This document shows positions 1 to 64,000 of a stretch of DNA of 64,000 bases, one piece after another (position 1 is the stretch's first letter; each line of letters opens with the position of its first letter). The position numbers and the translations under genes were made by a program. Source of the stretch: Sphingobacterium athyrii. Its GTDB lineage: Bacteria; Bacteroidota; Bacteroidia; Sphingobacteriales; Sphingobacteriaceae. The DNA is taken from NCBI RefSeq assembly GCF_003071065.1, contig NZ_QCXX01000003.1:326687-390686 (forward strand), written 5' to 3'. A model generated the notes under the pieces. It ran no database searches, was not told where the DNA came from, and saw nothing but the letters and a program-made list of their open reading frames with translations.

Positions 1-576
1 CTGAAGTTTATCACCATCAATAACTATAAGATTGATAGTAAAAATCTTGATGCATTAAAAAAGTATAAGGATAATTTAATAAATGTTAGCCATTTACATA
101 TTTGGAACATCAAACAAAATGATCTGGATTTAATTTCATTGTTTCCAAATTTGACACATTTATTCATTTCACATGTCAAAAAAGCTGACTTTTCATTTAA
201 CCGCTTAGACGAGCTAACGAATTTGAACACGCTTTGTCTTTTAAGTCTAAACAAAGTAGCAGACTTCAATTTCTTGCCAAACGCTACAAAATCTAGAATT
301 AAAAACCTTTCGTTAACTTATACATCAAATCTTAAAAGTTTGAATGGGATTGATAAGTTCGAAAACCTTGAACACTTATCGCTCTTTGCATCAACAACAG
401 AAAGTAACAAAAAAGTAAGCCTTGACGATTTATCAGGAATTGAAAACCTAGCAAAACTTAAAACATTTGAAATTGCTTATTTTCGGTTTGACAATAGGGA
501 AATGGCCAATAGACTTTCGTTTTTAAAAGAATTAAAGGAGTTTGCAATTGATAATATCAAATATAAAAATAACTAA
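1..576 (+). CDS. Leucine-rich-repeat protein, 5'-truncated by the window edge
   Basis: The frame is open from base 1 to a TAA at 574-576, so the start lies outside the window; the first internal ATG (139) is not the real start. The translation shows spaced L-x-x-L-x-L units ('LFPNLTHLFIS', 'FENLEHLSLFAS', 'IENLAKLKTFEI'), typical of short bacterial leucine-rich repeats. No signal peptide is visible in the part present. Its style resembles the LRR protein at 8463-9248, and both sit among immunity-type genes. A role as an immunity or protein-binding module is inferred from context only; no catalytic motif is seen. Confidence 0.75.
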   Translation: MKFITINNYKIDSKNLDALKKYKDNLINVSHLHIWNIKQNDLDLISLFPNLTHLFISHVKKADFSFNRLDELTNLNTLCLLSLNKVADFNFLPNATKSRIKNLSLTYTSNLKSLNGIDKFENLEHLSLFASTTESNKKVSLDDLSGIENLAKLKTFEIAYFRFDNREMANRLSFLKELKEFAIDNIKYKNN

Positions 577-589
577 CAAATACGTTTGA

Positions 590-1207
590 ATGAAATTATT
601 AGACTTTTTCAAAATATTTAAACGAAAGACAACAGCAAGAAGGAACCTTGAGGCAGACGGTTATTTACCACTTCTCTGGGAAGACGATTATTGTCAAGTT
701 GTAATTGTTCCATTAGAAAATACAGCATATGTATTAAAATCGATCGCAGAAATAAAACCACTTTCTGAAGCGTCACGAACGGATTTTGGATTTACTGAAA
801 TATTTGAACATGGAGAAATGCCTATAACCACCATTTCAAAAGAAATCCGAGAAGAGTATTTAACGTGGCTATTAAAAGGTTTTGGATTTGAAAGAGCAAC
901 GCACATAGATTATAATTGCGATAAAATTATTGACTGCACAACAGGACAGACTAAAGCGTATGGTTTCTCAAACTTCACTCTTTTCTTTGAAACAGAAGGG
1001 GAGTTCGTCAAACACATTTGGATTTCGATTAGCACGCTAGTTTCATTAGCGGAAATTTCGGTAGAAAAATTTGAATTGATCAAGTCAGTTTTATATAGTT
1101 TAGGTGAAGAATGTGAAATGATTTTGGTCGATTGGAATAGGATGGAATTAATCGATTTGAGAAACCGAAATAAGATAAATAATTACTTAAGTTATTTTTG
1201 GAAATGA
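590..1207 (+). CDS. Hypothetical protein, 205 aa, possible immunity protein
   Basis: A complete ORF starting 14 bp after the upstream LRR gene and overlapping the next gene by ATGA (1204-1207), so all three are probably one transcript. The N-terminus is basic ('FFKIFKRKTTARR') without a clear membrane segment; the rest is a mixed alpha/beta soluble protein with several Trp and Cys residues. I do not recognise the family. Codon use and AT content match the neighbours. Small cytosolic proteins in tight operons within such islands are often immunity proteins, but that is inference. Confidence 0.7.
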   Translation: MKLLDFFKIFKRKTTARRNLEADGYLPLLWEDDYCQVVIVPLENTAYVLKSIAEIKPLSEASRTDFGFTEIFEHGEMPITTISKEIREEYLTWLLKGFGFERATHIDYNCDKIIDCTTGQTKAYGFSNFTLFFETEGEFVKHIWISISTLVSLAEISVEKFELIKSVLYSLGEECEMILVDWNRMELIDLRNRNKINNYLSYFWK

Positions 1208-1614
1208 TAGATAAATACGAAAATTGGGAAATTGATTTACCCCTGCCACAAGATCTATTTTTTTATAAAATGAATGTGGAGTATTATGAGATAATTATCC
1301 TGTTGAAGAGTTTGGTTGACCATACACAAATAGTTGAGATAAAATTTGAGTATTTTCTTTCCTATAAAGTCACGGTAGACTTGGCCTTAATGAAAATGGT
1401 TAACGATAATGCAGATTTTAGAGGTTTTGCCCGATCCACTTCTTCGAGTTATCTAAACTCAATCATTGAGGGAAGTTATGACATTTTAGAAAGGAAAAAT
1501 ATCGAACATTTTGTTATTTACAATTTAGACAATGCAATTGAGATACTATCAGATGAGCCAGCCACCTTTCGATGGCTTAGTAAGGATGAGGTTAGAAGTT
1601 TTGAAGATTCTTGA
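1204..1614 (+). CDS. Hypothetical protein, 136 aa, translationally coupled
   Basis: The ATG at 1204 overlaps the stop of the preceding gene (ATGA), which favours this start over an in-frame TTG at 1198. The product is an acidic soluble protein with no signal peptide or transmembrane segment. I see no family signature that I can name. The overlap suggests translational coupling with 590-1207. It ends 13 bp before the convergent DUF4241 gene. Confidence 0.65.
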   Translation: MIDKYENWEIDLPLPQDLFFYKMNVEYYEIIILLKSLVDHTQIVEIKFEYFLSYKVTVDLALMKMVNDNADFRGFARSTSSSYLNSIIEGSYDILERKNIEHFVIYNLDNAIEILSDEPATFRWLSKDEVRSFEDS

Positions 1615-1626
1615 CAGGTATGAATG

Positions 1627-2403
1627 CTACCTTGCAACATTCCGCCACAGTACAATATCAAAGTCAGTCAACAGCTGACAGATCTTACCGTCACTGTCTC
1701 TTCCGATGTAAGTAGCATAAAAACCATCTCCATACCCCGTGGAGAAAAAGACAGCATTGTGATTTTGAAAATCATAATTTAAATAATCCTTGAATTTTTC
1801 GGAGAATATATTGTCCCAATTTTTATCAAGAATATCATTTAAGCTATTCCTTGCTACTTGATCGACGAAGAGACCTAGTCCTGCATCTACTCCATATCCA
1901 TATATTTCTTTGGATTTGATGGGAATTGGAGTCCGTCCCGGTAATAACGCAAACTCCCATTTACGGATAGGCTTATCTGAGAATTTTATTCGTGCAAATG
2001 CGATCCTTCGATCCTTATTGGCGTTGATATTTGCCATTGCCAATTCGACTGGGAACTCACCAACAGGAAAATTTTCGCTAAAAGCTATCGCATAATTTAA
2101 CGTAACAGGATCGGTTGCGATAATCTTGCCCGATGATACTTTTAGATTTCCTACAGCTATCTTTTCAAAAGTTATCTCCGTGCCAAATTGCGCTACTTTT
2201 GTACCCTTCACGAAACTGCCCTCAAACAACTGTGGGAATGCCAGTGATGTGTCCTTAATGGTTATTTTCGGTATGGTATCTGTCAGATCAAATTCGGATG
2301 TTGGTACAATAAAGTCGTTAGTATTACCTGGAACTTTATTCTTCGAAGTACATGAAAATAGCACCACGACCATTATAAATATTGCTATTGTTCTTTTGTG
2401 CAT
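1627..2403 (-). CDS. DUF4241-family lipoprotein
   Basis: 258 aa. The N-terminus is a lipoprotein signal ending 'VVVLFSCTSK' (lipobox Cys at about residue 18), so the protein is probably anchored in an envelope membrane. The C-terminal third carries the signature I associate with DUF4241: 'KEIYGYGVDAGLGLF', 'FFSTGYGDGFYATYIG' and 'QLLTDFDIVLWR'. DUF4241 proteins are of unknown biochemical function and recur near secreted toxins. A close paralogue, also minus strand, lies at the right end of the window (63324-64000). Just upstream in the same direction is the tail of another coding region (2428-2566), an arrangement reminiscent of toxin followed by immunity gene. Confidence 0.8.
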   Translation of the reverse strand: MHKRTIAIFIMVVVLFSCTSKNKVPGNTNDFIVPTSEFDLTDTIPKITIKDTSLAFPQLFEGSFVKGTKVAQFGTEITFEKIAVGNLKVSSGKIIATDPVTLNYAIAFSENFPVGEFPVELAMANINANKDRRIAFARIKFSDKPIRKWEFALLPGRTPIPIKSKEIYGYGVDAGLGLFVDQVARNSLNDILDKNWDNIFSEKFKDYLNYDFQNHNAVFFSTGYGDGFYATYIGRDSDGKICQLLTDFDIVLWRNVAR

Positions 2404-2427
2404 ATGGAATAATTTTCCTTGTCTAAT

Positions 2428-2566
2428 TCATGACTCTACAGGATGACCTATTTCCTTAAAGAACTTTCGAAGCATTCCATAGGTGGTGTAATCCGCGACA
2501 ACCTGATTGTAGCTATCCATTGCATTTCCAATACTTTTCATCGTTAAAACTGCACGACCATTTTTC
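2428..2566 (-). pseudogene. C-terminal coding fragment upstream of the DUF4241 gene
   Basis: Minus-strand reading from about 2566 to a TGA at 2430-2428 gives a coherent helical C-terminus ('TMKSIGNAMDSYNQVV', 'GMLRKFFKEIGHPVES'), preceded by an in-frame TAG. It stops 25 bp before the DUF4241 start and points the same way. It reads like the last about 45 codons of a larger protein, possibly a toxin whose immunity gene follows. The remaining intergenic DNA (2567-2749) is AT-rich with nothing I can name. Confidence 0.35.
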
Positions 2567-2749
2567 TAAATATTAACAATAAAAGTATAAAAAAGGGTTA
2601 GTATTAACTAATAAAATTATAACAACTGTTATCAATTAGAATTTTAAGAAATCCGCTGAATTGTCCGTCTTACTTTTGGGCCATACATAAAATCATAATT
2701 TCTTTACTTCATTTTTCCTTTCAATAACTTTATGAATTACACGTTTAAA

Positions 2750-3553
2750 TTAACCATAATTACCGCCAATTCTACTGAAGATTAGTTTTGGCTGCCACAT
2801 TAAATCCTCTCCTAAAGTCATTCTTATAGCAGTTGTATTTTGTGTTTCAAAACCAATCCCAGACAAAAATTGAAGGCCGATGGTGTTATCCTTTGGTAAA
2901 ACAGCTGAATCTATTGTGGAATATTTAAGTGCCATTAATCCTAAGCCTGCTTGTTCAGTCTTAGCATAAATCGGTCCATGCCCAAGCTTTGGAAGATAAT
3001 AACCTTCAACCAGCTCGTCTTGTTCAAAAACTATGGCCTGTTTAAGATGACTTTTGATCAACGACTGTCGATTCTCACCAGTTATCTCCTGATCCAGTTT
3101 AATAATTTGTTGATAAAATGCAGGTTTGGCAGGCTTCAATTGCCCAGCTAAAGTTTTCGGTAACCAGTTTTGCTCTCTTTTCAGAAAATGATAAGAACTC
3201 ACTACTCGAAAGCCAGCTTTTTTATAAACCGGAGCTCCTAGATCTGTTGCGATCAGATTTATGGACAATGCCCCCTTATTAGTTGCCGAATCTACTAGAT
3301 ATTTTACAATCTGATAGCCAATTCCTCTACCACGGTAGGATTCGTCAACAATGATGTGCGCTAACCAAGCCGAATTTTTATGTAAAATCAAAGCACCAAT
3401 ACCGATAATTTTGTTTTGCTCGACAACTTTGACAGGTTCACAAAAAGATTGAAGGCAATATTCCATCAGTGATACAGTTATATCTCCCCATCCTTGGGGC
3501 TGAATCCGTCTAGTAAAAGGTATGTCTTGTAGGAGCAAAGGCTGTATATTCAT
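2750..3553 (-). CDS. GNAT-family N-acetyltransferase with C-terminal extra domain
   Basis: 267 aa. The N-terminal half is a GNAT fold: beta4 'SAWLAHIIVDESYRGRGIG' contains the R/Q-x-x-G-x-G/A acetyl-CoA pyrophosphate loop (RGRGIG), followed by 'LIATDLGAPVYKKAGF'. The C-terminal about 110 residues ('YYLPKLGHGPIYA') match the layout of GNATs with a second degenerate acetyltransferase domain (Acetyltransf_18 type). It would transfer acetyl from acetyl-CoA to an unknown amine in the cytosol. It is a monocistronic minus-strand gene at normal family length. Confidence 0.85.
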   Translation of the reverse strand: MNIQPLLLQDIPFTRRIQPQGWGDITVSLMEYCLQSFCEPVKVVEQNKIIGIGALILHKNSAWLAHIIVDESYRGRGIGYQIVKYLVDSATNKGALSINLIATDLGAPVYKKAGFRVVSSYHFLKREQNWLPKTLAGQLKPAKPAFYQQIIKLDQEITGENRQSLIKSHLKQAIVFEQDELVEGYYLPKLGHGPIYAKTEQAGLGLMALKYSTIDSAVLPKDNTIGLQFLSGIGFETQNTTAIRMTLGEDLMWQPKLIFSRIGGNYG

Positions 3554-3690
3554 TCGAATTTCTAATATAGTATAACAATCCTTATTTAGTACTTATTTTA
3601 GCGGTTAAATGTCCAGATCCATTTTGCGACCACAAAAATAAAATTTCGCCTTAAGTTATAAAATTTTAAGTTAATCGTCATATTCCTAAA

Positions 3691-4236
3691 TTAACTAGAC
3701 CTCTCTTGATTCCTCCAATTTCTTTTGTCAATTTGTCGCACATTTTCAACATTTTTAAATTTCTCTAAATAAGATGCCAATAGGAGTAACTCATCGTCGT
3801 TGGCGTTCCCTGTGAATTCAGCGATTTGGATTGCGTTGCCATAGTTCAACATTGATTTTTCAGCGGTGTCATCTATTATAAGCGTGCTTTCCAATAGGAA
3901 GCCCTTCCGTTTTACTTTGGATAACCTTTTTACGTAATAGTATTCATCAGTTACACTTTTCCGTTTTTTTGTCGTGCGAGATCGCCCCCAGATAAACTCA
4001 AAATCGACAGCGACCGGTTTTATTTTACCAACGAGCTCTTCCACATATGCATCATCCGCGGAGCTCCAAATGGCCAGTTTAAAATCTTGCGCAACCCGTG
4101 ATAAAAAATAGTCTAAATTTGGACGGACATATACATTATATGCTCCCACAACAAAGTCTTCCTGCTGTATCAGCTTTTCTTTTGTAGCGTACAGCAATGT
4201 CTCGTCCAGATCCAATACCAAAAGAGTTTTTTTCAT
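3691..4236 (-). CDS. HAD-superfamily NLI/FCP1-like phosphatase
   Basis: 181 aa. Motif I 'LLVLDLDETLLYA' (DxDxT) is at residues 5-17; motif II region 'LAIWSSADDAY' and the C-terminal acidic motif 'TLIIDDTAEK' follow. These are the hallmarks of the NIF/FCP1-like HAD phosphatases, which use an Asp nucleophile and Mg2+. The basic middle ('GRSRTTKKRKSV') is typical of this family. The substrate is unknown. A short piece of this gene (about 57 bp of its 3' part) is duplicated at 21500-21556. Confidence 0.85.
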   Translation of the reverse strand: MKKTLLVLDLDETLLYATKEKLIQQEDFVVGAYNVYVRPNLDYFLSRVAQDFKLAIWSSADDAYVEELVGKIKPVAVDFEFIWGRSRTTKKRKSVTDEYYYVKRLSKVKRKGFLLESTLIIDDTAEKSMLNYGNAIQIAEFTGNANDDELLLLASYLEKFKNVENVRQIDKRNWRNQERSS

Positions 4237-4272
4237 ATTATTTTTTACAGGTTCATTTGATGGATTTTGACT

Positions 4273-4950
4273 TTAATATCCAAATTCTTCAAAGTTGGCC
4301 CGGCCCATTTCTATCCAACCATCCCAATATGACCGACCAGTAGACCCAGCTCCGTCTGGATCGATAGTATAAAAGTCAGCGATTACTTCAAAATGTTTTC
4401 TTGTATTAGTTTCGTTTAGGAAATGAGTTAAGCATGCCAACATCTTGTTGAATGACGAAAAGATAATATCGCTCAATCCCTCAAGCTCGCCATCATATTC
4501 GTGGTCATACACTCTGATCGCATAATCATTTTTTTCGACGGAGCCTCTCGTATCAAATACCAGTGGTCCAGTATCATTGCCTTCACTCGCAAAAGGAATC
4601 AGGCCAAGGGGGATAAGTTGTTCAGCGATGTACGAGTCAAGATTGGATATTATTTCCGCTAGCGGTTGGGCAGGCAAGGAGTGAGGAAGTCTGGCTATTG
4701 AACAGTCACACTCAGCAAAGAAATAACGCTTATGCCATTCAATAAAGCTAACAGGCAACGAAGCACCAAATTCTGATTCGAGCTTTTTATAATCATCATC
4801 AGTCAATGATCCGGGGATAAGTTTCCATTCATACCAGCCATCTTCGTTTACCTCGGATGCCATCATTTCTTTTGGAACATCCTCTGTGTAAACTGAACTT
4901 ACATCTCTGGTCAAATACGCATTAAAAAATTGTTCGATTTTGTCGGCCAT
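4273..4950 (-). CDS. SMI1/KNR4 (SUKH)-family protein
   Basis: 225 aa. The central region has the SUKH pattern: 'LTDDDYKKLESEFGASLP' (helix and 'LP.SF.EWH'), then 'LIPFASEGNDTGPLVFDT' and 'DHEYDGELEGLSDIIFSSF', ending in a helix. SUKH proteins are established as a widespread superfamily of immunity proteins against contact-delivered nuclease and deaminase toxins; no cognate toxin is in view. It lies 36 bp upstream of the HAD gene on the same strand, so the two may be co-transcribed. Confidence 0.8.
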   Translation of the reverse strand: MADKIEQFFNAYLTRDVSSVYTEDVPKEMMASEVNEDGWYEWKLIPGSLTDDDYKKLESEFGASLPVSFIEWHKRYFFAECDCSIARLPHSLPAQPLAEIISNLDSYIAEQLIPLGLIPFASEGNDTGPLVFDTRGSVEKNDYAIRVYDHEYDGELEGLSDIIFSSFNKMLACLTHFLNETNTRKHFEVIADFYTIDPDGAGSTGRSYWDGWIEMGRANFEEFGY

Positions 4951-5026
4951 TTGCAGTCAGTTTTATCGCTTTAAAAGTATCACTTTGCATTTAATATTAG
5001 TCAATTAAAAATTTGAAAAATGCAGT

Positions 5027-5611
5027 CTATTTAATCTGCGCAACATTAAAAAAATACTTGTCATCCTGGCGGGGATCTTTATATCCTTGAAATTCTTCAA
5101 CATGGTCTAATGTAAATAAATAGCCGTAGTTCGGCTCAGGGAATTCTCTTTCAATGGTTCGTCTGTAGCCTTCGATCTTAACCGTGTATTTTCCGGAAGG
5201 GTAGTGGAACTTGAAACCCTGATAAAGCTTATTGCCATCCAAAGTTTCATAGGAAATGTTTTCCGCATTAAAACTCTCTTTAGCAAGATCGGATAGAAGA
5301 CCTATACTGGCAATCCATAAACTATCTTCGACATTCAGGTTGAAACCTTGTTCTTCCACATTCTTTTCCCATTCATCCCCAAAAGCTTCGCCAAGGTTTG
5401 AAATTTTAATGCTGTACTTGGTTGAATCTATCGGTAAAATTGGAATCCAAACTCCTTTGGCTAGTGAATCGAGATATAATGTTTGATTTTCCTGAAAAAG
5501 TTTTAGGATTTTTTTGCTCCTGATTTTATTTTCCTTTAAAAATGCGTTTACTACATTTTCGGAAAGTAATGCTATACCATAACTCGAAACCGTAATTACC
5601 TTATCTGTCAT
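5027..5611 (-). CDS. Hypothetical protein, 194 aa
   Basis: A complete minus-strand ORF with no signal peptide or membrane segment. The C-terminal part has regular beta content ('FKFHYPSGKYTVKIEGYRR', 'GYLFTLDHVEEFQGY'), suggesting a compact sandwich fold. I do not recognise the family. It is 76 bp upstream of the SUKH gene on the same strand. It could be an immunity protein by context. Confidence 0.65.
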   Translation of the reverse strand: MTDKVITVSSYGIALLSENVVNAFLKENKIRSKKILKLFQENQTLYLDSLAKGVWIPILPIDSTKYSIKISNLGEAFGDEWEKNVEEQGFNLNVEDSLWIASIGLLSDLAKESFNAENISYETLDGNKLYQGFKFHYPSGKYTVKIEGYRRTIEREFPEPNYGYLFTLDHVEEFQGYKDPRQDDKYFFNVAQIK

Positions 5612-5802
5612 TGTCTGTATTAAAAAAGTAAAATATCTAGTTTGTTATGGAGATTAATATAGTAAAATTCCATATTTCAGGAAAGCTTCTTCCACTTTTT
5701 ATCTAACGTTTTAAGAATATTAAAAGCCATAAGAAAAAAATAGAAAACTCTTAAATTGCATTGAGTGCATTGGCTTTTCATCACAATAATTGGCTTAATT
5801 AA

Positions 5803-6192
5803 GTTGAAGCTAAACATATAGATTCCGATGTTGACCTGGGTTTCGCTGTAGAATAAGCAAGTGGATTTACAAAAGCATGAGATATTGAATCCATTATATC
5901 AGTAGAAGCTACATTAGCAGGATTAGAAATATACAATAGGATAAAACAAAAGTTAAAGAAACTGGGTGCAAATATAAAGCTTCTATATCCTGAACCTCAA
6001 AAGAAAATTAGTACATATATAGAATATCATTATAGTCATTGGAACCTGAAAAAGAATTTTTCTGGGCTATCTATAGAGAGCTTTTCTAAACAAGAATTAT
6101 TACTTATTCATGAGCTTATACAAGGAGAATTATGGATTGAAGAAGAATCCTTTGACTTGGAATTAATGATAAATAAAGTAGTAAAGTCCTAA
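5803..6192 (+). pseudogene. Decayed gene with two in-frame stops
   Basis: One frame reads as protein from about 5803 to a TAA at 6190-6192, interrupted by TAA at 5854-5856 and TGA at 5878-5880. Text on both sides of the stops looks coding ('DSDVDLGFAVE', 'EATLAGLEIYNRIKQKLKK', 'FSKQELLLIHELIQGELWI'). No ATG start is present after the stops. The family is not recognised. The stretch 5612-5802 holds nothing I can name. Confidence 0.5.
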
Positions 6193-6253
6193 TTTCAAAA
6201 CAGCTTAGTTGATAAAACAAGGGTAGCCTTTTTGAAAGTATCCTTACCTAAAA

Positions 6254-6883
6254 TCAGGCAAACAAATACAGCTGATCCTCTTCATCACTTAAAAAATGAC
6301 CCTCATTGCAGATGGTGTCAATCTCAAAATCATATAATCTGAAACCAGCTATTTTTAACGGATCGACACATTCTAGCTTTTGATCTTTGAGAACATATTT
6401 TTCGCGGAGATCCATCCAAAGCCTACCAAGGTAATTGCTTCCGACAAGATCACCATTTCCCATATTCTTTACACCCCAATATTGATCCTTATGAGATAAT
6501 TCTACAATTGACTTACCTGCTGTTTCCTTTAGAATTGGAGATAATTTATTCCAATGTTGAGAGAGCTTCACTTCTAAAACCCATCGCATTATCTTTAATT
6601 TAATCAAATCCCAGTCTTGTCTCGTATAATAAAGATATTTTTTGCTGATCATTTTAGCCGTCATAGGGCTTTTCTGAATTAAGATCTCATTTTGGGCCTT
6701 TGGAAATAAAGAATATCTCATGGCTTGATAGAGGGCCTCACTACTTGGAATAATGATATCATTAATAAAAAGAGGAAATTTGGAAGACATATTTGATAAT
6801 TCCCCAAACTCTTCATTTGTTTTAGAAAACATAACCACACTATCGATGTGATAAGTATTATATTTATTTGATTCCATTGACAT
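6254..6883 (-). CDS. NADAR-family (YbiA-like) ADP-ribose glycosidase
   Basis: 209 aa. Residues about 18-165 match NADAR/YbiA: 'FGELSNMSSKFPLFIND' (xELSNF-like), 'PSSEALYQAMRYSLFP' (sE.xyQaxK/R), 'KYLYYTRQDWDLIKLKIMRWVLEVKLSQH' split as 'RQDWDLIKLKIMRW' and 'KLSQHW', then 'KDQYWGVKNMGNGDLVGSN' and 'LGRLWMDLR'. NADAR enzymes cleave N-glycosidic bonds of ADP-ribosyl or ribosyl adducts; some reverse guanine ADP-ribosylation of DNA by DarT-type toxins. Its ATG overlaps the stop of the upstream gene (TAATG at 6885-6881), so translation is coupled to the phosphoribosyltransferase-like gene. A repair/antidote role to that partner is inferred. Confidence 0.85.
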   Translation of the reverse strand: MSMESNKYNTYHIDSVVMFSKTNEEFGELSNMSSKFPLFINDIIIPSSEALYQAMRYSLFPKAQNEILIQKSPMTAKMISKKYLYYTRQDWDLIKLKIMRWVLEVKLSQHWNKLSPILKETAGKSIVELSHKDQYWGVKNMGNGDLVGSNYLGRLWMDLREKYVLKDQKLECVDPLKIAGFRLYDFEIDTICNEGHFLSDEEDQLYLFA

Positions 6884-7935
6884 TATCGCACTCCTCTATT
6901 TTTTAAAACGAATAACGGTCTCCAATTATTATTTCCCCACCAAAATACTATAGGAGAATTATTGGGAATATTTCTATATGTGAAGAACAACGTTCCAAGG
7001 CCAAATGTTTTATGTGATTTCACAGTATAACCTAAAGGTCGGATTTGCTCTACTCTTAATTCTCCTACTCTGGAAAGGATTTCGATGCCTTTTGTCAAAA
7101 ATAAGATTTCTAATCTATTTCTGGCAACAGTAGAAGAAAATAAATTTTCTTCATGGGGTTGAGTAGACAGACGAAACGCATGTTCCGATTTGCTAACAGC
7201 CTTAAGAGAATTCAAATACTCATGTATTACAGGGTCTTGATTATCAACGGGAATCATGTTGTTGAGTTTTGGGTTATATTGTTTAATATTATTTTCAATT
7301 ATATAGTACGCCTGGATGTGGAGAATAGCTTCGACTTCAATGCCAATATTTTTGATTAATCCATATTTGGTATTATAAATACCCCAAGAGTGACCACACA
7401 GCAGGCATACATGAATTTTGATTTGCTTATCTTTGAGGTAATGAAAGTTAGTTTTCGTTTTGTCGAACTCATTTGATAAGTTAAACCATTCATTGAAGTT
7501 TCTACCAATAGTTTGACCAGTTGAAAGTACATCATCTAAATAGATGTATTGTTTGGCGACTAGTCCTGATGAGCCTAAATTACAATTATAGAATTTAACT
7601 AAGATTTCGTCCAATAAGTTCAACAATTCACACTGACTTTTATGATCTGGTTGGAGTTTAAGAAACACAGTTTCCGCAATAAAAGTGGGCACGTCGGGGT
7701 ACTTAAAAACTTTAATCCATTGCTCAATATAAAGTTTTAAAATTTGTGCGCATTTGGCCTTGGAATAATATGTTTTTTGAAAAATATTTTGAAGTTCTTC
7801 CAATACAAAACCTTGATCGGGTGCATTAAATTGACTTACCCAATCCAAGACATGCTCACTTGTAAAGTGATTATTTTCATAATCAGACAAGATATTGGTT
7901 ATATTTTGTGCAACATTTATCATAAATAGGAGCAT
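6883..7935 (-). CDS. Phosphoribosyltransferase-like protein (PRTase-CE type), partner of NADAR
   Basis: About 350 aa. The start is chosen at the ATG 7935-7933; a TTG at 7950 and an ATG at 7923 are also in frame. The N-terminal half is helical. Around residues 130-150 is the PRPP-binding signature 'YIYLDDVLSTGQTIGRN' (two acidic residues then S/T-G-x-T), as in type I phosphoribosyltransferases. The C-terminus has 'FGLGTLFFTYRNIPNNSPI' followed by 'FWWGNNNWRPLF', a conserved tail I associate with conflict-system PRTase-CE proteins. Coupled by stop/start overlap to NADAR. A possible role is nucleotide or nucleic-acid base modification in a defence or toxin-antidote module; the activity itself is inferred. 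Confidence 0.7.
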   Translation of the reverse strand: MLLFMINVAQNITNILSDYENNHFTSEHVLDWVSQFNAPDQGFVLEELQNIFQKTYYSKAKCAQILKLYIEQWIKVFKYPDVPTFIAETVFLKLQPDHKSQCELLNLLDEILVKFYNCNLGSSGLVAKQYIYLDDVLSTGQTIGRNFNEWFNLSNEFDKTKTNFHYLKDKQIKIHVCLLCGHSWGIYNTKYGLIKNIGIEVEAILHIQAYYIIENNIKQYNPKLNNMIPVDNQDPVIHEYLNSLKAVSKSEHAFRLSTQPHEENLFSSTVARNRLEILFLTKGIEILSRVGELRVEQIRPLGYTVKSHKTFGLGTLFFTYRNIPNNSPIVFWWGNNNWRPLFVLKNRGVR

Positions 7936-8067
7936 AATGGCTGTATACAACTTATCTTTTTAAGTTATAAATATAAATATCGTGAAAAATCAGTAAACTT
8001 TATAACTCCTTTGACTGAATAAACTAATAATCTGTGTTAGATTTTAATTTTGGAAGTGTAATAGCAA

Positions 8068-8230
8068 CTACGGTTTCCCGTAACCAATCTTTTTTATAAA
8101 CCACTAGCTTAGCCTTACAAAGTGTGTAATAATCTAGATAGTTAATATTGACAAACATATTCATTCAGCATAAATAATGTATAATAGGTTTGGATATTAA
8201 CCTTGCCCGATTGAAAAGAGTAAAGCCATG
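8068..8230 (+). repeat. Leader repeat, copy 1 (upstream of a YbjQ-like start)
   Basis: About 160 bp nearly repeated at 19097-19258 and 61034-61195. It begins with the palindrome TACGG-TTTC-CCGTA (8069-8082), runs through 'ACCACTAGCTTAGCCTTACA', and ends at the ATG of a YbjQ-like ORF. A TAGGTTTG at 8185-8192 fits the Bacteroidota -7 consensus TAnnTTTG, but no clear -33 TTTG lies upstream, so a promoter is possible, not proven. Confidence 0.7.
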
Positions 8231-8485
8231 ATAGTAACCACGACCAATTCCATCGAAGGGAGGGGGATTTCACGATATAATGATCCAATAGTAACCAATG
8301 TTGTCATCGGCACCACTGTCTTTAGCGATATAGCAGCGAGCTATGTGGATTTCTTTGACCGTCGCTCCACCAGCTATGAGAAGAAGATGCAGGAAATGTT
8401 TAAGCCATCACACTTATTTCAATGGAAATTTGGTAAGTTTAGAGCTAATAAAACAGCAACATATGCATCAGTTGTTTCTTTGTAA
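8228..8485 (+). pseudogene. Truncated YbjQ/UPF0145-like gene
   Basis: Residues 1-57 match the YbjQ-like protein at 61193-61573 ('[19 protein letters not shown]', '[19 protein letters not shown]'), then the text switches to unrelated sequence at about 8400 and stops at 8485. The UPF0145 fold needs about 100 residues, so half is missing. The 3' junction leads straight into the start of the next gene (8463), overlapping it in another frame. It is a recombination scar rather than a functional protein. Confidence 0.7.
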
Positions 8486-9248
8486 ATTTAAAGGAGAAGA
8501 GTATGTATCAATCAGTAGCTTAGAAGATATGATGGCTATCGTGGAGCGTTATAAACCAGAAAACTGGAATGAATTTGAAAGATACCTACGACGTAATGAT
8601 GCTCCAGGCTATAATGAGTATCTTGCTGAATTGTATGATGTAAGCTTGCCGTTCAATAAAAGAAATTTAAAAACATTAGTAATAGATCGTTATAAGGATA
8701 AGGTTTTTGATAATCGTTTGTTTGAACAGTTGAAGCGCCTTCAATTTCAAAAAATTAGCTTCTCAGAATCCTTACTGGATATTGAGCTGCCTAAGAACTT
8801 ACTGGAGGTAAGACAACTCTACTGCAGTGGGAAATCGACAAAGGGAACCATCGATTTAGGCAAATATAGTATGCTAGAGGAAATCCATATTTTGGATTTT
8901 AATAAGAGCATTAAATTCGAAAATCACAGTAATTCTGTAAAGCATATTACATTATGGTATTTCAACCCTACAAGCAGATCCATTGAATGGATCGTGGATG
9001 CTTTTCCAAATGTGGAAGAAATATTGATCCATCATACTAATGTGCAAAGTTTGGAAGGTATCGAGAAGCTCAAAAATCTAAGAACACTTCGTATCGACTA
9101 TGGAAGAAACTTACGATCTGTAAAGGAGGTAAACCAGTGTGAATTCATCGAAAAGGTTATTTTTAATAATTGTAGAAAAATAGAAGATTTTGAGCAGATC
9201 GAAAAGAGTCCAGGTCGAATTGTTCAACATGCCAGATTTTCCGGTTAA
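8463..9248 (+). CDS. Leucine-rich-repeat protein with a shared N-terminal module
   Basis: The ATG at 8463 is chosen because its first about 33 codons ('MHQLFLCKFKGEEYVSI', 'EDMMAIVERYKPE') recur at the start of the ORF at 45874; the longer ORF from 8343 reads through the YbjQ remnant. The remainder carries irregular leucine-rich repeats ('LLEVRQLYCSG', 'FPNVEEILIHH', 'LKNLRTLRIDYG', 'CEFIEKVIFNNC'). No signal peptide or membrane span. Likely a cytosolic binding protein of the kind seen in poly-immunity loci (inference). The gap 9249-9432 holds nothing I recognise. Confidence 0.75.
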   Translation: MHQLFLCKFKGEEYVSISSLEDMMAIVERYKPENWNEFERYLRRNDAPGYNEYLAELYDVSLPFNKRNLKTLVIDRYKDKVFDNRLFEQLKRLQFQKISFSESLLDIELPKNLLEVRQLYCSGKSTKGTIDLGKYSMLEEIHILDFNKSIKFENHSNSVKHITLWYFNPTSRSIEWIVDAFPNVEEILIHHTNVQSLEGIEKLKNLRTLRIDYGRNLRSVKEVNQCEFIEKVIFNNCRKIEDFEQIEKSPGRIVQHARFSG

Positions 9249-9432
9249 TTTTATCAGTTTTGCACCTCCAATCTTTCGTCCAACTTTTTCCGTTCATCAC
9301 TACCGGTCGTATGACATTGAAGTGGGATGAGTGCCAAAGCGGTAAATGCTGTACAACCTGGTTAATTATGCTCAGCATTCGCGATACACTAATTTTGGAA
9401 TGATTTAATGAGATATACTAAACAATAAAACG

Positions 9433-9801
9433 ATGGCAACGATTGATAGAAACATAGCCCCAATAAAGCAAGAAGTTGAAAATTTTTTGAAACAGATCGA
9501 TTTTAAGCTTCCAGAGGGATTTATTGAATTTTTTAAGGATTCAAATGGTGCAGATATCAGTTCAGATGAGAACTATATAGTTTTATGGGCTTTAACGGAT
9601 ATGATACAACTTAATAGAGATTATAACGTTGACGAATATGCTCCTGATTTTTTTATTTTTGGTTCCAATGGTGGTGGTACAGCCTATGCAGTTAAAAAAA
9701 GCACAAGTGATATTTATGAAATACCATTTATTGGAATGTCAAATGAAGAAGCTGTTTTTAAAAATAAAACCTTTTCAGAATTTATTGAGGGGCTTACCTA
9801 A
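9433..9801 (+). CDS. SMI1/KNR4 (SUKH)-family immunity-type protein
   Basis: 122 aa, the usual size of a minimal SUKH domain. The diagnostic order is present: 'LPEGFIEFFKDSNGADI' (LP..y..Fy...NG), 'VLWALTDMIQLNRDY', 'DFFIFGSNGGGTAYAV' (the phi-G.nG.G..y.. core), 'IPFIGMSNEEAVF' and a terminal helix. SUKH domains bind and neutralise diverse secreted toxins. The gene stands alone, with no toxin beside it, consistent with an orphan immunity gene. Confidence 0.85.
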   Translation: MATIDRNIAPIKQEVENFLKQIDFKLPEGFIEFFKDSNGADISSDENYIVLWALTDMIQLNRDYNVDEYAPDFFIFGSNGGGTAYAVKKSTSDIYEIPFIGMSNEEAVFKNKTFSEFIEGLT

Positions 9802-9922
9802 TGTTTAGAAACAACTTAAAGTTTAGTTATATGGATAAATAGACATAAGTTAACAGGAGTTTTAACAGAATATCCAATTGACGAAGGAGTGTCCAACAAT
9901 TTATTTCTGCAAAAAAGAGCTT

Positions 9923-10546
9923 ATGAAAGAAATCAACAAACATCACAATATGCGCACGCTAGCCATTGCACTATTTTCGGTGGTATTTATTTTTTCGTGT
10001 ATCTCTTGCACTTCCATATCGCCCAAGTATTTGGCCCAAACTGCTGCGGCACATAGCGTTTCGAAGGTAGAAATGAAGAAGACATACATCTTTGATAATT
10101 ATCCCCAGAAGATAATAGGCCATAATCATGGCAGCCAGGAGAAGAGTGCAGCCTATAATGAATATTGTCTATGGAACTATATTGAACCTAATTATTATAA
10201 AACTGATAGTCTGCACTATCTTTACAAAACTTCATTGGAGCTCACCAAAAAAAATAAAATCCATTTCAAACTAATTGATACCTTGGGAAACGTCGTGCGT
10301 GAAAGGACGAGGAAAGTCAAGTCCGAACCGCAAAACTTTGTTTCTTTCAGAAATACAGACCTTGACATCTATGTATTGGTCAATAGATTCTTTACCCAAA
10401 CTATTTGCTTTGCACTAGATAATCATGGGGATTTAGTCGTGCCGAGTGAGTCGACAGCAGGCGGTTTTCTTATTCTCTTTCCGCTCGCCAGCGCCCTTAA
10501 CCATGATGTATATACTTATTGTCGTGTGGATACAGTGGCCAATTGA
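9923..10546 (+). CDS. Predicted lipoprotein, unknown function
   Basis: The ORF is open from 9878; I take the ATG at 9923 because a duplicated 5' fragment at 50167 begins at the same codon, and 9950 is an alternative. The signal 'MRTLAIALFSVVFIFSC' precedes a Cys-rich 'CISCTS' lipobox region, so membrane anchoring is likely. The mature part is about 170 residues with beta-rich texture ('IHFKLIDTLGNVVRERTRK') and a hydrophobic C-terminus ('GGFLILFPLASAL'). No family recognised. Confidence 0.65.
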   Translation: MKEINKHHNMRTLAIALFSVVFIFSCISCTSISPKYLAQTAAAHSVSKVEMKKTYIFDNYPQKIIGHNHGSQEKSAAYNEYCLWNYIEPNYYKTDSLHYLYKTSLELTKKNKIHFKLIDTLGNVVRERTRKVKSEPQNFVSFRNTDLDIYVLVNRFFTQTICFALDNHGDLVVPSESTAGGFLILFPLASALNHDVYTYCRVDTVAN

Positions 10547-10554
10547 AAGGATAT

Positions 10555-10712
10555 GTCTGAATTCCGTTCCAACTATTGTGGTGTTGTGCTCGATCTTATC
10601 GGGGACGGTAAAGACCTTTAAAAGCAGATAGAAGCAGGGGAGGACTGCCGGGCCTTTTATGAATGCGAAATGGCAAACCTTCAGGAGATGCAGTATCCCT
10701 ATAAATCCCGTT
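10555..10712 (+). pseudogene. Degenerate 3' piece of the 297-aa repeat gene
   Basis: The DNA aligns by eye to the 3' part of the 297-aa paralogues at 44958 and 49191: the shared stretches include 'GAATTCCGTTCCAAC', 'GTAAAGACCTT', 'GCAGGGGAGGA' and, after a deletion, 'TATCCCTATAAA'. The frame is broken by substitutions and stops. It is a third, decayed copy. Downstream (10740-10755) a few bases ('GTTGTCATCGGCACCA') also match the YbjQ-like gene. Confidence 0.6.
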
Positions 10713-11015
10713 TCAATCAAACCAATACCTTAGCTAAAGTTGTCATCGGCACCAATTTGAGTTGAATATAGGAGAATCCCTCCAAGCCATTATATACCCC
10801 ATAAAGCAAATATAAATGTTAGGGCCAAGCTCCCATTGTTTTGATCTAAAGCATAGAGATAAAATTAAAGCAAAATGAGGTTTCTATTTTAACAGCTCAT
10901 TTTTTGATTTTAAACCTCATAGGATAGAAGATAACGAAAAGTAATGAATACACTTTTCAAAGGCAATACAGGAAGCCAGTCAGACAGACTACGAAAAAGT
11001 TGTGGTGACCAGTAG

Positions 11016-11230
11016 GATTACGGAACACGATTCTATGATTCCGAAATCGGAAGATGGAATGTTGTTGATCCGTTGGTGGATATGGGAATGCAGAAGCCGA
11101 TGACGGCTTTTCTCGAGACTATACTTACGAAGATGCGTTAACTTACCATCAACAAGAGGGAGGGAGCAGAACGCCATTTCAAAGACAATTTAGAGGTGGA
11201 ACATTTGTAGCATTCTCCATAAAATCTATT
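11016..11230 (+). pseudogene. Rhs-core remnant
   Basis: Translation from 11016 gives '[20 protein letters not shown]', the conserved Rhs repeat-associated core motif (YGaRfYdpeiGRW...DPL) that precedes toxin domains in Rhs/YD-repeat proteins. After about 27 codons the frame changes; from 11099 another frame reads '[19 protein letters not shown]'. The piece lacks the rest of the Rhs barrel. It marks a former polymorphic-toxin gene in this island, consistent with the surrounding immunity genes. 10713-11015 is otherwise unassigned. Confidence 0.65.
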
Positions 11231-11258
11231 TGTTAATTTGGTGAATTGCGTATATTTA
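11229..11258 (+). promoter_or_regulatory. Candidate Bacteroidota promoter before DUF4304 gene
   Basis: TTTG at 11229-11232, an 18-bp spacer, then TATATTTA at 11251-11258, one mismatch from the TAnnTTTG -7 element. It lies about 50 bp upstream of the start at 11312. A similar string ('AATTGCGTATATTTAAGA') occurs upstream of the gene at 23721. Confidence 0.4.
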
Positions 11259-11311
11259 AGAATTAGCGGTCAGGCTAAACAGACACTCCGTAACAAACAG
11301 AAAGAATAAAA

Positions 11312-12019
11312 TTGGGACTACTTGATATTTTTAAACGACAAGACAAATCCAAAAGTGAAACTGAACAATCAGTAACACGGACAGATTTTAAAACTCAACT
11401 TGACATAGTTGAGAAAGATATTTATGCTAAACTAAAACCAGTCGGCTTTAAAAAAAACGGTAGGATGTTTAACAGACGGCTTGACGATGGAATAATTCAG
11501 GTAATCAATTTACAAAGTGGACAATATCCCATTGGTCAGGGGTATGAAATACCGGGGTTACGGGAGAATTTATACGGAAAGTTTGTTGTAAATCTTGGAG
11601 TATGTATCGAAAGCCTTTACAAATTTCAATCACCGACAGAAAACAAAAAGTATTACAAGGAATATGATTGCCAAATCAGGGACAGGCTTGGAACCTTATT
11701 AACAGGACAAGACTATTGGTGGACTATTACCGACGACAACAATAAAATCACACAAGAAATTATTGAAGGAATTGAAACGATAGCATTTAAGTGGTTTTCA
11801 GGTTTAGAAACGAAAGAAAAAATAATTTCTAATAATGGACATTTGCCGTATGACGCTACACCAAGAGCAAAGTTGGACATAGCACTAATTGTATGGTTTG
11901 ACGATAAAGCGAAAGGTTCTAAATTATTCAAAGATTATTATCACAGCATTCAACCAGCGAAATCAGCACACAAAGAGTATGTCAGAGATTTAGCAAAAGA
12001 ACTAAAAATTGAGCTTTGA
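11312..12019 (+). CDS. DUF4304-family protein
   Basis: 235 aa from a TTG start (11312); no better ATG precedes the domain. The N-terminus is 'GLLDIFKRQDKSK', then the DUF4304 pattern: 'LKPVGFKKNGRMFNR' (l...GFkk.g..f.r), 'VINLQSGQY', 'FVVNLGVCIE', 'CQIRDRLGTLL' and 'DYWWTI'. The function is not biochemically known; the family is frequent among putative immunity genes. A second member is at 14289-14903. It is followed at once by 12073-12633, probably in one transcript. Confidence 0.8.
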   Translation: MGLLDIFKRQDKSKSETEQSVTRTDFKTQLDIVEKDIYAKLKPVGFKKNGRMFNRRLDDGIIQVINLQSGQYPIGQGYEIPGLRENLYGKFVVNLGVCIESLYKFQSPTENKKYYKEYDCQIRDRLGTLLTGQDYWWTITDDNNKITQEIIEGIETIAFKWFSGLETKEKIISNNGHLPYDATPRAKLDIALIVWFDDKAKGSKLFKDYYHSIQPAKSAHKEYVRDLAKELKIEL

Positions 12020-12072
12020 CGACAAAAGCCCAAACCGTTGTATGCAATTTTAAAAAGACTTCCCTATATTTT

Positions 12073-12633
12073 ATGACTCTTGAAGAAATAATTAATCATC
12101 ATAGAAATACCTACATCAATCAATTAATTTCCTTTTATGGAAACAGAGGTAATGGTGCAAAAGAAATATTACTAAAATTAAGTTCTGATGAAGAAACCTT
12201 ATTATTTAATTTAACAAGACCTGATTTTTTGTCAAATAATGATGGAAATTATGGTATCGAAGAATTATACCCAGATACATTTTCAAATCATCAGCCTATA
12301 AATTTTGTATATAAAAATTTAAATATCGAATTACACCCTATATTTTGGCACGGAGTTGAATTTATTTTGGATACAAAATTTGCAGAATTTGAGTGGTTAA
12401 AAAGTTGGACTACTACAGCTCTGAAAGAGAACAATGATGAATCTACTAATGAATTAGATTTGCTTGAGGCTATACATAATGTATCTATTCCCAGTATTTC
12501 GGAAAAATCAACGATTTTCACAGTAGACTTTGGCACTTCAACATCCGAAACATTTTTCGCGTTGTTGGATACTATTAACGAAATTGGAGCTAAAAACATT
12601 ATAATAAATTCCTTTGATTTAATTGAAGAATAA
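12073..12633 (+). CDS. Hypothetical protein, 186 aa
   Basis: The ATG at 12073 is preferred to an in-frame TTG at 12016 that overlaps the upstream stop. Acidic soluble protein; recognisable strings are 'MTLEEIINHHRNTYINQL', 'LHPIFWHGVEFIL' and 'IFTVDFGTSTSETFFALLD'. No signal peptide. I do not recognise a family. Position directly after a DUF4304 gene suggests another immunity-type protein. Confidence 0.65.
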   Translation: MTLEEIINHHRNTYINQLISFYGNRGNGAKEILLKLSSDEETLLFNLTRPDFLSNNDGNYGIEELYPDTFSNHQPINFVYKNLNIELHPIFWHGVEFILDTKFAEFEWLKSWTTTALKENNDESTNELDLLEAIHNVSIPSISEKSTIFTVDFGTSTSETFFALLDTINEIGAKNIIINSFDLIEE

Positions 12634-12697
12634 AAACTGCATACAACATTGTATTGGCAATTTCTAATTCTATTGGGCATTTGTTCAAGGTTCAACT

Positions 12698-13198
12698 TTC
12701 GTTGCGCTGGTACATAGGGACTATACCAAAGTTTCCAGTACCGTACACATTTCTATTTATTCGAATCGCATGGTTGTTTCCAATACGGGTACGCTTCCAG
12801 AAGGACTACGTATTGCAGATCTTAAAAGAGAGCATACTTCCATTTTGCGTAATCCGGACATTGCCCGTATATGTTTTGTACATGATCTAATTGAAATGCT
12901 AGGTAGTGGAACACAACGGATGGTGAAGGATTGTAAGACTTATGGCCTAGCAGATCCTAATTGGAAAGAAGACGGCGATCATCTTGTACTTGAGTTTCCA
13001 GGGCTTGGAATAGGTGAGGGTGTAAGCGAGGGTGTAAATGATATTGTTATAGATGGTGTAAGTGAGGGCGTAAATGGTGTTCTTAGCAAACTTATTACTC
13101 TTATAAGCGCTATACCTGGTATGAATGCAAAGCAACTTGCCATTGCTATCGGTAGAGGTCATTCCACTGTTGAACTTTATCTTAAGCTACTCCGATAA
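12698..13198 (+). pseudogene. C-terminal remnant of an ATP-binding (AlbA_2/RecG-like) regulator
   Basis: The text 'ALVHRDYTKVSSTVHISIY' followed by 'VVSNTGTLPEGL' and 'NPDIARICFVHDLIEMLGSG' is the conserved GHKL-type segment of the divergent-AAA/RecG-related transcriptional regulators (HRDY ... NPLI ... GSG). The C-terminus is a winged-helix-like segment 'GMNAKQLAIAIGRGHSTVE'. The first about 250 residues of the family are absent and no start is evident upstream of the conserved part, so this is a 5'-truncated gene. A GEGVSEGV / DGVSEGV tandem repeat lies in the linker. Confidence 0.65.
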
Positions 13199-13201
13199 AA
13201 T

Positions 13202-13261
13202 ATGTTAATTGAATTTCGCGGTGCGCCAAAGGATGGGGGATATTTTATTTTAGATAAATAA
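13202..13261 (+). pseudogene. Short N-terminal cassette, copy 1
   Basis: A 19-codon ORF, 'MLIEFRGAPKDGGYFILDK', that resembles the beginning of the ORF at 15862 ('MTIEIHGPPKDGGFFVLEK'). It looks like the conserved first exon-like piece of a gene whose body has been lost. The remainder to 13432 has no gene I can identify. Confidence 0.45.
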
Positions 13262-13432
13262 ATAGATCGAGGGAGGCTTTCTGTTATTGGACTTGGGTAT
13301 TAACTATACAACAATTAGTATAAAACCGGATATTTATTTATAATGTTATTTAACTTCTGAACGATTGGCTTGATATAAGTCTGGTCAAAATTAAGTTCGA
13401 AATTCAACGTAGCAGCGTTGATTCCAGCATCA

Positions 13433-13756
13433 TCAGCTTATTTCAGCATTGATGTTACCTAGCCCATTCCCTTTAATTTTCATACATAAATAACCTTCCA
13501 AATCTTTAAATTCAATCTCGGAATTTAAATTTTCATATAGCGAATTCAGATCCTGTTTAAAATTCTCAAAGTCAAATGTTGTTAGGTCTGCATCGTAGGT
13601 GCCACCGAAAGCGCCAGCCCGCACTGAGATTTTAGTCCTTAACCAATTCTTATCCCAGTTGCTAGCCGCATCAATAACTAATAATCCAATTACTGTAATT
13701 GAAATTGATTGGCCCCCTGAGTGCAATCCAATCGTAAAATCATCAAGCTCGTCCAT
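13433..13756 (-). CDS. WapI-like immunity protein
   Basis: 107 aa. The pattern 'NWDKNWLRTKISVRAGAF' (ya.nWl.vev.v..g.f.g), 'GGTYDADLTTFDFENFKQDL' and 'LEGYLCMKIKGNGLGNI' matches the WapI family, which includes the Bacillus immunity protein against the contact toxin WapA. Length is slightly short for the family. No WapA-type toxin remains nearby apart from Rhs scraps. It acts presumably in the cytosol by binding its toxin. Confidence 0.7.
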   Translation of the reverse strand: MDELDDFTIGLHSGGQSISITVIGLLVIDAASNWDKNWLRTKISVRAGAFGGTYDADLTTFDFENFKQDLNSLYENLNSEIEFKDLEGYLCMKIKGNGLGNINAEIS

Positions 13757-13786
13757 TTGCGACTGTTAAATTATATTATCCATACA

Positions 13787-14176
13787 TTACTTTGACTCCG
13801 ATTCATTCCATTGTGGGATACCGATAAACATTTCATTTATAAATTGCTTAGTATATCGCTGCATCCCAGCTTCCTCCTTATCAAAGTAAGTCTTTATTTT
13901 TGAACAAACTTTAGCATTGTAGCAAAGTTTGACGCGGAGCTGTTCAACCCATTCCGCCCGGATTACAATCGTAATTAACCTTTTTGTGTCTCGGGCCAAT
14001 CCAATTACCGTAATATCTTTGGTCATCCCTGCGAACCAATCGATAATATATACTTTGGCTCCAGGACTAAACTATTTCGTACCGATACGGGTTTGTCGTT
14101 TCCCTTCACCATAGCTAATTTCCCGTTTTATGTTAGCTACTAATGTCCATAATGGTGCAGGCTCCAAATGATTCAT
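13787..14176 (-). pseudogene. Gene interrupted by one in-frame TAG
   Basis: Reading from the ATG at 14176, 'MNHLEPAPLWTLVANIKRE' and 'YGEGKRQTRIGTK' precede a TAG (14074-14072), then the same frame continues 'FSPGAKVYIIDWFAGMTKD' and 'VEQLRVKLCYNAKVCSKI' to 13787. The continuity on both sides shows a about 129-codon gene with a single nonsense mutation; the ORF from 14026 is just its downstream half. Probably another immunity-type gene now inactive, unless the stop is read through. Confidence 0.65.
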
Positions 14177-14288
14177 ATCGATGCTAATTAATCCAAAGAG
14201 TAGACTGAATTTGCTTTTACGTAACCTTTGGACATATATAAATTAACCCTATAGTTATCTCAAATGTAATTGGATAATCCCTTTATTA

Positions 14289-14903
14289 TTAAATTAAACC
14301 CTGCTTTTCTGCATATTCTTTGAGTCTTGCTATTTGATATTGATTATAATTTTCTTTTGATATTTTCCTGTATTCAGTTCTGGCTTTATCCAGGAGCTTT
14401 AGCTCTGCGAAAAATGTCATTTTAGCGGCGGTGTGCAGTAAGGTATGTTCGGAAGTTTCCAGTTCGTTGATAAGCTTTTGTTCGGTGTTTAATTTTTCCA
14501 AGAATGGTAAAATAAAGCTTGAAATATTGTATTTCATTTCGACAATTAGTTCTTCAACATCTGTTGTCGTTGTTATATTATACCAAGTATCAGGTAGACC
14601 TCTCATACAGCCAATTCTTTCTCTTATCATACATTCAGGTTCAGTGGGAAATGCCGGAACATCTTTGTTACTATAGTTAAAGCGCGCTAACCAATACTCG
14701 GGTGAAAATATCCCGACATTTATGGTGAAACGGATATCGTCTTTGGTGCTATAGTAACTTTTTTGAATATTTATGATGTGACCGATTTTATCAAGCGGCA
14801 GATAAAAGTTGTTGGCCTTCTTTTTAAAACCAAGCGGTTTTAAGATTTCAATAAAACTTTCTTTTATGATTCTGTCAAATTTTTCCTGGGTTTCTGTTTT
14901 CAT
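14289..14903 (-). CDS. DUF4304-family protein
   Basis: 204 aa with the family layout: 'EILKPLGFKKKANNFYL', 'IINIQKSYYSTKDDIRFTIN', 'MIRERIGCMRGLPDTWYNI' and a helical C-terminus 'LLHTAAKMTFFAELKLLDKA'. It is diverged from the DUF4304 protein at 11312 (different insertions), so the two are unlikely to be a recent duplication. No signal peptide. Function unknown; immunity role inferred from the setting. Confidence 0.75.
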   Translation of the reverse strand: MKTETQEKFDRIIKESFIEILKPLGFKKKANNFYLPLDKIGHIINIQKSYYSTKDDIRFTINVGIFSPEYWLARFNYSNKDVPAFPTEPECMIRERIGCMRGLPDTWYNITTTTDVEELIVEMKYNISSFILPFLEKLNTEQKLINELETSEHTLLHTAAKMTFFAELKLLDKARTEYRKISKENYNQYQIARLKEYAEKQGLI

Positions 14904-14957
14904 ATATGACTGTTGTACTATATTATACTAAATTTGTTTCAGGATATAATTCTTATT

Positions 14958-15752
14958 TTATATCTCAACCGTGTATTCCCAATAATGTTCTATCTTGTCA
15001 TTACAGAGAAAACCCTCAAACAAATCGCTAGCGATAAGTTGATCCATTTTTTTATGATCCGTTGCGATGAGAAAGAAGAAGCTATCCCACTCAATGGTAA
15101 ACAGAATTTCTTTATCAGCCGAATATAAGTAATAATCTTTGCCGCCGATCTCATCACAGAATTCATATTCCGTTAATCGATCAAGATCCATGGTTGTGGT
15201 GTTTTCATAAAACTCGTCGGTTATCATGATCAGGCTCTTTCCCAGGAGTTTGAACGCTTTATAGATAGCCATCTTTGAAAGCATGCCAAAGGCACCTTCG
15301 GTCGGATGGTAGATACTTTCGCTATCCGTATAATTGTCAAGCTTTTCCATGAGGTCCGGTCTCGTAAAATTTCGGTTTAAGGCACCTATTGAAGTTCGTA
15401 GGGCTGTATTGAGTTCCGCATAACCTGCAAGACCAGAACCTTTCACGATATTTTCCCAAAGTATTGATTTGCCCTTCCGAAAAATGTCTTCATCGGCAGG
15501 GTATCGGTCATTGTCGTAACTATAGATTTCCCTATTCGCCTCGGGAAGGTTTTTTAATAAATCAATTTCCTTCAGCGCTTCTTCATGCGATAGTAGCTTA
15601 GCCTTTTTTAGATTAGCTTTATCAGTTTCCTTTCTGTCAAGTTGAAAGAAGGGGAGGAATGCGATGAAAACACTGTCATAATGATCTTTGAAATGCTCTT
15701 TTATTGCCCCTTCATAAGGGTATAACTTTTCCTCGTCAAATATGTTGCCCAT
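14958..15752 (-). CDS. DUF2711-like protein
   Basis: 264 aa. Features that fit DUF2711: 'KLYPYEGAIKEHFKDHYDSV' at the start, 'EGAFGMLSKMAIYKAFKLLG' in the middle and the C-terminal 'IEWDSFFFLIATDHKKMDQL' plus 'FEGFLCNDKIEHYWE'. The family has no known biochemical function. It is 55 bp upstream of the DUF4304 gene on the same strand and may share its transcript. Confidence 0.6.
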   Translation of the reverse strand: MGNIFDEEKLYPYEGAIKEHFKDHYDSVFIAFLPFFQLDRKETDKANLKKAKLLSHEEALKEIDLLKNLPEANREIYSYDNDRYPADEDIFRKGKSILWENIVKGSGLAGYAELNTALRTSIGALNRNFTRPDLMEKLDNYTDSESIYHPTEGAFGMLSKMAIYKAFKLLGKSLIMITDEFYENTTTMDLDRLTEYEFCDEIGGKDYYLYSADKEILFTIEWDSFFFLIATDHKKMDQLIASDLFEGFLCNDKIEHYWEYTVEI

Positions 15753-15861
15753 AAAATATTGGTTAAATATGAATAGCCTTTATTTCAAATCCAATATATG
15801 TAATTTTATGGATAGCTGAAAATAGGAGAAGGCCGCCCGAATCTTTCTTTATTAATCTTAT

Positions 15862-15972
15862 ATGCGCTACATGACGATTGAAATTCATGGTCCGCCAAAA
15901 GATGGAGGATTTTTTGTTTTGGAAAAATGGAAAGCAGGACCGTCTATCAAAATGAAAATTTCTCGCAATTGA
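15862..15972 (+). pseudogene. Short N-terminal cassette, copy 2
   Basis: 36 codons: 'MTIEIHGPPKDGGFFVLEKW' from the second ATG (15871), then 'KAGPSIKMKISRN' and a stop. The first 17 residues parallel the cassette at 13202. The frame collapses afterwards and the DNA to 16144 reads as short overlapping frames with no clear gene. Confidence 0.4.
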
Positions 15973-16144
15973 ATATGTTCACGGCCCACCATAGCCGACC
16001 AGGCTTAAAAAAGGAAAATAATGAACTGGTTAGTGCCACTACCCAACTGAAAATTGTTGCTCCAGAAGGAAAAAAAAGAATTGGCTTATGTATATCACCA
16101 CTTATCATTTTCGTTAAGTCGCGATAAGTTTTTAAATTTGCTAT

Positions 16145-17035
16145 ATGCAATCCGATCTCACATACGACAAAGCGAAATTGCGAGAATTGGCTTCTTTGGT
16201 GTCCCATGCGTCATTCAAGAAGCTTTCAAGCAGCACCAATCAGTCTTCTTATATTAGGAAGATGAAAAAGTATGTGGGCTGGTATGAGATGACTGGAGAT
16301 AAACCCACGCAATTAGGAGATCTGATCGCATATTCTTATCAGATTCTGGAGCAGAATTACAGGCACGAATATATCTATAAAAATAAGTTGCTCAATGAAT
16401 ATGTCCTGAAGCATTATTCGCTAGACGACACCATACTGCTCAACGAGTTTCGGGTAGGGCAGTCCATTGCTGATACTGTTTTAGTCAACGGGACAAATAA
16501 AGTTTTTGAAATCAAGACGGAGCTTGATTCTCCTGAACGCTTAGAAAGTCAGCTGAACGACTATTATAGAGCTTTTACCGAGGTTTATCTATTTACGCAC
16601 ATTTCCTTGCTAAACAAATATCTACGAATACTTCCTGCTTACGTAGGCATATTGATTTATACAGAAGAAGGAAAGGTGTCTGAACATCGGCCTGCGGTCA
16701 AATACACTGCATCTCTTGATGCCAGCTATATGATGTCGTCCTTGCGAAAACCTGAGTATAGCCGGCTTGTAAAAGAACTGGTAGGATTTCTACCAGATGT
16801 TACACCTGTATTTTATTATCGGGCATGTTTGGAAATATTAGCGGAGCTGCCAATTGAGGAAGTCCAAGCGATGTATTGCCATATCCTAAAAAGCCGTATC
16901 GATCGACAAACTAATTTATATTTGACTCTTGGTGATGTACCTTCATTCGTCAACTTCTCTTTTTATCAGGCGAAATACAATAAAAAGTCGTATCTTACTA
17001 TGATTAATAATCTAAGTAAGAACCTATTATTATAA
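16145..17035 (+). CDS. sce7726-family protein, predicted PD-(D/E)XK nuclease
   Basis: 296 aa. The middle of the protein contains a restriction-like nuclease core: 'LLNEFRVGQSIADTVLVNG' (E and the catalytic D of 'IAD'), then 'VFEIKTELDSPERLESQL' (ExK motif with a following Gln), as expected for a PD-(D/E)XK fold. The overall length and the adjacency to a beta/sce7725 gene fit the sce7726 family. The gene is first of three plus-strand genes with spacings of about 7 and 10 bp, an operon. It probably cleaves nucleic acid; target unknown. Its last about 60 bp are duplicated upstream of the two 297-aa genes (44846 and 49079). Confidence 0.75.
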   Translation: MQSDLTYDKAKLRELASLVSHASFKKLSSSTNQSSYIRKMKKYVGWYEMTGDKPTQLGDLIAYSYQILEQNYRHEYIYKNKLLNEYVLKHYSLDDTILLNEFRVGQSIADTVLVNGTNKVFEIKTELDSPERLESQLNDYYRAFTEVYLFTHISLLNKYLRILPAYVGILIYTEEGKVSEHRPAVKYTASLDASYMMSSLRKPEYSRLVKELVGFLPDVTPVFYYRACLEILAELPIEEVQAMYCHILKSRIDRQTNLYLTLGDVPSFVNFSFYQAKYNKKSYLTMINNLSKNLLL

Positions 17036-17042
17036 AGTGCTT

Positions 17043-17981
17043 ATGTATTTCCCTTATCTTCGAGGTAAGCAATTTGAGTTAATTGCATTACGTGAACTTG
17101 TAGGACTTCCATTAAATCCAGAGCGGATCATTCCTATCATTGAACCTGTAAAGAAGAATGTCTCGTCACTAAAGACAGCGCTTAAAGCTTTAAGCGGGGC
17201 TGAAATCCGTGTACAGTTGGTGGTAAATGCTGAGCATGGAGAATTAAAAGGTGATAGTGAATCCATTTTTACTTTAATTGAAGAACTTAAAGATCTAGGT
17301 GTCACATCCATTATACCGACCTATTTAATTAAGACGGATCGTGATAGCTTCTTTGCGCAAGAAAGCATTAGGCAAAGAGGCTTTTCCGATAGCGGTTATG
17401 CATTGGTTCATCTTAATAAAACGAATGATATTCAATCTTTAAGCGATTTCACAAAGAATACAGCCTGTCTTTATAATACCATTCATATAAACAATCTTTT
17501 TGGTCTTAAGCGGAAGTATGATAACAGAGCGTTATTGAGTGATAATTTCAATAAACTTACTAAGAATACGGACTACATTGCGATAAAAGAAGAAGTATTT
17601 TCTACTGATTACCTTTACTTTCCCGATGAGGGATGCATCGCTTTTTCAGATTACCAAACTATCGGAAGTTCTTACAGTGAGGGCGGAGGTCCTGCTTATG
17701 CGGTCGCCATACATCTAACCTATAAATTGGAAGGAGATGAAGATATCCGTATTGCACACTTTGTATCTAAATCAAATGATGATGCATCCGATCCGGCGAG
17801 GAAGTATTTTGAAGCCTTAGAGGATTTAATACAATTTGTTGACGAAAAGAATATCCCCGACACAATAGCATTAAGAGAGTTTCGCAGACATTACCAGCAG
17901 CAATCTTTTTCGGGTTTGGGTGTTGTCAAAAAGCTTTCCATCATGCACCACATCGAATTGATCCAAGGGTTAATTTCCTAA
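17043..17981 (+). CDS. Beta-family protein (sce7725-like)
   Basis: 312 aa from the ATG at 17043 (a GTG at 17037 is also in frame); family members begin 'MYxPxLRGKQxEL', here 'MYFPYLRGKQFELIALREL'. 'IIPIIEPVKKN' and 'VNAEHGEL' follow, with alternating strand/helix texture suggesting a barrel. The family is named for a phage beta protein and includes sce7725; no activity is established that I know. It starts about 7 bp after the sce7726 stop and ends 10 bp before the RES gene, so it is the middle gene of one operon. A role as regulator, sensor or antitoxin is inference. Confidence 0.75.
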   Translation: MYFPYLRGKQFELIALRELVGLPLNPERIIPIIEPVKKNVSSLKTALKALSGAEIRVQLVVNAEHGELKGDSESIFTLIEELKDLGVTSIIPTYLIKTDRDSFFAQESIRQRGFSDSGYALVHLNKTNDIQSLSDFTKNTACLYNTIHINNLFGLKRKYDNRALLSDNFNKLTKNTDYIAIKEEVFSTDYLYFPDEGCIAFSDYQTIGSSYSEGGGPAYAVAIHLTYKLEGDEDIRIAHFVSKSNDDASDPARKYFEALEDLIQFVDEKNIPDTIALREFRRHYQQQSFSGLGVVKKLSIMHHIELIQGLIS

Positions 17982-17991
17982 TCTCAAAGCT

Positions 17992-19056
17992 ATGAATTGT
18001 TGTGTAAACTGTTTCGCAGACCAAGGGTTGCGGAATAGGATCGAAGCGGAATCCAATGGAAAGGGACTTTGTGATTTTTGTGAGAGCAAAGATGTTTTTG
18101 TTATAGCCTGTGAGGAACTATCTGATATCTTTGATGCACTTTTCGAACTTTATATCAATCATCCAACAGCTGCATTATCCCTCAAAGATGACAGGCCGGT
18201 TTCAATGCATGAACATTTAATCTGCTATTGGCCTAAATTGTTCGATAGCAACAAATTAAAATCCAAAGATGTAAAACAGTTACTCAACCAGATTGGTCGG
18301 GGTTGGGTAGGATTCAAGGAGTCATTATTTGAGGAACCAGTAGAGTTGCAGATCTACCTCAATGGAGAAGCTAACGACGATTCCCATCGGATGCAATGGG
18401 AGAAATTTGCATCCGAGATAAAAGAGGAGAACCGATTTTTTATAACCAATACCTTAGATTTAGAGCTGCTGGAATCCACCTTTAGCCGATTTGCAAAAAC
18501 CTATCCTGCAGGAACGCATTTTTACAGGGCAAGAATCAGCGATCGCCCACTTGAGATCGATGAGCTGGGTAAACCACCCAAGCAGTTTACAACACCAGGC
18601 AGGGCCAATCCAGTTGGCATTCCGTATCTATACATCTCTGAAAGTGAGGAGACGACCTTTTATGAAACGCGAGTTTCTTTGCATGAGTCCATTAGTATCG
18701 GCCGTTTTACATTAATAGCCCCTTTACAGATCATTTCATTAAAAAATATTGAAGACTATGGACCATTTGAAATTCAGGATCGAGGGTTTGATATCGAAGA
18801 GTTTATGTTGGTTCGATCTTATTTATTAAAACTTGAAGAAGAGCTGTCAAAACCAGTTCGGAAGCAAGATGTAAACCTTGATTATCTGCCTACTCAATAT
18901 CTTTGTGAGTATATTAAGTCATTAGGATTCCATGCGGTAGAATATCGAAGTGCGATGAAAGTCGGAGGCTATAATTTAGCTGTCTTTAACGATGCTGACT
19001 TAGTTTGCACGGGAGTAAAACATTATCATGTAAAAGGCTTAAAATACGATTGGTAA
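17992..19056 (+). CDS. Zn-cluster / HEPN-like / RES-domain protein
   Basis: 354 aa. The N-terminus has paired cysteines ('MNCCVNCFADQGLR', 'GLCDFCESKD') consistent with a zinc ribbon. A helical HEPN-like region follows (about 35-150). From about 165 the RES domain: 'GTHFYRARISDRP' (Arg), 'GRANPVGIPYLYISESEETT' and 'FYETRVSLHESISIGRF' (Glu and Ser), named for conserved Arg-Glu-Ser. Characterised RES toxins break down NAD+. It is the last gene of the three-gene operon and plausibly its effector; the paired upstream genes are not the usual Xre-type antitoxin. Confidence 0.8.
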   Translation: MNCCVNCFADQGLRNRIEAESNGKGLCDFCESKDVFVIACEELSDIFDALFELYINHPTAALSLKDDRPVSMHEHLICYWPKLFDSNKLKSKDVKQLLNQIGRGWVGFKESLFEEPVELQIYLNGEANDDSHRMQWEKFASEIKEENRFFITNTLDLELLESTFSRFAKTYPAGTHFYRARISDRPLEIDELGKPPKQFTTPGRANPVGIPYLYISESEETTFYETRVSLHESISIGRFTLIAPLQIISLKNIEDYGPFEIQDRGFDIEEFMLVRSYLLKLEEELSKPVRKQDVNLDYLPTQYLCEYIKSLGFHAVEYRSAMKVGGYNLAVFNDADLVCTGVKHYHVKGLKYDW

Positions 19057-19096
19057 TATACACATGTCCAGCTTTTTAAACATAGATTTAATAAGG

Positions 19097-19258
19097 GTAC
19101 GGTTTCCCGTAACCAACCTTTATTATAAACCACTAGCTTAGCCTTACAAGTTTGTAATAATCTTGAAAGTTAATATTCACAAAAATATTAATTCAAAATA
19201 AATAATGTATATTAGGCTTGGGTATTAACCTTGCCCGATTGAAAAGTAGCATGCCATG
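19097..19258 (+). repeat. Leader repeat, copy 2
   Basis: Near-identical to 8068-8230 and 61034-61195, beginning with the same TACGG-TTTC-CCGTA palindrome (19098-19111), containing 'CCACTAGCTTAGCCTTACAA', and ending at a YbjQ-like ATG. The -7-like element reads TAGGCTTG here. Confidence 0.75.
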
Positions 19259-19392
19259 ATAGTAACCACGACCAATTCCAAACTTCCAATGCTGCCCATG
19301 TTGTTATCGGCACCAATGTCTTCGATATAGGAGCGAGCTATGTAGATTCTTTTGGCAGTCGCTCTACCAGCTATGAGAAGAAGATGCAGTAA
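19256..19392 (+). pseudogene. Decayed YbjQ-like gene, copy 2
   Basis: Starts like the intact copy ('ATGATAGTAACCACGACCAA') but has deletions after codon 8 and between the next blocks, so the frame is lost. Recognisable blocks are 'GTTATCGGCACCAATGTCTT' and 'AGCTATGAGAAGAAGATGCA', with a stop at 19390. The following 275 bp (19393-19667) contain no gene I can support. Confidence 0.7.
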
Positions 19393-19667
19393 CTACGAAA
19401 CAATACGTTTGCGCAAAAAATGATATTCCACACTAGGACGGTCGAAGTTATCAAGACACTAAATGTGGCATTTTTCAGCGAATCTTAATTTTCTGTTCAC
19501 GGATTTTAAATTGGAGGACATAGGTATTGCCGAATACTGTATTTTTATTTTGGGAATTTAGAGATTAACCGACATAAAAATGGAAAAAAATTAATTAACA
19601 TAACTGTCAATGAAATAAGACAAAGAAGTTATTGCTATGCATAGTCCTTAATTCTAAATAAATTCTT

Positions 19668-20474
19668 ATGAAATCAATTAGGAAATTTCTTGAATGGTCG
19701 TTGGCCGCGGCCTTTATCTTTGCCATCGTTTTCTGGGGCAACAGTTACCGTTATTTTATTTATGCGCTAGTATGCTCTTCCTTGCTTTATTTGCTTTTGC
19801 AAAAATTAATCCTTAGCAAAGTAGCTAACCGGTATGCCCGGGTGGAAGTCCGATGTGATGTGAATGGAAAACGCATGACAACGCAAGGTGGCAAGAGGAT
19901 TGTGTTTGTTGTTCTGTTGGCAGCTGTTTATGCTTTGACAATTTCCGTTTTTTCTGTAAGTCCATCTTTGGAGCGCAAAGAGTTTGCATTGACTCATCCG
20001 AGCTGGGCTGCAACAGCACCCTATATCATAAACTTTGAAACTAAAATACATAGAGGAAAGACAAAATACACGTATGTAGATATCGAATACCGATATGCTG
20101 CCAATGGACAGCTGTACTCGCGGAAATTAGATAAGGCTGAAAAGCACTATGCATTTTTACCTATTATGAGCCAGCGACGTTTTGAAGAAATGCGGGCTGA
20201 ACTGTTTGACAGAGTAAACAGAAAAATAGCTGATAAGGAATATGTATTGTTTTACCATCCACAAAATCCTGAGCAGCAAACGTTTTTTCTGGCAGATGAT
20301 TCTTTTTATTTGGAAGGATCTATGCTCTACGATATATTGTTTTTCTATTCATCATTGTTCTTGATCATTGTAATTATAGCGTTGCTGTTTAGAAAAGACT
20401 ATAATAATAGGATGAAGAAATTTAATTCGACCATTCATTATTACCGTCGCACACATTATTATGACAATAGATAA
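19668..20474 (+). CDS. Membrane protein, DUF3592-like
   Basis: 268 aa with hydrophobic segments near 10-50 (two spans), around 82-102 and near 225-245 ('ILFFYSSLFLIIVIIALLF'). Between them is an extracytoplasmic domain with 'YVDIEYRYAANGQLYSRKL' and 'KEYVLFYHPQNPEQQTFF', the pattern seen in DUF3592 proteins. Function unknown. It is preceded by a leader repeat and pseudogene and followed by converging decayed genes. Confidence 0.65.
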   Translation: MKSIRKFLEWSLAAAFIFAIVFWGNSYRYFIYALVCSSLLYLLLQKLILSKVANRYARVEVRCDVNGKRMTTQGGKRIVFVVLLAAVYALTISVFSVSPSLERKEFALTHPSWAATAPYIINFETKIHRGKTKYTYVDIEYRYAANGQLYSRKLDKAEKHYAFLPIMSQRRFEEMRAELFDRVNRKIADKEYVLFYHPQNPEQQTFFLADDSFYLEGSMLYDILFFYSSLFLIIVIIALLFRKDYNNRMKKFNSTIHYYRRTHYYDNR

Positions 20475-20905
20475 AGTTTGCATACCACAGGATTTATCTT
20501 AGAATATTTCTGCTGGTATTTGTTTGGCGGTTTCTGTTGAATGTAAGCAAAACTGCTGTAATAATTACGAATCATCATGTTTGGCAAGTCATCCTCCAGA
20601 CAATAGATAATAATAAAATTGTCTTCAGATTTACGCATAATTATACGATTTGGAATAAGAATTTCCATGTATTTTATCAGAAAGTCAATCAAATTAACCC
20701 TTCTGCAGTTAAATCAAAATGGAGCGTTTGGACTATGTAGTATAGTTTTTTGCAAAATAGTTGGAGTTGGAAAAAAATAAAGCAGATCTATTTTTTTTAT
20801 AAAATAATAGCTAGCAGCTATAAAACAATTGATTGAAATTAAAATGATGAGCAAGGTAATTGATACCCTGAAAATGATATGTTTTAAAATGCTTTTTTTG
20901 ACCAT
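20459..20905 (-). pseudogene. Small membrane-anchored gene with one in-frame TGA
   Basis: From the ATG at 20905 the frame encodes a signal/TM segment ('IFRVSITLLIILISINCFI') and 'FFPTPTILQKTILHSPNAPF', then a TGA (20716-20714), then continues 'FNCRRVNLIDFLIKYMEIL' and 'MRKSEDNFIIIYCLEDDLP' to 20459. The halves share one frame and texture, so this is a about 148-codon gene with a single nonsense mutation. Family unknown. Its end overlaps the convergent DUF3592-like gene by 16 bp. Confidence 0.5.
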
Positions 20906-20972
20906 ATTATAAATTTTACTTAGATCCCATTACCTACTGTTATGTTTACGATGTATTGTTCAATAGTTTATG

Positions 20973-21323
20973 CTAATCAGATTTCAGTTTGGGTATTTCT
21001 TCTATATTTTTATAAGGTAATTTATAAATAGGATTAAAATAATTGTAATATCTCCAAAAAGCAAAAGGATTCATCGGAAATAATCGGTATAACGTAGTAT
21101 CATTAGAATTTACATTGCCCTTTTTCAAATACTCATGCCAACGTTCCTCTATCCCTTCGAAGTTTTCAGCACTAGTCGCTCTTATATAGAAGTCACCGGA
21201 GCTATTTGCGAATTTGTAATGGTATGTATCTATGAGCCAATCAAAAAGAGGTCTCAATGGATTCAAATTAAATACTACAATTATTAGAAGTACAGGGATT
21301 AGATATTTTATTATTTTTTTCAT
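20973..21323 (-). CDS. Hypothetical membrane-anchored protein, 116 aa
   Basis: The ATG at 21323 is chosen because it opens with a signal/TM segment, 'MKKIIKYLIPVLLIIVVFNL'; the longer ORF from 21434 overlaps the preceding coding fragment in another frame. The mature part is aromatic-rich ('NPFAFWRYYNYFNPIYKLPY'). It starts one base after the stop of the fragment at 21325-21500. No family recognised. Confidence 0.55.
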   Translation of the reverse strand: MKKIIKYLIPVLLIIVVFNLNPLRPLFDWLIDTYHYKFANSSGDFYIRATSAENFEGIEERWHEYLKKGNVNSNDTTLYRLFPMNPFAFWRYYNYFNPIYKLPYKNIEEIPKLKSD

Positions 21324-21324
21324 A

Positions 21325-21510
21325 TTAATTACATCCTGTGTTGGATTGAACTTTAACGGATTTATTGTTGCACCAGCGACTCCAGCAAAATCCATAGTAG
21401 TTTTTATTGAATGGATCTTTATTACTCTTTCCAAATAGATGAATCGCAGTAATAGCGATGGCAGAAGTCAATAGTCTAAGAACTAAAGTTTTAATGAAGA
21501 CATAACTCAT
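21325..21510 (-). pseudogene. Chimeric small ORF fused to a HAD-gene scrap
   Basis: 61 codons. The first few codons derive from the HAD-gene fragment next to it, after which a hydrophobic stretch 'LLTSAIAITAIHLFG' and a Trp/Cys-rich tail 'YYGFCWSRWCNNKSVKVQ' follow. The original N-terminus is therefore missing. The tail could be the end of a small secreted protein; no family is recognised. Confidence 0.4.
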
Positions 21511-21556
21511 CGTCGTTGGCGTTCCCAGTGAATTCAGCTATTTGGATTGCATTGCC
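21500..21556 (-). repeat. Fragment of the HAD phosphatase gene
   Basis: About 57 bp nearly identical to 3786-3842 inside the HAD gene, in the same orientation ('AACTCATCGTCGTTGGCGTT' shared). The piece has no gene of its own and marks a recombination junction. Confidence 0.75.
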
Positions 21557-21569
21557 ATAGTTGTAATTA

Positions 21570-22004
21570 CTATTCATAGGTGAAAAATCTACTCATTACC
21601 TGTTTTTGAGGATAGATCTCGATTATTACACTATCGCCTAATAAGCCTAATTTATCAATAAAGAATCCAGTCGATATTGACGGGCTGCTCACAAAAATAT
21701 CATAACTACTTCTTTTTAGTTTTATAGAAAATTTGCCTTTTCTATCGCAATAAGCTGTCTTATCCTTCTCATATATAGATTGACCTGCGCTTCTAAAGTT
21801 CACAGATACTACTTGAGTGATATCATTCGGTTGAATTACACGTCCTGAAACAGTAACAGAATCTTTTTTATAATATTCTTCTGCCTCCTTAAAGGTAGTT
21901 GTATACCAGAATGTGTAGCTTGCTCCATAACTATAAATTTTGCTTTTTGTTGCGCAAGCAGTAAACAGTAATGATACCAGAATTACACTTATTATATTTT
22001 TCAT
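21570..22004 (-). CDS. Small lipoprotein, unknown function
   Basis: 144 aa with lipobox 'ILVSLLFTACATKSK'. The mature region has a carboxypeptidase-regulatory-like beta pattern: 'DSVTVSGRVIQPND', 'AYCDRKGKFSIKLKRSSYD' and 'GDSVIIEIYPQ', which resembles transthyretin-like domains. Likely an envelope lipoprotein. No partner is obvious. It ends next to the HAD scrap. Confidence 0.65.
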   Translation of the reverse strand: MKNIISVILVSLLFTACATKSKIYSYGASYTFWYTTTFKEAEEYYKKDSVTVSGRVIQPNDITQVVSVNFRSAGQSIYEKDKTAYCDRKGKFSIKLKRSSYDIFVSSPSISTGFFIDKLGLLGDSVIIEIYPQKQVMSRFFTYE

Positions 22005-22149
22005 TTTATTTACATCTAAGTGATAATTTATTCCCTACCGGATACATGTGTAAATGGCAATTAAGAATACAGCATAATTGGCAACTTGGCTTGCAGCACT
22101 TTTGGCACTAATAAATACACAATCCAGTTCAAAAGTATGCTATAAAATT

Positions 22150-22800
22150 TACTTGTCCAAGAACGTTTTTCTATTCTCCATTCTATAGCTCTCTCCTGTT
22201 AGATTTATGATTTCACAGCGGAACAATATCCGGTCTAAAAGTGCCGTTGCAATAACCTCGTCTTCGAGCATCTTGGCCCATTCTGTCGGCTTCTTATTGG
22301 CGGTTACGATAATGGAAGTCGATTCATAGATCTGGTTGAAGAAGTGGTCATGTTATAAAAGCCAAAGTCTACCTGGGCTTGGTTACCATAGGGAAGTTCG
22401 GGGGGCATCTGAAAATCACGGCCGGTGGTTTCTTTGGGAATATTGTACTCCATGCGGATACCCTGTACCAAGTTAAAAACAGTCCTGGCGCTGACCTGAG
22501 GGAAGTTGGAATCATACTCTTTGAGCCAGTCACACATCTTGGCTGCCGAGGTGTAGTTGTACAGCTCCAGTTTTTCCCTTACGAAATCACGGTAGGGATC
22601 CAGTAACTTTTTCTTGGAAGAGGGGGCTTCCAGTTCTTTTTGGTAACTTCGGTCATCTTTGGACAGAAGCTTTTTTACGGTGCGCCAGTTCAGACCGAGA
22701 TGATAGGAGATCCTGCGGATCGAATTGCCTTCCCGGTGCATTCTGTGAACCTCATGATAGGTCATAAATTTACTTAAATAATAGTTCATAATAACTTTGT
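22150..22800 (-). mobile_element. IS21-family remnant (istA start joined to istB end)
   Basis: Reading on the minus strand, 22789-22340 encodes the beginning of an IstA transposase: HTH 'GNSIRRISYHLGLNWRTVKK', then 'NYTSAAKMCDWLKEY' and 'PYGNQAQVDFGF', where the first catalytic Asp region begins. Instead of continuing, the sequence jumps at about 22340 to the end of an IstB ATPase (22150-22330, e.g. '[20 protein letters not shown]'). About 1.7 kb is therefore deleted. No clear terminal repeats were identified. Confidence 0.75.
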
Positions 22801-22932
22801 CTTTATACTAAAACAAAGCTTGTTTTTTCTTTTGGAACTCCGTGTTCCAAAAGATGAACTATGTATTTATTAGTGCCATTTTTGCTGCACTCTTATTTGC
22901 CAAAAGTTGTGTATTCTGATTTGCCGATTACA

Positions 22933-22946
22933 TACGGTTTCCCGTA
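22933..22946. promoter_or_regulatory. TACGG-TTTC-CCGTA palindrome upstream of SHOCT gene
   Basis: Exact copy of the 14-bp palindrome found at the head of the three leader repeats, here without the rest of the leader. It lies 58 bp before the start at 23004. A role as operator or transcript-end hairpin cannot be decided from sequence. Confidence 0.45.
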
Positions 22947-23003
22947 TAATTTCATCCTAAATCAGCTTTACCTTTGTCAAAGGTTATTGTAGACACATAG
23001 ACA

Positions 23004-23597
23004 ATGGATATATTTTTGGGATGGATTATCTTTTCGTTAGCAGTAGGTGCTATCGGTGCCAATAGGAATATAGGTTTTGCAGGAGCATTCTTTCTTTCAT
23101 TATTCCTATCTCCGGTTATTGGACTCATATTCACACTGGTATCTAAATCAGACGATCAGGTTAAATTTGAAACAGAATTACTATCCAATACGAAAAAGCA
23201 AACTGACAGGGTCTTAGAAGCAAGAGGCAAGTCCTTTACAGATGAATTATTTAAACTTAAGAGTTTGCTCGACTCAGACCTGATTACCCGGGAGGAATTT
23301 GAAATGGAGAAGGAAAACTTAAGAAGTAACTTATCACAAAAGAAGACCGTGTTATCACTTTATTGTTCGTCCACCTCCAGCATTTCTGGAAGATTGATGG
23401 TCCGGGTAGGAGACAAAGGAAACTTTATAGATTTGCCACAGGGACGGGATAATGCCTTAGATTTCGATGTACATGCAGGCGAGGTTAAAGTGGTAATCAG
23501 CCCGACTGGAATTTTTGCCAGCGAAAAAAAAGTCTATCTAAAAACGGTGATGAATGAAAGCATTCTATATGATATATCTGAAATTTATATGCAGTAG
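23004..23597 (+). CDS. Membrane protein with SHOCT-like segment
   Basis: 197 aa. Two N-terminal transmembrane spans ('IFLGWIIFSLAVGAIGA', 'GAFFLSLFLSPVIGLIFTLV'), then a cytosolic SHOCT-type helix pair 'ELFKLKSLLDSDLITREEFE' that commonly ends or links such proteins. The C-terminal about 80 residues form a beta-rich domain ('GRLMVRVGDKGNFIDLPQG'). Function unknown. Confidence 0.7.
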   Translation: MDIFLGWIIFSLAVGAIGANRNIGFAGAFFLSLFLSPVIGLIFTLVSKSDDQVKFETELLSNTKKQTDRVLEARGKSFTDELFKLKSLLDSDLITREEFEMEKENLRSNLSQKKTVLSLYCSSTSSISGRLMVRVGDKGNFIDLPQGRDNALDFDVHAGEVKVVISPTGIFASEKKVYLKTVMNESILYDISEIYMQ

Positions 23598-23720
23598 AGA
23601 GACATTTAATTATTACATCTGGATTATCACAAGTAATGTTTGACTTTGAAACTAGCTTTCCAATTTGGCAAATTGCGTATATTTAAGAGTTATCTGAAAT
23701 TGTTATAAATCAGTTGCTAA

Positions 23721-24128
23721 ATGGAACAAATAGAATTTTCGAAATTAATACTTAAGTTTCTGGAAGGAAATTATCCACAGTTTACTCAGACAATAAAATT
23801 TCATGATGACGGATCTTTTGATTGTGAATTGAAAAGTGAATCCGGAATATTTTCAATTTGGATTGCAACATATAATACTGAAATCACTATTGGAATTGAA
23901 GATCCAAATGGAAAAACAGATATTCATAATCATATTCCATGTTATGGGTTAGATGATTTAGGAGCTTGCGTCGCAGAATTATCTTCAATCATTGAGGATA
24001 TTAAAGCTGATAATTTAGTTTTATATCAAGATGAGGATGGAAAATATGATTGGATAGAATCATTTGAATCTGAAAACCTTGTTAACTGTAAAAAGTTTTC
24101 CTGGAAGATTAATCCCGACGTCACATAA
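23721..24128 (+). CDS. Hypothetical acidic protein, 135 aa
   Basis: Small soluble acidic protein ('DIHNHIPCYGLDDLGACVAE', 'LVLYQDEDGKYDWIESFE'). The size and composition resemble immunity proteins; no family named with confidence. The upstream string 'AATTGCGTATATTTAAGA' resembles the candidate promoter at 11229-11258. Confidence 0.6.
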   Translation: MEQIEFSKLILKFLEGNYPQFTQTIKFHDDGSFDCELKSESGIFSIWIATYNTEITIGIEDPNGKTDIHNHIPCYGLDDLGACVAELSSIIEDIKADNLVLYQDEDGKYDWIESFESENLVNCKKFSWKINPDVT

Positions 24129-24164
24129 TAGCAGTTTTTCCTTCCACCGAGACTGTAACGCAAA

Positions 24165-24283
24165 CTGTAACAGAAAAATAATTCAATGAGATTATTTGAT
24201 ACTAATTGCATGAAATTTTTAAATCGAAGCCTCCGTCCATAACGCTATAAAAATTTAATCAAAAATTAGTGGAGGTCAGATTT
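24165..24283 (+). mobile_element. 3' end of an IS3-family remnant
   Basis: About 115 bp matching 44664-44780, which follows the IS3 transposase remnant ('AATAATTCAATGAGATTATT' and 'TTAATCAAAAATTAGTGGAG' shared). Only the tail is left here. 24284-24417 shows nothing identifiable. Confidence 0.65.
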
Positions 24284-24417
24284 TTTGGGAGACGTCAATC
24301 TAATATCACTATTAAAGTTTATAGTGCTACACTTTTGTTCAATAATTGATCAGTTGGTGTCAATTTTTCGCAGAGATTCCTATCTTAACCTAACAATTAA
24401 CCACTTATAGATCAACT

Positions 24418-26412
24418 ATGAAATTATTTATTTTGCCATTTGTATGGCTATGTTTTGTCGCATGCGACAAAATAACACCTTCAAAAGAAGAAGCTGCGTT
24501 GTTGAAATCAGAAAACCACAGCACGCGCGCCAGTTTAAGTACAGCAGTAACAACCTATCCTTTGCCCAGCAGTCTGCCAAATCAGTATAGATCCGCGGCC
24601 TATACAGTCAGCGCGGGCGGGAATGCAATCGGCCTCTATCATGCTGGAAATAACAGTTGGGGAAATAGTGTAAGTTATGGTTACTTCGATTTCAGCGGCA
24701 CAGTTTCGGTATCAATCACTCCCTCCAGCGGCTTTAGTACATTCAAATTAGTTCCTGCGTCATTAGGCATCACAGGGGTGAGATCCGGCAACACAATTAC
24801 TTTCACCCTCTCTCAGCCGACCAATATATCACTGGTATTGGACAACAACTACCAGGGAAAGGTGCTGCATTTATTTGCACAGGAGCTGGAAAGTAATATT
24901 CCATCTACCACCGACCCGAATGTACTGTATTATGCTCCGGGATATTACGATCTGAGCTCGCAGCCACCGTTGACCTTGAGTTCCGGAAAAACATTATATA
25001 TCGCCGGCGGAGCAGTTATTAGAGGAAGAGTAAAAATAGATAATGCATCAAATGTGACAATAAGGGGTAGGGGCATTCTGCTTAACGATTACAACAGTCC
25101 GACAGATGATATTGCCCTAGCATTAGGGACAGTAAGTAACTCAACTGTGAAAGATATCATTGTCAATCGAAACATCGGAAGCTGGACTGCTGCCATGCAT
25201 AATTGTTCATTCGTCAACGTATCAAATTATAAGGCTGTCAGCCCATATTTTGCCAGTTCCGATGGGTTCAATATCAATAGCAGCCACGATATTACTTTTG
25301 ATAAATCCTTTATCCATTCTGCTGATGATGCAGTTGCCATCAAAGGAATGTCGGATCAAATTCCGGCCAATTCCCTACCTGTATACAATATTATCTATAA
25401 AAATGCGCAATTGTGGGCTGACGCAAATAATACAATCGGTATCGGTGCGGAGACACGTGCGGCCTATTTTCAGAACATTAAGTTTCAAAACATCGATATT
25501 TTATACAATTACGACGACAAAAATCATCCAGATGTGCTTCCTGATCGCTCCGCCATCAATATTTTTGCCCTACATGGCACCTATTTTAATGATATAACCT
25601 TTGAAGACATCCGTGTGGAAAAAGCAAAACGATTAATAAATGTACAGATGGATGAAACATTTTATTTCGGTTCATTGACAGGAAACTGGAGCTGGCCCGG
25701 AGCAATGACAAACATTCTCTATAAGAATATTACATCTACCTCCGGAGGCAGCAACGAAGTTAAGCTGGTTGGCTGGAATGATAGCCATCGCATCGAAGGA
25801 GTAACCTTCGAGAATGTGAAGATAAATGGCAATTATATAAAGGATTTTAAGGATAGTCATCTGACGCTGAATCAGTATGCAAATGCGGTCAAGATCATCA
25901 GTCCATCGGGTACAGTTAATAGTGATGTATATAATGCATCGACCGATTTTTCCACTGCACAGGGAACACGCAGATGGTATTATAAATACTGGCAAGCTGG
26001 TATAGGTACAAGTTTGATGAGCTGGAATCCGGACGGATCCAATCATTGGCGCGGTTCGGGTAGCTATGACGCCATATGGAATGGTGGCGGTAACATCTAT
26101 ATTCATCCCGATAATAGCCAGCCGATACTCGCATGGAATGCGCCAAAATCTGGTACCGTAAAAATTACTGGTCTGGTTCGTAAAAATGATACCGGGGGCG
26201 GGGATGGCGTCAACGTGAGTATTTGGAAAAATAATGCAATGATCTGGCCATCCGGCAGCTGGCAAACGATTGTTTACAACAATACCACTGGATTTTGGCA
26301 TGATATCAATGTGCCTGTCACTTTTGGAGACGAATTATCCTTCCGTGTGGACCAACGTTCCAATTCGGGCTGGGATACTACATATTGGAATCCAGAAATT
26401 GCTTATCAATAA
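24418..26412 (+). CDS. Secreted beta-helix glycoside hydrolase, GH28/GH49-like, with C-terminal binding domain
   Basis: 664 aa. Lipoprotein signal 'FVWLCFVACDKITP'. Residues about 50-160 form a beta-sandwich N-domain; 'TLYIAGGAVIRGRVKID' opens a right-handed beta-helix. 'SSDGFNINSSHDITFD' and 'IHSADDAVAIKG' carry the paired Asp residues of clan GH-N enzymes (polygalacturonase/dextranase type). The last about 150 residues ('YDAIWNGGGNIYIHPDNSQP', 'NDTGGGDGVNVSIWKNN') resemble jelly-roll modules found at the end of surface polysaccharidases. It probably cleaves the target glycan at the cell surface. Exact GH family and substrate are not certain. It converges on the HTCS gene through a shared terminator. 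Confidence 0.75.
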   Translation: MKLFILPFVWLCFVACDKITPSKEEAALLKSENHSTRASLSTAVTTYPLPSSLPNQYRSAAYTVSAGGNAIGLYHAGNNSWGNSVSYGYFDFSGTVSVSITPSSGFSTFKLVPASLGITGVRSGNTITFTLSQPTNISLVLDNNYQGKVLHLFAQELESNIPSTTDPNVLYYAPGYYDLSSQPPLTLSSGKTLYIAGGAVIRGRVKIDNASNVTIRGRGILLNDYNSPTDDIALALGTVSNSTVKDIIVNRNIGSWTAAMHNCSFVNVSNYKAVSPYFASSDGFNINSSHDITFDKSFIHSADDAVAIKGMSDQIPANSLPVYNIIYKNAQLWADANNTIGIGAETRAAYFQNIKFQNIDILYNYDDKNHPDVLPDRSAINIFALHGTYFNDITFEDIRVEKAKRLINVQMDETFYFGSLTGNWSWPGAMTNILYKNITSTSGGSNEVKLVGWNDSHRIEGVTFENVKINGNYIKDFKDSHLTLNQYANAVKIISPSGTVNSDVYNASTDFSTAQGTRRWYYKYWQAGIGTSLMSWNPDGSNHWRGSGSYDAIWNGGGNIYIHPDNSQPILAWNAPKSGTVKITGLVRKNDTGGGDGVNVSIWKNNAMIWPSGSWQTIVYNNTTGFWHDINVPVTFGDELSFRVDQRSNSGWDTTYWNPEIAYQ

Positions 26413-26421
26413 GCATTTGTG

Positions 26422-26456
26422 CTATCCATTTCAATCCTTGGTATTGAAATGGATAG
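26422..26456. terminator. Bidirectional terminator between convergent genes
   Basis: A perfect 14-bp inverted repeat (CTATCCATTTCAAT / ATTGAAATGGATAG) around a 7-nt loop, located between the stop of the beta-helix gene (26412) and the stop of the HTCS gene (26460). Its location suits termination of both transcripts; there is no long T-run. Confidence 0.7.
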
Positions 26457-26459
26457 TGA

Positions 26460-29400
26460 TTATTTAGCCTTTCTATATTGGCTTGGCGTTATACCGAAGA
26501 AATCTTTAAATTGTTTGCTGAAATAGTTTGCATTGGAATAGCCTAACTTATATGCAATTTCAGAAATGCTAAAAGATGGGTCTTTTAATAAGGTTTTAGC
26601 ATAATCAAGTTTGACTTTAATAATGAAATCAGTAGGAGTGAGATCTGTTATTTTTTTCAGCATTAGATACAATTGGGTTCTGCTAATGCGCATTTCTTGC
26701 GCTAGTTGATGGACTGAAAAATTATTCTCCGCGATGTTTCTAACGATAATCTCCTGAACTTTTAAAATAAAAGTTTCCTCCTGTGAGTTTGCTTCTTCTT
26801 TAATTCGTAAAGGCTCCGCCTGACTGTAGTAATGGCGTAGCGTAGCTTTATTTTTTAATAAACTACCCATTTTAGCCAGTAGCTCCTGCGTGCTGAAGGG
26901 TTTATTGATATAGCCATTTGCGGCTAATTCATAACTTTTGATTTTATTGGCAATCGTATCATAAGAAGTCATTAGGATAATCGGGATGTGTTTGGTCTTC
27001 GGGTTACTTTTCAAATGCTTGCATAATTCATATCCATCCATGATAGGCATCATAATATCGCTGATCACCATGTCGATCGGATTATTTCGAATGTATTCTA
27101 AAGCTTCTTGTCCATTGTGAGCGATGATGACATGGTAGGATTCCAGTAATTTATTTTTAAATAGTTCTGCCAGATCAGTATGATCTTCTACCAGAAGAAT
27201 TTTATGCGTATTGCCTTCCGACGGAACATCAAATCTTATTTGGCTGTTATCAGTGTAAATCACGTCGTCTATGAGTTCCATTGTTGCATGTAATTCGAGA
27301 TCTGGGTCATCCGGAAGCTCGGACGCAAAATTATCCACCGGTATAGTTAGTGTAAATTGTGTTCCATCTTCAATACTGCTATTCACATCAATTTGTGCGT
27401 TTATACGTTTGGTGAGTCCTATGACCAACGCTAGACCAATACCGTTATTATCGTAATAATCGCCCGTAGACTTTTGTCTGAAATAAGGTTCAAATATTTT
27501 TTCAATCTGTTCTTGTGGTATATAGCTACCCGTGTTACTTACATGAATAACAACTTCATTGCTGCCTGTGGAAGCAGCCAATACCAGTAGTATCCGACCA
27601 CCCACCTCACAGTTTTTAAACGCATTGCTCAGCAAGTTGCTGATTATTTTTTCCAGTTTGTCAAAGTCGAGGTCGACATTTACTTCCGTCAATGGGTGAT
27701 CAAATCGATATTCAATATGTTTACGATCAAATAAAGGAGCAAACATCGAAAAGATATTTTGACAAAATGAGACCAGGTCTCCATTCATGGTATTTAATGG
27801 CATATTGCTGCTTTCAATCTCCCTAAATTCCATCAATTGACTTATCAGGAACGTGAGCCGTTTAATATTCTTTTGGGAGATTTCATATTCCTTGATGTTT
27901 TCAATCTTATTATTTGAGAAAAGATCTTCCTGTATCGCCATAATAATGGCTAATGGAGTCTTAAGTTCATGGGACATGTAGGTGAAAAAATCAAGCTTAC
28001 TTTTATTCAGTTCCTCTAATTTAGACTTTTCTACTTCAGCCAGTTTTATCTTCAAGATTTTCAAATGTCGTCTTTTTAAGAACTTTCTAAATAGGATGAG
28101 CGCCACAATCACCAATGCCCCATATACGCAGAGCATAATATTGCTCAGCAGGAAATGGGGTTTGATTTTGATCAGCAATTTTTTTGTCGCAATGATATTA
28201 TTGTTCAGATCAACTAACTTAATATGTAGTTCGTAATTTTTTGATTTCAAGGAAGTAAAAGTTATTGTTCCTGAAGCTTTCGAAAGTTCATACCAACGCT
28301 TATCAATGTCTTTTAAAGTATAAAATATGCGATAGTTTTCGCGGCTTTGCGGATCGAAATTTACTTGGTTCACCTCAATCGAAATCATATTTTGATCATA
28401 AGGCAGCACGATCTCATTCGTGTGATCAATACCTTTTTCAAAATACTTTTTGTTTCTGAGTTGGCTGATATTAAATATTTTAAAATCAGAAAAGTAGAGT
28501 AAGGGTTTATGTGCAGGAAGAGGATCAAGCTGTGGCGCCTTAAAAAAACATATTCCATCAACAGATCCAAAATATAAGGTATCATTGTAATAATAGGCGG
28601 AACGCTCGTTAAACCAAGACGTGTTTAACCCCCAGCTGACATTGAAATTCTTAATGGACCGGTCGGTATCAATACAGTATAAACCATTTGTTGTTGATAG
28701 CCAATACCGCTTGGAATTGTCTTTCTTGATGCCATGTATTTGAATATTTATTTTTCCTCGACCGGGATAAGGCAGTAGATGACCATTGCTATCAATAAAA
28801 TAAAGATAGTTTTGCTTTGTTCCCAAAAGAACATTTTCTCCATCAAGGAGCATGGAGAGGAATTGTACCCTATTTCCCTTATCAAGTTCTTTCTTATATA
28901 TTTTAGTTGTCTTTTTGCTCCAGTCATAACATATGATCTCATCGAGGCAGCAAATCCATATTAAATTATTGTTTACCGCGATATCATTGATCGTCGAGGT
29001 CGTTTTAATTAGGGTTGTAAAATTATCTTTATGGCGATCATATATGCTTACAAAACCATCTGTCCCCACAAGTAGATAATCCTGGTTGAAGTTTCGGATG
29101 GAGAATATTCTATTATTTGGCAGGGATGATGCTTTGTTCTTATCATATTGGTAATGCTTGATTTTGTTGCCCTGATCAGCTAGGCAGTACAGACCGTTTG
29201 ATTCTGACCCAGCCCAAATATTGCCCTGAGCATCTCCTTCCAGTGATATGATATTATCACTGATGTTGCTATTTTTCTGATTGAACCTTTTTATTATCTG
29301 CGATTGCCCATTGTATACATTTATCCCGATGGCGTTGGTTGCCACCCAAAGCTGTTTTTTAGACGACATGAGTATATTGTTTATCACAATCCCACGGGCT

Positions 29401-30425
29401 CTTTCCGGATTGGTGACATGTAAAAAATCTAGCCAAGAGTCATTTTTTGAAAGACAGAATGCTCCATTAAAATAAGTCCCCAATATCATGTCATCGAGCT
29501 TACTTTTGTAGATCGCACAGACAGTTGAATTAAGCTCATTGTCAAAGTTCTCTATTAACATCCGATACTCTGTATACTGGTTGATATAGTCAAATACGGC
29601 CACGCCTTTGTTATGTCCTATCCAAAGTCTGCCCTCTGCATCTTCGGCAATACTGCATACATTTTGGATCTGTGTGGGCTGCGGTAGCTGTGCCTTAAAT
29701 TTATTTTGAATAGGATCGAAGCGCAGGATACCATGCCTTTTGGTTCCTACCCAGGTCAGATTTTTACTATCACAGTACAGAGAGGTAATCAGCACATCCC
29801 TGTCATAGCTTTCCGCGAAATTAAAACTGGCTAAAACATTCCCTTTTTTGTCACATTTGGCAACGGTGGTGAAAGTAGCTCCCCATAGGTTACCTTGATT
29901 ATCTACCTGAATCCTATTAAAGTATACATTGTTATTGAGCACAGTAATCTTTTGTTCAGCCCATTTATATAACGTATTGTTGCATAGTATTACAACGCCA
30001 TCTATCGTCAAGGCCAAGGCTTTCGACGTATTATGCAATTCGGTTTTGATCAATAGCCTATATTTGTTGGTGCTGAAATCATATCCATATATGCCATTAT
30101 CCGCAGCAATGATCATTTGCTGTTTGAATGATTTAATTTCGATGATTTTACCCGGTTGAAAGATTGAGTCGCTAATGGACTTTGGATTGTCCATGACGTG
30201 GGCGCCATCATATAGGTTAATGCCATCACTCGTTCCGATCCAGATACGTCCTATGGGGTCTTCAGCGATTGCGGTTACCCGATTTGAGAGAAGGCCATTT
30301 TCTTGTGTGAGCTTATTATATTTTCTGATATGCTGTGCCTCCAGTGATAGACAGGTAAACAGTAGATAACAAAATATGAAAAACGTTTTTTGAGTCATTT
30401 TCTTTAGGCTTTGCTTATTCATCAA
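26460..30425 (-). CDS. Hybrid two-component system sensor/regulator (HTCS)
   Basis: 1321 aa in one polypeptide. The signal/TM start is followed by periplasmic two-component propeller repeats ('AIAEDPIGRIWIGTSDGINL', 'SIAEDAEGRLWIGHNKGVAV') to about residue 700, a Y_Y_Y beta-sandwich and a TM near 785 ('MLCVYGALVIVALILF'). Then come HisKA 'YMSHELKTPLAIIM', HATPase 'NGIGLALVIGLTKRI', receiver 'DMVISDIMMPIMDGYEL' (phospho-acceptor Asp) and AraC-type HTH 'SISEIAYKLGYSNANYFSKQ'. HTCS proteins sense oligosaccharides in the periplasm and activate the adjacent PUL. It sits divergently from SusC with a 211-bp spacer. Confidence 0.95.
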   Translation of the reverse strand: MMNKQSLKKMTQKTFFIFCYLLFTCLSLEAQHIRKYNKLTQENGLLSNRVTAIAEDPIGRIWIGTSDGINLYDGAHVMDNPKSISDSIFQPGKIIEIKSFKQQMIIAADNGIYGYDFSTNKYRLLIKTELHNTSKALALTIDGVVILCNNTLYKWAEQKITVLNNNVYFNRIQVDNQGNLWGATFTTVAKCDKKGNVLASFNFAESYDRDVLITSLYCDSKNLTWVGTKRHGILRFDPIQNKFKAQLPQPTQIQNVCSIAEDAEGRLWIGHNKGVAVFDYINQYTEYRMLIENFDNELNSTVCAIYKSKLDDMILGTYFNGAFCLSKNDSWLDFLHVTNPERARGIVINNILMSSKKQLWVATNAIGINVYNGQSQIIKRFNQKNSNISDNIISLEGDAQGNIWAGSESNGLYCLADQGNKIKHYQYDKNKASSLPNNRIFSIRNFNQDYLLVGTDGFVSIYDRHKDNFTTLIKTTSTINDIAVNNNLIWICCLDEIICYDWSKKTTKIYKKELDKGNRVQFLSMLLDGENVLLGTKQNYLYFIDSNGHLLPYPGRGKINIQIHGIKKDNSKRYWLSTTNGLYCIDTDRSIKNFNVSWGLNTSWFNERSAYYYNDTLYFGSVDGICFFKAPQLDPLPAHKPLLYFSDFKIFNISQLRNKKYFEKGIDHTNEIVLPYDQNMISIEVNQVNFDPQSRENYRIFYTLKDIDKRWYELSKASGTITFTSLKSKNYELHIKLVDLNNNIIATKKLLIKIKPHFLLSNIMLCVYGALVIVALILFRKFLKRRHLKILKIKLAEVEKSKLEELNKSKLDFFTYMSHELKTPLAIIMAIQEDLFSNNKIENIKEYEISQKNIKRLTFLISQLMEFREIESSNMPLNTMNGDLVSFCQNIFSMFAPLFDRKHIEYRFDHPLTEVNVDLDFDKLEKIISNLLSNAFKNCEVGGRILLVLAASTGSNEVVIHVSNTGSYIPQEQIEKIFEPYFRQKSTGDYYDNNGIGLALVIGLTKRINAQIDVNSSIEDGTQFTLTIPVDNFASELPDDPDLELHATMELIDDVIYTDNSQIRFDVPSEGNTHKILLVEDHTDLAELFKNKLLESYHVIIAHNGQEALEYIRNNPIDMVISDIMMPIMDGYELCKHLKSNPKTKHIPIILMTSYDTIANKIKSYELAANGYINKPFSTQELLAKMGSLLKNKATLRHYYSQAEPLRIKEEANSQEETFILKVQEIIVRNIAENNFSVHQLAQEMRISRTQLYLMLKKITDLTPTDFIIKVKLDYAKTLLKDPSFSISEIAYKLGYSNANYFSKQFKDFFGITPSQYRKAK

Positions 30426-30636
30426 ATAAACAACTATATATAGATTATTAAATATAATATCGTTTATTTAATTGTAATATCGTTCAGCTTCTTAAAAAAA
30501 AATGATGAAAAATTAAATTCATCCATATTTAAACCATATTATCTTTTTTAGTTAGAATAACTCCTTATTTTCGGGACGAAGTTGCAGATCACCTTGTTCT
30601 GCGGCACATGTAACCAATTACCAAATTTAGGAAGAG

Positions 30637-33600
30637 ATGAACCGAAAAAAGTTAAACCATAATGTGCTCTATTTTCTCGTTGTTTTTCTATTAGAGCCAC
30701 CTGCCGTTCATGCGGCGTGGAGAGCGAAAGCAATTTCTGTGGATCGCTATTGCGAACAGGAAATCCGCAGCGGACGTGTCATGGACCAGCAGGGAGCTCC
30801 ACTTGCTGGTGCTAATATTAAGATAACGGGAACGCAGATAGGTACCAAGACCGATAGTGAGGGACGGTTTAGTATCAACGTTGGTTCTGGACAGAGCCTG
30901 CAAGTTTCATTTTTGGGTTATAAACAGACTGTTGTCCAGGTCGAATCTGGGATGGGCGAACTGATGATCAAACTTGAGCAGGACAGTTTTGGACTGCAGG
31001 ATGTTGTTGTCGTAGGATTTGGAAAGCAAAAGAAAGTAAATCTCACGGGAGCAGTTACCTCCGTTTCCATGACTGATATAGAAAGCCGTCCCATTACCAA
31101 CGCTTCCATGGCGTTAGCTGGAAAAGTGGCCGGACTACAGGTTACGCAAAATTCAGGACAGCCCGGTGCTGACGGCGGCACCCTAACGATCCGTGGTATC
31201 GGTACATTGAACAATGCGTCGCCCTTAGTCGTCATAGATGGGTTTGAAGCAGCAATTAACGATGTAGATCCCAAAGATATCGCCTCCATATCCGTACTAA
31301 AAGACGCTGCATCGGCATCGATATATGGCAATAAAGCCGCTAATGGTGTTATTTTGATTACGACAAAAAGAGGGCAGGAAGGAAAACTGAAAATAAAATA
31401 TGATGGATATGCCGCAGTTCAACAAGTTACGCGGTATCCAGAATTGTTGAATTCCTATGATTATCTAACGCTACTGAATGAAGCGAAAATAAATTCAGGT
31501 TTCCAGCCGCAGTATGATGATGAATACATAAGCCATTATAAAGAGATCAAGGATCCAGTACGCTATAGGGATTACAATTGGGCAGATTTTTATTTTAAGC
31601 CTGCATTACAGCAAAACCATTATTTGCAGCTTAGTGGCGGTAAGGAAAATATTGTTTATGCCATTTCCGCAGGATACCTCAGTCAAAAAGGTATTGTTGA
31701 GGGTACGAATTATGATAGATATAATTTCCGATTCAATACCCAGCATTCATTTTTAAACAATAAAGCACATTTGGGCCTTACTGTCTCGGGATATATCGGT
31801 AAGTCAAAGGACCTGATCGAAGGGGCTGGGGCGACGATTGCCCGAATTACCCAAATGGCACCATTTGTCGTTCCAAAGATAGAAGGGTACGGATGGACAG
31901 ACTGGTTCTATAGCGATGCGATTAAAGAAGCAGGAGGAGGGCAGACCTTCGACAATAGCAATTTGAATACAATCGCCAATTTGACCATTAATCTAACACC
32001 GCGGCTGACTTTTGAAAGTGCGCTGAGCTATGTGACCAACAACGACCGGCAGCTATCCTATGCGCCAAATGTAGATCTATTTCTGGTTACTAGGGCAGCC
32101 GACGGAACCAGCATCATTGGAAAAAACAATTCCAGAGAATCTTCCATCAGCAAAAGCTCAAATAAATATGGTACTATTTCCAGCTGGGCAAACCTTAGTT
32201 ATGCCTATGACTTAGCAAAAGATCATCATTTTAAAGCGCTGGCAGGTTTTCAGCAATTTCAATGGAAAGGCAATTATTTCCAGACATCAATCAAGCGGCT
32301 GTCCGCCAATTTGCCTTACTTTAGTGTGGGTGACCCCTCCTCTGCCAAAAATAGTGATTGGGGAAGCAAGGAAACCTCCATAGGTTTTTTTGGCAGGTTG
32401 AATTACGACTATAAGGGTAAATATCTATTTGAGGGCAACTTGCGGTACGATGGCGCCTCGAAATTTGCGCGAGGCCACAAATGGGGTACATTTCCTTCTT
32501 TTTCTGCCGGATGGCGCCTATCTCAAGAACGTTTTTTCAAGGGACTTACTTTTGTTCAGGATCTAAAGATAAGGGGATCTTGGGGGATCCTGGGCAACCA
32601 AAATATCGGCAACCCCTATGCTGGTGCTGATATATTAGCGTTAGGAGGAAGGCAGAACAACTATATTTTTAACAATCTCGACAACGTAGGCGCAGCCGTT
32701 TCGGTGATCGCCAATAAGGGGCTTACTTGGGAACAGACGACACAGACTAATATCGGTCTTGACCTACAGATCTTCAAGGATTTTAACATAACAGCAGATT
32801 ATTATATTAAGAATACAAGCGGTATTCTGCTACAGTTACCTATTTCCAGCACTTTTGGTTTTACAGATGTTCCCTTCCAGAATGCAGGAAAAATGCGCAA
32901 CAAAGGACTGGAGCTGGCATTGGGATACCATAAAAAAGTCAATGAATGGCTCTTCAAGGCAAATGTTGCTGTAGCCCACAATCGAAATCGTGTGACTGAC
33001 CTGAAGGGAATGAGCCCGATCATTTACGATGGCGCTATATTAAAAGAAGGCGTAGAGTCCACTTCGTTATTTGGATACGATACCGAAGGTATATACCAGA
33101 GTGAAGGGGAGATACAACAGCATCTCCGTACTTTCGATGGAGATGGACACTCCCTATTAAATTCTTACGCAGGCCTGCGGGCCCAACCCGGAGATGTCAG
33201 GTTGAAGGATCAGAATGGTGACCGGATTATCAATGATAAGGATAAGGTCGTATTGGGACATACCGCTCCTGATTATGTGTTTTCTGCGGACCTGAATGTT
33301 CAATACAAGGGATTTGAGCTGCGCGCTCTTCTGGAGGGCACATCTGGTGGCAAAGGATGGAGTGCAGGGCAGTTGGTTACACCATTCTTTAATGGCGGAT
33401 ATAATGGCGCCAGCTGGCTTATAGATAGATGGACGCCTGAACGGCCCAATAATACCTATCAGCGTGTCTATTTTGACAATCAGCGCAGCAATCTAAAGTC
33501 TAGTTATTTCGTAGAAGACCTCTCATACCTTCGGGTCAAGAATCTCGAACTGAGTTATAACCTCGCTGACCAACTACTTCGTAGGCTCTCTATCCAAGGA

Positions 33601-33753
33601 TGCAGAGTTTTTATCAGCGGACAAAATTTGCTGACGTTGACAAAGTATAAAGGCTTTGACCCAGAAGCTTCGGGCAATCCCAGAGAGGGGACAAGAATTG
33701 GAAACTATCCGCAAGTGAAAACCTACACCGTTGGCGTGAATTTGACATTCTAA
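30637..33753 (+). CDS. SusC/RagA-family TonB-linked outer-membrane protein
   Basis: 1038 aa. N-terminal signal, then a carboxypeptidase-regulatory-like domain ('GRVMDQQGAPLAGANIKI', 'LQVSFLGYKQTVVQVES'), the SusC signature 'LQDVVVVGFGKQKKVNLTG', a plug domain with 'LTIRGIGTLNNASPLVVIDG' and 'ISVLKDAASASIYGNKAANG', and a 22-strand barrel ending 'VGVNLTF' with a terminal Phe. It imports oligosaccharides across the outer membrane with SusD as lid, powered by TonB. It starts the PUL operon; SusD follows after 10 bp. The start follows a region likely holding the HTCS-controlled promoter, though I could not delimit it. Confidence 0.95.
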   Translation: MNRKKLNHNVLYFLVVFLLEPPAVHAAWRAKAISVDRYCEQEIRSGRVMDQQGAPLAGANIKITGTQIGTKTDSEGRFSINVGSGQSLQVSFLGYKQTVVQVESGMGELMIKLEQDSFGLQDVVVVGFGKQKKVNLTGAVTSVSMTDIESRPITNASMALAGKVAGLQVTQNSGQPGADGGTLTIRGIGTLNNASPLVVIDGFEAAINDVDPKDIASISVLKDAASASIYGNKAANGVILITTKRGQEGKLKIKYDGYAAVQQVTRYPELLNSYDYLTLLNEAKINSGFQPQYDDEYISHYKEIKDPVRYRDYNWADFYFKPALQQNHYLQLSGGKENIVYAISAGYLSQKGIVEGTNYDRYNFRFNTQHSFLNNKAHLGLTVSGYIGKSKDLIEGAGATIARITQMAPFVVPKIEGYGWTDWFYSDAIKEAGGGQTFDNSNLNTIANLTINLTPRLTFESALSYVTNNDRQLSYAPNVDLFLVTRAADGTSIIGKNNSRESSISKSSNKYGTISSWANLSYAYDLAKDHHFKALAGFQQFQWKGNYFQTSIKRLSANLPYFSVGDPSSAKNSDWGSKETSIGFFGRLNYDYKGKYLFEGNLRYDGASKFARGHKWGTFPSFSAGWRLSQERFFKGLTFVQDLKIRGSWGILGNQNIGNPYAGADILALGGRQNNYIFNNLDNVGAAVSVIANKGLTWEQTTQTNIGLDLQIFKDFNITADYYIKNTSGILLQLPISSTFGFTDVPFQNAGKMRNKGLELALGYHKKVNEWLFKANVAVAHNRNRVTDLKGMSPIIYDGAILKEGVESTSLFGYDTEGIYQSEGEIQQHLRTFDGDGHSLLNSYAGLRAQPGDVRLKDQNGDRIINDKDKVVLGHTAPDYVFSADLNVQYKGFELRALLEGTSGGKGWSAGQLVTPFFNGGYNGASWLIDRWTPERPNNTYQRVYFDNQRSNLKSSYFVEDLSYLRVKNLELSYNLADQLLRRLSIQGCRVFISGQNLLTLTKYKGFDPEASGNPREGTRIGNYPQVKTYTVGVNLTF

Positions 33754-33763
33754 ACTAATCGAC

Positions 33764-35362
33764 ATGAACTCAAAACTATTGCTTTATACATTTATTATTT
33801 CAGGAATGCTATCCGCTTCCTGCCAAAGTTATCTGGATACGGTTCCCGAAGACAAAGTAACCCCTGAAAGCTTTCTGACAGGAGTAGAGCAAGCTAACAC
33901 GCTATTAAACGGAGTATACAATCAATTGTACTATGACAGTCCTGATAAGATGGTTCCTTATGTCTACGACAATATGAGTGATAATTCCTTCAATTCGCAT
34001 TCTTGGGATCCAGCGCCACAATTTGCATCCGGTACACAGACGGGTGACAGTGATTTTACCTTGGTCAAATGGAAATATAACTTTAGAGGCATCTCACGTG
34101 CAAATTCATTGCTCAAAGGGCTCGCTGGCGCAGATGCGATCGCTAATTCGGACAAGGCTAAAATAAGTGCTGAAGCGCGTTTTTTAAGGGCGTACTATTA
34201 TTTTGATCTAGTCTGTTTTTATGGCGAGGTACCCATTTTGGACGAACAGACCGTTTTAAACAATCCCGAACGGGGCAAATTGGATGCGGTACTATCGTTT
34301 ATAAACAACGATCTTGATTATGCGATAGATCAGCTTCCGGTCGCATTAGGAGGAGAGCGTGCATCCAAAGGTGCAGCTTTGATGTTGAAACTTCGGGTGG
34401 CCGAATGGATGAATAAGCCCGAGCTTGTCATTTCCCTGGCCCAGCAGATACAAAAACTCGGTTATCAGCTGTATCCGAATTATTTTGAGCTTTTTCAGCC
34501 AGCGGGTATTGAGCAAAAAGATAACCCCGAGATTATCTTTAAAATAAACTACGCCAAAGATCTGCAGAGCAGCGAAGTCTCTAAAATTTTTGGGAATTGG
34601 AACAACTTTACGCCGACTCTCCAGATGGTTGATAGTTATTATACTACGAATGGATATCCAATCCGTGACATCCGTACCACCGATGGTGCATATATTGCAG
34701 GCGACCCTAGTTATAATAAAGACCGCCCTTTTGACAATCGTGATCCGCGGTTGCAGCTATCCATCGTTGTTCCCGGTTCCGAGTTTAGATTAGATGGCCA
34801 AGGTTGGTATCAGGCACATTACATACCTGCCAACTGGGATGTTGCCACATCTTTTACTGTCCGTAAATTTGTTGATCCCTATCTCAAGACACTGACCAAT
34901 GAAACCACAGACCGAATTGTGATGCGTTATGCAGAAGTGTTGCTTGCCTGGGCAGAGGCGGAAAACCAGCTCCATGGCCCTTCTGCTCAAGTTTACGAAC
35001 TGCTCGATAGAGTAAGATCACGTGTCGGGATGGTGAAAGTTTCAAAGGCCATGCCTAATATTTCCCAGGCCGTTATGACAGAGGTAATTCGCAATGAGAG
35101 ACGTGTAGAGTTTTTTGCGGAGGGGAGACGATGGTTTGATATCCGACGTTGGAAAATAGCTGAAGCCGTTATGGTCGATGCATTAGGTTATGATAAATCC
35201 AAGCTTTCCTGGTACTCGGATGGCAACATTACAACCTACTGGCAGTATATTCCTATTGTCGTTGACCGCAGGTCTTTTAATCCCAACAGGGATTATTTGT
35301 GGCCGATACCCAATGAAGAACTAAATGCTAACCCGAACATTAAACAGAACTCAGGATATTAA
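33764..35362 (+). CDS. SusD/RagB-family nutrient-binding lipoprotein
   Basis: 532 aa with lipobox 'SGMLSASCQSYLDTVP', the classic SusD start (C..yLd..P.d..t...f). Typical motifs: 'VEQANTLLNGVYNQLYYD', 'AEARFLRAYYYFDLVCFYG' (TPR-like helix) and 'EVIRNERRVEFFAEGRRWFD' near the C-terminus, ending 'LWPIPNEELNANPNIKQN'. It is surface-exposed, binds glycan and caps the SusC channel. 10 bp after susC, and the next gene follows 28 bp downstream of its stop. Confidence 0.95.
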   Translation: MNSKLLLYTFIISGMLSASCQSYLDTVPEDKVTPESFLTGVEQANTLLNGVYNQLYYDSPDKMVPYVYDNMSDNSFNSHSWDPAPQFASGTQTGDSDFTLVKWKYNFRGISRANSLLKGLAGADAIANSDKAKISAEARFLRAYYYFDLVCFYGEVPILDEQTVLNNPERGKLDAVLSFINNDLDYAIDQLPVALGGERASKGAALMLKLRVAEWMNKPELVISLAQQIQKLGYQLYPNYFELFQPAGIEQKDNPEIIFKINYAKDLQSSEVSKIFGNWNNFTPTLQMVDSYYTTNGYPIRDIRTTDGAYIAGDPSYNKDRPFDNRDPRLQLSIVVPGSEFRLDGQGWYQAHYIPANWDVATSFTVRKFVDPYLKTLTNETTDRIVMRYAEVLLAWAEAENQLHGPSAQVYELLDRVRSRVGMVKVSKAMPNISQAVMTEVIRNERRVEFFAEGRRWFDIRRWKIAEAVMVDALGYDKSKLSWYSDGNITTYWQYIPIVVDRRSFNPNRDYLWPIPNEELNANPNIKQNSGY

Positions 35363-35390
35363 TCATTCAAATATTGTAAAACTGAAACGA

Positions 35391-36470
35391 ATGAAGACAC
35401 AATATATCTATTTTTTCATACTCCTATTATTTATGTCCTGTACAGAAAAAATCGAGTATGTTAACCCTACTTGGGTACAACAGCTATTACCAGTGAATAG
35501 CACGCAAATTAAAATTGATTATTTTGACAATGAGACCGTGCAGGAGTTTAGCTGGGTACAGCGGGAGGGAGCTACCTACACCTTAATTCTGGGCATTGAC
35601 GAGAATTTTGGCAATCCAATTCGATATGAAGTGGGAGCAAAAGCCAGCTATAAAATTCCCAATCAAGAATTTTTGGATGATCTGAAAAAACTAAATCCAG
35701 CGTTTAAAAATTCAGGCCGATTTTTTTGGAAGCTAGAACAGCGAAATCAAGGAAAAGTCGAAAGCGTATGGCGCTATTTTGATGCTTTGGTTTCAGTATC
35801 CAGCTTTGTCGACCCTCGGGATCAAGAACATTACAAGGCATTGCAATTTGTCTTGCCCGGAGGCAAACTTGTTACCATGATGTCTGAGAATCTCAGGGCA
35901 ACAGTATATTCGGATGGCACCAAGTTACCGCTACCTCGAAAACTAGCACCAGATGACAGTCCAGCTGCCGTTCGGAATATTGCAGGTGGATTTTATTCAT
36001 GGGGCACAGTGGTCCGTGATGAAGCCATCGCAAGGGAGAAAACCCTGGCTGGCGAAAATATTCAGGGCATTTGTCCCGATGGCTGGCATGTTCCTGCGTT
36101 TGCAGAGTGGAAAGAAGTCATCAATTACCTCGGACCAAACTCAGGCAATAAAGTCAAAAACCCACAGTTCTGGATTCAAAATGGGTCGATTACCGATGAG
36201 GTCAAATTCAATATTGTGCCCTCGGGATTTTATTGGAATGAAGGACTTTCATTTCTCACAGATCCGGGAACAATGTGTGGATTCTGGACCTCGTCACCAG
36301 CCTTAAAAGGATATCAATATTCCTGGGAAACACTTTCAGCGGACCGTACTGGTGAGGCGTCAGCTGTCATTATTTACAACGATCCCGGTAATCCAGATAT
36401 CAATACACAATCGAGGAGCAGCGCAGGTGGAGGCAACTTTCACTATAATGTACGTTGTATTATGAACTAA
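35391..36470 (+). CDS. Surface lipoprotein with FISUMP-type C-terminal domain (SusE position)
   Basis: 359 aa from the ATG at 35391, which begins a lipoprotein signal 'FFILLLFMSCTEKIE'; the longer ORF from 35325 overlaps susD and lacks a signal. N-terminal about 130 residues are an Ig-like domain like SusE. The C-terminal half is a Fibrobacter-succinogenes major paralogous domain: 'MSENLRATVYSDGTKLP', 'GICPDGWHVPAFAEWKEVI', 'GFWTSSP' and 'NFHYNVRCIMN'. Probably a surface glycan-binding protein with a lectin-like module; the fusion is unusual in a SusE-like slot. Confidence 0.75.
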   Translation: MKTQYIYFFILLLFMSCTEKIEYVNPTWVQQLLPVNSTQIKIDYFDNETVQEFSWVQREGATYTLILGIDENFGNPIRYEVGAKASYKIPNQEFLDDLKKLNPAFKNSGRFFWKLEQRNQGKVESVWRYFDALVSVSSFVDPRDQEHYKALQFVLPGGKLVTMMSENLRATVYSDGTKLPLPRKLAPDDSPAAVRNIAGGFYSWGTVVRDEAIAREKTLAGENIQGICPDGWHVPAFAEWKEVINYLGPNSGNKVKNPQFWIQNGSITDEVKFNIVPSGFYWNEGLSFLTDPGTMCGFWTSSPALKGYQYSWETLSADRTGEASAVIIYNDPGNPDINTQSRSSAGGGNFHYNVRCIMN

Positions 36471-36486
36471 ATTTAAGATAGCCATT

Positions 36487-36921
36487 ATGAACTATAAAAT
36501 ATATATCAGTTTCGTTTTCATTAGCGTAAATCTGTTTTTCTCCTGTAAAAGCGACAATGAATTTTATGAGGTCGGCTTTCAGCCGACTATATTGCTCAAA
36601 CCGGTGGCAGATTCACTGGTTATATTGGATAAGAATAATCCAAGTATGTTGGTCGAATTCGAGTATTTTTCAAAAAGACCCTATATAGATTACAACCTTC
36701 TTCTTGCTGTAGACCCCACGTTGACCACTGAAAGAAAAGTGATATCTGCCGGAGTAGGAGAGAAATACTTTCTGACCCATTTTGTTCTGGACTCACTGAT
36801 GAATACCATGCATTTCAAGCCTGGTGAGCAAGCAGCCATTTACTGGAAAGTAGAAGCTAAAAATTCCGAATTCAGTACGACCGATGAGATTCGCCGTCTG
36901 AAAGTACAACGGTTTAAATAA
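36487..36921 (+). CDS. SusE-like small surface lipoprotein
   Basis: 144 aa. Lipobox 'FISVNLFFSCKSDNEF'; mature part is a single Ig-like domain ('FEYFSKRPYIDYNLLLAVDP', 'AAIYWKVEAKNSEFS'), resembling the N-terminal domain of SusE/SusF proteins but without further binding domains. The length is well below typical SusE. Last two bases overlap the next gene's region (TAATG at 36919-36923), so translation is coupled to the SGNH gene. Glycan binding at the surface is inferred. Confidence 0.6.
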   Translation: MNYKIYISFVFISVNLFFSCKSDNEFYEVGFQPTILLKPVADSLVILDKNNPSMLVEFEYFSKRPYIDYNLLLAVDPTLTTERKVISAGVGEKYFLTHFVLDSLMNTMHFKPGEQAAIYWKVEAKNSEFSTTDEIRRLKVQRFK

Positions 36922-37577
36922 TGATTAACAATAGTGAAAAAATGACAACTATCAACAGAAAGTATATCCGACAGATACTTATATTATTCGCAAGCTCAGT
37001 TTTACTGACGGGGGTCTTAACAGGTTTTAAATGGATTTCCGAACAGGACGACGACAAAGTACAGATTGTCATGTTTGGGGATTCGATCACCAAAGGTGGT
37101 GATTGGATAGCATTATTAGGAAGGGGAGACGTCAAAACCAGCGGCTTCCCGGGGTTTACCACCTCACATCTTGTCTGGCTATTAAAGGAAAACGTCATTG
37201 ATCTGAAGCCCCGTGTATGTTTTCTCGAGGGCGGTATCAATGACATAGGCGTAGGGATCCCTTTGGATCGAACCAAGAGCAATTACCGTACACTCATCGA
37301 TGGACTGCTGGAACATCAGATTATTCCCGTCGTCCAGTCGATCCTCTATCAGCGGGATAATCCAGAGAGCAAGATCCAGGTAGATAGCATGAACAGCTAT
37401 TTGAAAGCCTATTGTCAGAGCAAGGGAGTTTACTATTTGGATATAAACGCCAAGCTTAGTTCTTCTACAGGTCTCAAAGCGCAATACACGATCGATGGCA
37501 CCCATATCAACCAGGATGCCTATGAGATTTGGGCAGCGGAAATCAAGAACCTTTTAGATTCCAGATTAAAGTATTGA
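36921..37577 (+). CDS. SGNH/GDSL-family esterase
   Basis: 218 aa. N-terminal signal/anchor ('YIRQILILFASSVLLTGVL'), then block I 'IVMFGDSITKGGDW' (nucleophile Ser), block III 'FLEGGINDIGVG' (Asn) and block V 'IDGTHINQDAY' (Asp-x-x-His). These are the four SGNH catalytic blocks. It probably removes acetyl or other ester groups from the glycan in the periplasm or at the surface. The ATG at 36921 overlaps the preceding stop; an in-frame ATG at 36942 is the alternative. 18 bp upstream of the next PUL gene. Confidence 0.85.
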   Translation: MINNSEKMTTINRKYIRQILILFASSVLLTGVLTGFKWISEQDDDKVQIVMFGDSITKGGDWIALLGRGDVKTSGFPGFTTSHLVWLLKENVIDLKPRVCFLEGGINDIGVGIPLDRTKSNYRTLIDGLLEHQIIPVVQSILYQRDNPESKIQVDSMNSYLKAYCQSKGVYYLDINAKLSSSTGLKAQYTIDGTHINQDAYEIWAAEIKNLLDSRLKY

Positions 37578-37595
37578 GCTCATTAGACGTTTTTT

Positions 37596-39347
37596 ATGAT
37601 ACGATTAACCCTTTTCAAGCTCGGAATGCTGGTTCAATTACTATTAGGTTGGACAGCTTTAAGCGCAAACATCATCAACGTAACCGAGTTTGGAGTGATA
37701 CCAGATGATGGGCAAGACGACCGTCAGGCTTTACAGTTGATTTTGGATTCCCTCAAAGACGGAGATAAGGTATATTTTCCGTCAGGTACCTATTCATTTT
37801 CATCGGCTTTGAGACTCTCCGGTAAGATTGGTATTGAGATCTATGGTAGCATTGGTACGAATACGTCCACACTTATGGCTACCGGATTTGATCCTTTCAG
37901 TTCCAAGGTTAGCTGGACGAGTTTATTGGAGGTCCGAGACTGTAAAGACCTTGTCATACGCGACCTTTTTATTGACGTTGATAAGCCCGTCAGTATCAAT
38001 GGTACGATCGCCGATATAGGCAACAGTTTTGAAGGAAATTTCTATATACTCGACCTTTTACCTGAATTTGCTGAGTACGCAAGCCGTTTAGCCGATCTCA
38101 AGATCATGCATCAGCTCAGCTATGATGCAGATGGAACACCCAATTATCATATTTCCACCCATTTTGAACTTGCGAATGGAAACTATCCCCGTATAGAAAA
38201 GCTAGGCACACTACGTTTGAAAATCTATAATGATCATGCTAATAAGCTCACTAGAGGTGAACATATCAATCTGAGACTAAAAATTACGGGAAATCCCTGT
38301 TTTAGTTTTTTAGGTGTCAATACATTAACAATACGAGATATTACCATCTGGCAATGGCCTGCTTTTGCGATGTACGTATCAGACCTAGCAGACAGTCGTC
38401 ATCGATCCAGCGATATGACACTACAACGTATTCAGATGAAACCAAAGCCCACATCTGGGCGTTTAATGTCCATTAGCGCAGATGGCATACATGTAGCCTC
38501 TATGTCGGGTACGTTTAAGGCCGAACGCTGTGAATTTGTTGGATTGGGCGATGATGCCATTAATATACACAGTCGTTTGTGCACTATCGGCAAGATCAGT
38601 GCTGACTCGGTTTTATTGATCAATGGTTGGACGAAAGCTCCCGTCGAAGATGATTGGGCCTTCAAGGATGATATTATCGAATTTTTGGATGGCAAGACGG
38701 GCCTGCCAAAGGGCAAGTCAAAGGTGAGATTTCGTGACAAGGGACATTATCAATTACAATCAATTCCAAAGAATATCTGTGTAGGCGATTTCGCTGCAAA
38801 AGACACACGTACACCATCGACCATTATACGGGATTGTATGGTTTCAAACAGTCGTGCCCGAGGATTTGTGGTCCAGTCCAATAAAGTTGTTGTTAGCAAT
38901 AATAAGATATGGAATATTTCGGGACCAGCTATATTATTGTCCTGCGATATGGATCGTTGGTTTGAAGCAACGACGGTGAAGAAGGCATTAATAACGGGTA
39001 ACAGGATAAATAACTGTGGCAAATACCTCAGGTGGGGTGATACCCTGACAGGTTATGGCGCCATAGCCGTTAAGACAGGGCATGAGATAGGAGGGATTGA
39101 TAAGCCCGCTGGTGTACATCGTAATATAACCATTCGAGCAAATACGATCAGCGACTGTGCAAATTCAGCAATCTTTGTATCTTCGACTGATGGTGTTAAA
39201 ATATCAAAGAATCGAATCGAGAATAGCAGCCATGGTTCCAGTATTCCATATTACGGAAATTATGCTATTTACCTAAAAAATTGTGTCAATGATCAGGTTT
39301 TTGACAATAGCTTTAATCAGGTAAAGAAATTATTAGGAAAGGATTGA
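37596..39347 (+). CDS. Secreted right-handed beta-helix protein, probable glycosidase (GH110-like?)
   Basis: 583 aa. Signal peptide 'MLVQLLLGWTALSANIINV', then the pectin-lyase-fold start 'FGVIPDDGQDDRQALQLIL' and 'VYFPSGTYSFSSAL'. The helix core contains 'CEFVGLGDDAINIHSR', whose adjacent Asp pair is a probable active site, and many N-x-I/V turns ('VVVSNNKIWNISGPAI'). The architecture is compatible with GH110-type alpha-galactosidases, but that assignment is tentative; it could also be another beta-helix family. It is the last PUL gene. Confidence 0.7.
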   Translation: MIRLTLFKLGMLVQLLLGWTALSANIINVTEFGVIPDDGQDDRQALQLILDSLKDGDKVYFPSGTYSFSSALRLSGKIGIEIYGSIGTNTSTLMATGFDPFSSKVSWTSLLEVRDCKDLVIRDLFIDVDKPVSINGTIADIGNSFEGNFYILDLLPEFAEYASRLADLKIMHQLSYDADGTPNYHISTHFELANGNYPRIEKLGTLRLKIYNDHANKLTRGEHINLRLKITGNPCFSFLGVNTLTIRDITIWQWPAFAMYVSDLADSRHRSSDMTLQRIQMKPKPTSGRLMSISADGIHVASMSGTFKAERCEFVGLGDDAINIHSRLCTIGKISADSVLLINGWTKAPVEDDWAFKDDIIEFLDGKTGLPKGKSKVRFRDKGHYQLQSIPKNICVGDFAAKDTRTPSTIIRDCMVSNSRARGFVVQSNKVVVSNNKIWNISGPAILLSCDMDRWFEATTVKKALITGNRINNCGKYLRWGDTLTGYGAIAVKTGHEIGGIDKPAGVHRNITIRANTISDCANSAIFVSSTDGVKISKNRIENSSHGSSIPYYGNYAIYLKNCVNDQVFDNSFNQVKKLLGKD

Positions 39348-39478
39348 CCTATAATAACACTGCGAATGTGGTTTATTTAAAGAAAGGATATGCGCCAGTT
39401 GGGAAGTTTATTTTCGAAAGGGAAAATTCTATTGCTATGAGAAGGCTATTGAAAGGAGTTAACAAAGAATCTAAAATT

Positions 39479-39922
39479 ATGAATTTAAGGGAAGCTAAAG
39501 TAGAAGATATACCGCAAATACAGGTAGTAAGAAATGCTGTAAAAGAAAATACACTATCAGACCCTAGTCTGGTAACGAATCAGGACTGTGAAGATTTTAT
39601 TACAAAGCGGGGCAAGGGTTGGGTATTTGAAATTGATAACAGCATAATTGGTTTTTCAATTGTCGACCTTATCGATAATAATATCTGGGCCTTATTTGTA
39701 CATCCTGACTATGAGAAGAATGGAATAGGGAAACAGCTGCATGATATCATGATTGACTGGTACTTCTCAAAAACAAAAGAAACAATCTGGTTGGGGACAG
39801 CACCCGGAACAAGAGCAGAAGCATTCTATAGAAAAGCAGGATGGACGGAGATAGGCATACATGGCATGGGAGAAATTAAATTTGAAATGCTGTTTGAAAA
39901 ATGGCTGGCTATTCGAGTATAA
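39479..39922 (+). CDS. GNAT-family N-acetyltransferase
   Basis: 147 aa from the ATG at 39479; the ORF is open from 39344 but upstream codons are not GNAT-like and the paralogue at 51862 starts here. 'ALFVHPDYEKNGIGKQLHD' is the acetyl-CoA loop, with 'WLGTAPGTRAEAFYRKAGW' as the C-terminal GNAT motif. Substrate unknown. It is about 65 % similar by eye to 51862-52311. 39348-39478 may be the end of an unrelated gene. Confidence 0.85.
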   Translation: MNLREAKVEDIPQIQVVRNAVKENTLSDPSLVTNQDCEDFITKRGKGWVFEIDNSIIGFSIVDLIDNNIWALFVHPDYEKNGIGKQLHDIMIDWYFSKTKETIWLGTAPGTRAEAFYRKAGWTEIGIHGMGEIKFEMLFEKWLAIRV

Positions 39923-40013
39923 TTAATTTGGGTATTGAAGAGCTTTCAAAACGGCCACCATGCGGTTATAATATTGCTGAAACAAAAACAGCCTAGCGAA
40001 TTAAAAATAAGAA

Positions 40014-40255
40014 TCGAGCAGCAGGCTTCGCAGAAATTGGAAGAGGCCGGGTTGAATGTTTCGGAGATTCGTGAGCGCGCGATCTCGAATTTTAGCTAGG
40101 GGAGGAACTTATCTGTTATAGCTGGGGTAGAGATCAGTAGGTAGGTCCAATCATTTTTCTCGTTATTCACAAGTCCGTTAATGAGGCCTTTATGCAAAAT
40201 GAGAAAGCATAGATAGCTTAATAATTTCTAGTTGAACCTGACTTTTACCATGAAC
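40014..40255. repeat. Merged fragments of the HD-hydrolase and MBL-fold genes
   Basis: 40014-40120 nearly repeats the 3' end of the HD gene at 60066-60170 (shared 'CAGAAATTGGAAGAGGC' and 'TTTTAGCTAGGGGAGGA'). 40155-40255 repeats a middle piece of the MBL gene near 60595-60700 ('ATTCACAAGTCCGTTAATG'). The two genes are adjacent in the same order at 60 kb, so this is a copy of that locus with about 430 bp removed. Confidence 0.75.
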
Positions 40256-40268
40256 AAAGACAAGTAGA

Positions 40269-41615
40269 CTATTCACTCAGCTTCATCTTTACCGCCATGA
40301 TATGTTTGCAGAGCCCTCTATTCGTCCTGTTATTCGTAAACCAGGTACAGGTACATTGCAGATCATTACCTCTACCGACGACAATATAACTCAGGTCAGC
40401 ACTGCCTTTCACTTCAGCCCTAATACCATTTTTGTCATTCTGCAGGAGTCGCACAGCATCTCCATCAAACAACTTAATTGCATTTTGCAACCTTGGATTA
40501 AAGCGTTTTAAGCGTGAAAGCTTAAAGGGAAGCTTTCTGTAAAAATAATTGTTGTTTAATAAATCGTAACCCAATAATCCCATACTGGAAAGTGAGGCCT
40601 GCATAGTTTCCATTGTCCCCAGCTGAATGTCATGTTCTATTGAAACTAGCGTGGGTTGAAAAACCTCATTGGTTTTAAAATAATTATTGATGCCCAAAAG
40701 CCATTCTTCTGGCAGTTGAACCAGTAGGTTTTCGATATGCTTACTTTCACCGGAAAATCCCCGGTATACCCCATCCGAAAGTAAAAACAGCATTTGTATG
40801 TCCTTGAAGTCAAGTATTACCGCTGTACTTTGCTGATCTTCGTGTTTATAGAAGGAAATACTGTCTATATGCACCAATAGGTTTTCAAGTAGATTGAGCC
40901 TGTGAACACCACCTATCTTTAAACTATTGGGTTTGGCAACGGCGGAAAAAGTATAGCTGCTCCCAGATCTAAATAAAAAGTACTCGGGCTTAACCGCTGT
41001 TTTAGGTATGGCTTTAAAGAGTTGCAAGGCTTCAATTTTGTTCAATTTAAAAGCAAGCTCCATTTGCGCTAAGTAGACCTGGACATTTCCTAATCCTTTA
41101 ATCCAGCGATCAGGCAAACTCACTTTTTTCTCGGTACTCTCCGTGCGCGCAGTAATGACCTTCAGCTCATTGGCACCTACGCCAACGATCAACTTATCTG
41201 TCCGGCCGACGGTATTGAAAGCCCGGATCGTCAGATCGTTAAAGTCAACATTGGTACAGCCCGATTGAATAAACTCTCCGTCAATTCCTGTTTGCTGTAC
41301 GTCAATGCGCGCGTAAACACTGTTACAGGATGAAAAAGCTTCAAAATGAAGCTGACCATTACCGACAGAAACGATCGGATCCCGCATATTGATGCGCTGA
41401 TCTGGGCTAATCGCAAAATGGGAGCGTACTGTTTTACCGAGTGTACTTAAACATTTTGAAGCGACAAATGAATTGATAATGTTGCCATGAAAGAAGCAAG
41501 GAACCTGATTGTCCTGCTCAACTTCAGAACAATGCGCTAGGATAAACGATTTATCCCGCCCTTCCATAGCGATCGTAGAAGTATGTTGATACTGATATTC
41601 AAAGTCTACATTCAT
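40269..41615 (-). CDS. SWIM zinc-finger protein
   Basis: 448 aa. The C-terminal SWIM motif is CxC...CxH: 'LQCTCTWFTNNRTNRGLCKH'. The N-terminal about 390 residues contain beta-rich and helical segments without a named domain. SWIM domains mediate protein or nucleic-acid contacts through zinc. Its start overlaps the stop of the upstream large gene by ATGA (41615-41612), so the pair is translationally coupled. Such SWIM/large-protein pairs are known next to MoxR-VWA genes, which are not present here. Confidence 0.8.
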   Translation of the reverse strand: MNVDFEYQYQHTSTIAMEGRDKSFILAHCSEVEQDNQVPCFFHGNIINSFVASKCLSTLGKTVRSHFAISPDQRINMRDPIVSVGNGQLHFEAFSSCNSVYARIDVQQTGIDGEFIQSGCTNVDFNDLTIRAFNTVGRTDKLIVGVGANELKVITARTESTEKKVSLPDRWIKGLGNVQVYLAQMELAFKLNKIEALQLFKAIPKTAVKPEYFLFRSGSSYTFSAVAKPNSLKIGGVHRLNLLENLLVHIDSISFYKHEDQQSTAVILDFKDIQMLFLLSDGVYRGFSGESKHIENLLVQLPEEWLLGINNYFKTNEVFQPTLVSIEHDIQLGTMETMQASLSSMGLLGYDLLNNNYFYRKLPFKLSRLKRFNPRLQNAIKLFDGDAVRLLQNDKNGIRAEVKGSADLSYIVVGRGNDLQCTCTWFTNNRTNRGLCKHIMAVKMKLSE

Positions 41616-44278
41616 TTGCGTTTTACTTTACTTAAAAATGCCTGATTTGCTTCCTTATTAAGTTGGGCCGAAACCTCTACATAATAAGTGACTAATTTCT
41701 TGCTGTTTATAGGGAGCCGCTCACCATCAAGGTGTTCTAGGGTCTTTTCTAAGCATAATAACTGGAACTCTTTGACCTGCTGTGAAACAAAAGGACGATC
41801 TAAATATTCTATAAACCTATTAACAGGTGCATATCCGCCGGCAATTAGTTTGCCGATAGCATGAGCAAGGTAAGAAAGATCCCTTTTTCTATCTATCAGT
41901 GAAAACTGAATATATTCTGCGGCAAGATCCCTCGAAATTTTCTTTTCAAACAATAAACAAACAGCAATATATAGCCATCCGCTACCATGTATCTCAAGGC
42001 GTTGATCCATCAAAAACTGCATTGGGTAGAGGCAGTGTTCCATTTTCCTTACTTCATTTCCCGAAGCTGTATCTGGGATATACCGACATAGCAGCGGACC
42101 AATGTATTGTGGAGTTAAACTGAGTTGAAAAGCAATGGCCTCCCGAAATGCCGTTGAAAAAGGCGCTGTATTATAAAAGAGTGGGGGATAATATTTGGTT
42201 TCTTCCCTTTTAAACCAACTATAATTCCAATTATGTTCCAGCAACATCCTGTGCCAGGTTGAGTATTCGTTTTTGTCAATGATAATTTCGAATGAAATCT
42301 CAAATGGGGTAGCGACAGCCGGATAATTTTTGGCCGCTGTATTTTCAAATTCCGGAAATATATGATCCAGCTGTTTGATCCGTGTTACCTGCGTCCAGAG
42401 TGCCAATACATCCGCTGTGGGTTTAACCTCGTCTGTAGCTCCTAAATAGTATTGTATTGCTGCAGCATAATTGCCCTTTAAGGTCTTCACAAGGCGAATG
42501 GTCTCTTCATCTGTTTGTTTATATAACAGTCTATTACAGGCCACGATCAGATCTTCCATTTCAATAGCTACCTTTTTTTGCTCATACGCGAGCAGGCGTT
42601 TTACCAGTACTTTAGGGTGCAGATAAAATGGGCGGTGACTCGGCGTGGACAGAAATGGCAAGCTGTTGTTACTTTTGAGCTTTTGCTGCATCCAATCCAG
42701 CTTGTGCTGTGTAAAGGGAATGCTGTCATTTTCATCGCTTGATTTTTCCAGATTATCATCGCCAATCCAATAATGCATAAAATTAGCGAAAAAGCCCATG
42801 TAGTCAATATCCCAAAACCGGCTGAACAGCTGCTTGCAATAGGGTTTTAATTGTTTTTTGTAGTCTTTAGGGATATCGTTCTGCAACTGATTCAGCCCTT
42901 CGAGGAAGAGGTCGAAATCTAAGGCAGACTTCGTTCTGATGAAATCACCGATCTGAAATAACAGAGCATCCCAGGTCGAAGGAATCGTGACCTGTTCGAG
43001 TTGTTCTGCCTCCTCTTCAAAAGCGGCGTCCGCTTTGTGGGGAGTCGCATGCGCTAAGCCGAGAATTTCGAGGGTCTTGAGTTTTAAATTACTATGGTGC
43101 GGTTCAACGAGATCTTTCAGTATTTCCGGGTCAGCCTGTCCCACTAAAAGTTGGGCGCCTTTTTCCTGTACTTTTGAATCAGTCTGGAGTAGCAGCATGG
43201 ATAGCTCTGTGGAAATGTCAAGCGTGCTATATTCTTCTTTTTTCAGAATGTGATCGAGGATATCCAAGCACAGCAGCAGTGATTTTTCTATTTTCTCCTT
43301 TGGGAAAATAGTACTCACATGATCAATAAATCCATTTTCATCAAAACCATCCATTTTATAGATTGTCTTGATCTGTTTGACCGAAAAATTTATAAGGCTG
43401 GTATTACCGGTATTTAGTAGCGAAAACAAGAGCTGTTGCTGCTGCAGATAATCATATTGTGTGGTATTAAACAAGCTCAACAGTCGGATATGCCAATCTA
43501 AGTGTGGTTTCTTCCAGTTGTTGAGCAGCGATTCCATTAAACAGGGAATAATAGCACGGTCAAATACATAACCCTTCTCCTGCATGATCTGTATAACTTC
43601 CGTCCAATATTCAGTCACCTTTTTACACACAAATCCCTCACGGGCTTTCCATTTAGAAATGTCGAGCACAGGAATCTCATATTTGTGGAATCGAAGAAAC
43701 ACCTTGTCGATGGCATCCGGATTTGTCAATAAAAAATCAGCTTCCTCTTCCGTATCTCTGTCAAACATTGTTAGCGTAAACAAACGAGTAACAAAATAGC
43801 TTTCATCAAAAGCGATCCAACCTTGTTCGTAAAATGCCCATAGTACCTTGAAATCAATACCGCGGAATCGGTCCTTTTGTGATGCCTTAACTATTTTACC
43901 TAGATAGTCGGACGGGAATAGCTGATAAAAAGCCAGTAAGGGTTCTACACCAATAGCAGGATTGTTTAGGTAGGAGGTTAACGGGCTCCAACGCCATTCT
44001 CCTTTTAAGTATTCAATCTTTGCGATGTCCTCGAATTGGCGGGTACAGGCGATAAGTGCAAAATTTAGCGTGGCATAAACCCGTTTACGGTTCTCATAAA
44101 AATCAAGTCGAGCCATTACATCTAAGCTATGGCCATCCTTTTCTAAAATATCGCGATCAATATCCAACGAATGCAAGTATTGTATAGTTGCTGCACGTTC
44201 ATCGGGATTCAGCACTTTACATTGATTTAGCACTTCTACCCAATTTTTGTCTTTGATATACTTTTTGAGTTTATTCAT
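41612..44278 (-). CDS. Large helical-repeat protein, DUF6493-like
   Basis: 888 aa from the ATG at 44278 ('MNKLKKYIKDKNWVEVLNQ'); the ORF extends to 44395 but upstream residues look non-coding. The whole length is alpha-helical repeat-like ('LLSLFNTTQYDYLQQQQLLF', 'EKGAQLLVGQADPEILKDL'). Its pairing with a SWIM protein supports the DUF6493 assignment. No enzyme motif seen. Likely a scaffold in a complex with the SWIM protein (inference). Confidence 0.65.
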   Translation of the reverse strand: MNKLKKYIKDKNWVEVLNQCKVLNPDERAATIQYLHSLDIDRDILEKDGHSLDVMARLDFYENRKRVYATLNFALIACTRQFEDIAKIEYLKGEWRWSPLTSYLNNPAIGVEPLLAFYQLFPSDYLGKIVKASQKDRFRGIDFKVLWAFYEQGWIAFDESYFVTRLFTLTMFDRDTEEEADFLLTNPDAIDKVFLRFHKYEIPVLDISKWKAREGFVCKKVTEYWTEVIQIMQEKGYVFDRAIIPCLMESLLNNWKKPHLDWHIRLLSLFNTTQYDYLQQQQLLFSLLNTGNTSLINFSVKQIKTIYKMDGFDENGFIDHVSTIFPKEKIEKSLLLCLDILDHILKKEEYSTLDISTELSMLLLQTDSKVQEKGAQLLVGQADPEILKDLVEPHHSNLKLKTLEILGLAHATPHKADAAFEEEAEQLEQVTIPSTWDALLFQIGDFIRTKSALDFDLFLEGLNQLQNDIPKDYKKQLKPYCKQLFSRFWDIDYMGFFANFMHYWIGDDNLEKSSDENDSIPFTQHKLDWMQQKLKSNNSLPFLSTPSHRPFYLHPKVLVKRLLAYEQKKVAIEMEDLIVACNRLLYKQTDEETIRLVKTLKGNYAAAIQYYLGATDEVKPTADVLALWTQVTRIKQLDHIFPEFENTAAKNYPAVATPFEISFEIIIDKNEYSTWHRMLLEHNWNYSWFKREETKYYPPLFYNTAPFSTAFREAIAFQLSLTPQYIGPLLCRYIPDTASGNEVRKMEHCLYPMQFLMDQRLEIHGSGWLYIAVCLLFEKKISRDLAAEYIQFSLIDRKRDLSYLAHAIGKLIAGGYAPVNRFIEYLDRPFVSQQVKEFQLLCLEKTLEHLDGERLPINSKKLVTYYVEVSAQLNKEANQAFLSKVKRK

Positions 44279-44398
44279 ACGGTTAATTAAATATTCAAAA
44301 ATATCATAAATCTGATGCGCTCCTATAAAAAATATTTTTTTCTTTGTGATAACTATAAGCATAACCTGTAAGCATTTTATACTCAATGCTGTCAAACT

Positions 44399-44780
44399 AT
44401 GTATGGCTTGGGGTCTAAAGCCCTACACAGAGCATGCGAGGTATCTCTGCTGAGCACCTCAGTTTGGTATTATAAGCACAATAGACGCGATGACGGTCCG
44501 TTACGCCTTCGCATAAAAAGCATTGCTGAAACACGTGTCCGTTACGGTATAGAAGGGATAGATGCCAAGGAAAAAATTGAAGTCTGGAAGGTGGAATACA
44601 ACACCTTCAGACCTCACAGCTGTTTAGGAGATTTGACACCGGAAATGTTTATCGGGCGGATACGTAACAGAAGAATAATTCAATGAGATTATTTGATACT
44701 TATTGCATGAAATTTTTTAAATCGAAGGCTCCGTCCATAACGATATAAAAATTTAATCAAAAATTAGTGGAGGTCAGATA
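44399..44780 (+). mobile_element. IS3-family remnant with internal deletion
   Basis: ORF 44399-44686: the first part is the start of an IS3 OrfB transposase ('ALHRACEVSLLSTSVWYY', 'LRLRIKSIAETRVRYG'), which then jumps into its very end ('VWKVEYNTFRPHSCLGDLTP'). The DDE catalytic centre is gone. The non-coding tail to 44780 matches 24165-24283. Confidence 0.8.
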
Positions 44781-45871
44781 GCCCTACGATCTAATGTTTC
44801 CAGGACGTAAATTAAAGCGTTATTCAAACTAAATCCTATCTCATTAGGCGAAATACAATAAAAAGTCGTATCTTAAGCTAAATTAAAACCTATTATTTTC
44901 AAGCGTTCACGTATTTATATTATACTAAGTACCGCTTTAACTTTATTTTTATTGCGAATGAAAAGATTTCCTGATTTTGATCTTTTGCCTTATCAACCTA
45001 TAAGTGTTGAAGAAGTAATTGCCATATTTTTTTCATTAAAAGACGAAGTCCCATCTATCGTTAAAACACTGGGAGCAAGATCATTTAACGAAAGTATTTT
45101 TAGAAGAGACATAAATTTTGTTCGTGAGCTAGACGATTTATCCTATCTGATCCATTACGATCTTTCGCTTTCATCACAGGACCCAAAGCCCCTAGCTGCA
45201 AACGATCTTATCCAAAGTGAACAGTTTATCGCACGTATTAGCAGAGATAAGAAAATAGCCCCCGATACTGACAATAATGAGCAAACGGTTTTATATATTC
45301 TCACAAAGATCGTTACAGAAATCAGTTTTTTTTGGAACATGGTCGATGTCCATCAAATGAAAGTCGCCATTTTGGACGAAGATATATATAAAGCACTATT
45401 CCCGGTATTCTTAGATCAGGATCGTATTGCTTTGGGTAAGGATTTGCGCGAATACCATTTATTGGATATCCCTTCATTCAGCATGAATTTTGATCTGGCT
45501 ATTTTTTACAGGGCAGTTTTCCGGGCCTTAAAAAGAATTGGATATGAATTTGAATTCCGTTCCAACGATTGTGCCGCTATACTCGAACATATACGGGAAT
45601 GTAAAGACCTTCAACAGCGGATGGAAGCAGGGGAGGATTGTCAGGCCTTATATGAAAGCGAAATGGCAGAGCTGCGGGAGATATTAGATAGCTTTAAGAT
45701 CTCTGACATTGATCCATTGGATGAAGAAGCATTTTGTGCTGCCTTGAGCGAAGCATTGCCAAAAACAGAACTTGCCCCTTATTTTGATGTGTATGGTAAG
45801 TATCCCTATAAATACCCGCTGCGGGCCAGCGATTATAAACCAATATCGTAGTCTTACAGAAAGTTAATAGC
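44731..45871 (+). repeat. 1.13-kb direct repeat, copy 1
   Basis: Colinear without gaps with 48964-50084 (offset 4233 bp), then with one short indel to about 45871/50121. It spans the IS3 tail, a leader containing an sce7726-gene scrap (44846-44897) and a 297-aa gene. The two copies differ at only about ten residues of the gene. Confidence 0.85.
44958..45851 (+). CDS. Hypothetical 297-aa protein, repeat copy 1
   Basis: ATG at 44958 (an in-frame TTG lies two codons upstream). The protein begins 'MKRFPDFDLLPYQPISVEEV' and continues with helical segments ('FRAVFRALKRIGYEFEFRSN', 'LREILDSFKISDIDPLDEEA'). No signal, TM or catalytic motif is obvious. No family recognised. It has a near-identical paralogue at 49191 and a decayed third copy at 10555. 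The retention of the reading frame in both copies argues for selection. Confidence 0.7.
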   Translation: MKRFPDFDLLPYQPISVEEVIAIFFSLKDEVPSIVKTLGARSFNESIFRRDINFVRELDDLSYLIHYDLSLSSQDPKPLAANDLIQSEQFIARISRDKKIAPDTDNNEQTVLYILTKIVTEISFFWNMVDVHQMKVAILDEDIYKALFPVFLDQDRIALGKDLREYHLLDIPSFSMNFDLAIFYRAVFRALKRIGYEFEFRSNDCAAILEHIRECKDLQQRMEAGEDCQALYESEMAELREILDSFKISDIDPLDEEAFCAALSEALPKTELAPYFDVYGKYPYKYPLRASDYKPIS

Positions 45872-45873
45872 AG

Positions 45874-46158
45874 ATGCACCAGTTATTTCTTTGTCAATTT
45901 AAAGGAGAAGAGTATTTATCAATCAGCAACTTAGAAGATGTGATGGCTATCGTGGAGCGTTATAGACCAGAAAAATGCAACCAAGATATGAAGATACAAT
46001 TGACAATGATTGTCCTGCTGACAACATTAACTTTGACCAGCTGTGGACAAGATAATGATCATAAATCAGTACATCGTTCAGCAGATAGCGTTTTTATAAA
46101 ATCATTGAAAGAAAGAAAAATTTTCAGATTGCCTATTTTATCATTATCGTCCAAATAG
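45874..46158 (+). pseudogene. Chimeric ORF: shared N-terminal module joined to a lipoprotein start
   Basis: Codons 1-34 repeat the N-terminal module of the LRR gene at 8463 ('MHQLFLCQFKGEEYLSI', 'EDVMAIVERYRPEK'). At codon 39 (45988) a lipoprotein signal begins: 'MKIQLTMIVLLTTLTLTSCG', followed by about 35 residues ending against the convergent SUKH gene. Both parental genes are truncated. A short lipoprotein from 45988 is conceivable but doubtful. Confidence 0.5.
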
Positions 46159-46875
46159 TTTTGATAAAAATCCTTTTTTTATTGGCTTTTCAATTCCCCA
46201 CATTAATTCCGTTTCGTGTCGTTTTGCTTTGTCAATGTTAGGCCCAAATTTGCCCCACGCAAATCCGCTTTGAATTTGTTTGTGTCTCAAGTCTGCAATT
46301 ACAAAATTGTCAGGAAGTGATAATGCAAAGTTTTTCAAAGTTGTGTCGTTAGATTGTCTTGCGTTTTCAAGTTCAATAAATCCATCTCCTTTGCTCCAAA
46401 TATCCATGACCACTTTTTCGTGAATAATGTCAAGGTTTGACTTATTCCTATTTTTTCCAAAATCGTTAATGTGTTCTATAAACTGAGTTAAGTTGTCCGA
46501 GTGTTTTACGATTACTGCTGGATCGTGGCACACATAAAACACGCTTCTCCAACCTCCATTTTTGTCAACATCTAAAATCCAAAAATTCCCAAATCCATCT
46601 CCCGCTAGCAGAACTGAATTAGGAAAAAACTCTTCAAATCCAAATTGACCTACTCCGTCAAATGTGACTTCTTCAAGTCCGAAAAATTCAAAACCGCTTG
46701 CAAATTTTAGCAATTCTCTTATCTCTGTCGGAATTTGTCCTGTCGGCAGTCGTGTGGCTAATTCGTCGATCTCTTGGTTGGTCAAACCTCCTTTTAGTTC
46801 TACTTTATATTCGTCTCCATCTTCTGAAATATACTGTTCGGTCAAAATGGATGTTAGTTTTTCTGTCGGTGTCAT
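46144..46875 (-). CDS. SMI1/KNR4 (SUKH)-family protein
   Basis: 243 aa. SUKH core: 'LTNQEIDELATRLPTGQIP' (helix 'LP...iP.e...ll'), 'LLKFASGFEFFGLEEVTFDG', 'LLAGDGFGNFWILDVDKNGG' (G.G.G..w.ld) and 'DPAVIVKHSDNLTQFIEHI'. A C-terminal extension ('FGPNIDKAKRHETELMWGI') ends with a basic tail. An immunity role is established for the superfamily; its toxin is unknown. It lies inside the segment bounded by the 1.13-kb repeats. Confidence 0.85.
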   Translation of the reverse strand: MTPTEKLTSILTEQYISEDGDEYKVELKGGLTNQEIDELATRLPTGQIPTEIRELLKFASGFEFFGLEEVTFDGVGQFGFEEFFPNSVLLAGDGFGNFWILDVDKNGGWRSVFYVCHDPAVIVKHSDNLTQFIEHINDFGKNRNKSNLDIIHEKVVMDIWSKGDGFIELENARQSNDTTLKNFALSLPDNFVIADLRHKQIQSGFAWGKFGPNIDKAKRHETELMWGIEKPIKKGFLSKLFGR

Positions 46876-47021
46876 ATATTCAATTTTATTGTCTTGATGT
46901 ATCGTATTATGCTTGCAGATAACTGTCGCGGTGACTTGGCGAAGTAAACGTAGCCGTATCCAAGATACGAAAGTGGAGCTGTTTTGTCAAGTCGCTTGTT
47001 GTAAGTCTATGACTTGTTGAA

Positions 47022-47195
47022 GGAGGAAAACTTCACGGAACGTTTCCCAAAGCTGACCTTATAAATGAATCACTTCTTCAACTTTATTCCGGTATTGATG
47101 GTTTGTCTGGCGTTCCATCTTTCTTCGAATCATTGGGAGATAGTACTGAAGAACTTTGGTCAATTTTGACTATCATGCTGAGAAGTTTAAACTAA
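47022..47195 (+). pseudogene. C-terminal coding fragment
   Basis: A 57-codon stretch with good coding texture, 'GGKLHGTFPKADLINESLLQ' then 'LYSGIDGLSGVPSFFESLGD', ends at TAA 47193-47195. There is no start; the sequence before it (46876-47020) is not coding. The family is unrecognised. Confidence 0.35.
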
Positions 47196-47274
47196 ATTTT
47201 ATTTACTTTTATGTTTTTATTTAAATTGGTCAATTTGCTTCAAAATCTCCTGGGCCGGAATTCGTAATTTGCAA

Positions 47275-47289
47275 TACGAGGTTCCCGTA
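47275..47289. promoter_or_regulatory. Variant of the TACGG/CCGTA palindrome
   Basis: TACGAGGTTCCCGTA, one insertion/substitution away from the TACGG-TTTC-CCGTA motif, 84 bp before the SH3 gene. Its recurrence upstream of an unrelated orphan gene supports it being a functional site, though weakly. Confidence 0.3.
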
Positions 47290-47372
47290 TATAGGAGCCA
47301 TTAGTTTGGCAGATCGTTTGACGTAATTGTTTAGGAATGGGAGCTAATATCTTGATAACTATTTTATAGCAA

Positions 47373-48083
47373 ATGAACCATAGATATCTATTAGCATTAT
47401 TTTTTCTCGCAGCAAGCCAATTAGCTAATGCACAGTTTGCAAAAATCATTGACAAAGATGGTTATGTAAATGTGAGGAAACAAGCCACAGCTAATAGCGC
47501 AATTGTTTCCAAAATCGCTGCTGATGAAATTGTCTATGCCTTTCCCGATCAAAAACTCGACGATTGGGTAAGTATTGATTACATCAACAGTCAAAACAAA
47601 AGTGTTACTGGATACGTACACAATACAAGAATTAAATTTATTGAATCTTATAAGCATATTCCCAATATATCCTTTGATGAAAGCAGGGCAACATTTAGAT
47701 CAAATGATGTCACTGTGGAAATGAGGTCCGACAAGTTCGATTACGAAAAAAATAAAAGTTACTTTTCATCGACTAAATATGAAGGCTATACCGTTGTAGA
47801 CAAGTTTAAAGGGCAAAAGCTATGGGGAACAGATGGTGGAATCCCTTCAAGCCATTACATATCCATAGAAGCAAAAATAAAGGGTAGGACTGTCCTAGTT
47901 CCGGAAAAGGAAATTGAAAACCTCTTTAATGTCAACAATGAATTTGCAGCATGTTACTATGATGATTTAAATGATATTTTATATATCACTTCTGTAAATA
48001 GTGATGGAGCGGGTGGATATGCGGTTTTATTTACGATTGAAAAAGGTAAATATAAAGCACGAGTGGTGACAATGCCTTTTTAG
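47373..48083 (+). CDS. Secreted SH3-domain protein
   Basis: 236 aa. Cleavable signal 'YLLALFFLAASQLANAQ', followed by a bacterial SH3 domain: 'KDGYVNVRKQATANSAIVSK' and 'DDWVSIDY', then a beta-rich C-terminal domain about residues 95-236. It probably acts in the periplasm, perhaps binding peptidoglycan. No enzymatic residues seen. It sits in the segment flanked by the direct repeats. Confidence 0.75.
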   Translation: MNHRYLLALFFLAASQLANAQFAKIIDKDGYVNVRKQATANSAIVSKIAADEIVYAFPDQKLDDWVSIDYINSQNKSVTGYVHNTRIKFIESYKHIPNISFDESRATFRSNDVTVEMRSDKFDYEKNKSYFSSTKYEGYTVVDKFKGQKLWGTDGGIPSSHYISIEAKIKGRTVLVPEKEIENLFNVNNEFAACYYDDLNDILYITSVNSDGAGGYAVLFTIEKGKYKARVVTMPF

Positions 48084-48165
48084 GTGATAACAAGGGGTAT
48101 TCAAACTCGATGATTTGTGTTTCCACTCAGTACTCAGTTGTGCTGAGCTAAGCTCTGCTGTTTTT

Positions 48166-48864
48166 TTAATAAAAGTCACAGTAGAAATTCCATTCTTCTG
48201 TTTTCGCATTTTTAGCAAAATACATCGTTCCGCTATCAACTATATTCAAGTTTGCTTTGTCGTCGGATGCAATTTGAAATACAAATTCAAAGTCGTTGCC
48301 AAAATAAACACCTGGTTGACAAAAGCTTGGATAACCTCCAAGTTTGTGTCCATATTTATTTGCAGCTATATCATAATAACCTTCAATTATTCCCGAATCT
48401 TCAAGTTTTAATATTTCATTTTCCATTTCACTTGTTAAACCACCACCATCCCACACAGGATAATCTTCTTCTATTTTTGAAGGTTTTAGGGGAAATGGTT
48501 TTAGTCCTGAATCAGGATTGTTTAATTCTTTAATTATTAATTTGTCTGATTTTTTATATTCTCGCAATACCCATTCATCTCCGTTGGCTGTTATATCCAT
48601 TGGAAGTTCTTCTGCTATAAAAACAGTAATTACCATTGTATCAGCTAAAATATCAGGTCTAATTTCAATATCTTCTAAGCAAAGTTGGAACAAAGGCAAC
48701 ATTAGATTTCCATTTTTGTCTTTCGGAATTTCTTCATCTTCTTTGTATAAGTAAACTTTTCCTATCCAACTTTCAGAAATGGAATTTGTTGGCCTAAAAC
48801 CTCCTGTTTTAAATTCTATAGCTTTTCTTACAATCTGTTGCTTTATTTTTTCTACTTCATTCAT
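48166..48864 (-). CDS. DUF1963 (YwqG-like) protein
   Basis: 232 aa. Matches the DUF1963 layout: 'SWIGKVYLYKEDEEIPKDKN', 'LPLFQLCLEDI', 'KYGHKLGGYPSFCQPGV' (the conserved HklgG.P.f.Q) and 'FVFQIASDDKANLNIVDSGT'. YwqG of Bacillus is encoded beside the YwqJ/YwqK toxin-immunity locus, so an immunity-related role is plausible, but no activity is established. Monocistronic. Confidence 0.8.
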   Translation of the reverse strand: MNEVEKIKQQIVRKAIEFKTGGFRPTNSISESWIGKVYLYKEDEEIPKDKNGNLMLPLFQLCLEDIEIRPDILADTMVITVFIAEELPMDITANGDEWVLREYKKSDKLIIKELNNPDSGLKPFPLKPSKIEEDYPVWDGGGLTSEMENEILKLEDSGIIEGYYDIAANKYGHKLGGYPSFCQPGVYFGNDFEFVFQIASDDKANLNIVDSGTMYFAKNAKTEEWNFYCDFY

Positions 48865-48963
48865 TGTGAATCGCTTTTGGGAAATTTCAGATAATAACTG
48901 TATTAGCGAAACTAATATACTAAAAGTTTCGCCAATCCATCCTTAGTATGTGTATCTCCATTA

Positions 48964-50121
48964 CCGTCCATAACGATATAAAAATTTAATCAAAAATTAG
49001 TGGAGTTCAGATAGCCCGACGATCTAATGTTTCCAGGACGTAAATTGAAGCGTTGTTCAAACTAAATCTCATCTCATTAGGCGAAATACAATAAAAAGTC
49101 GTATCTTAAGCTAAATTAAAACCTATTATTTTCAAGCGTCCACGTATTTATATTATACTAAGTACCGCTTTAACTTTATTTTTATTGCGAATGAAAAGAT
49201 TTCCTGATTTTGATCTTTTGCCTTATCAACCTATAAGTGTTGAAGAAGTAATTGCCATATTTTTTTCATTAAAAGATGAAGTCCCATCTATCGTTAAAAC
49301 ACTCGGAGCAAGATCATTTAACGAAAGTATTTTTAGAAGAGACATAAATTTTGTTCGTGAGCTAGACGATTTATCCTATCTGATCCATTACGATCTTTCG
49401 CTTTCATCACAGGACCCAAAGCCCGTAGCTGTAAACGATCTTATCCAAAGTGAACAGTTTATCGCACGTATTAGCAGAGATAAGAAAATAGCGCCCGATA
49501 CTGACAATAATGAGCAAACGGTTTTATATATTCTCACAAAGATCGTTACAGAAATCAGTTTTTTCTGGAACATGGTCGATGTCCATCAAATGAGAGTCAC
49601 CATTTTGGACGAAGATGTATATAAAGCACTTTTCCCGGTATTCTTAGATCAGGATCGTATTGCTTTGGGTAAGGATTTACGCGAATACCATTTATTGAAT
49701 ATCCCTTCATTCAGCATGAATTTTGATCTGGCTATTTTTTACAGGGCAGTTTTCCGGGCCTTAAAAAGAATGGGATATGAATTTGAATTCCGTTCCAACG
49801 ATTGTGCCGCTATACTCGAACATATACGGGAATGTAAAGACCTTCAACAGCGGATGGAAGCAGGAGAGGATTGTCAGGCCTTTTATGAAAGCGAAATGGC
49901 AGAGCTGCGGGAGATATTAGATAGCTTTAAGATCTCCGACATTGATCCATTGGATGAAGAAGCATTTTGTACTGCCTTGAGCGAGGCATTGCCAAAAACA
50001 GAACTTGCCCCTTATTTTGATGTGTATGGTAAGTATCCCTATAAATTCCCGCTACGGGCCAGCGATTATAAACCAATATCGTAGCCTTACAGCTTATAAT
50101 AATCTTGAAAGTTAATAGCAG
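48964..50121 (+). repeat. 1.13-kb direct repeat, copy 2
   Basis: Second copy of 44731-45871, ungapped through the 297-aa gene. It lacks the IS3 coding part but keeps the IS3 tail at its left edge, showing that duplication took place after IS decay. It again carries the sce7726-derived scrap (49079-49130). Confidence 0.85.
49191..50084 (+). CDS. Hypothetical 297-aa protein, repeat copy 2
   Basis: Differs from 44958-45851 at about ten residues, all conservative or surface-like (for example 'PKPVAVND' for 'PKPLAAND', and 'RMGYEF' for 'RIGYEF'). Same start choice. No recognised domain. Coding integrity is intact in both copies while surrounding DNA decays. Confidence 0.7.
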   Translation: MKRFPDFDLLPYQPISVEEVIAIFFSLKDEVPSIVKTLGARSFNESIFRRDINFVRELDDLSYLIHYDLSLSSQDPKPVAVNDLIQSEQFIARISRDKKIAPDTDNNEQTVLYILTKIVTEISFFWNMVDVHQMRVTILDEDVYKALFPVFLDQDRIALGKDLREYHLLNIPSFSMNFDLAIFYRAVFRALKRMGYEFEFRSNDCAAILEHIRECKDLQQRMEAGEDCQAFYESEMAELREILDSFKISDIDPLDEEAFCTALSEALPKTELAPYFDVYGKYPYKFPLRASDYKPIS

Positions 50122-50166
50122 GTAGCATAAACAATGTATATTAGGCTTGGATATTAACCATAGCCT
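50085..50166 (+). repeat. Partial leader repeat
   Basis: Contains the second half of the leader found at 8068, 19097 and 61034 ('AATGTATATTAGGCTTGG', 'TATTAACC'), but without the palindrome or the YbjQ start. It joins to a lipoprotein start instead. Confidence 0.6.
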
Positions 50167-50283
50167 ATGAAAGAAATTGAAAAACATCACAATATGCGCA
50201 CGCTAGCCATTGCACTATTTTCGGTGGTATTTATTTTTTCGTGTATCTCTTGCACTTCCATATCGCCCAAGTATTTAGCATAA
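50167..50283 (+). pseudogene. 5' fragment of the lipoprotein gene at 9923
   Basis: Nearly identical to 9923-10034 ('CACAATATGCGCACGCTAGC', 'TCCATATCGCCCAAGTATTT'), with a small in-frame difference near the start, then a TAA at 50281-50283 where the original continues. Only the signal peptide region survives. 50284-50426 has no gene I can identify. Confidence 0.75.
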
Positions 50284-50426
50284 ACTGCTGCGGATTAGCG
50301 GGGGGATGAAAAGGCATTTACGGTGAATAGCTGATGTGTCATGCAGGACTTTTCTTTTGCCAGCCAATAGCGAAAAATTTTATTTTTTAGTAACTTTGGG
50401 GTAGTATCATTAATATATAATAAATA

Positions 50427-51398
50427 ATGACTGGATGGGAACTTGAAAAACCGGGAGAATTGCTGCAAACTAGCCGTAACAGGTTAAACAAAACATTGAA
50501 TGGTTTTTTAAAGCGATACCCGCTGGCTACCGTAAGCGCGGACCATAATATTTTGCTTATCATACGTAAGTACCACCCTTCCCTAAATTGCAGTCCCAAT
50601 AACGAAACTTATCAAACAGATGATTTCCGATATTGTATGGCGTGTTATACCATAAACGCCTATACATATTTTGAACTGCCCACTTATGATTATCAATATG
50701 TCTCTATGCAATATGATGCTGCTATAGGGGATTTTACTATCAGGATATCCGCAAAAGGAATAACCCGGATCACTAATATCAAGGAACTGTCACAGCAGCT
50801 CAATAATTTTATCGAGCGTGATGAAGCAACAAAACGTACTATTTTTGAATCACTGGCCAACAAGGTGCCAATTGTCACCAAACCGGCTCCCATCACCCAA
50901 ACCGAGATACAGTCCGCCGTTGTCGGCAGATTAACTAATACGGAGTATGATGATTGGTGGACGGCCATAGATGAGGTCGACATTCCCTTCTTCAACAATG
51001 AAAAAATGCCGGTTTCGTTTACGGATTTTAATCCAAATGAAGACCATTCTTTTATCGAGGAAGCGGATGAACTGTTACGTAACTTCTTGGCACAGGATAA
51101 CAGCCAACGCCTTACGGTATCGGCATATGTGTACCAAAATTGCATGGATTTTTTGGACGCCATTGGTTACGATGATGCTGATGATGCGATGTGGAAGATG
51201 AAGCAGCCTGAAGAGGTGTGGCAGTTTGTAAAATTTACCGGGCTATATGTAAGCCGCGAGCCGTATGAAGATAAAGGTGTATATCTGCAACTGCTTTGCG
51301 ATTGCGATTGGGAGCAGGAACATGGGCTGCAGCTGGTGTACAATAAACAGGGGAAGCTCGTTCGTGTAAGTGCGCAGGACGGACATATTATAGGCTAG
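50427..51398 (+). CDS. DUF6985-like C-terminal domain protein, 323 aa
   Basis: The C-terminal about 90 residues ('EVWQFVKFTGLYVSREPYED', 'CDWEQEHGLQLVYNKQGKLV') follow the DUF6985 pattern (cdWe.EHGl.lv...g.lv.v). The N-terminal about 150 residues are a separate domain ('YQYVSMQYDAAIGDFTIRIS') of unknown type, joined by a linker rich in Thr/Pro. No signal peptide. DUF6985 occurs among immunity-type genes; function unproven. Confidence 0.65.
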   Translation: MTGWELEKPGELLQTSRNRLNKTLNGFLKRYPLATVSADHNILLIIRKYHPSLNCSPNNETYQTDDFRYCMACYTINAYTYFELPTYDYQYVSMQYDAAIGDFTIRISAKGITRITNIKELSQQLNNFIERDEATKRTIFESLANKVPIVTKPAPITQTEIQSAVVGRLTNTEYDDWWTAIDEVDIPFFNNEKMPVSFTDFNPNEDHSFIEEADELLRNFLAQDNSQRLTVSAYVYQNCMDFLDAIGYDDADDAMWKMKQPEEVWQFVKFTGLYVSREPYEDKGVYLQLLCDCDWEQEHGLQLVYNKQGKLVRVSAQDGHIIG

Positions 51399-51440
51399 AA
51401 AAGAATTATATTTAACTATGCATATTAATCATAATGACAA

Positions 51441-51554
51441 ACATTCACCCTTTTGGAAACTGCTGCCGATGGTCGGTCTTGGACCTATACGTTTCCTGAT
51501 GCCCAGTCGGAGGTAGATAACTATCAGCATGAGCTGGGTTCGATTGTCGGGTAG
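51441..51554 (+). pseudogene. Possible C-terminal coding scrap
   Basis: One frame gives 'LETAADGRSWTYTFPDAQSE' followed by 'VDNYQHELGSIVG' and TAG, with coding-like texture and no start. The rest of 51399-51861 is AT-rich and unassigned. Confidence 0.25.
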
Positions 51555-51861
51555 CGGAGTGATAATTTGGATCAGCAGCTAACCAATAGCGCTATTTAAG
51601 GAATGTAATCCACCTTCCGTTAAAGCGCTGAAAAATTACAAACTTTTTCCATCTTTAAGGTTTGTGGATTTATTGGTCATAATATTTTTATTCGATTATA
51701 TTGAGAAAGTTGTTTCTTCAAATATATATATTGGGTCAAATCCTTGTGGTATTAATTTTTCTTTGATAATATTTTGTGAATATTAACTATCCATTTGCTG
51801 AATATAATTATATTGGCACGCTCAAAATATTTAAAAATTGAATTATTAGCCTTTTATAACC

Positions 51862-52311
51862 ATGAAATTTAGAGAAGCAAAAATTGAAGATATTAAACAG
51901 ATCCAGATCGTTAGAAATTCTGTGAAAGAAAATACGCTTTCTGATCCAACACTGGTAAGTGATAAAGACTGCGCAGAATTTTTATTTGAGCGGGGAAAGG
52001 GCTGGGTTTGTGAGATAGATGACCAAATTGTAGGTTTTGCGATTGCAGATTTAAAAGAAGATAATATCTGGGCACTTTTCTTAGCACCAGAATTTGAAGG
52101 ACAAGGAATAGGCCGCAAGCTCCATCAAATGATGCTTGACTGGTATTTTTCTACAGGAAAGAAATTTGTATGGCTGGGCACAGCTCCTAATTCAAGAGCA
52201 GAAGGGTTTTATCTGAAATCAGGTTGGGAGAGAAACGGAATGCACGGCAGTAAAGAGGTTAAGTTTGAAATGACAAAAAGCACTTGGGAAAATATTAGGC
52301 AGGAGGCTTAG
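51862..52311 (+). CDS. GNAT-family N-acetyltransferase
   Basis: 149 aa, paralogue of 39479-39922. 'ALFLAPEFEGQGIGRKLHQM' contains the acetyl-CoA loop (GQGIGRK), with 'WLGTAPNSRAEGFYLKSGW' as motif B. Full length for a single GNAT domain, no signal peptide. Substrate unknown. Confidence 0.9.
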   Translation: MKFREAKIEDIKQIQIVRNSVKENTLSDPTLVSDKDCAEFLFERGKGWVCEIDDQIVGFAIADLKEDNIWALFLAPEFEGQGIGRKLHQMMLDWYFSTGKKFVWLGTAPNSRAEGFYLKSGWERNGMHGSKEVKFEMTKSTWENIRQEA

Positions 52312-52456
52312 GCAATTGGAAATGTCAGGAAGGAATATTTTGTTTGAAGTTTTGATCCTCAAAATTTATTATTTTAAAGACTTATCTATTCCAGCGAAAG
52401 TAGTAAATGAATTACAAAAAAAAGAAGGTTTCTTTAGATTACAAATACGATTAAGG

Positions 52457-52507
52457 TGTAATAGCCACTAGAACACCCAACTGTCAGATCAAGTAGTGGC
52501 TATTACA
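52457..52507. terminator. Long inverted repeat between convergent GNAT genes
   Basis: A perfect 14-bp stem (TGTAATAGCCACTA / TAGTGGCTATTACA) with a 23-nt loop, located between the ends of two convergent genes. It could be a bidirectional terminator; the large loop also allows a palindromic repeat element. Confidence 0.4.
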
Positions 52508-52570
52508 GTTTACGCTACAGTCTCCATAAAACTGTCAATTTAATTTAGGTACGTTAAAAGTTCAGCATTT

Positions 52571-53020
52571 TTATGATGGTCTGTACTTTTCAAACAACAT
52601 CAGGTAGGAATCATCGGTCTCACCAACAATATTGAAACCAACATTTGAATAAAGATTTTTAGCTTTATTTGTCTTTAGGACACTCAATGTTATCGTTTTT
52701 TCTAATTCAATAGCTTCTTCTATCAAATCACTTAATATTCTCCTACCGATTCCTTTGCCCTGATAGGGGGCAGCTATCTGAATTTGTATCAGCTCGATAT
52801 TATCCGCTTGCCTCACTATTTTTAATAGCCCTATAGCACGTTTATCTATCTCAATTATTAGGGCGTGTTCAAATTGATAATTAATTCTTTGCAGATGAGC
52901 TTCGTCTGAGACCGGTAAAGAGCTAGCTATTAAATGCGCATTCATCGTCTGTATCCTGAGATCCAACAGAAACTCTAGATCACTTTTTAATGCAGGTCTG
53001 TATTTGATTTCCAGTATCAT
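52571..53020 (-). CDS. GNAT-family N-acetyltransferase
   Basis: 149 aa. 'IQIAAPYQGKGIGRRILSD' is the acetyl-CoA loop, and 'KTNKAKNLYSNVGFNIVGE' the C-terminal motif. The N-terminus 'IKYRPALKSDLEFLLDLRI' is typical of GNATs. Not closely similar to the two other GNATs on the plus strand. Cytosolic; substrate unknown. Confidence 0.9.
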   Translation of the reverse strand: MILEIKYRPALKSDLEFLLDLRIQTMNAHLIASSLPVSDEAHLQRINYQFEHALIIEIDKRAIGLLKIVRQADNIELIQIQIAAPYQGKGIGRRILSDLIEEAIELEKTITLSVLKTNKAKNLYSNVGFNIVGETDDSYLMLFEKYRPS

Positions 53021-53186
53021 GTGTTCGCAAATTTAAAAATATAAGCCGGAAACTATTGGCCGAAAAAATTCTATAAATGCATTTGCAAAAATTCATAATT
53101 TTGTTTTACGAGATTTAGTTCTAAATATATCCTTATCCTAAACAAGTATGGTGAATATTTTGTATATTTAGACGACGGAGGTTATT

Positions 53187-53429
53187 ATGGCATCAACATT
53201 AGAAATGAGAGAAGAACGCAAAAAGTTAAATCAAGCAGCGAAACAGGCTTCTGAAATTGCGAATAAGGAAAACCGGGCTTTAGATCTATCGATCCAGGTT
53301 GTCGAGGACGGATATGTCGTTGAAAAACGTGTGGACGGGAGCCGTCAGATTATAAAAAAAATAGATCGGATAAAGAGTAAAATTAAATTAAAAAAAGGTA
53401 TTGTTTTATGCCTAGAGCCAAAAGGTTAA
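53187..53429 (+). CDS. Small protein overlapping a zeta-toxin-like gene, candidate antitoxin
   Basis: 80 aa, highly charged ('MREERKKLNQAAKQASEIAN', 'KKIDRIKSKIKLKKGIV'), a probable N-terminal helix plus a beta hairpin. A GGAGG at 53177-53181 precedes the ATG by 5 bp, unusually strong for this genome. Its 3' end overlaps the next gene by 22 bp in another frame, so both are co-translated. The arrangement is that of an antitoxin and toxin; homology to epsilon was not recognised. Confidence 0.7.
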   Translation: MASTLEMREERKKLNQAAKQASEIANKENRALDLSIQVVEDGYVVEKRVDGSRQIIKKIDRIKSKIKLKKGIVLCLEPKG

Positions 53430-54157
53430 GGGTATTTGCCGGTCCAAATGGTTCGGGTAAATCAACTTTATACAAACAGATCAGTAGCCAGTTTAATACT
53501 GGCTATTTTGTTAATTCGGACGAGATTGAACAGGAGATTGGTAAAACAGGCTTTATAAATCTTAGTCGCTTTGGATTGAAGCTTACTCAGGAAGACTTGG
53601 ATCGATTTCTTGGCCAGGATCAATCTATAACCTTATTACAAAAAGCCGAAAAATCTGGACATCCTATATCCATTGCTATTCGCGAAAATATGATCGTGGA
53701 CAAGTCTAGGGATACCCATAGTTATGAGGCTTCACTTATTACCTCTTTTATACGTTATCATTTACTCGAAAATGGTATCAGCTATTCATTTGAGACAGTA
53801 ATGAGCCATCCATCCAAACTGGAGGAAATTGATGAAGCAAGTGAAAGAAAATTTAAGACCTATCTTTATTTTGTTTGCTTGGATGATCCATTGATTAATA
53901 TTTCCCGGGTTGAAATTAGAAAGGAAAAAGGCGGCCATGGTGTGCCACAGGATAAAATCGTCGACAGATACTATCGTACACTTACTAATTTATTACCTGC
54001 AATTAAAGCTTGTGAAAAAGCTTACTTATTTGATAACTCTGGTGAAACAATGGTTTTGATAGCGGAAGTATTGCACGGCGGGATCACCATTTTATTGCCG
54101 GAAAACAAGCTTCCAAATTGGTTTATCAAATACGTTGTCAACAAAATTAATGAATAG
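53408..54157 (+). CDS. Zeta-toxin-like P-loop kinase
   Basis: 249 aa. Walker A 'LRVFAGPNGSGKSTLY' at about residues 7-22, then 'NSDEIEQEIG' (the D-x-I/A position used by zeta toxins to activate substrate), 'ISYSFETVMSH' (the catalytic-region F.sET) and 'RVEIRKEKGGHGVPQDKIVD' (the conserved R...GGH.vp..ki..R). Zeta toxins phosphorylate UDP-GlcNAc or related sugar nucleotides. The exact substrate here is inferred. Translationally linked to the small upstream protein. Confidence 0.85.
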   Translation: MPRAKRLRVFAGPNGSGKSTLYKQISSQFNTGYFVNSDEIEQEIGKTGFINLSRFGLKLTQEDLDRFLGQDQSITLLQKAEKSGHPISIAIRENMIVDKSRDTHSYEASLITSFIRYHLLENGISYSFETVMSHPSKLEEIDEASERKFKTYLYFVCLDDPLINISRVEIRKEKGGHGVPQDKIVDRYYRTLTNLLPAIKACEKAYLFDNSGETMVLIAEVLHGGITILLPENKLPNWFIKYVVNKINE

Positions 54158-54243
54158 GCTTTCCTTTTATGCTATTTGGCTTACTAAAGACAAGGTTATC
54201 TTTTGTGAACTCTACGTGGTGTAATTCTTCAATCGTTTCTAAC

Positions 54244-54829
54244 TCAATTAGATCTTTGGGATATTAAATAGTAAATCCAATTCCTCTCAATCTGTGAATT
54301 AGAATCTAATAGGGAATTACTATATGATATTTGTAATGTTTGTATCATCCTATTATTACTGTCGAGCTTTATTGTTTCCTCAAATTTAATGATCAACACC
54401 AGAATAGATCCACATCGGCTCTGTTTGACCAGCTCGTTCAAAATCGTTCTTTTGTAAAAGTCGATAGCATTTCCATCAGCAATAAACATCTGCATATGAA
54501 AACCCTTATAAATCTCTTGCATTTTATCGATAATCAAACGCCCAACCCCTTTGTCTTGATAGGAGGGGAGCACTAGTAGAGGCGGATAATAAATCACAAC
54601 ATCCCCATCAAAGACTTCAAAAATAGCCTCATCATTGGTATCATAAATACCCCACGGGTTTTCAAGAGATATTTTAACGATCTTTCTTTTTATTTCTTTT
54701 CCTGTTTTGCTAATTGATATCTCAACACGGCTATTCAATATTTGTCCAGGAACAAGTGTCCAAAAAGGATAGGGTGTATAAATACGAGTTAGCTGTTTTT
54801 GTTCTTCAATTCTTTGCCACGTGTTTTAA
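54244..54829 (-). pseudogene. GNAT-like protein, 5'-truncated
   Basis: The frame is open to about 54829 ('WQRIEEQKQLTRIYTPYPFW'), immediately after a TAA, with no ATG; a TTG at 54738 is the only internal candidate. The body carries 'VLPSYQDKGVGRLIIDKMQE', a GNAT acetyl-CoA loop, and 'MFIADGNAIDFYKRTILNEL'. The start of the domain is missing, so it is probably a truncated gene. Substrate unknown. Confidence 0.5.
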
Positions 54830-54961
54830 GATTTGTTTAAATTTAACATAAAAAAGCAGCGTTAACTTTATCATTGTTGTTTGTAATAAAGTAATGTAAG
54901 CGTTTCAGGTCAAAAACAGGTAGATTTTCTATTTGTGAATTTACCTATTCATGTAAAGCGT

Positions 54962-55678
54962 TTATAAGACCTTTAATTTCCATAGTTGAAAAAAATCTTT
55001 TTTATAGGAAGAACCGATAGGTATTACCTCATTAGAGATCTTAACGGTATCTTTTTCAACACATATGATCTGATCAATTGAAACAATAAACGATCTATGT
55101 ATTCGACAAAATTTATGTGACGGTAAAGTGGTTATAAAATCCTTTAGATTCATGTATGTAATAATGGACTGTGTGGTTGTATAGACACATATATAATTGT
55201 TTAAGCCTTTTATATACAATATATCTTGTAATTTTACCTTGAAATATTTCTGTTTAGAGTCCCCCTTAATCAATATGTAATCTTTTCGAGATTCGGTTTC
55301 CTGGTTTGAACCAATCTGTAAAATATGTTGAAATTTAGCTATTGATTTTTCGAAGCGTTCAAAAGTTATCGGTTTTAATAAAAAATCAATAACGTCGTTT
55401 TCATATCCATCGAAAGCATATTGAGAATAGGCAGTAGTGAAGATGAATTTGCTTTTATTTTTACACAATTTTAAAAATTGTAAACCATTCATGTCAGGCA
55501 TTTGTATATCAAGAAAAATCAGGTCTATTTTTGAACTTTCAATAATTCTTAAAGCCTCATATACATCGGTGCCATAATATGCTAATGAAAACTCTGGAAA
55601 ATGGAGTAAGTGATTTCTTAAAATGTCTACAGCAAACATTTGATCATCTATTATTACGCACTGAATACTATTTTTCAT
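54962..55678 (-). CDS. LytTR-family response regulator
   Basis: 238 aa from the ATG at 55678, one base after the kinase stop; the ORF extends to 55717 inside the kinase. Receiver: 'CVIIDDQMFAVDILRNHL', phospho-acceptor Asp in 'LIFLDIQMPDMNGLQFL', and a conserved Lys 'DFLLKPITFERF'. LytTR DNA-binding domain: 'ILYIKGLNNYICVYTTTQS', 'KFCRIHRSFIVSIDQI'. With the upstream kinase it forms a two-component system. Confidence 0.95.
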   Translation of the reverse strand: MKNSIQCVIIDDQMFAVDILRNHLLHFPEFSLAYYGTDVYEALRIIESSKIDLIFLDIQMPDMNGLQFLKLCKNKSKFIFTTAYSQYAFDGYENDVIDFLLKPITFERFEKSIAKFQHILQIGSNQETESRKDYILIKGDSKQKYFKVKLQDILYIKGLNNYICVYTTTQSIITYMNLKDFITTLPSHKFCRIHRSFIVSIDQIICVEKDTVKISNEVIPIGSSYKKDFFQLWKLKVL

Positions 55679-55679
55679 G

Positions 55680-56687
55680 TTATAAAAACATTTTGAGGTG
55701 AACTGAATAGAGATCATTCTCAGCGGAAATCTGAAGAATATGCTTGCCAGGTAATAGGAGTGCTAATCTACGTTTCACATTAGCTAATCCAATGCCGCCA
55801 GTAGGGTCTTTTAAATTTTGATTAATATAGTTTTCAATCTCAAATTCTATCTTATTTTTCAGTGCGGTTATTTTGATCTTAAGAGGAAATCTGGGGTCAT
55901 CAACAATTCCATGTTTAAAAGCGTTTTCAATAAAAGTAACTAAAACCATTGTAGGAACCATTATATTATCATTATCTGTTGCCCTAATAAAGTTATAATG
56001 TATTCCTTGATCAAACTGAGTTGATTGTAAGTCTATATAGTCTTGAACGAATTCGATTTCCTCATTTAAAGGAGAGGTCTGAACCTCGGACTTCGTTAAA
56101 GTATATCGCATTGTACTTGCCAACTTTGAGATGGTATTGGTTAGTGTTGGCGAAAGGGGTAAGGAAATAGAATACATATAATTAAGTACATTGTACAGAA
56201 AATGTGGGTTAATTTGAGATTTTAGTAGATTTAGCTCCGCTTCATGTACTGAAACTTTTAATTCACTATTACGTTTTTCTATCGTGAAAGTTCTAAAAAT
56301 GAGAAATGTAATGAAACCAATGAAAAAGCTTGGTAGCGAGTAATAGAAGTTATCATATACAAAAAATAGGGGATTTAAATTCTGGCTTTTGGGAAAGCCT
56401 AAAAAGCTTACAAAGATTTCCTCTTCCATCACATATTTAATTAGCACACATATCAGATTTAAGCCTATTATCTGAATAGCTATTAGCCCCCATCGTTTTC
56501 TTTCCCAATTTTTCGGAAAAATATACGTTGCAGTCAACAATATTATAATCAATAAAATAATTTGAGATTCTACTATTAAAGTTATGCCTATCAAAGAAGC
56601 CTTATTAAATACAAGAGCGCCAAATAGCAGATACACGAATGACAAGACCCAGACTAATAATATTATTTCATATTTTTTTCGATTCAT
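55680..56687 (-). CDS. LytS-like sensor histidine kinase
   Basis: 335 aa. Four hydrophobic spans in the first about 150 residues, including 'IILLVWVLSFVYLLFGALVF' and 'QIILLIIILLTATYIF'. Then the His_kinase motif 'NLLKSQINPHFLYNVLNYMY' (phospho-acceptor His in INPHFLYN) and HATPase 'TFIENAFKHGIVDDPRFPLK' with 'GGIGLANVKRRL'. Divergent from the TonB-dependent receptor gene, which it may regulate. Confidence 0.95.
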   Translation of the reverse strand: MNRKKYEIILLVWVLSFVYLLFGALVFNKASLIGITLIVESQIILLIIILLTATYIFPKNWERKRWGLIAIQIIGLNLICVLIKYVMEEEIFVSFLGFPKSQNLNPLFFVYDNFYYSLPSFFIGFITFLIFRTFTIEKRNSELKVSVHEAELNLLKSQINPHFLYNVLNYMYSISLPLSPTLTNTISKLASTMRYTLTKSEVQTSPLNEEIEFVQDYIDLQSTQFDQGIHYNFIRATDNDNIMVPTMVLVTFIENAFKHGIVDDPRFPLKIKITALKNKIEFEIENYINQNLKDPTGGIGLANVKRRLALLLPGKHILQISAENDLYSVHLKMFL

Positions 56688-56855
56688 AATTACAGACGTT
56701 GTTTCATAAATTAATAGCGGTAAGCATATGGAAGATATCGTTTTTAAAGTTAATAGGAAAAATATAATTCAATTAACGATTTGCGTAAAATATCAAGGTG
56801 TTAACGTAAAAGATTTTAATCCTAGGCATGGCCGGAGCTAATTTTAAAATAAAAA

Positions 56856-59288
56856 ATGGCTATCAGATTTATTTTTACTTCTTTACTGCTTGTTTTATCT
56901 ATTGTTTTCTTGCCAGTAAGCTCCTTTTCGCAGCAACGGATGTCTAAAAAAACAGAAAAGGTAGTATACGGACAAATAAAGGATTCGATATCTTATCAGT
57001 CTCTAGAGTTTTCAAATGTAACTGTTTTTCATAGAGGGAATCGTTTAATTTCTTTAGTGGCCGATAAAAATGGTAAGTTTCAATTTAGATTAGATTCACT
57101 CGAGTACGTCGATGTAAAAATTAGTTTAGTTGGTTATAAGGATAAATATTTGGAAAATATAAAAACACCAAATGATAGCATTGAACTGAATTTAGGTACG
57201 ATATATCTTGAAAAAGGAAATGTGTTGGAAACAGTTTTGGTGACGAAAAGCGTTCCAGTAATTGAGAACAAATTAGATAAAATGATTTATCATGTCTCAA
57301 ACGACCCTTCTTTATTGGGCACGACAGGTGAGGATGTTTTTAGAAAATTACCAATGGTTTCACTTGGTTATGATGGAAAAGTTGCACTTCGGGGTAATCA
57401 ACACGTGAAGATTCTTATTGATGGTAAACCATCAGGAATTATGAGTGGAAATATAGCTGATGCCCTACGCATGATACCGTCTAGTCAGATTAAATCAGTT
57501 GAAATTATGACCAATCCTTCATTGAAATACGATGTTGAAGGGGGAGGAGGAATAATTAACATCATTACAAACCGGTTAACGGTACAAGGATTAAATGGCG
57601 GCGTGGGCGCAACATTTGGAACACGACAAAGCAATCAGAGCAGTAATTTAGCAGGACGAATAGGTCGTTTTGGAATTACAGGGAGTATCGGTAATTCATG
57701 GAGTTATCCAATTGCAAGTGTTATTACGACGGAGAATTTAACAGCCCAGGGAGAACCAATATTTTCTCAAAAAAATGATAGTAGAAATCGAAGAAATGGA
57801 ACTCAGTTCGCTGTTGCTATGGATTTTTCTTTGGATTCACTTCAAATGTTTGTTGCGAATGTAAATTTTAATAATCTAGTTATTATGACAAACAACAACA
57901 TTCATAGCCACTATGCAGAAAATGAATTTGTCGGAGCTGTAGATAATAAACAACCTATAGGCAATTTTGATTTTAGTACAGATTATATTAGAAAGTTCGG
58001 ATCTAGTGGTAAAGAAATGACCTTGTCATTTCAATATTTAAAAGGTAAGAACGACTTAAAGTACCATTCCAATTATGACAATCACATAGAATCTGGCAGA
58101 AATCTTGGCAACAATCATGAATATACAGCTCAATTAGACTTTAAATATCCCATTAGCTCACTTTCGCTAGATTTTGGTGCAAAAATAGTAGATCGAAATA
58201 TTAATTCAGTCGTTAACATTGATACCTCGGGCACAGATGGAAGTATTCAGCATGATAGTAACCGAAGTTACTCGTTTAAATATCATCAAAATTTCATAGC
58301 AGGATATGCTATAGCTGGAATGCCTATTGGTGAATCATTTAATATTAATGGTGGAGTAAGATGGGAAAAGACTATTTTGAAAGGGGATGAAACCAGTAGC
58401 TCATCTGATTTTTCCAACAAATCAGATAACCTATTTCCCAACATAGCTTTTTCTTATTCATATTCGAAGAATTCAACTTTTAAAATTCTATATGGAAAAA
58501 GAATTCAGCGACCAAGCTTATACTATCTAAACCCTTTCAGGAATAATACTGATAGAACAAGTCAGATCCAGGGCAATCCAAGACTTAAATCAGAAATTAT
58601 CAATAATATTGAGATTGGTGGTGATTTTAACTTCTTTAAGAGTACTGGACAAATTAATGTTTCTCTTTATTATAAGAGTACAAACAATATAATTGAGCCA
58701 GTAGCACAGCAGATTATTGAAAATGGTAATATAGTCATGTTGCAAACATTTGAAAATATTGGAAGGAACAAAAGTTTTGGAACCAATTTTTATGGATCCT
58801 TAAAATTTCTCAAACGGTTTAATTTAAAAGCTAATCTGGATGTTTATACATATTCAAATTCTCCATATAAAGATTTTTCTAATTCCATTAAAGAACCGAA
58901 TAAAACCTCTATAATGTATAAGACCTTTGTAGGGATGGATGTAAATTTAGGGAGAGGCTATACCTTTGATTCATATCTGTTTTATGATTCACCTCAAATA
59001 ACATTTCAGGGAGAGTTTGCCGCATTCAACTTATTGAATATCTCATTCAAGAAAAAGATTTTGAAAGATGCAGCAGTTGTTGGGATTTCAATTGTTGATC
59101 CTTTTAATAATATTAAGAACTTAGGAAATTACTCAGCCTCACCAAATTTTATTCAAACAGGGAATTTTTCCATACCTTTCCGCTCTTTTGGGCTTTCGCT
59201 CTCCTGGCAATTTGGTAAAAATAAATCCAATGCCTATCAATCCAAAGAGAAGCAAATAAGAAATGATGATCAAAAAATATCAACATAG
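56856..59288 (+). CDS. TonB-dependent receptor, OMP_b-brl_3 type
   Basis: 810 aa. Signal peptide 'LLLVLSIVFLPVSSFSQ', a carboxypeptidase-like domain ('LEFSNVTVFHRGNRLISLVA'), a plug with 'GYDGKVALRGNQHVKILIDG' and 'IKSVEIMTNPSLKYDVEGGG', and a long barrel ending 'FGLSLSWQFGKN'. This is the OMP_b-brl_3 class rather than SusC, and it has no SusD partner. It probably imports a metal chelate or peptide; substrate unknown. Divergent from the LytS/LytTR pair with a 168-bp spacer. Confidence 0.9.
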   Translation: MAIRFIFTSLLLVLSIVFLPVSSFSQQRMSKKTEKVVYGQIKDSISYQSLEFSNVTVFHRGNRLISLVADKNGKFQFRLDSLEYVDVKISLVGYKDKYLENIKTPNDSIELNLGTIYLEKGNVLETVLVTKSVPVIENKLDKMIYHVSNDPSLLGTTGEDVFRKLPMVSLGYDGKVALRGNQHVKILIDGKPSGIMSGNIADALRMIPSSQIKSVEIMTNPSLKYDVEGGGGIINIITNRLTVQGLNGGVGATFGTRQSNQSSNLAGRIGRFGITGSIGNSWSYPIASVITTENLTAQGEPIFSQKNDSRNRRNGTQFAVAMDFSLDSLQMFVANVNFNNLVIMTNNNIHSHYAENEFVGAVDNKQPIGNFDFSTDYIRKFGSSGKEMTLSFQYLKGKNDLKYHSNYDNHIESGRNLGNNHEYTAQLDFKYPISSLSLDFGAKIVDRNINSVVNIDTSGTDGSIQHDSNRSYSFKYHQNFIAGYAIAGMPIGESFNINGGVRWEKTILKGDETSSSSDFSNKSDNLFPNIAFSYSYSKNSTFKILYGKRIQRPSLYYLNPFRNNTDRTSQIQGNPRLKSEIINNIEIGGDFNFFKSTGQINVSLYYKSTNNIIEPVAQQIIENGNIVMLQTFENIGRNKSFGTNFYGSLKFLKRFNLKANLDVYTYSNSPYKDFSNSIKEPNKTSIMYKTFVGMDVNLGRGYTFDSYLFYDSPQITFQGEFAAFNLLNISFKKKILKDAAVVGISIVDPFNNIKNLGNYSASPNFIQTGNFSIPFRSFGLSLSWQFGKNKSNAYQSKEKQIRNDDQKIST

Positions 59289-59503
59289 TCTATTTGAAAA
59301 AATGATGCACTATATGACAGATAAGTATGGTAACGCAGCAAGTAGTTACACCACGCCCCGCTGTTGCTAGGCAGATTTGTTTTTTCGTCGTGATGAATTA
59401 TATGTTCATCGAAAAACAGTATCGTTCATGCGTCGAATTTAGTAGATTAGTCGTGCTATTTAACCGATAGATATCAAAATAGACTTACGTATTATATATT
59501 ACT

Positions 59504-60153
59504 ATGATGAGTGATCAAATTAAGCTACAACAATTGGCTGCGATAATGGATGTGCTGCAGCTGGCTGAGAAACTAAAGTTCGAACTACGGCATAGCTGGT
59601 TGTCCATGGGAGACAGGAGAGTGTTGCCGAGCATACCTGGCGCATGTCGCTCATGGCGATATTGATTGAGCCGCTTTTGGATCAGGAGGTAGATTTAGCC
59701 CGTCTGTTAAAAATGATCATTATCCATGACCTTGTTGAAGCAGAAGCGGGAGACGTCTCCGTATTGGATCAGATCCGCAATCGGGAGATCAGAAAGATCA
59801 AACAGCAAAATGAAGAACAGGCCATTCTCAAGATCAGGCAGATGGTGGCCACAAGTAACGGACAAGAGATCTATGATCTTTTCTATGAATTTGAAGAGAA
59901 GAAAACCTTTGAAGCCAAGGTCGCCAATGCCATTGACAAGTTAGAGGTACAGCTACAGCACAATCATGCGGATATCTCTACCTGGGAAGAAGTTGAGTAT
60001 GATCTTTCTTTTGTAATTGGCAAACACGTCCAATTTGACCAGACCTTAGTCCTGTTAAAGGATTTAATCGAGCAGCAAGCCTCGCAGAAATTGGAAGAGG
60101 CAGGGTTGAATGTCTTGGAGATTCGCGAGCGCGCAATCTCAACTTTTAGCTAG
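59504..60153 (+). pseudogene. HD-domain hydrolase (YfbR-like), frameshifted
   Basis: The first about 34 codons ('SDQIKLQQLAAIMDVLQLAE') from the ATG at 59504 are in one frame; the remainder from about 59607 is in the -1-shifted frame, as expected from a single-base deletion near 59606. The HD motifs are intact: 'ESVAEHTWRMSLMAILIE' (His), 'MIIIHDLVEAEAGDVSV' (HD) and 'ANAIDKLEVQLQH' (Asp). It would be a Mg/Mn-dependent nucleotidase. Re-initiation at 59644 would lose the first His. A copy of the 3' end is at 40014. Confidence 0.8.
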
Positions 60154-60162
60154 GGGAGGAGC

Positions 60163-60894
60163 TTACTTGTCATAGAGGGTAATTATTTTATTTTCAATAT
60201 CATGATAAAGAAGGATTTTCCATTGTCCTTCTTTTGCTCTTTTCTTCCAAATGATTCGTTCTTCCATCGCTTTTTTGCCATCATAATCAGTTTTAAATGC
60301 TATTTGATAGTTTAAATATCCCATTTGAGGAAGATTGTCCGCACCATAAAAAGCTGTCCCTCCATTATCTTTAATCCAGAAAACCTGATGATAAGGGGTA
60401 TGTCCGCCGGTAACTTCGAAATCAATCTCTGAAGTAATACTTCCTTTATCAGAATCCATCCAGATAATATTGGCATTCTCAACAATGAACTTCAAAACAT
60501 CCAAATCAAAAGAAGGGCTCCCATCTTTTGAAAGTGCAAAATCATATTCACGCTTTTGTATATAGACTTCAGCATTTGGAAAATTAAGCGTCCAATCATT
60601 TTTCGCTCTATTCACAAGTCCGTTAATGTGGTCTTTGTGCAGATGAGAAAGCATAGCTAGCTTAACATCTTCTGGTTGAAATCCTGCTTTTATAATGTTA
60701 TTATGAATTTTTGGAATTCCGTTTTCCGTCCAGCCTAATCCTGCATCTAGCAATACTAGGTTATCAGCTGTTTCAATAAGGAAAGGCTGCACAGCGATTT
60801 TTAAATTTTTATCGTTTTCAGTATCTTCCAGATAGGTGAAATTTTTATTCTTATCGACACTGAAATCACCGTCTTTTAGAGGATATATTTTCAT
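60163..60894 (-). CDS. MBL-fold metallo-hydrolase
   Basis: 243 aa from the ATG at 60894 ('MKIYPLKDGDFSVDKNKNF'); the ORF extends to 60951 without a plausible start. Metal-binding motif 'LSHLHKDHINGLV' (HxHxDH), second His 'GGHTPYHQVFWI', Asp in 'TAFYGADNLPQ' and final 'KILLYHDIENKI' His. Hydrolyses an ester or lactone-like substrate; which one is unknown. Converges with the frameshifted HD gene. Confidence 0.85.
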   Translation of the reverse strand: MKIYPLKDGDFSVDKNKNFTYLEDTENDKNLKIAVQPFLIETADNLVLLDAGLGWTENGIPKIHNNIIKAGFQPEDVKLAMLSHLHKDHINGLVNRAKNDWTLNFPNAEVYIQKREYDFALSKDGSPSFDLDVLKFIVENANIIWMDSDKGSITSEIDFEVTGGHTPYHQVFWIKDNGGTAFYGADNLPQMGYLNYQIAFKTDYDGKKAMEERIIWKKRAKEGQWKILLYHDIENKIITLYDK

Positions 60895-61033
60895 GTTTAC
60901 TATTATATTAATCTCACTTATTCTTCTGATTGATAACACGTAGGATAACAAAACTACGCATCCAAAAGCAAAATACTATATCCGTGTTTTTACGGATATC
61001 AATATAAGGAAAATCTCCATTTTATAGAATTAC

Positions 61034-61195
61034 TTACGGTTTCCCGTAACTAACCTTTTTTATAAACCACTAGCTTAGCCTTACAAAGTGTGTAATAATC
61101 TTGAAGTTAATATCTGTAAACATATTAATTCAGAATAAATAATGTATAGTAGGTTTGGGTATTAACCTTGCCCGAATGAAAAGTATCATGCCATG
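61034..61195 (+). repeat. Leader repeat, copy 3
   Basis: Third copy of the leader at 8068 and 19097, starting with TACGG-TTTC-CCGTA (61035-61048) and ending at the ATG of the best-preserved YbjQ-like gene. Its -7-like element is TAGGTTTG. Confidence 0.8.
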
Positions 61196-61573
61196 ATAGT
61201 AACCACGACCAATTCCATCAAAGGGAGGGAGATTTCACGATATAATGATCCAATAGCAGCCAATGTTGTCATCGGCAACAATATTTTTAGCGATATAGGA
61301 GCGAGCTATGTAGATTTCTTTGGAGGTCGCTCTACCAGCTATGAGAAGAAGATGCAGGAGATGTACAAGCGTGTTACCGAAACGCTCAAGCAGCGTGCAC
61401 AGGCGATTCGTGCTGATGCTATTATTGGGCTTAGTGTAGATATCGACGAAATCTCAGGAGAGGGGAGTCAGATGTTTATGATTACTGCGGTGGGTACACC
61501 AGTAAACAGGCTGCACAAGCCGCACTGGCAGACTTTGCCGATAGATGGGAATCCAAGTATCCTTATGCAGTAA
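61193..61573 (+). CDS. YbjQ/UPF0145-like protein with an IS-derived tail
   Basis: 126 aa. Residues 1-104 are a complete UPF0145-like domain: '[20 protein letters not shown]', '[20 protein letters not shown]' and '[16 protein letters not shown]', which is where the family normally ends. The last about 22 residues come from the IS256 remnant read out of frame. Domain function is unclear ('heavy-metal-binding' in databases). This is the intact member of three copies in the window. Confidence 0.75.
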
Positions 61574-61851
61574 GATCATGGAAGGAGAACTGGGACGAAC
61601 TGACCGTCTTTTACGACTTTCCACTTGAGATCCGAAGAATTATCTACACGACCAATATCATCGAAAACATGAATGGGAAGATTCGTAAATACACAAAGAA
61701 TAAACTGTCATTTCCCAGTGATGATGCCGTACTAAAATCTGTATATTTGGCTTTGAGAGAAATCTCTAAAAAGTGGACTATGCCTATTCATAATTGGGGC
61801 ATTATCCTAAATCAGTTCCTAACTTTATTTGAAAAAAGAGTCCAGTTATAA
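61507..61851 (+). mobile_element. C-terminal remnant of an IS256-family transposase
   Basis: From 61507 a frame reads '[19 protein letters not shown]', then '[20 protein letters not shown]' and '[20 protein letters not shown]', the C-terminal end of IS256/mutator-type transposases, with a stop at 61849-61851. The catalytic DDE part is missing on the left, where the YbjQ gene abuts. Terminal repeats not found. Confidence 0.85.
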
Positions 61852-61900
61852 GGAACATAACTGAACTCCGCACTATTTACACACTTAGTGGGACAGTCCC

Positions 61901-63319
61901 TCACTTTTGGAGCTCAAGCAATTTTTCATTTCTCGTCTGGTAATTAATTTCACAATTTGGTAGCCATTTTTTTAAGTTGTCCTTGTCCGTCTGTGTTAAG
62001 TAATCGTCATCTATCCGTATTGACTTCAAATTTTTCAACTGGGATATTTTTGGTGAAATATATTTTATGGGGTTGTTCCAAATTTCAAGCTTTTCTAAAT
62101 TTTTAAGATCAGAAATATTATCAGGTATGCGTTCTATTTCGTTGTCAAATAGCAAAAGTTCTTTTAAATTTCCTAGAAATATTGTTTCTGTTGAAATGTT
62201 TTTGATCTTGTTGGTATATAAATAGAGTATTTCAAGCTTCCTTAGTCTACCATCGATAAATGAAAGATCCGAAAGCTGGTTGTCATTTAATGATAGCCAA
62301 GTTAGCTTTGGTATCGATTTAATTAGTTCTGGGAAAAGTGTCAGTTCATTCCCTGACAAGTCAAAATGTTCCAAACTATCCAATTGAGAAAGATCGCAGT
62401 CGACTTGTTTAATTCCTGTCTTTGCAAATGAAACACTTTTAAGGTATTGTAATTGTGTGATTTTGCAAGGAAATTTATTGATCGGATTATCAGCCATAAT
62501 CAAGTCTTCAAGGGATTTAATCCGGAAAATTTGTTCTGGAACCTCTTTGAACTTATTACCTGACAATATCACCTTATAAAGGTTAAATTTTTCAAGACCG
62601 TTAGGAAGCGATGTCAAACTATTTGAGTTGAGCCATAGATACGGCCCCCTGCTGTCTGTTTGTATCGCAGAACTTATACTTTTGTAAGCGCTTGTCATTT
62701 TCCTTGATGCTATTTCATTGCACAAAGAAGTCATAATATCCTTAACCGCTGATCCTTCGCTGCCTGTTTGAAAGAGCCAAGTTTCTATTCTACTATCACA
62801 AACAATACAGTCTATTCCAAAGTTAGGATCCCAATTGATACTGGTGTTATCGAATTCAGGACTGTCGGCATAAGCATAACGGATAGTATTTGGAATATCT
62901 TCCATTTTTGTCGAAGTGATCAGGACTCCATCATTAGGCATAACAATTGTCTTTTTCCAAAACTTTGTTTTAGGCAATTCGGGATAACCTGCTATTCCAA
63001 AAATAATCCCTGCCTGACCTTTAAAGTTTTTCGGAAAAATGATATAATTGTGTTCTTGCCATGTCATATAGGTAACAAAGACGGAAGATATATACAGGAT
63101 TGCAAAAATAGATTGCAATGCCCAAAAGGATTTCCTATCTCTCAAAAATCTTTTAATTCCATAATCAATTAGGTATAGCATCAATCCGACTCCAACAAAG
63201 ATCAATGCTAAAACAATGAGGTAACCATATGTGAAAACTACAATCAGCAATCCGAGTAGGATTGTCAATAAACCTAGTATTTTCAAAGGTGAACTTATGA
63301 GTCGTTTCATTATTGGCAT
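61901..63319 (-). CDS. Membrane-anchored leucine-rich-repeat protein
   Basis: 472 aa from the ATG at 63319 (5 bp after the upstream stop at 63324; ATG 63310 is the alternative; the ORF to 63361 overlaps the DUF4241 gene). N-terminal three spans ('LGLLTILLGLLIVVFTYGYL', 'VLALIFVGVGLMLYLIDY', 'SIFAILYISSVFVTYMTW') are followed by an unknown domain to about 230, then a run of canonical LRRs ('LEHFDLSGNELTLFPELIKS', 'LTWLSLNDNQLSDLSF', 'LEKLEIWNNPIKYISPKI'). Likely co-transcribed with the upstream DUF4241 gene. Function unknown. Confidence 0.8.
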   Translation of the reverse strand: MPIMKRLISSPLKILGLLTILLGLLIVVFTYGYLIVLALIFVGVGLMLYLIDYGIKRFLRDRKSFWALQSIFAILYISSVFVTYMTWQEHNYIIFPKNFKGQAGIIFGIAGYPELPKTKFWKKTIVMPNDGVLITSTKMEDIPNTIRYAYADSPEFDNTSINWDPNFGIDCIVCDSRIETWLFQTGSEGSAVKDIMTSLCNEIASRKMTSAYKSISSAIQTDSRGPYLWLNSNSLTSLPNGLEKFNLYKVILSGNKFKEVPEQIFRIKSLEDLIMADNPINKFPCKITQLQYLKSVSFAKTGIKQVDCDLSQLDSLEHFDLSGNELTLFPELIKSIPKLTWLSLNDNQLSDLSFIDGRLRKLEILYLYTNKIKNISTETIFLGNLKELLLFDNEIERIPDNISDLKNLEKLEIWNNPIKYISPKISQLKNLKSIRIDDDYLTQTDKDNLKKWLPNCEINYQTRNEKLLELQK

Positions 63320-63323
63320 CTTT

Positions 63324-64000
63324 TTAATACTCCCCAACATTCCGCCACAGTACAATATCAAAGTCAGTCAACAGCTGACAGATCTTACCGTCACTGCCTC
63401 TTCCGATGTAAGTAGCATAAAAACCATCTCCATACCCCGTGGAGAAAAAGACGGCATTTTGGTTTTGAAAACTGTAATTTAAATAATCCTTGAATTTTTC
63501 GGAGAATATATTGTCCCAATTTTTATCAAGCAGCGTATTCAGACTATTTTTTGCTACTTGATCGACGAAAAGACCTATTCCTGCATCTACTCCATAGCCA
63601 TATATTTCTTTGGATTTGATGGGAATTGGAGCCTGTCCAGGTAATAACGCAAGCTCCCATCTACGGATAGGCTTATCTGAGAACTTTATTCGTGCAAATG
63701 CGATCCTTCTATCCTTATTAGCGTTGATATTTGCCATTGCCAATTCCACTGGAAACTCACCAACAGGAAACTTTTCATTAAAAGCTATCGCATCGCTTAG
63801 CATAACGGGGTCGGTAGCGATAATCTGGCCTGACGATACCTTTAGATTTCCTAAAGCTATCTTATCAAAAGTAATTTCCGTGCCGAATTGCGTTACTTTT
63901 GTTCCCTTCACGAAACTGCCTTCAAACAGCTTTGGGAATGTCAGCGATGTATCCTGAATGGTTATTTTCGGTATGCTATCTGCGAGATCAAATTCATTTG
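63324..64000 (-). CDS. DUF4241-family protein, 5' end outside window
   Basis: The frame continues through the window end (…'NEFDLADSIPKITIQDT'), so the apparent GTG start at 63911 is internal. C-terminal signature shared with 1627-2403: 'KEIYGYGVDAGIGLF', 'FFSTGYGDGFYATYIG', 'QLLTDFDIVLWR'. By eye about 90 % identical over the shared region to that gene. Stop at 63324 abuts the LRR gene start. Confidence 0.85.
   Translation of the reverse strand, partial: NEFDLADSIPKITIQDTSLTFPKLFEGSFVKGTKVTQFGTEITFDKIALGNLKVSSGQIIATDPVMLSDAIAFNEKFPVGEFPVELAMANINANKDRRIAFARIKFSDKPIRRWELALLPGQAPIPIKSKEIYGYGVDAGIGLFVDQVAKNSLNTLLDKNWDNIFSEKFKDYLNYSFQNQNAVFFSTGYGDGFYATYIGRGSDGKICQLLTDFDIVLWRNVGEY

Follow-up and report, generated by a model that had tools for sequence, protein, structure and literature searches.

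The three adjacent genes that we studied in Sphingobacterium athyrii are best read as an undescribed anti-phage defence cassette of the abortive-infection type, with a RES protein as NAD+-consuming effector under a nuclease-barrel pair, and we give this reading a probability of about 0.58. The cassette lies at 16145-19056 of the window, by which we mean the whole 64,000-nt stretch of S. athyrii DNA that was analysed. A role in defence is well supported by the genomic context, which is the basis from which we infer the function, and the reading draws on the strict order of the genes, their co-inheritance and patchy occurrence, their association with mobile elements and with genes for defence, and their intact active-site residues. 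The cleavage of DNA, NAD+ as the substrate, a physical complex, the direction of signalling and a phage as the trigger are likewise what we infer for the trio. An earlier, sequence-only reading had proposed a composite abortive-infection or toxin system consisting of a nuclease, a beta-family protein and a RES protein; the conserved cassette, the nuclease fold, the RES residues and the defence context in Escherichia coli all agree with it, but the term beta-family had to be given up.

The ORF calls place the genes in a row on the plus strand, separated by 7 and 10 bp, the same tight spacing that had been described before, and in the profile search proposed at that time the sce7726, sce7725 and RES profiles all scored above their cut-offs. 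The features of the cassette are as follows:

16145-17035, plus strand: sce7726, 296 aa, match to NF033832
within sce7726, plus strand, from the AlphaFold2 model: helical N-terminal part (aa 9-90), PD-(D/E)XK core (aa 75-182), helical C-terminus
16445-16552, plus strand: codons E101, D110, E122-I-K124, D128 and Q136, predicted metal/catalytic site
17043-17981, plus strand: sce7725, 312 aa from the ATG, with an in-frame GTG at 17037
17992-19056, plus strand: RES protein, 354 aa, matches to PF18870 and PF08808
17998-18081, plus strand: Cys cluster C3/C4, C7, C27, C30, Zn-ribbon-like, from conservation
18055-18450, plus strand: HEPN/RES-NTD1, aa 22-153, helical (PF18870)
18526-18999, plus strand: RES domain, probably NAD+-consuming as predicted from its family (PF08808)

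Sigma-70-type promoter-like sites were no more frequent than expected by chance, and the Bacteroidetes-type -33/-7 promoter pattern was looked for and not found. All structure models were made of single chains, one protein at a time.

The arrangement of the genes is nearly invariable. A search with the sce7725 profile through the genomes of 84,980 species gave 391 relatives, and in 79 of the best 80, which were examined, sce7726 is found directly 5' and RES directly 3' of sce7725, with junctions that mostly overlap or measure at most about 12 bases. The one exception (L045) has an integrase in place of RES. As a check against clade bias, a second sample was drawn from four phyla with 395-398 genomes per phylum, altogether 1,587. 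Here sce7725 was above the cut-off in 30 genomes and the complete trio was present in 28 of these, a count that includes a few loci in which one gene is broken or runs off the edge of the stretch. Four centre genomes were positives known beforehand, and if they are left aside the trio was present in 24 of 26. The two failures were a locus without RES (L100) and a decayed one (L115). The genus survey gave a match in 3 of 61 genomes, one of which (L133) is the wreck of a cassette. It follows from the four-phyla and genus counts that the cassette is rare and patchy, and nearly always complete. The trio, earlier called an operon on its spacing, keeps the same order in nearly all loci of both samples and forms one conserved cassette, and the neighbourhood survey that had been suggested as a check found RES conserved beside sce7726 and sce7725. 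The near-fixed order of nuclease, barrel and RES suggests that the products act in a complex or a pathway with a fixed stoichiometry.

The distance matrices of 93 complete triads gave a Spearman correlation of 0.79-0.82 for each pair of genes, while the maximum in 1,000 permutations was 0.11, and a well-supported branch (100/98) separates the RES proteins of triads from the solo ones. The trio formed once or very few times and then moved jointly, and it is now found in bacteria of many phyla. One triad (L084) is found in a contig binned as Nanoarchaeota and is near-identical to copies in Sulfurimonas, which can be a transfer or a binning error.

The sce7726 protein scored 163.1 bits against NF033832 (curated cut-off 70), and its AlphaFold2 model, built on 44 homologues, has a pLDDT of 94.6. 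In the alignment of the 44 homologues the residues E101, D110, E122-x-K124, D128 and Q136 are invariant, which bears out the PD-(D/E)XK-like core (D, then ExK, then Gln) that had been noted from the translation. Structural matches of the PD-(D/E)XK type include 8epx PaqCI (Z 7.9) and 2okf XisH (Z 7.2). EndoMS, BamHI and XisH-family proteins were found as well, and Can2 and Card1 are among the weak structural matches. The Foldseek E-values are weak throughout; a sequence search of the PDB with sce7726 gave nothing useful. Judged by the fold of the model and by an E/D...D...(D/E)xK core on an alpha-beta-beta-beta-alpha-beta arrangement, sce7726 is a PD-(D/E)XK nuclease with predicted cleavage activity, and the structure prediction called for earlier has the nuclease fold in the first protein. 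Among the PADLOC models its sole match was a modest one to 'cll', and that these models name no such system is a point against the defence reading.

The second protein matches NF033831 with 288.9 bits over aa 2-309 (curated cut-off 60). The Pfam model Beta_protein (PF14350, gathering cut-off 27 bits), which gives a genuine Beta_protein 180 bits, found nothing in sce7725 even at E<=1, and genuine PF14350 genes are arranged differently, so that the beta-family label does not apply. A profile comparison aligned 95 N-terminal columns with a probability of 78%, and the two families are only distantly related. The AlphaFold2 model (pLDDT 95.0, pTM 0.92) has eight beta-alpha units, a predicted (beta/alpha)8 TIM barrel, plus a helical C-terminal part. 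Its best structural matches were TIM barrels of many unrelated enzymes (Z 10-12), and the PDB sequence search gave nothing useful. A specific enzyme chemistry was considered and dropped, as the fold search showed no preferred enzyme family among the TIM barrels. The residues R7, E34, N62 and D167 are invariant or nearly so and are placed directly after strands 1, 2, 3 and 7, and D203, H224, H239, K254 and H303 are likewise conserved. The C-terminal ends of the strands are the usual position of the active site in TIM barrels, and in the model the conserved polar face of sce7725 looks like the pocket of an enzyme or a ligand-binding protein. Such a barrel suits an enzyme as well as it suits the sensor or antidote that had been proposed for this protein.

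Genuine Beta_protein genes occur in a second form of the pair. In seven of seven loci (L102, L126-L131) the PF14350 gene is arranged tail-to-tail with an sce7726-like gene and their 3' ends overlap; at L129 the pair covers 5001-6624. Between the two forms the homology of the nucleases is clear (hhalign E 1e-20) and the barrels are distantly related, but the Beta_protein genes are convergent with their partners and no RES gene was seen near the pairs in the seven loci. These pairs without RES suggest that nuclease and barrel are the common core, to which RES was added as an effector in the sce7725 branch. At L127 and L128 the pair is preceded by XRE-like and ImmA/IrrE-like ORFs, named by eye. 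The Beta_protein form is possibly a second, unnamed defence module.

The nuclease-barrel pair is thus seen without RES in the Beta_protein form, and also at L100 and L045, which is what one would expect if sce7726 and sce7725 were a stand-alone nuclease unit for restriction or defence, and RES a silent back-up that acts if a phage inhibitor blocks the unit. PrrC anticodon nuclease plays such a guard part for EcoPrrI. The pair could act alone in this way, which is a point against the defence reading as we have put it, and plasmid-borne solo relatives of RES that share its Zn-ribbon and NTD are also in line with a guard. However, nearly all sce7725 loci keep RES, and a guard would be expected to be lost more often. 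We regard this alternative as unlikely.

The third protein matches RES (PF08808) with 54.1 bits (cut-off 23.2) and HEPN_RES_NTD1 (PF18870) with 29.1 bits, narrowly above the cut-off of 27.4. All of its 45 homologues match RES, and 20 of the 45 match HEPN/RES-NTD1 at E<=0.01. The cysteine cluster, helical middle and RES domain that had been recognised by eye were thereby recovered as a motif and two profile matches. C4, C7, C27 and C30 are conserved in both triad and solo RES proteins; R179, R181, Y214, E225 and S320 are invariant, and N328 is conserved. In the PDB sequence search ParT was found, weakly. Members of the RES family are reported to cleave NAD+ by phosphorolysis, with ADPr-1''P as the product (PMC9503650), and for another RES toxin a depletion of NAD and NADP is described (PMC11535050).

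In modules paired with Xre, RES domains are known as toxins (PMC9503650, PMC11535050), and it is conceivable that RES is a toxin here too, and that sce7725, sce7726 or both form an obligate protein antitoxin which has replaced Xre, with a role in maintenance or stress. The tight operon with the partners upstream of the toxin would suit such a module, and so would the remnants L125, L045 and L100, which have the partners and no RES. No XRE-type antitoxin had been noticed at the locus, and none is there: the partners 5' of RES are sce7726 and sce7725, and the flanks of the cassette are a DUF2711 gene and one unmatched ORF. Relatives of RES that have its Zn-ribbon and NTD were found solo on enterobacterial and other plasmids, so that a RES protein of this kind can do without an antitoxin of its own, and a natural deletion on a Glutamicibacter plasmid (L123) backs this view. 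There, IS6100 adjoins the last ~50 codons of sce7725 and sce7726 is absent from the stretch, while the RES gene is intact by sequence and nests inside the triad RES proteins in the tree. Since this orphan is known from its sequence only, it weakens but does not kill the idea of a toxin-antitoxin module or a plain antidote. A nuclease and a barrel with a conserved pocket also far exceed the needs of an antitoxin, and we find this explanation quite improbable.

In the abortive-infection reading, the sce7726/sce7725 pair would recognise or process an item derived from the invader, probably nucleic acid, and would then release or activate the RES protein, a growth-arresting effector that would drain NAD+ so that growth stops. 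That a nucleotide product of RES (e.g. ADP-ribose-1''-phosphate) would instead be bound or converted by sce7725 and switch on sce7726 as the killer seems very improbable to us, as the homologous nuclease-barrel pair exists without RES in the Beta_protein arrangement, although the conserved polar residues at the C-terminal strand ends of the TIM barrel, the ADPr-1''P given by phosphorolysis in the RES family (PMC9503650) and the ligand activation of other PD-(D/E)XK defence nucleases (Can2 and Card1, both weak structural matches) all point towards it; if true, many bacterial phyla would have a new immune pathway in which a second messenger derived from NAD acts through a TIM-barrel receptor or enzyme. 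With the abortive-infection reading, the sce7725, sce7726 and HEPN/RES-NTD1 families, which are now mere names, would gain a function, RES enzymes would be counted among the immune effectors that target NAD, with no Xre antitoxin involved, and the question is raised what role a TIM barrel has in immunity.

The whole trio was found in 18 of 5,426 complete E. coli genomes, with about 97% identity to the copy in Salmonella houtenae. In the three E. coli loci that were viewed in full, it is located inside elements that also encode a relaxase and a recombinase, and it is flanked on one side by exchangeable genes. These adjoining genes are a KwaB-like gene in MS 115-1, where the cassette covers 4105196-4108064 of NZ_CP146665.1, a TIR, caspase and cyclase set together with a reverse transcriptase with phosphoribosyltransferase in 300444, and a KwaB-like gene with a TIR/caspase/Pycsar effector in AHS8C65RI. 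Defence genes and mobile elements beside the trio are the genomic link that is looked for in an anti-phage system. The immediate neighbours at the 80 loci, surveyed without a matched random control, include type III, IV and IIG restriction enzymes, KwaB, AbiLi, AbiD, MADS and integrases; of the two lines of evidence, the context in E. coli weighs more. A conserved mobile cassette that is intact in complete E. coli genomes can be tested in standard strains. On a Priestia plasmid (L124, 1313-8659) we observed, in a row, genes for an LXG polymorphic toxin, a small protein, a long Zn-ribbon RES protein, a phospholipase-D-like protein and a Shedu-like protein.

Compared with known systems, the trio shares RES active-site residues, a tight operon and a probable NAD+ chemistry with the RES-Xre modules, among them ParST, MbcTA and NatRT. 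Those modules have an Xre antitoxin, whereas the trio has a nuclease and a TIM barrel as partners, and its RES protein carries a Zn-ribbon and HEPN/RES-NTD1. HEPN/RES-NTD1 fused to RES, in some cases with an N-terminal Zn ribbon, is the exact architecture of gene 3 and is known from Anantharaman et al. 2013 (PMC3710099), whose passages on these proteins cover the domain fusion and not the sce7726-sce7725-RES cassette. With the NAD-depleting abortive-infection systems Thoeris, DSR2, SpbK and CBASS-TIR the trio has in common a predicted loss of NAD+ after infection, but these use TIR or SIR2 where the trio has RES (ART-type), and the sensing proteins are unrelated. The cargo of an integrative element in P. 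aeruginosa PA_HN002 lists RES, sce7725 and sce7726 together (PMC9394441), as a bare annotation with no functional interpretation. PD-T4-10 (Vassallo 2022, PMC9519451) was considered as an earlier report and set aside; it is a two-gene toxin-antitoxin of proteins without predicted function, and sce77xx and RES are unmentioned. The main text of DefensePredictor (PMC13092281) has no sce77xx and no 'beta family', and the 'RES' matches displayed are journal abbreviations. No paper treating the trio as a system was found in the open-access main texts that were searched. The trio may be novel as a multi-gene, probably abortive system with a NAD+-targeting effector and putative sensing parts, and an earlier description is possible.

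In a blastn comparison of the window with the locus of its closest relative in the genus, Sphingobacterium siyangense (L007), 16091-19193 is alike at 90.2% nucleotide identity. The rest that is shared consists of scraps of a downstream repeated sequence and one displaced gene, and the upstream flanks differ. The shared stretch of 3.1 kb implies a discrete mobile cassette. Plasmids were also searched at the DNA level with the cassette of the window, and no match was obtained.

The neighbourhood in the window looks like an array of orphan polymorphic-toxin immunity genes and not like a classic defence island, which also counts against the defence reading. SMI1/KNR4 (SUKH) and DUF4304 genes are found around the cassette (4273-4950, 9433-9801, 11312-12019, 14289-14903 and 46144-46875). 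Upstream of the RES cassette, at a distance of about 9 kb, there is a gene with a NADAR domain (6254-6883, 81.6 bits), a domain whose proteins act on compounds of ADP-ribose. A zeta-toxin-like gene at 53408-54157 is narrowly above the Pfam cut-off. Two near-identical ORFs of 299 aa without Pfam match, 4.2 kb apart (44952-45851 and 49185-50084), are apparently a recent duplication. A sequence of ~300 bp, ~80% alike, occurs three times in the window (19098-19392, 8069-8395 and 61035-61357), and the cassette stands directly upstream of one copy both here and in L007. The start of a YbjQ_1 gene (61193-61573) falls inside the third copy.
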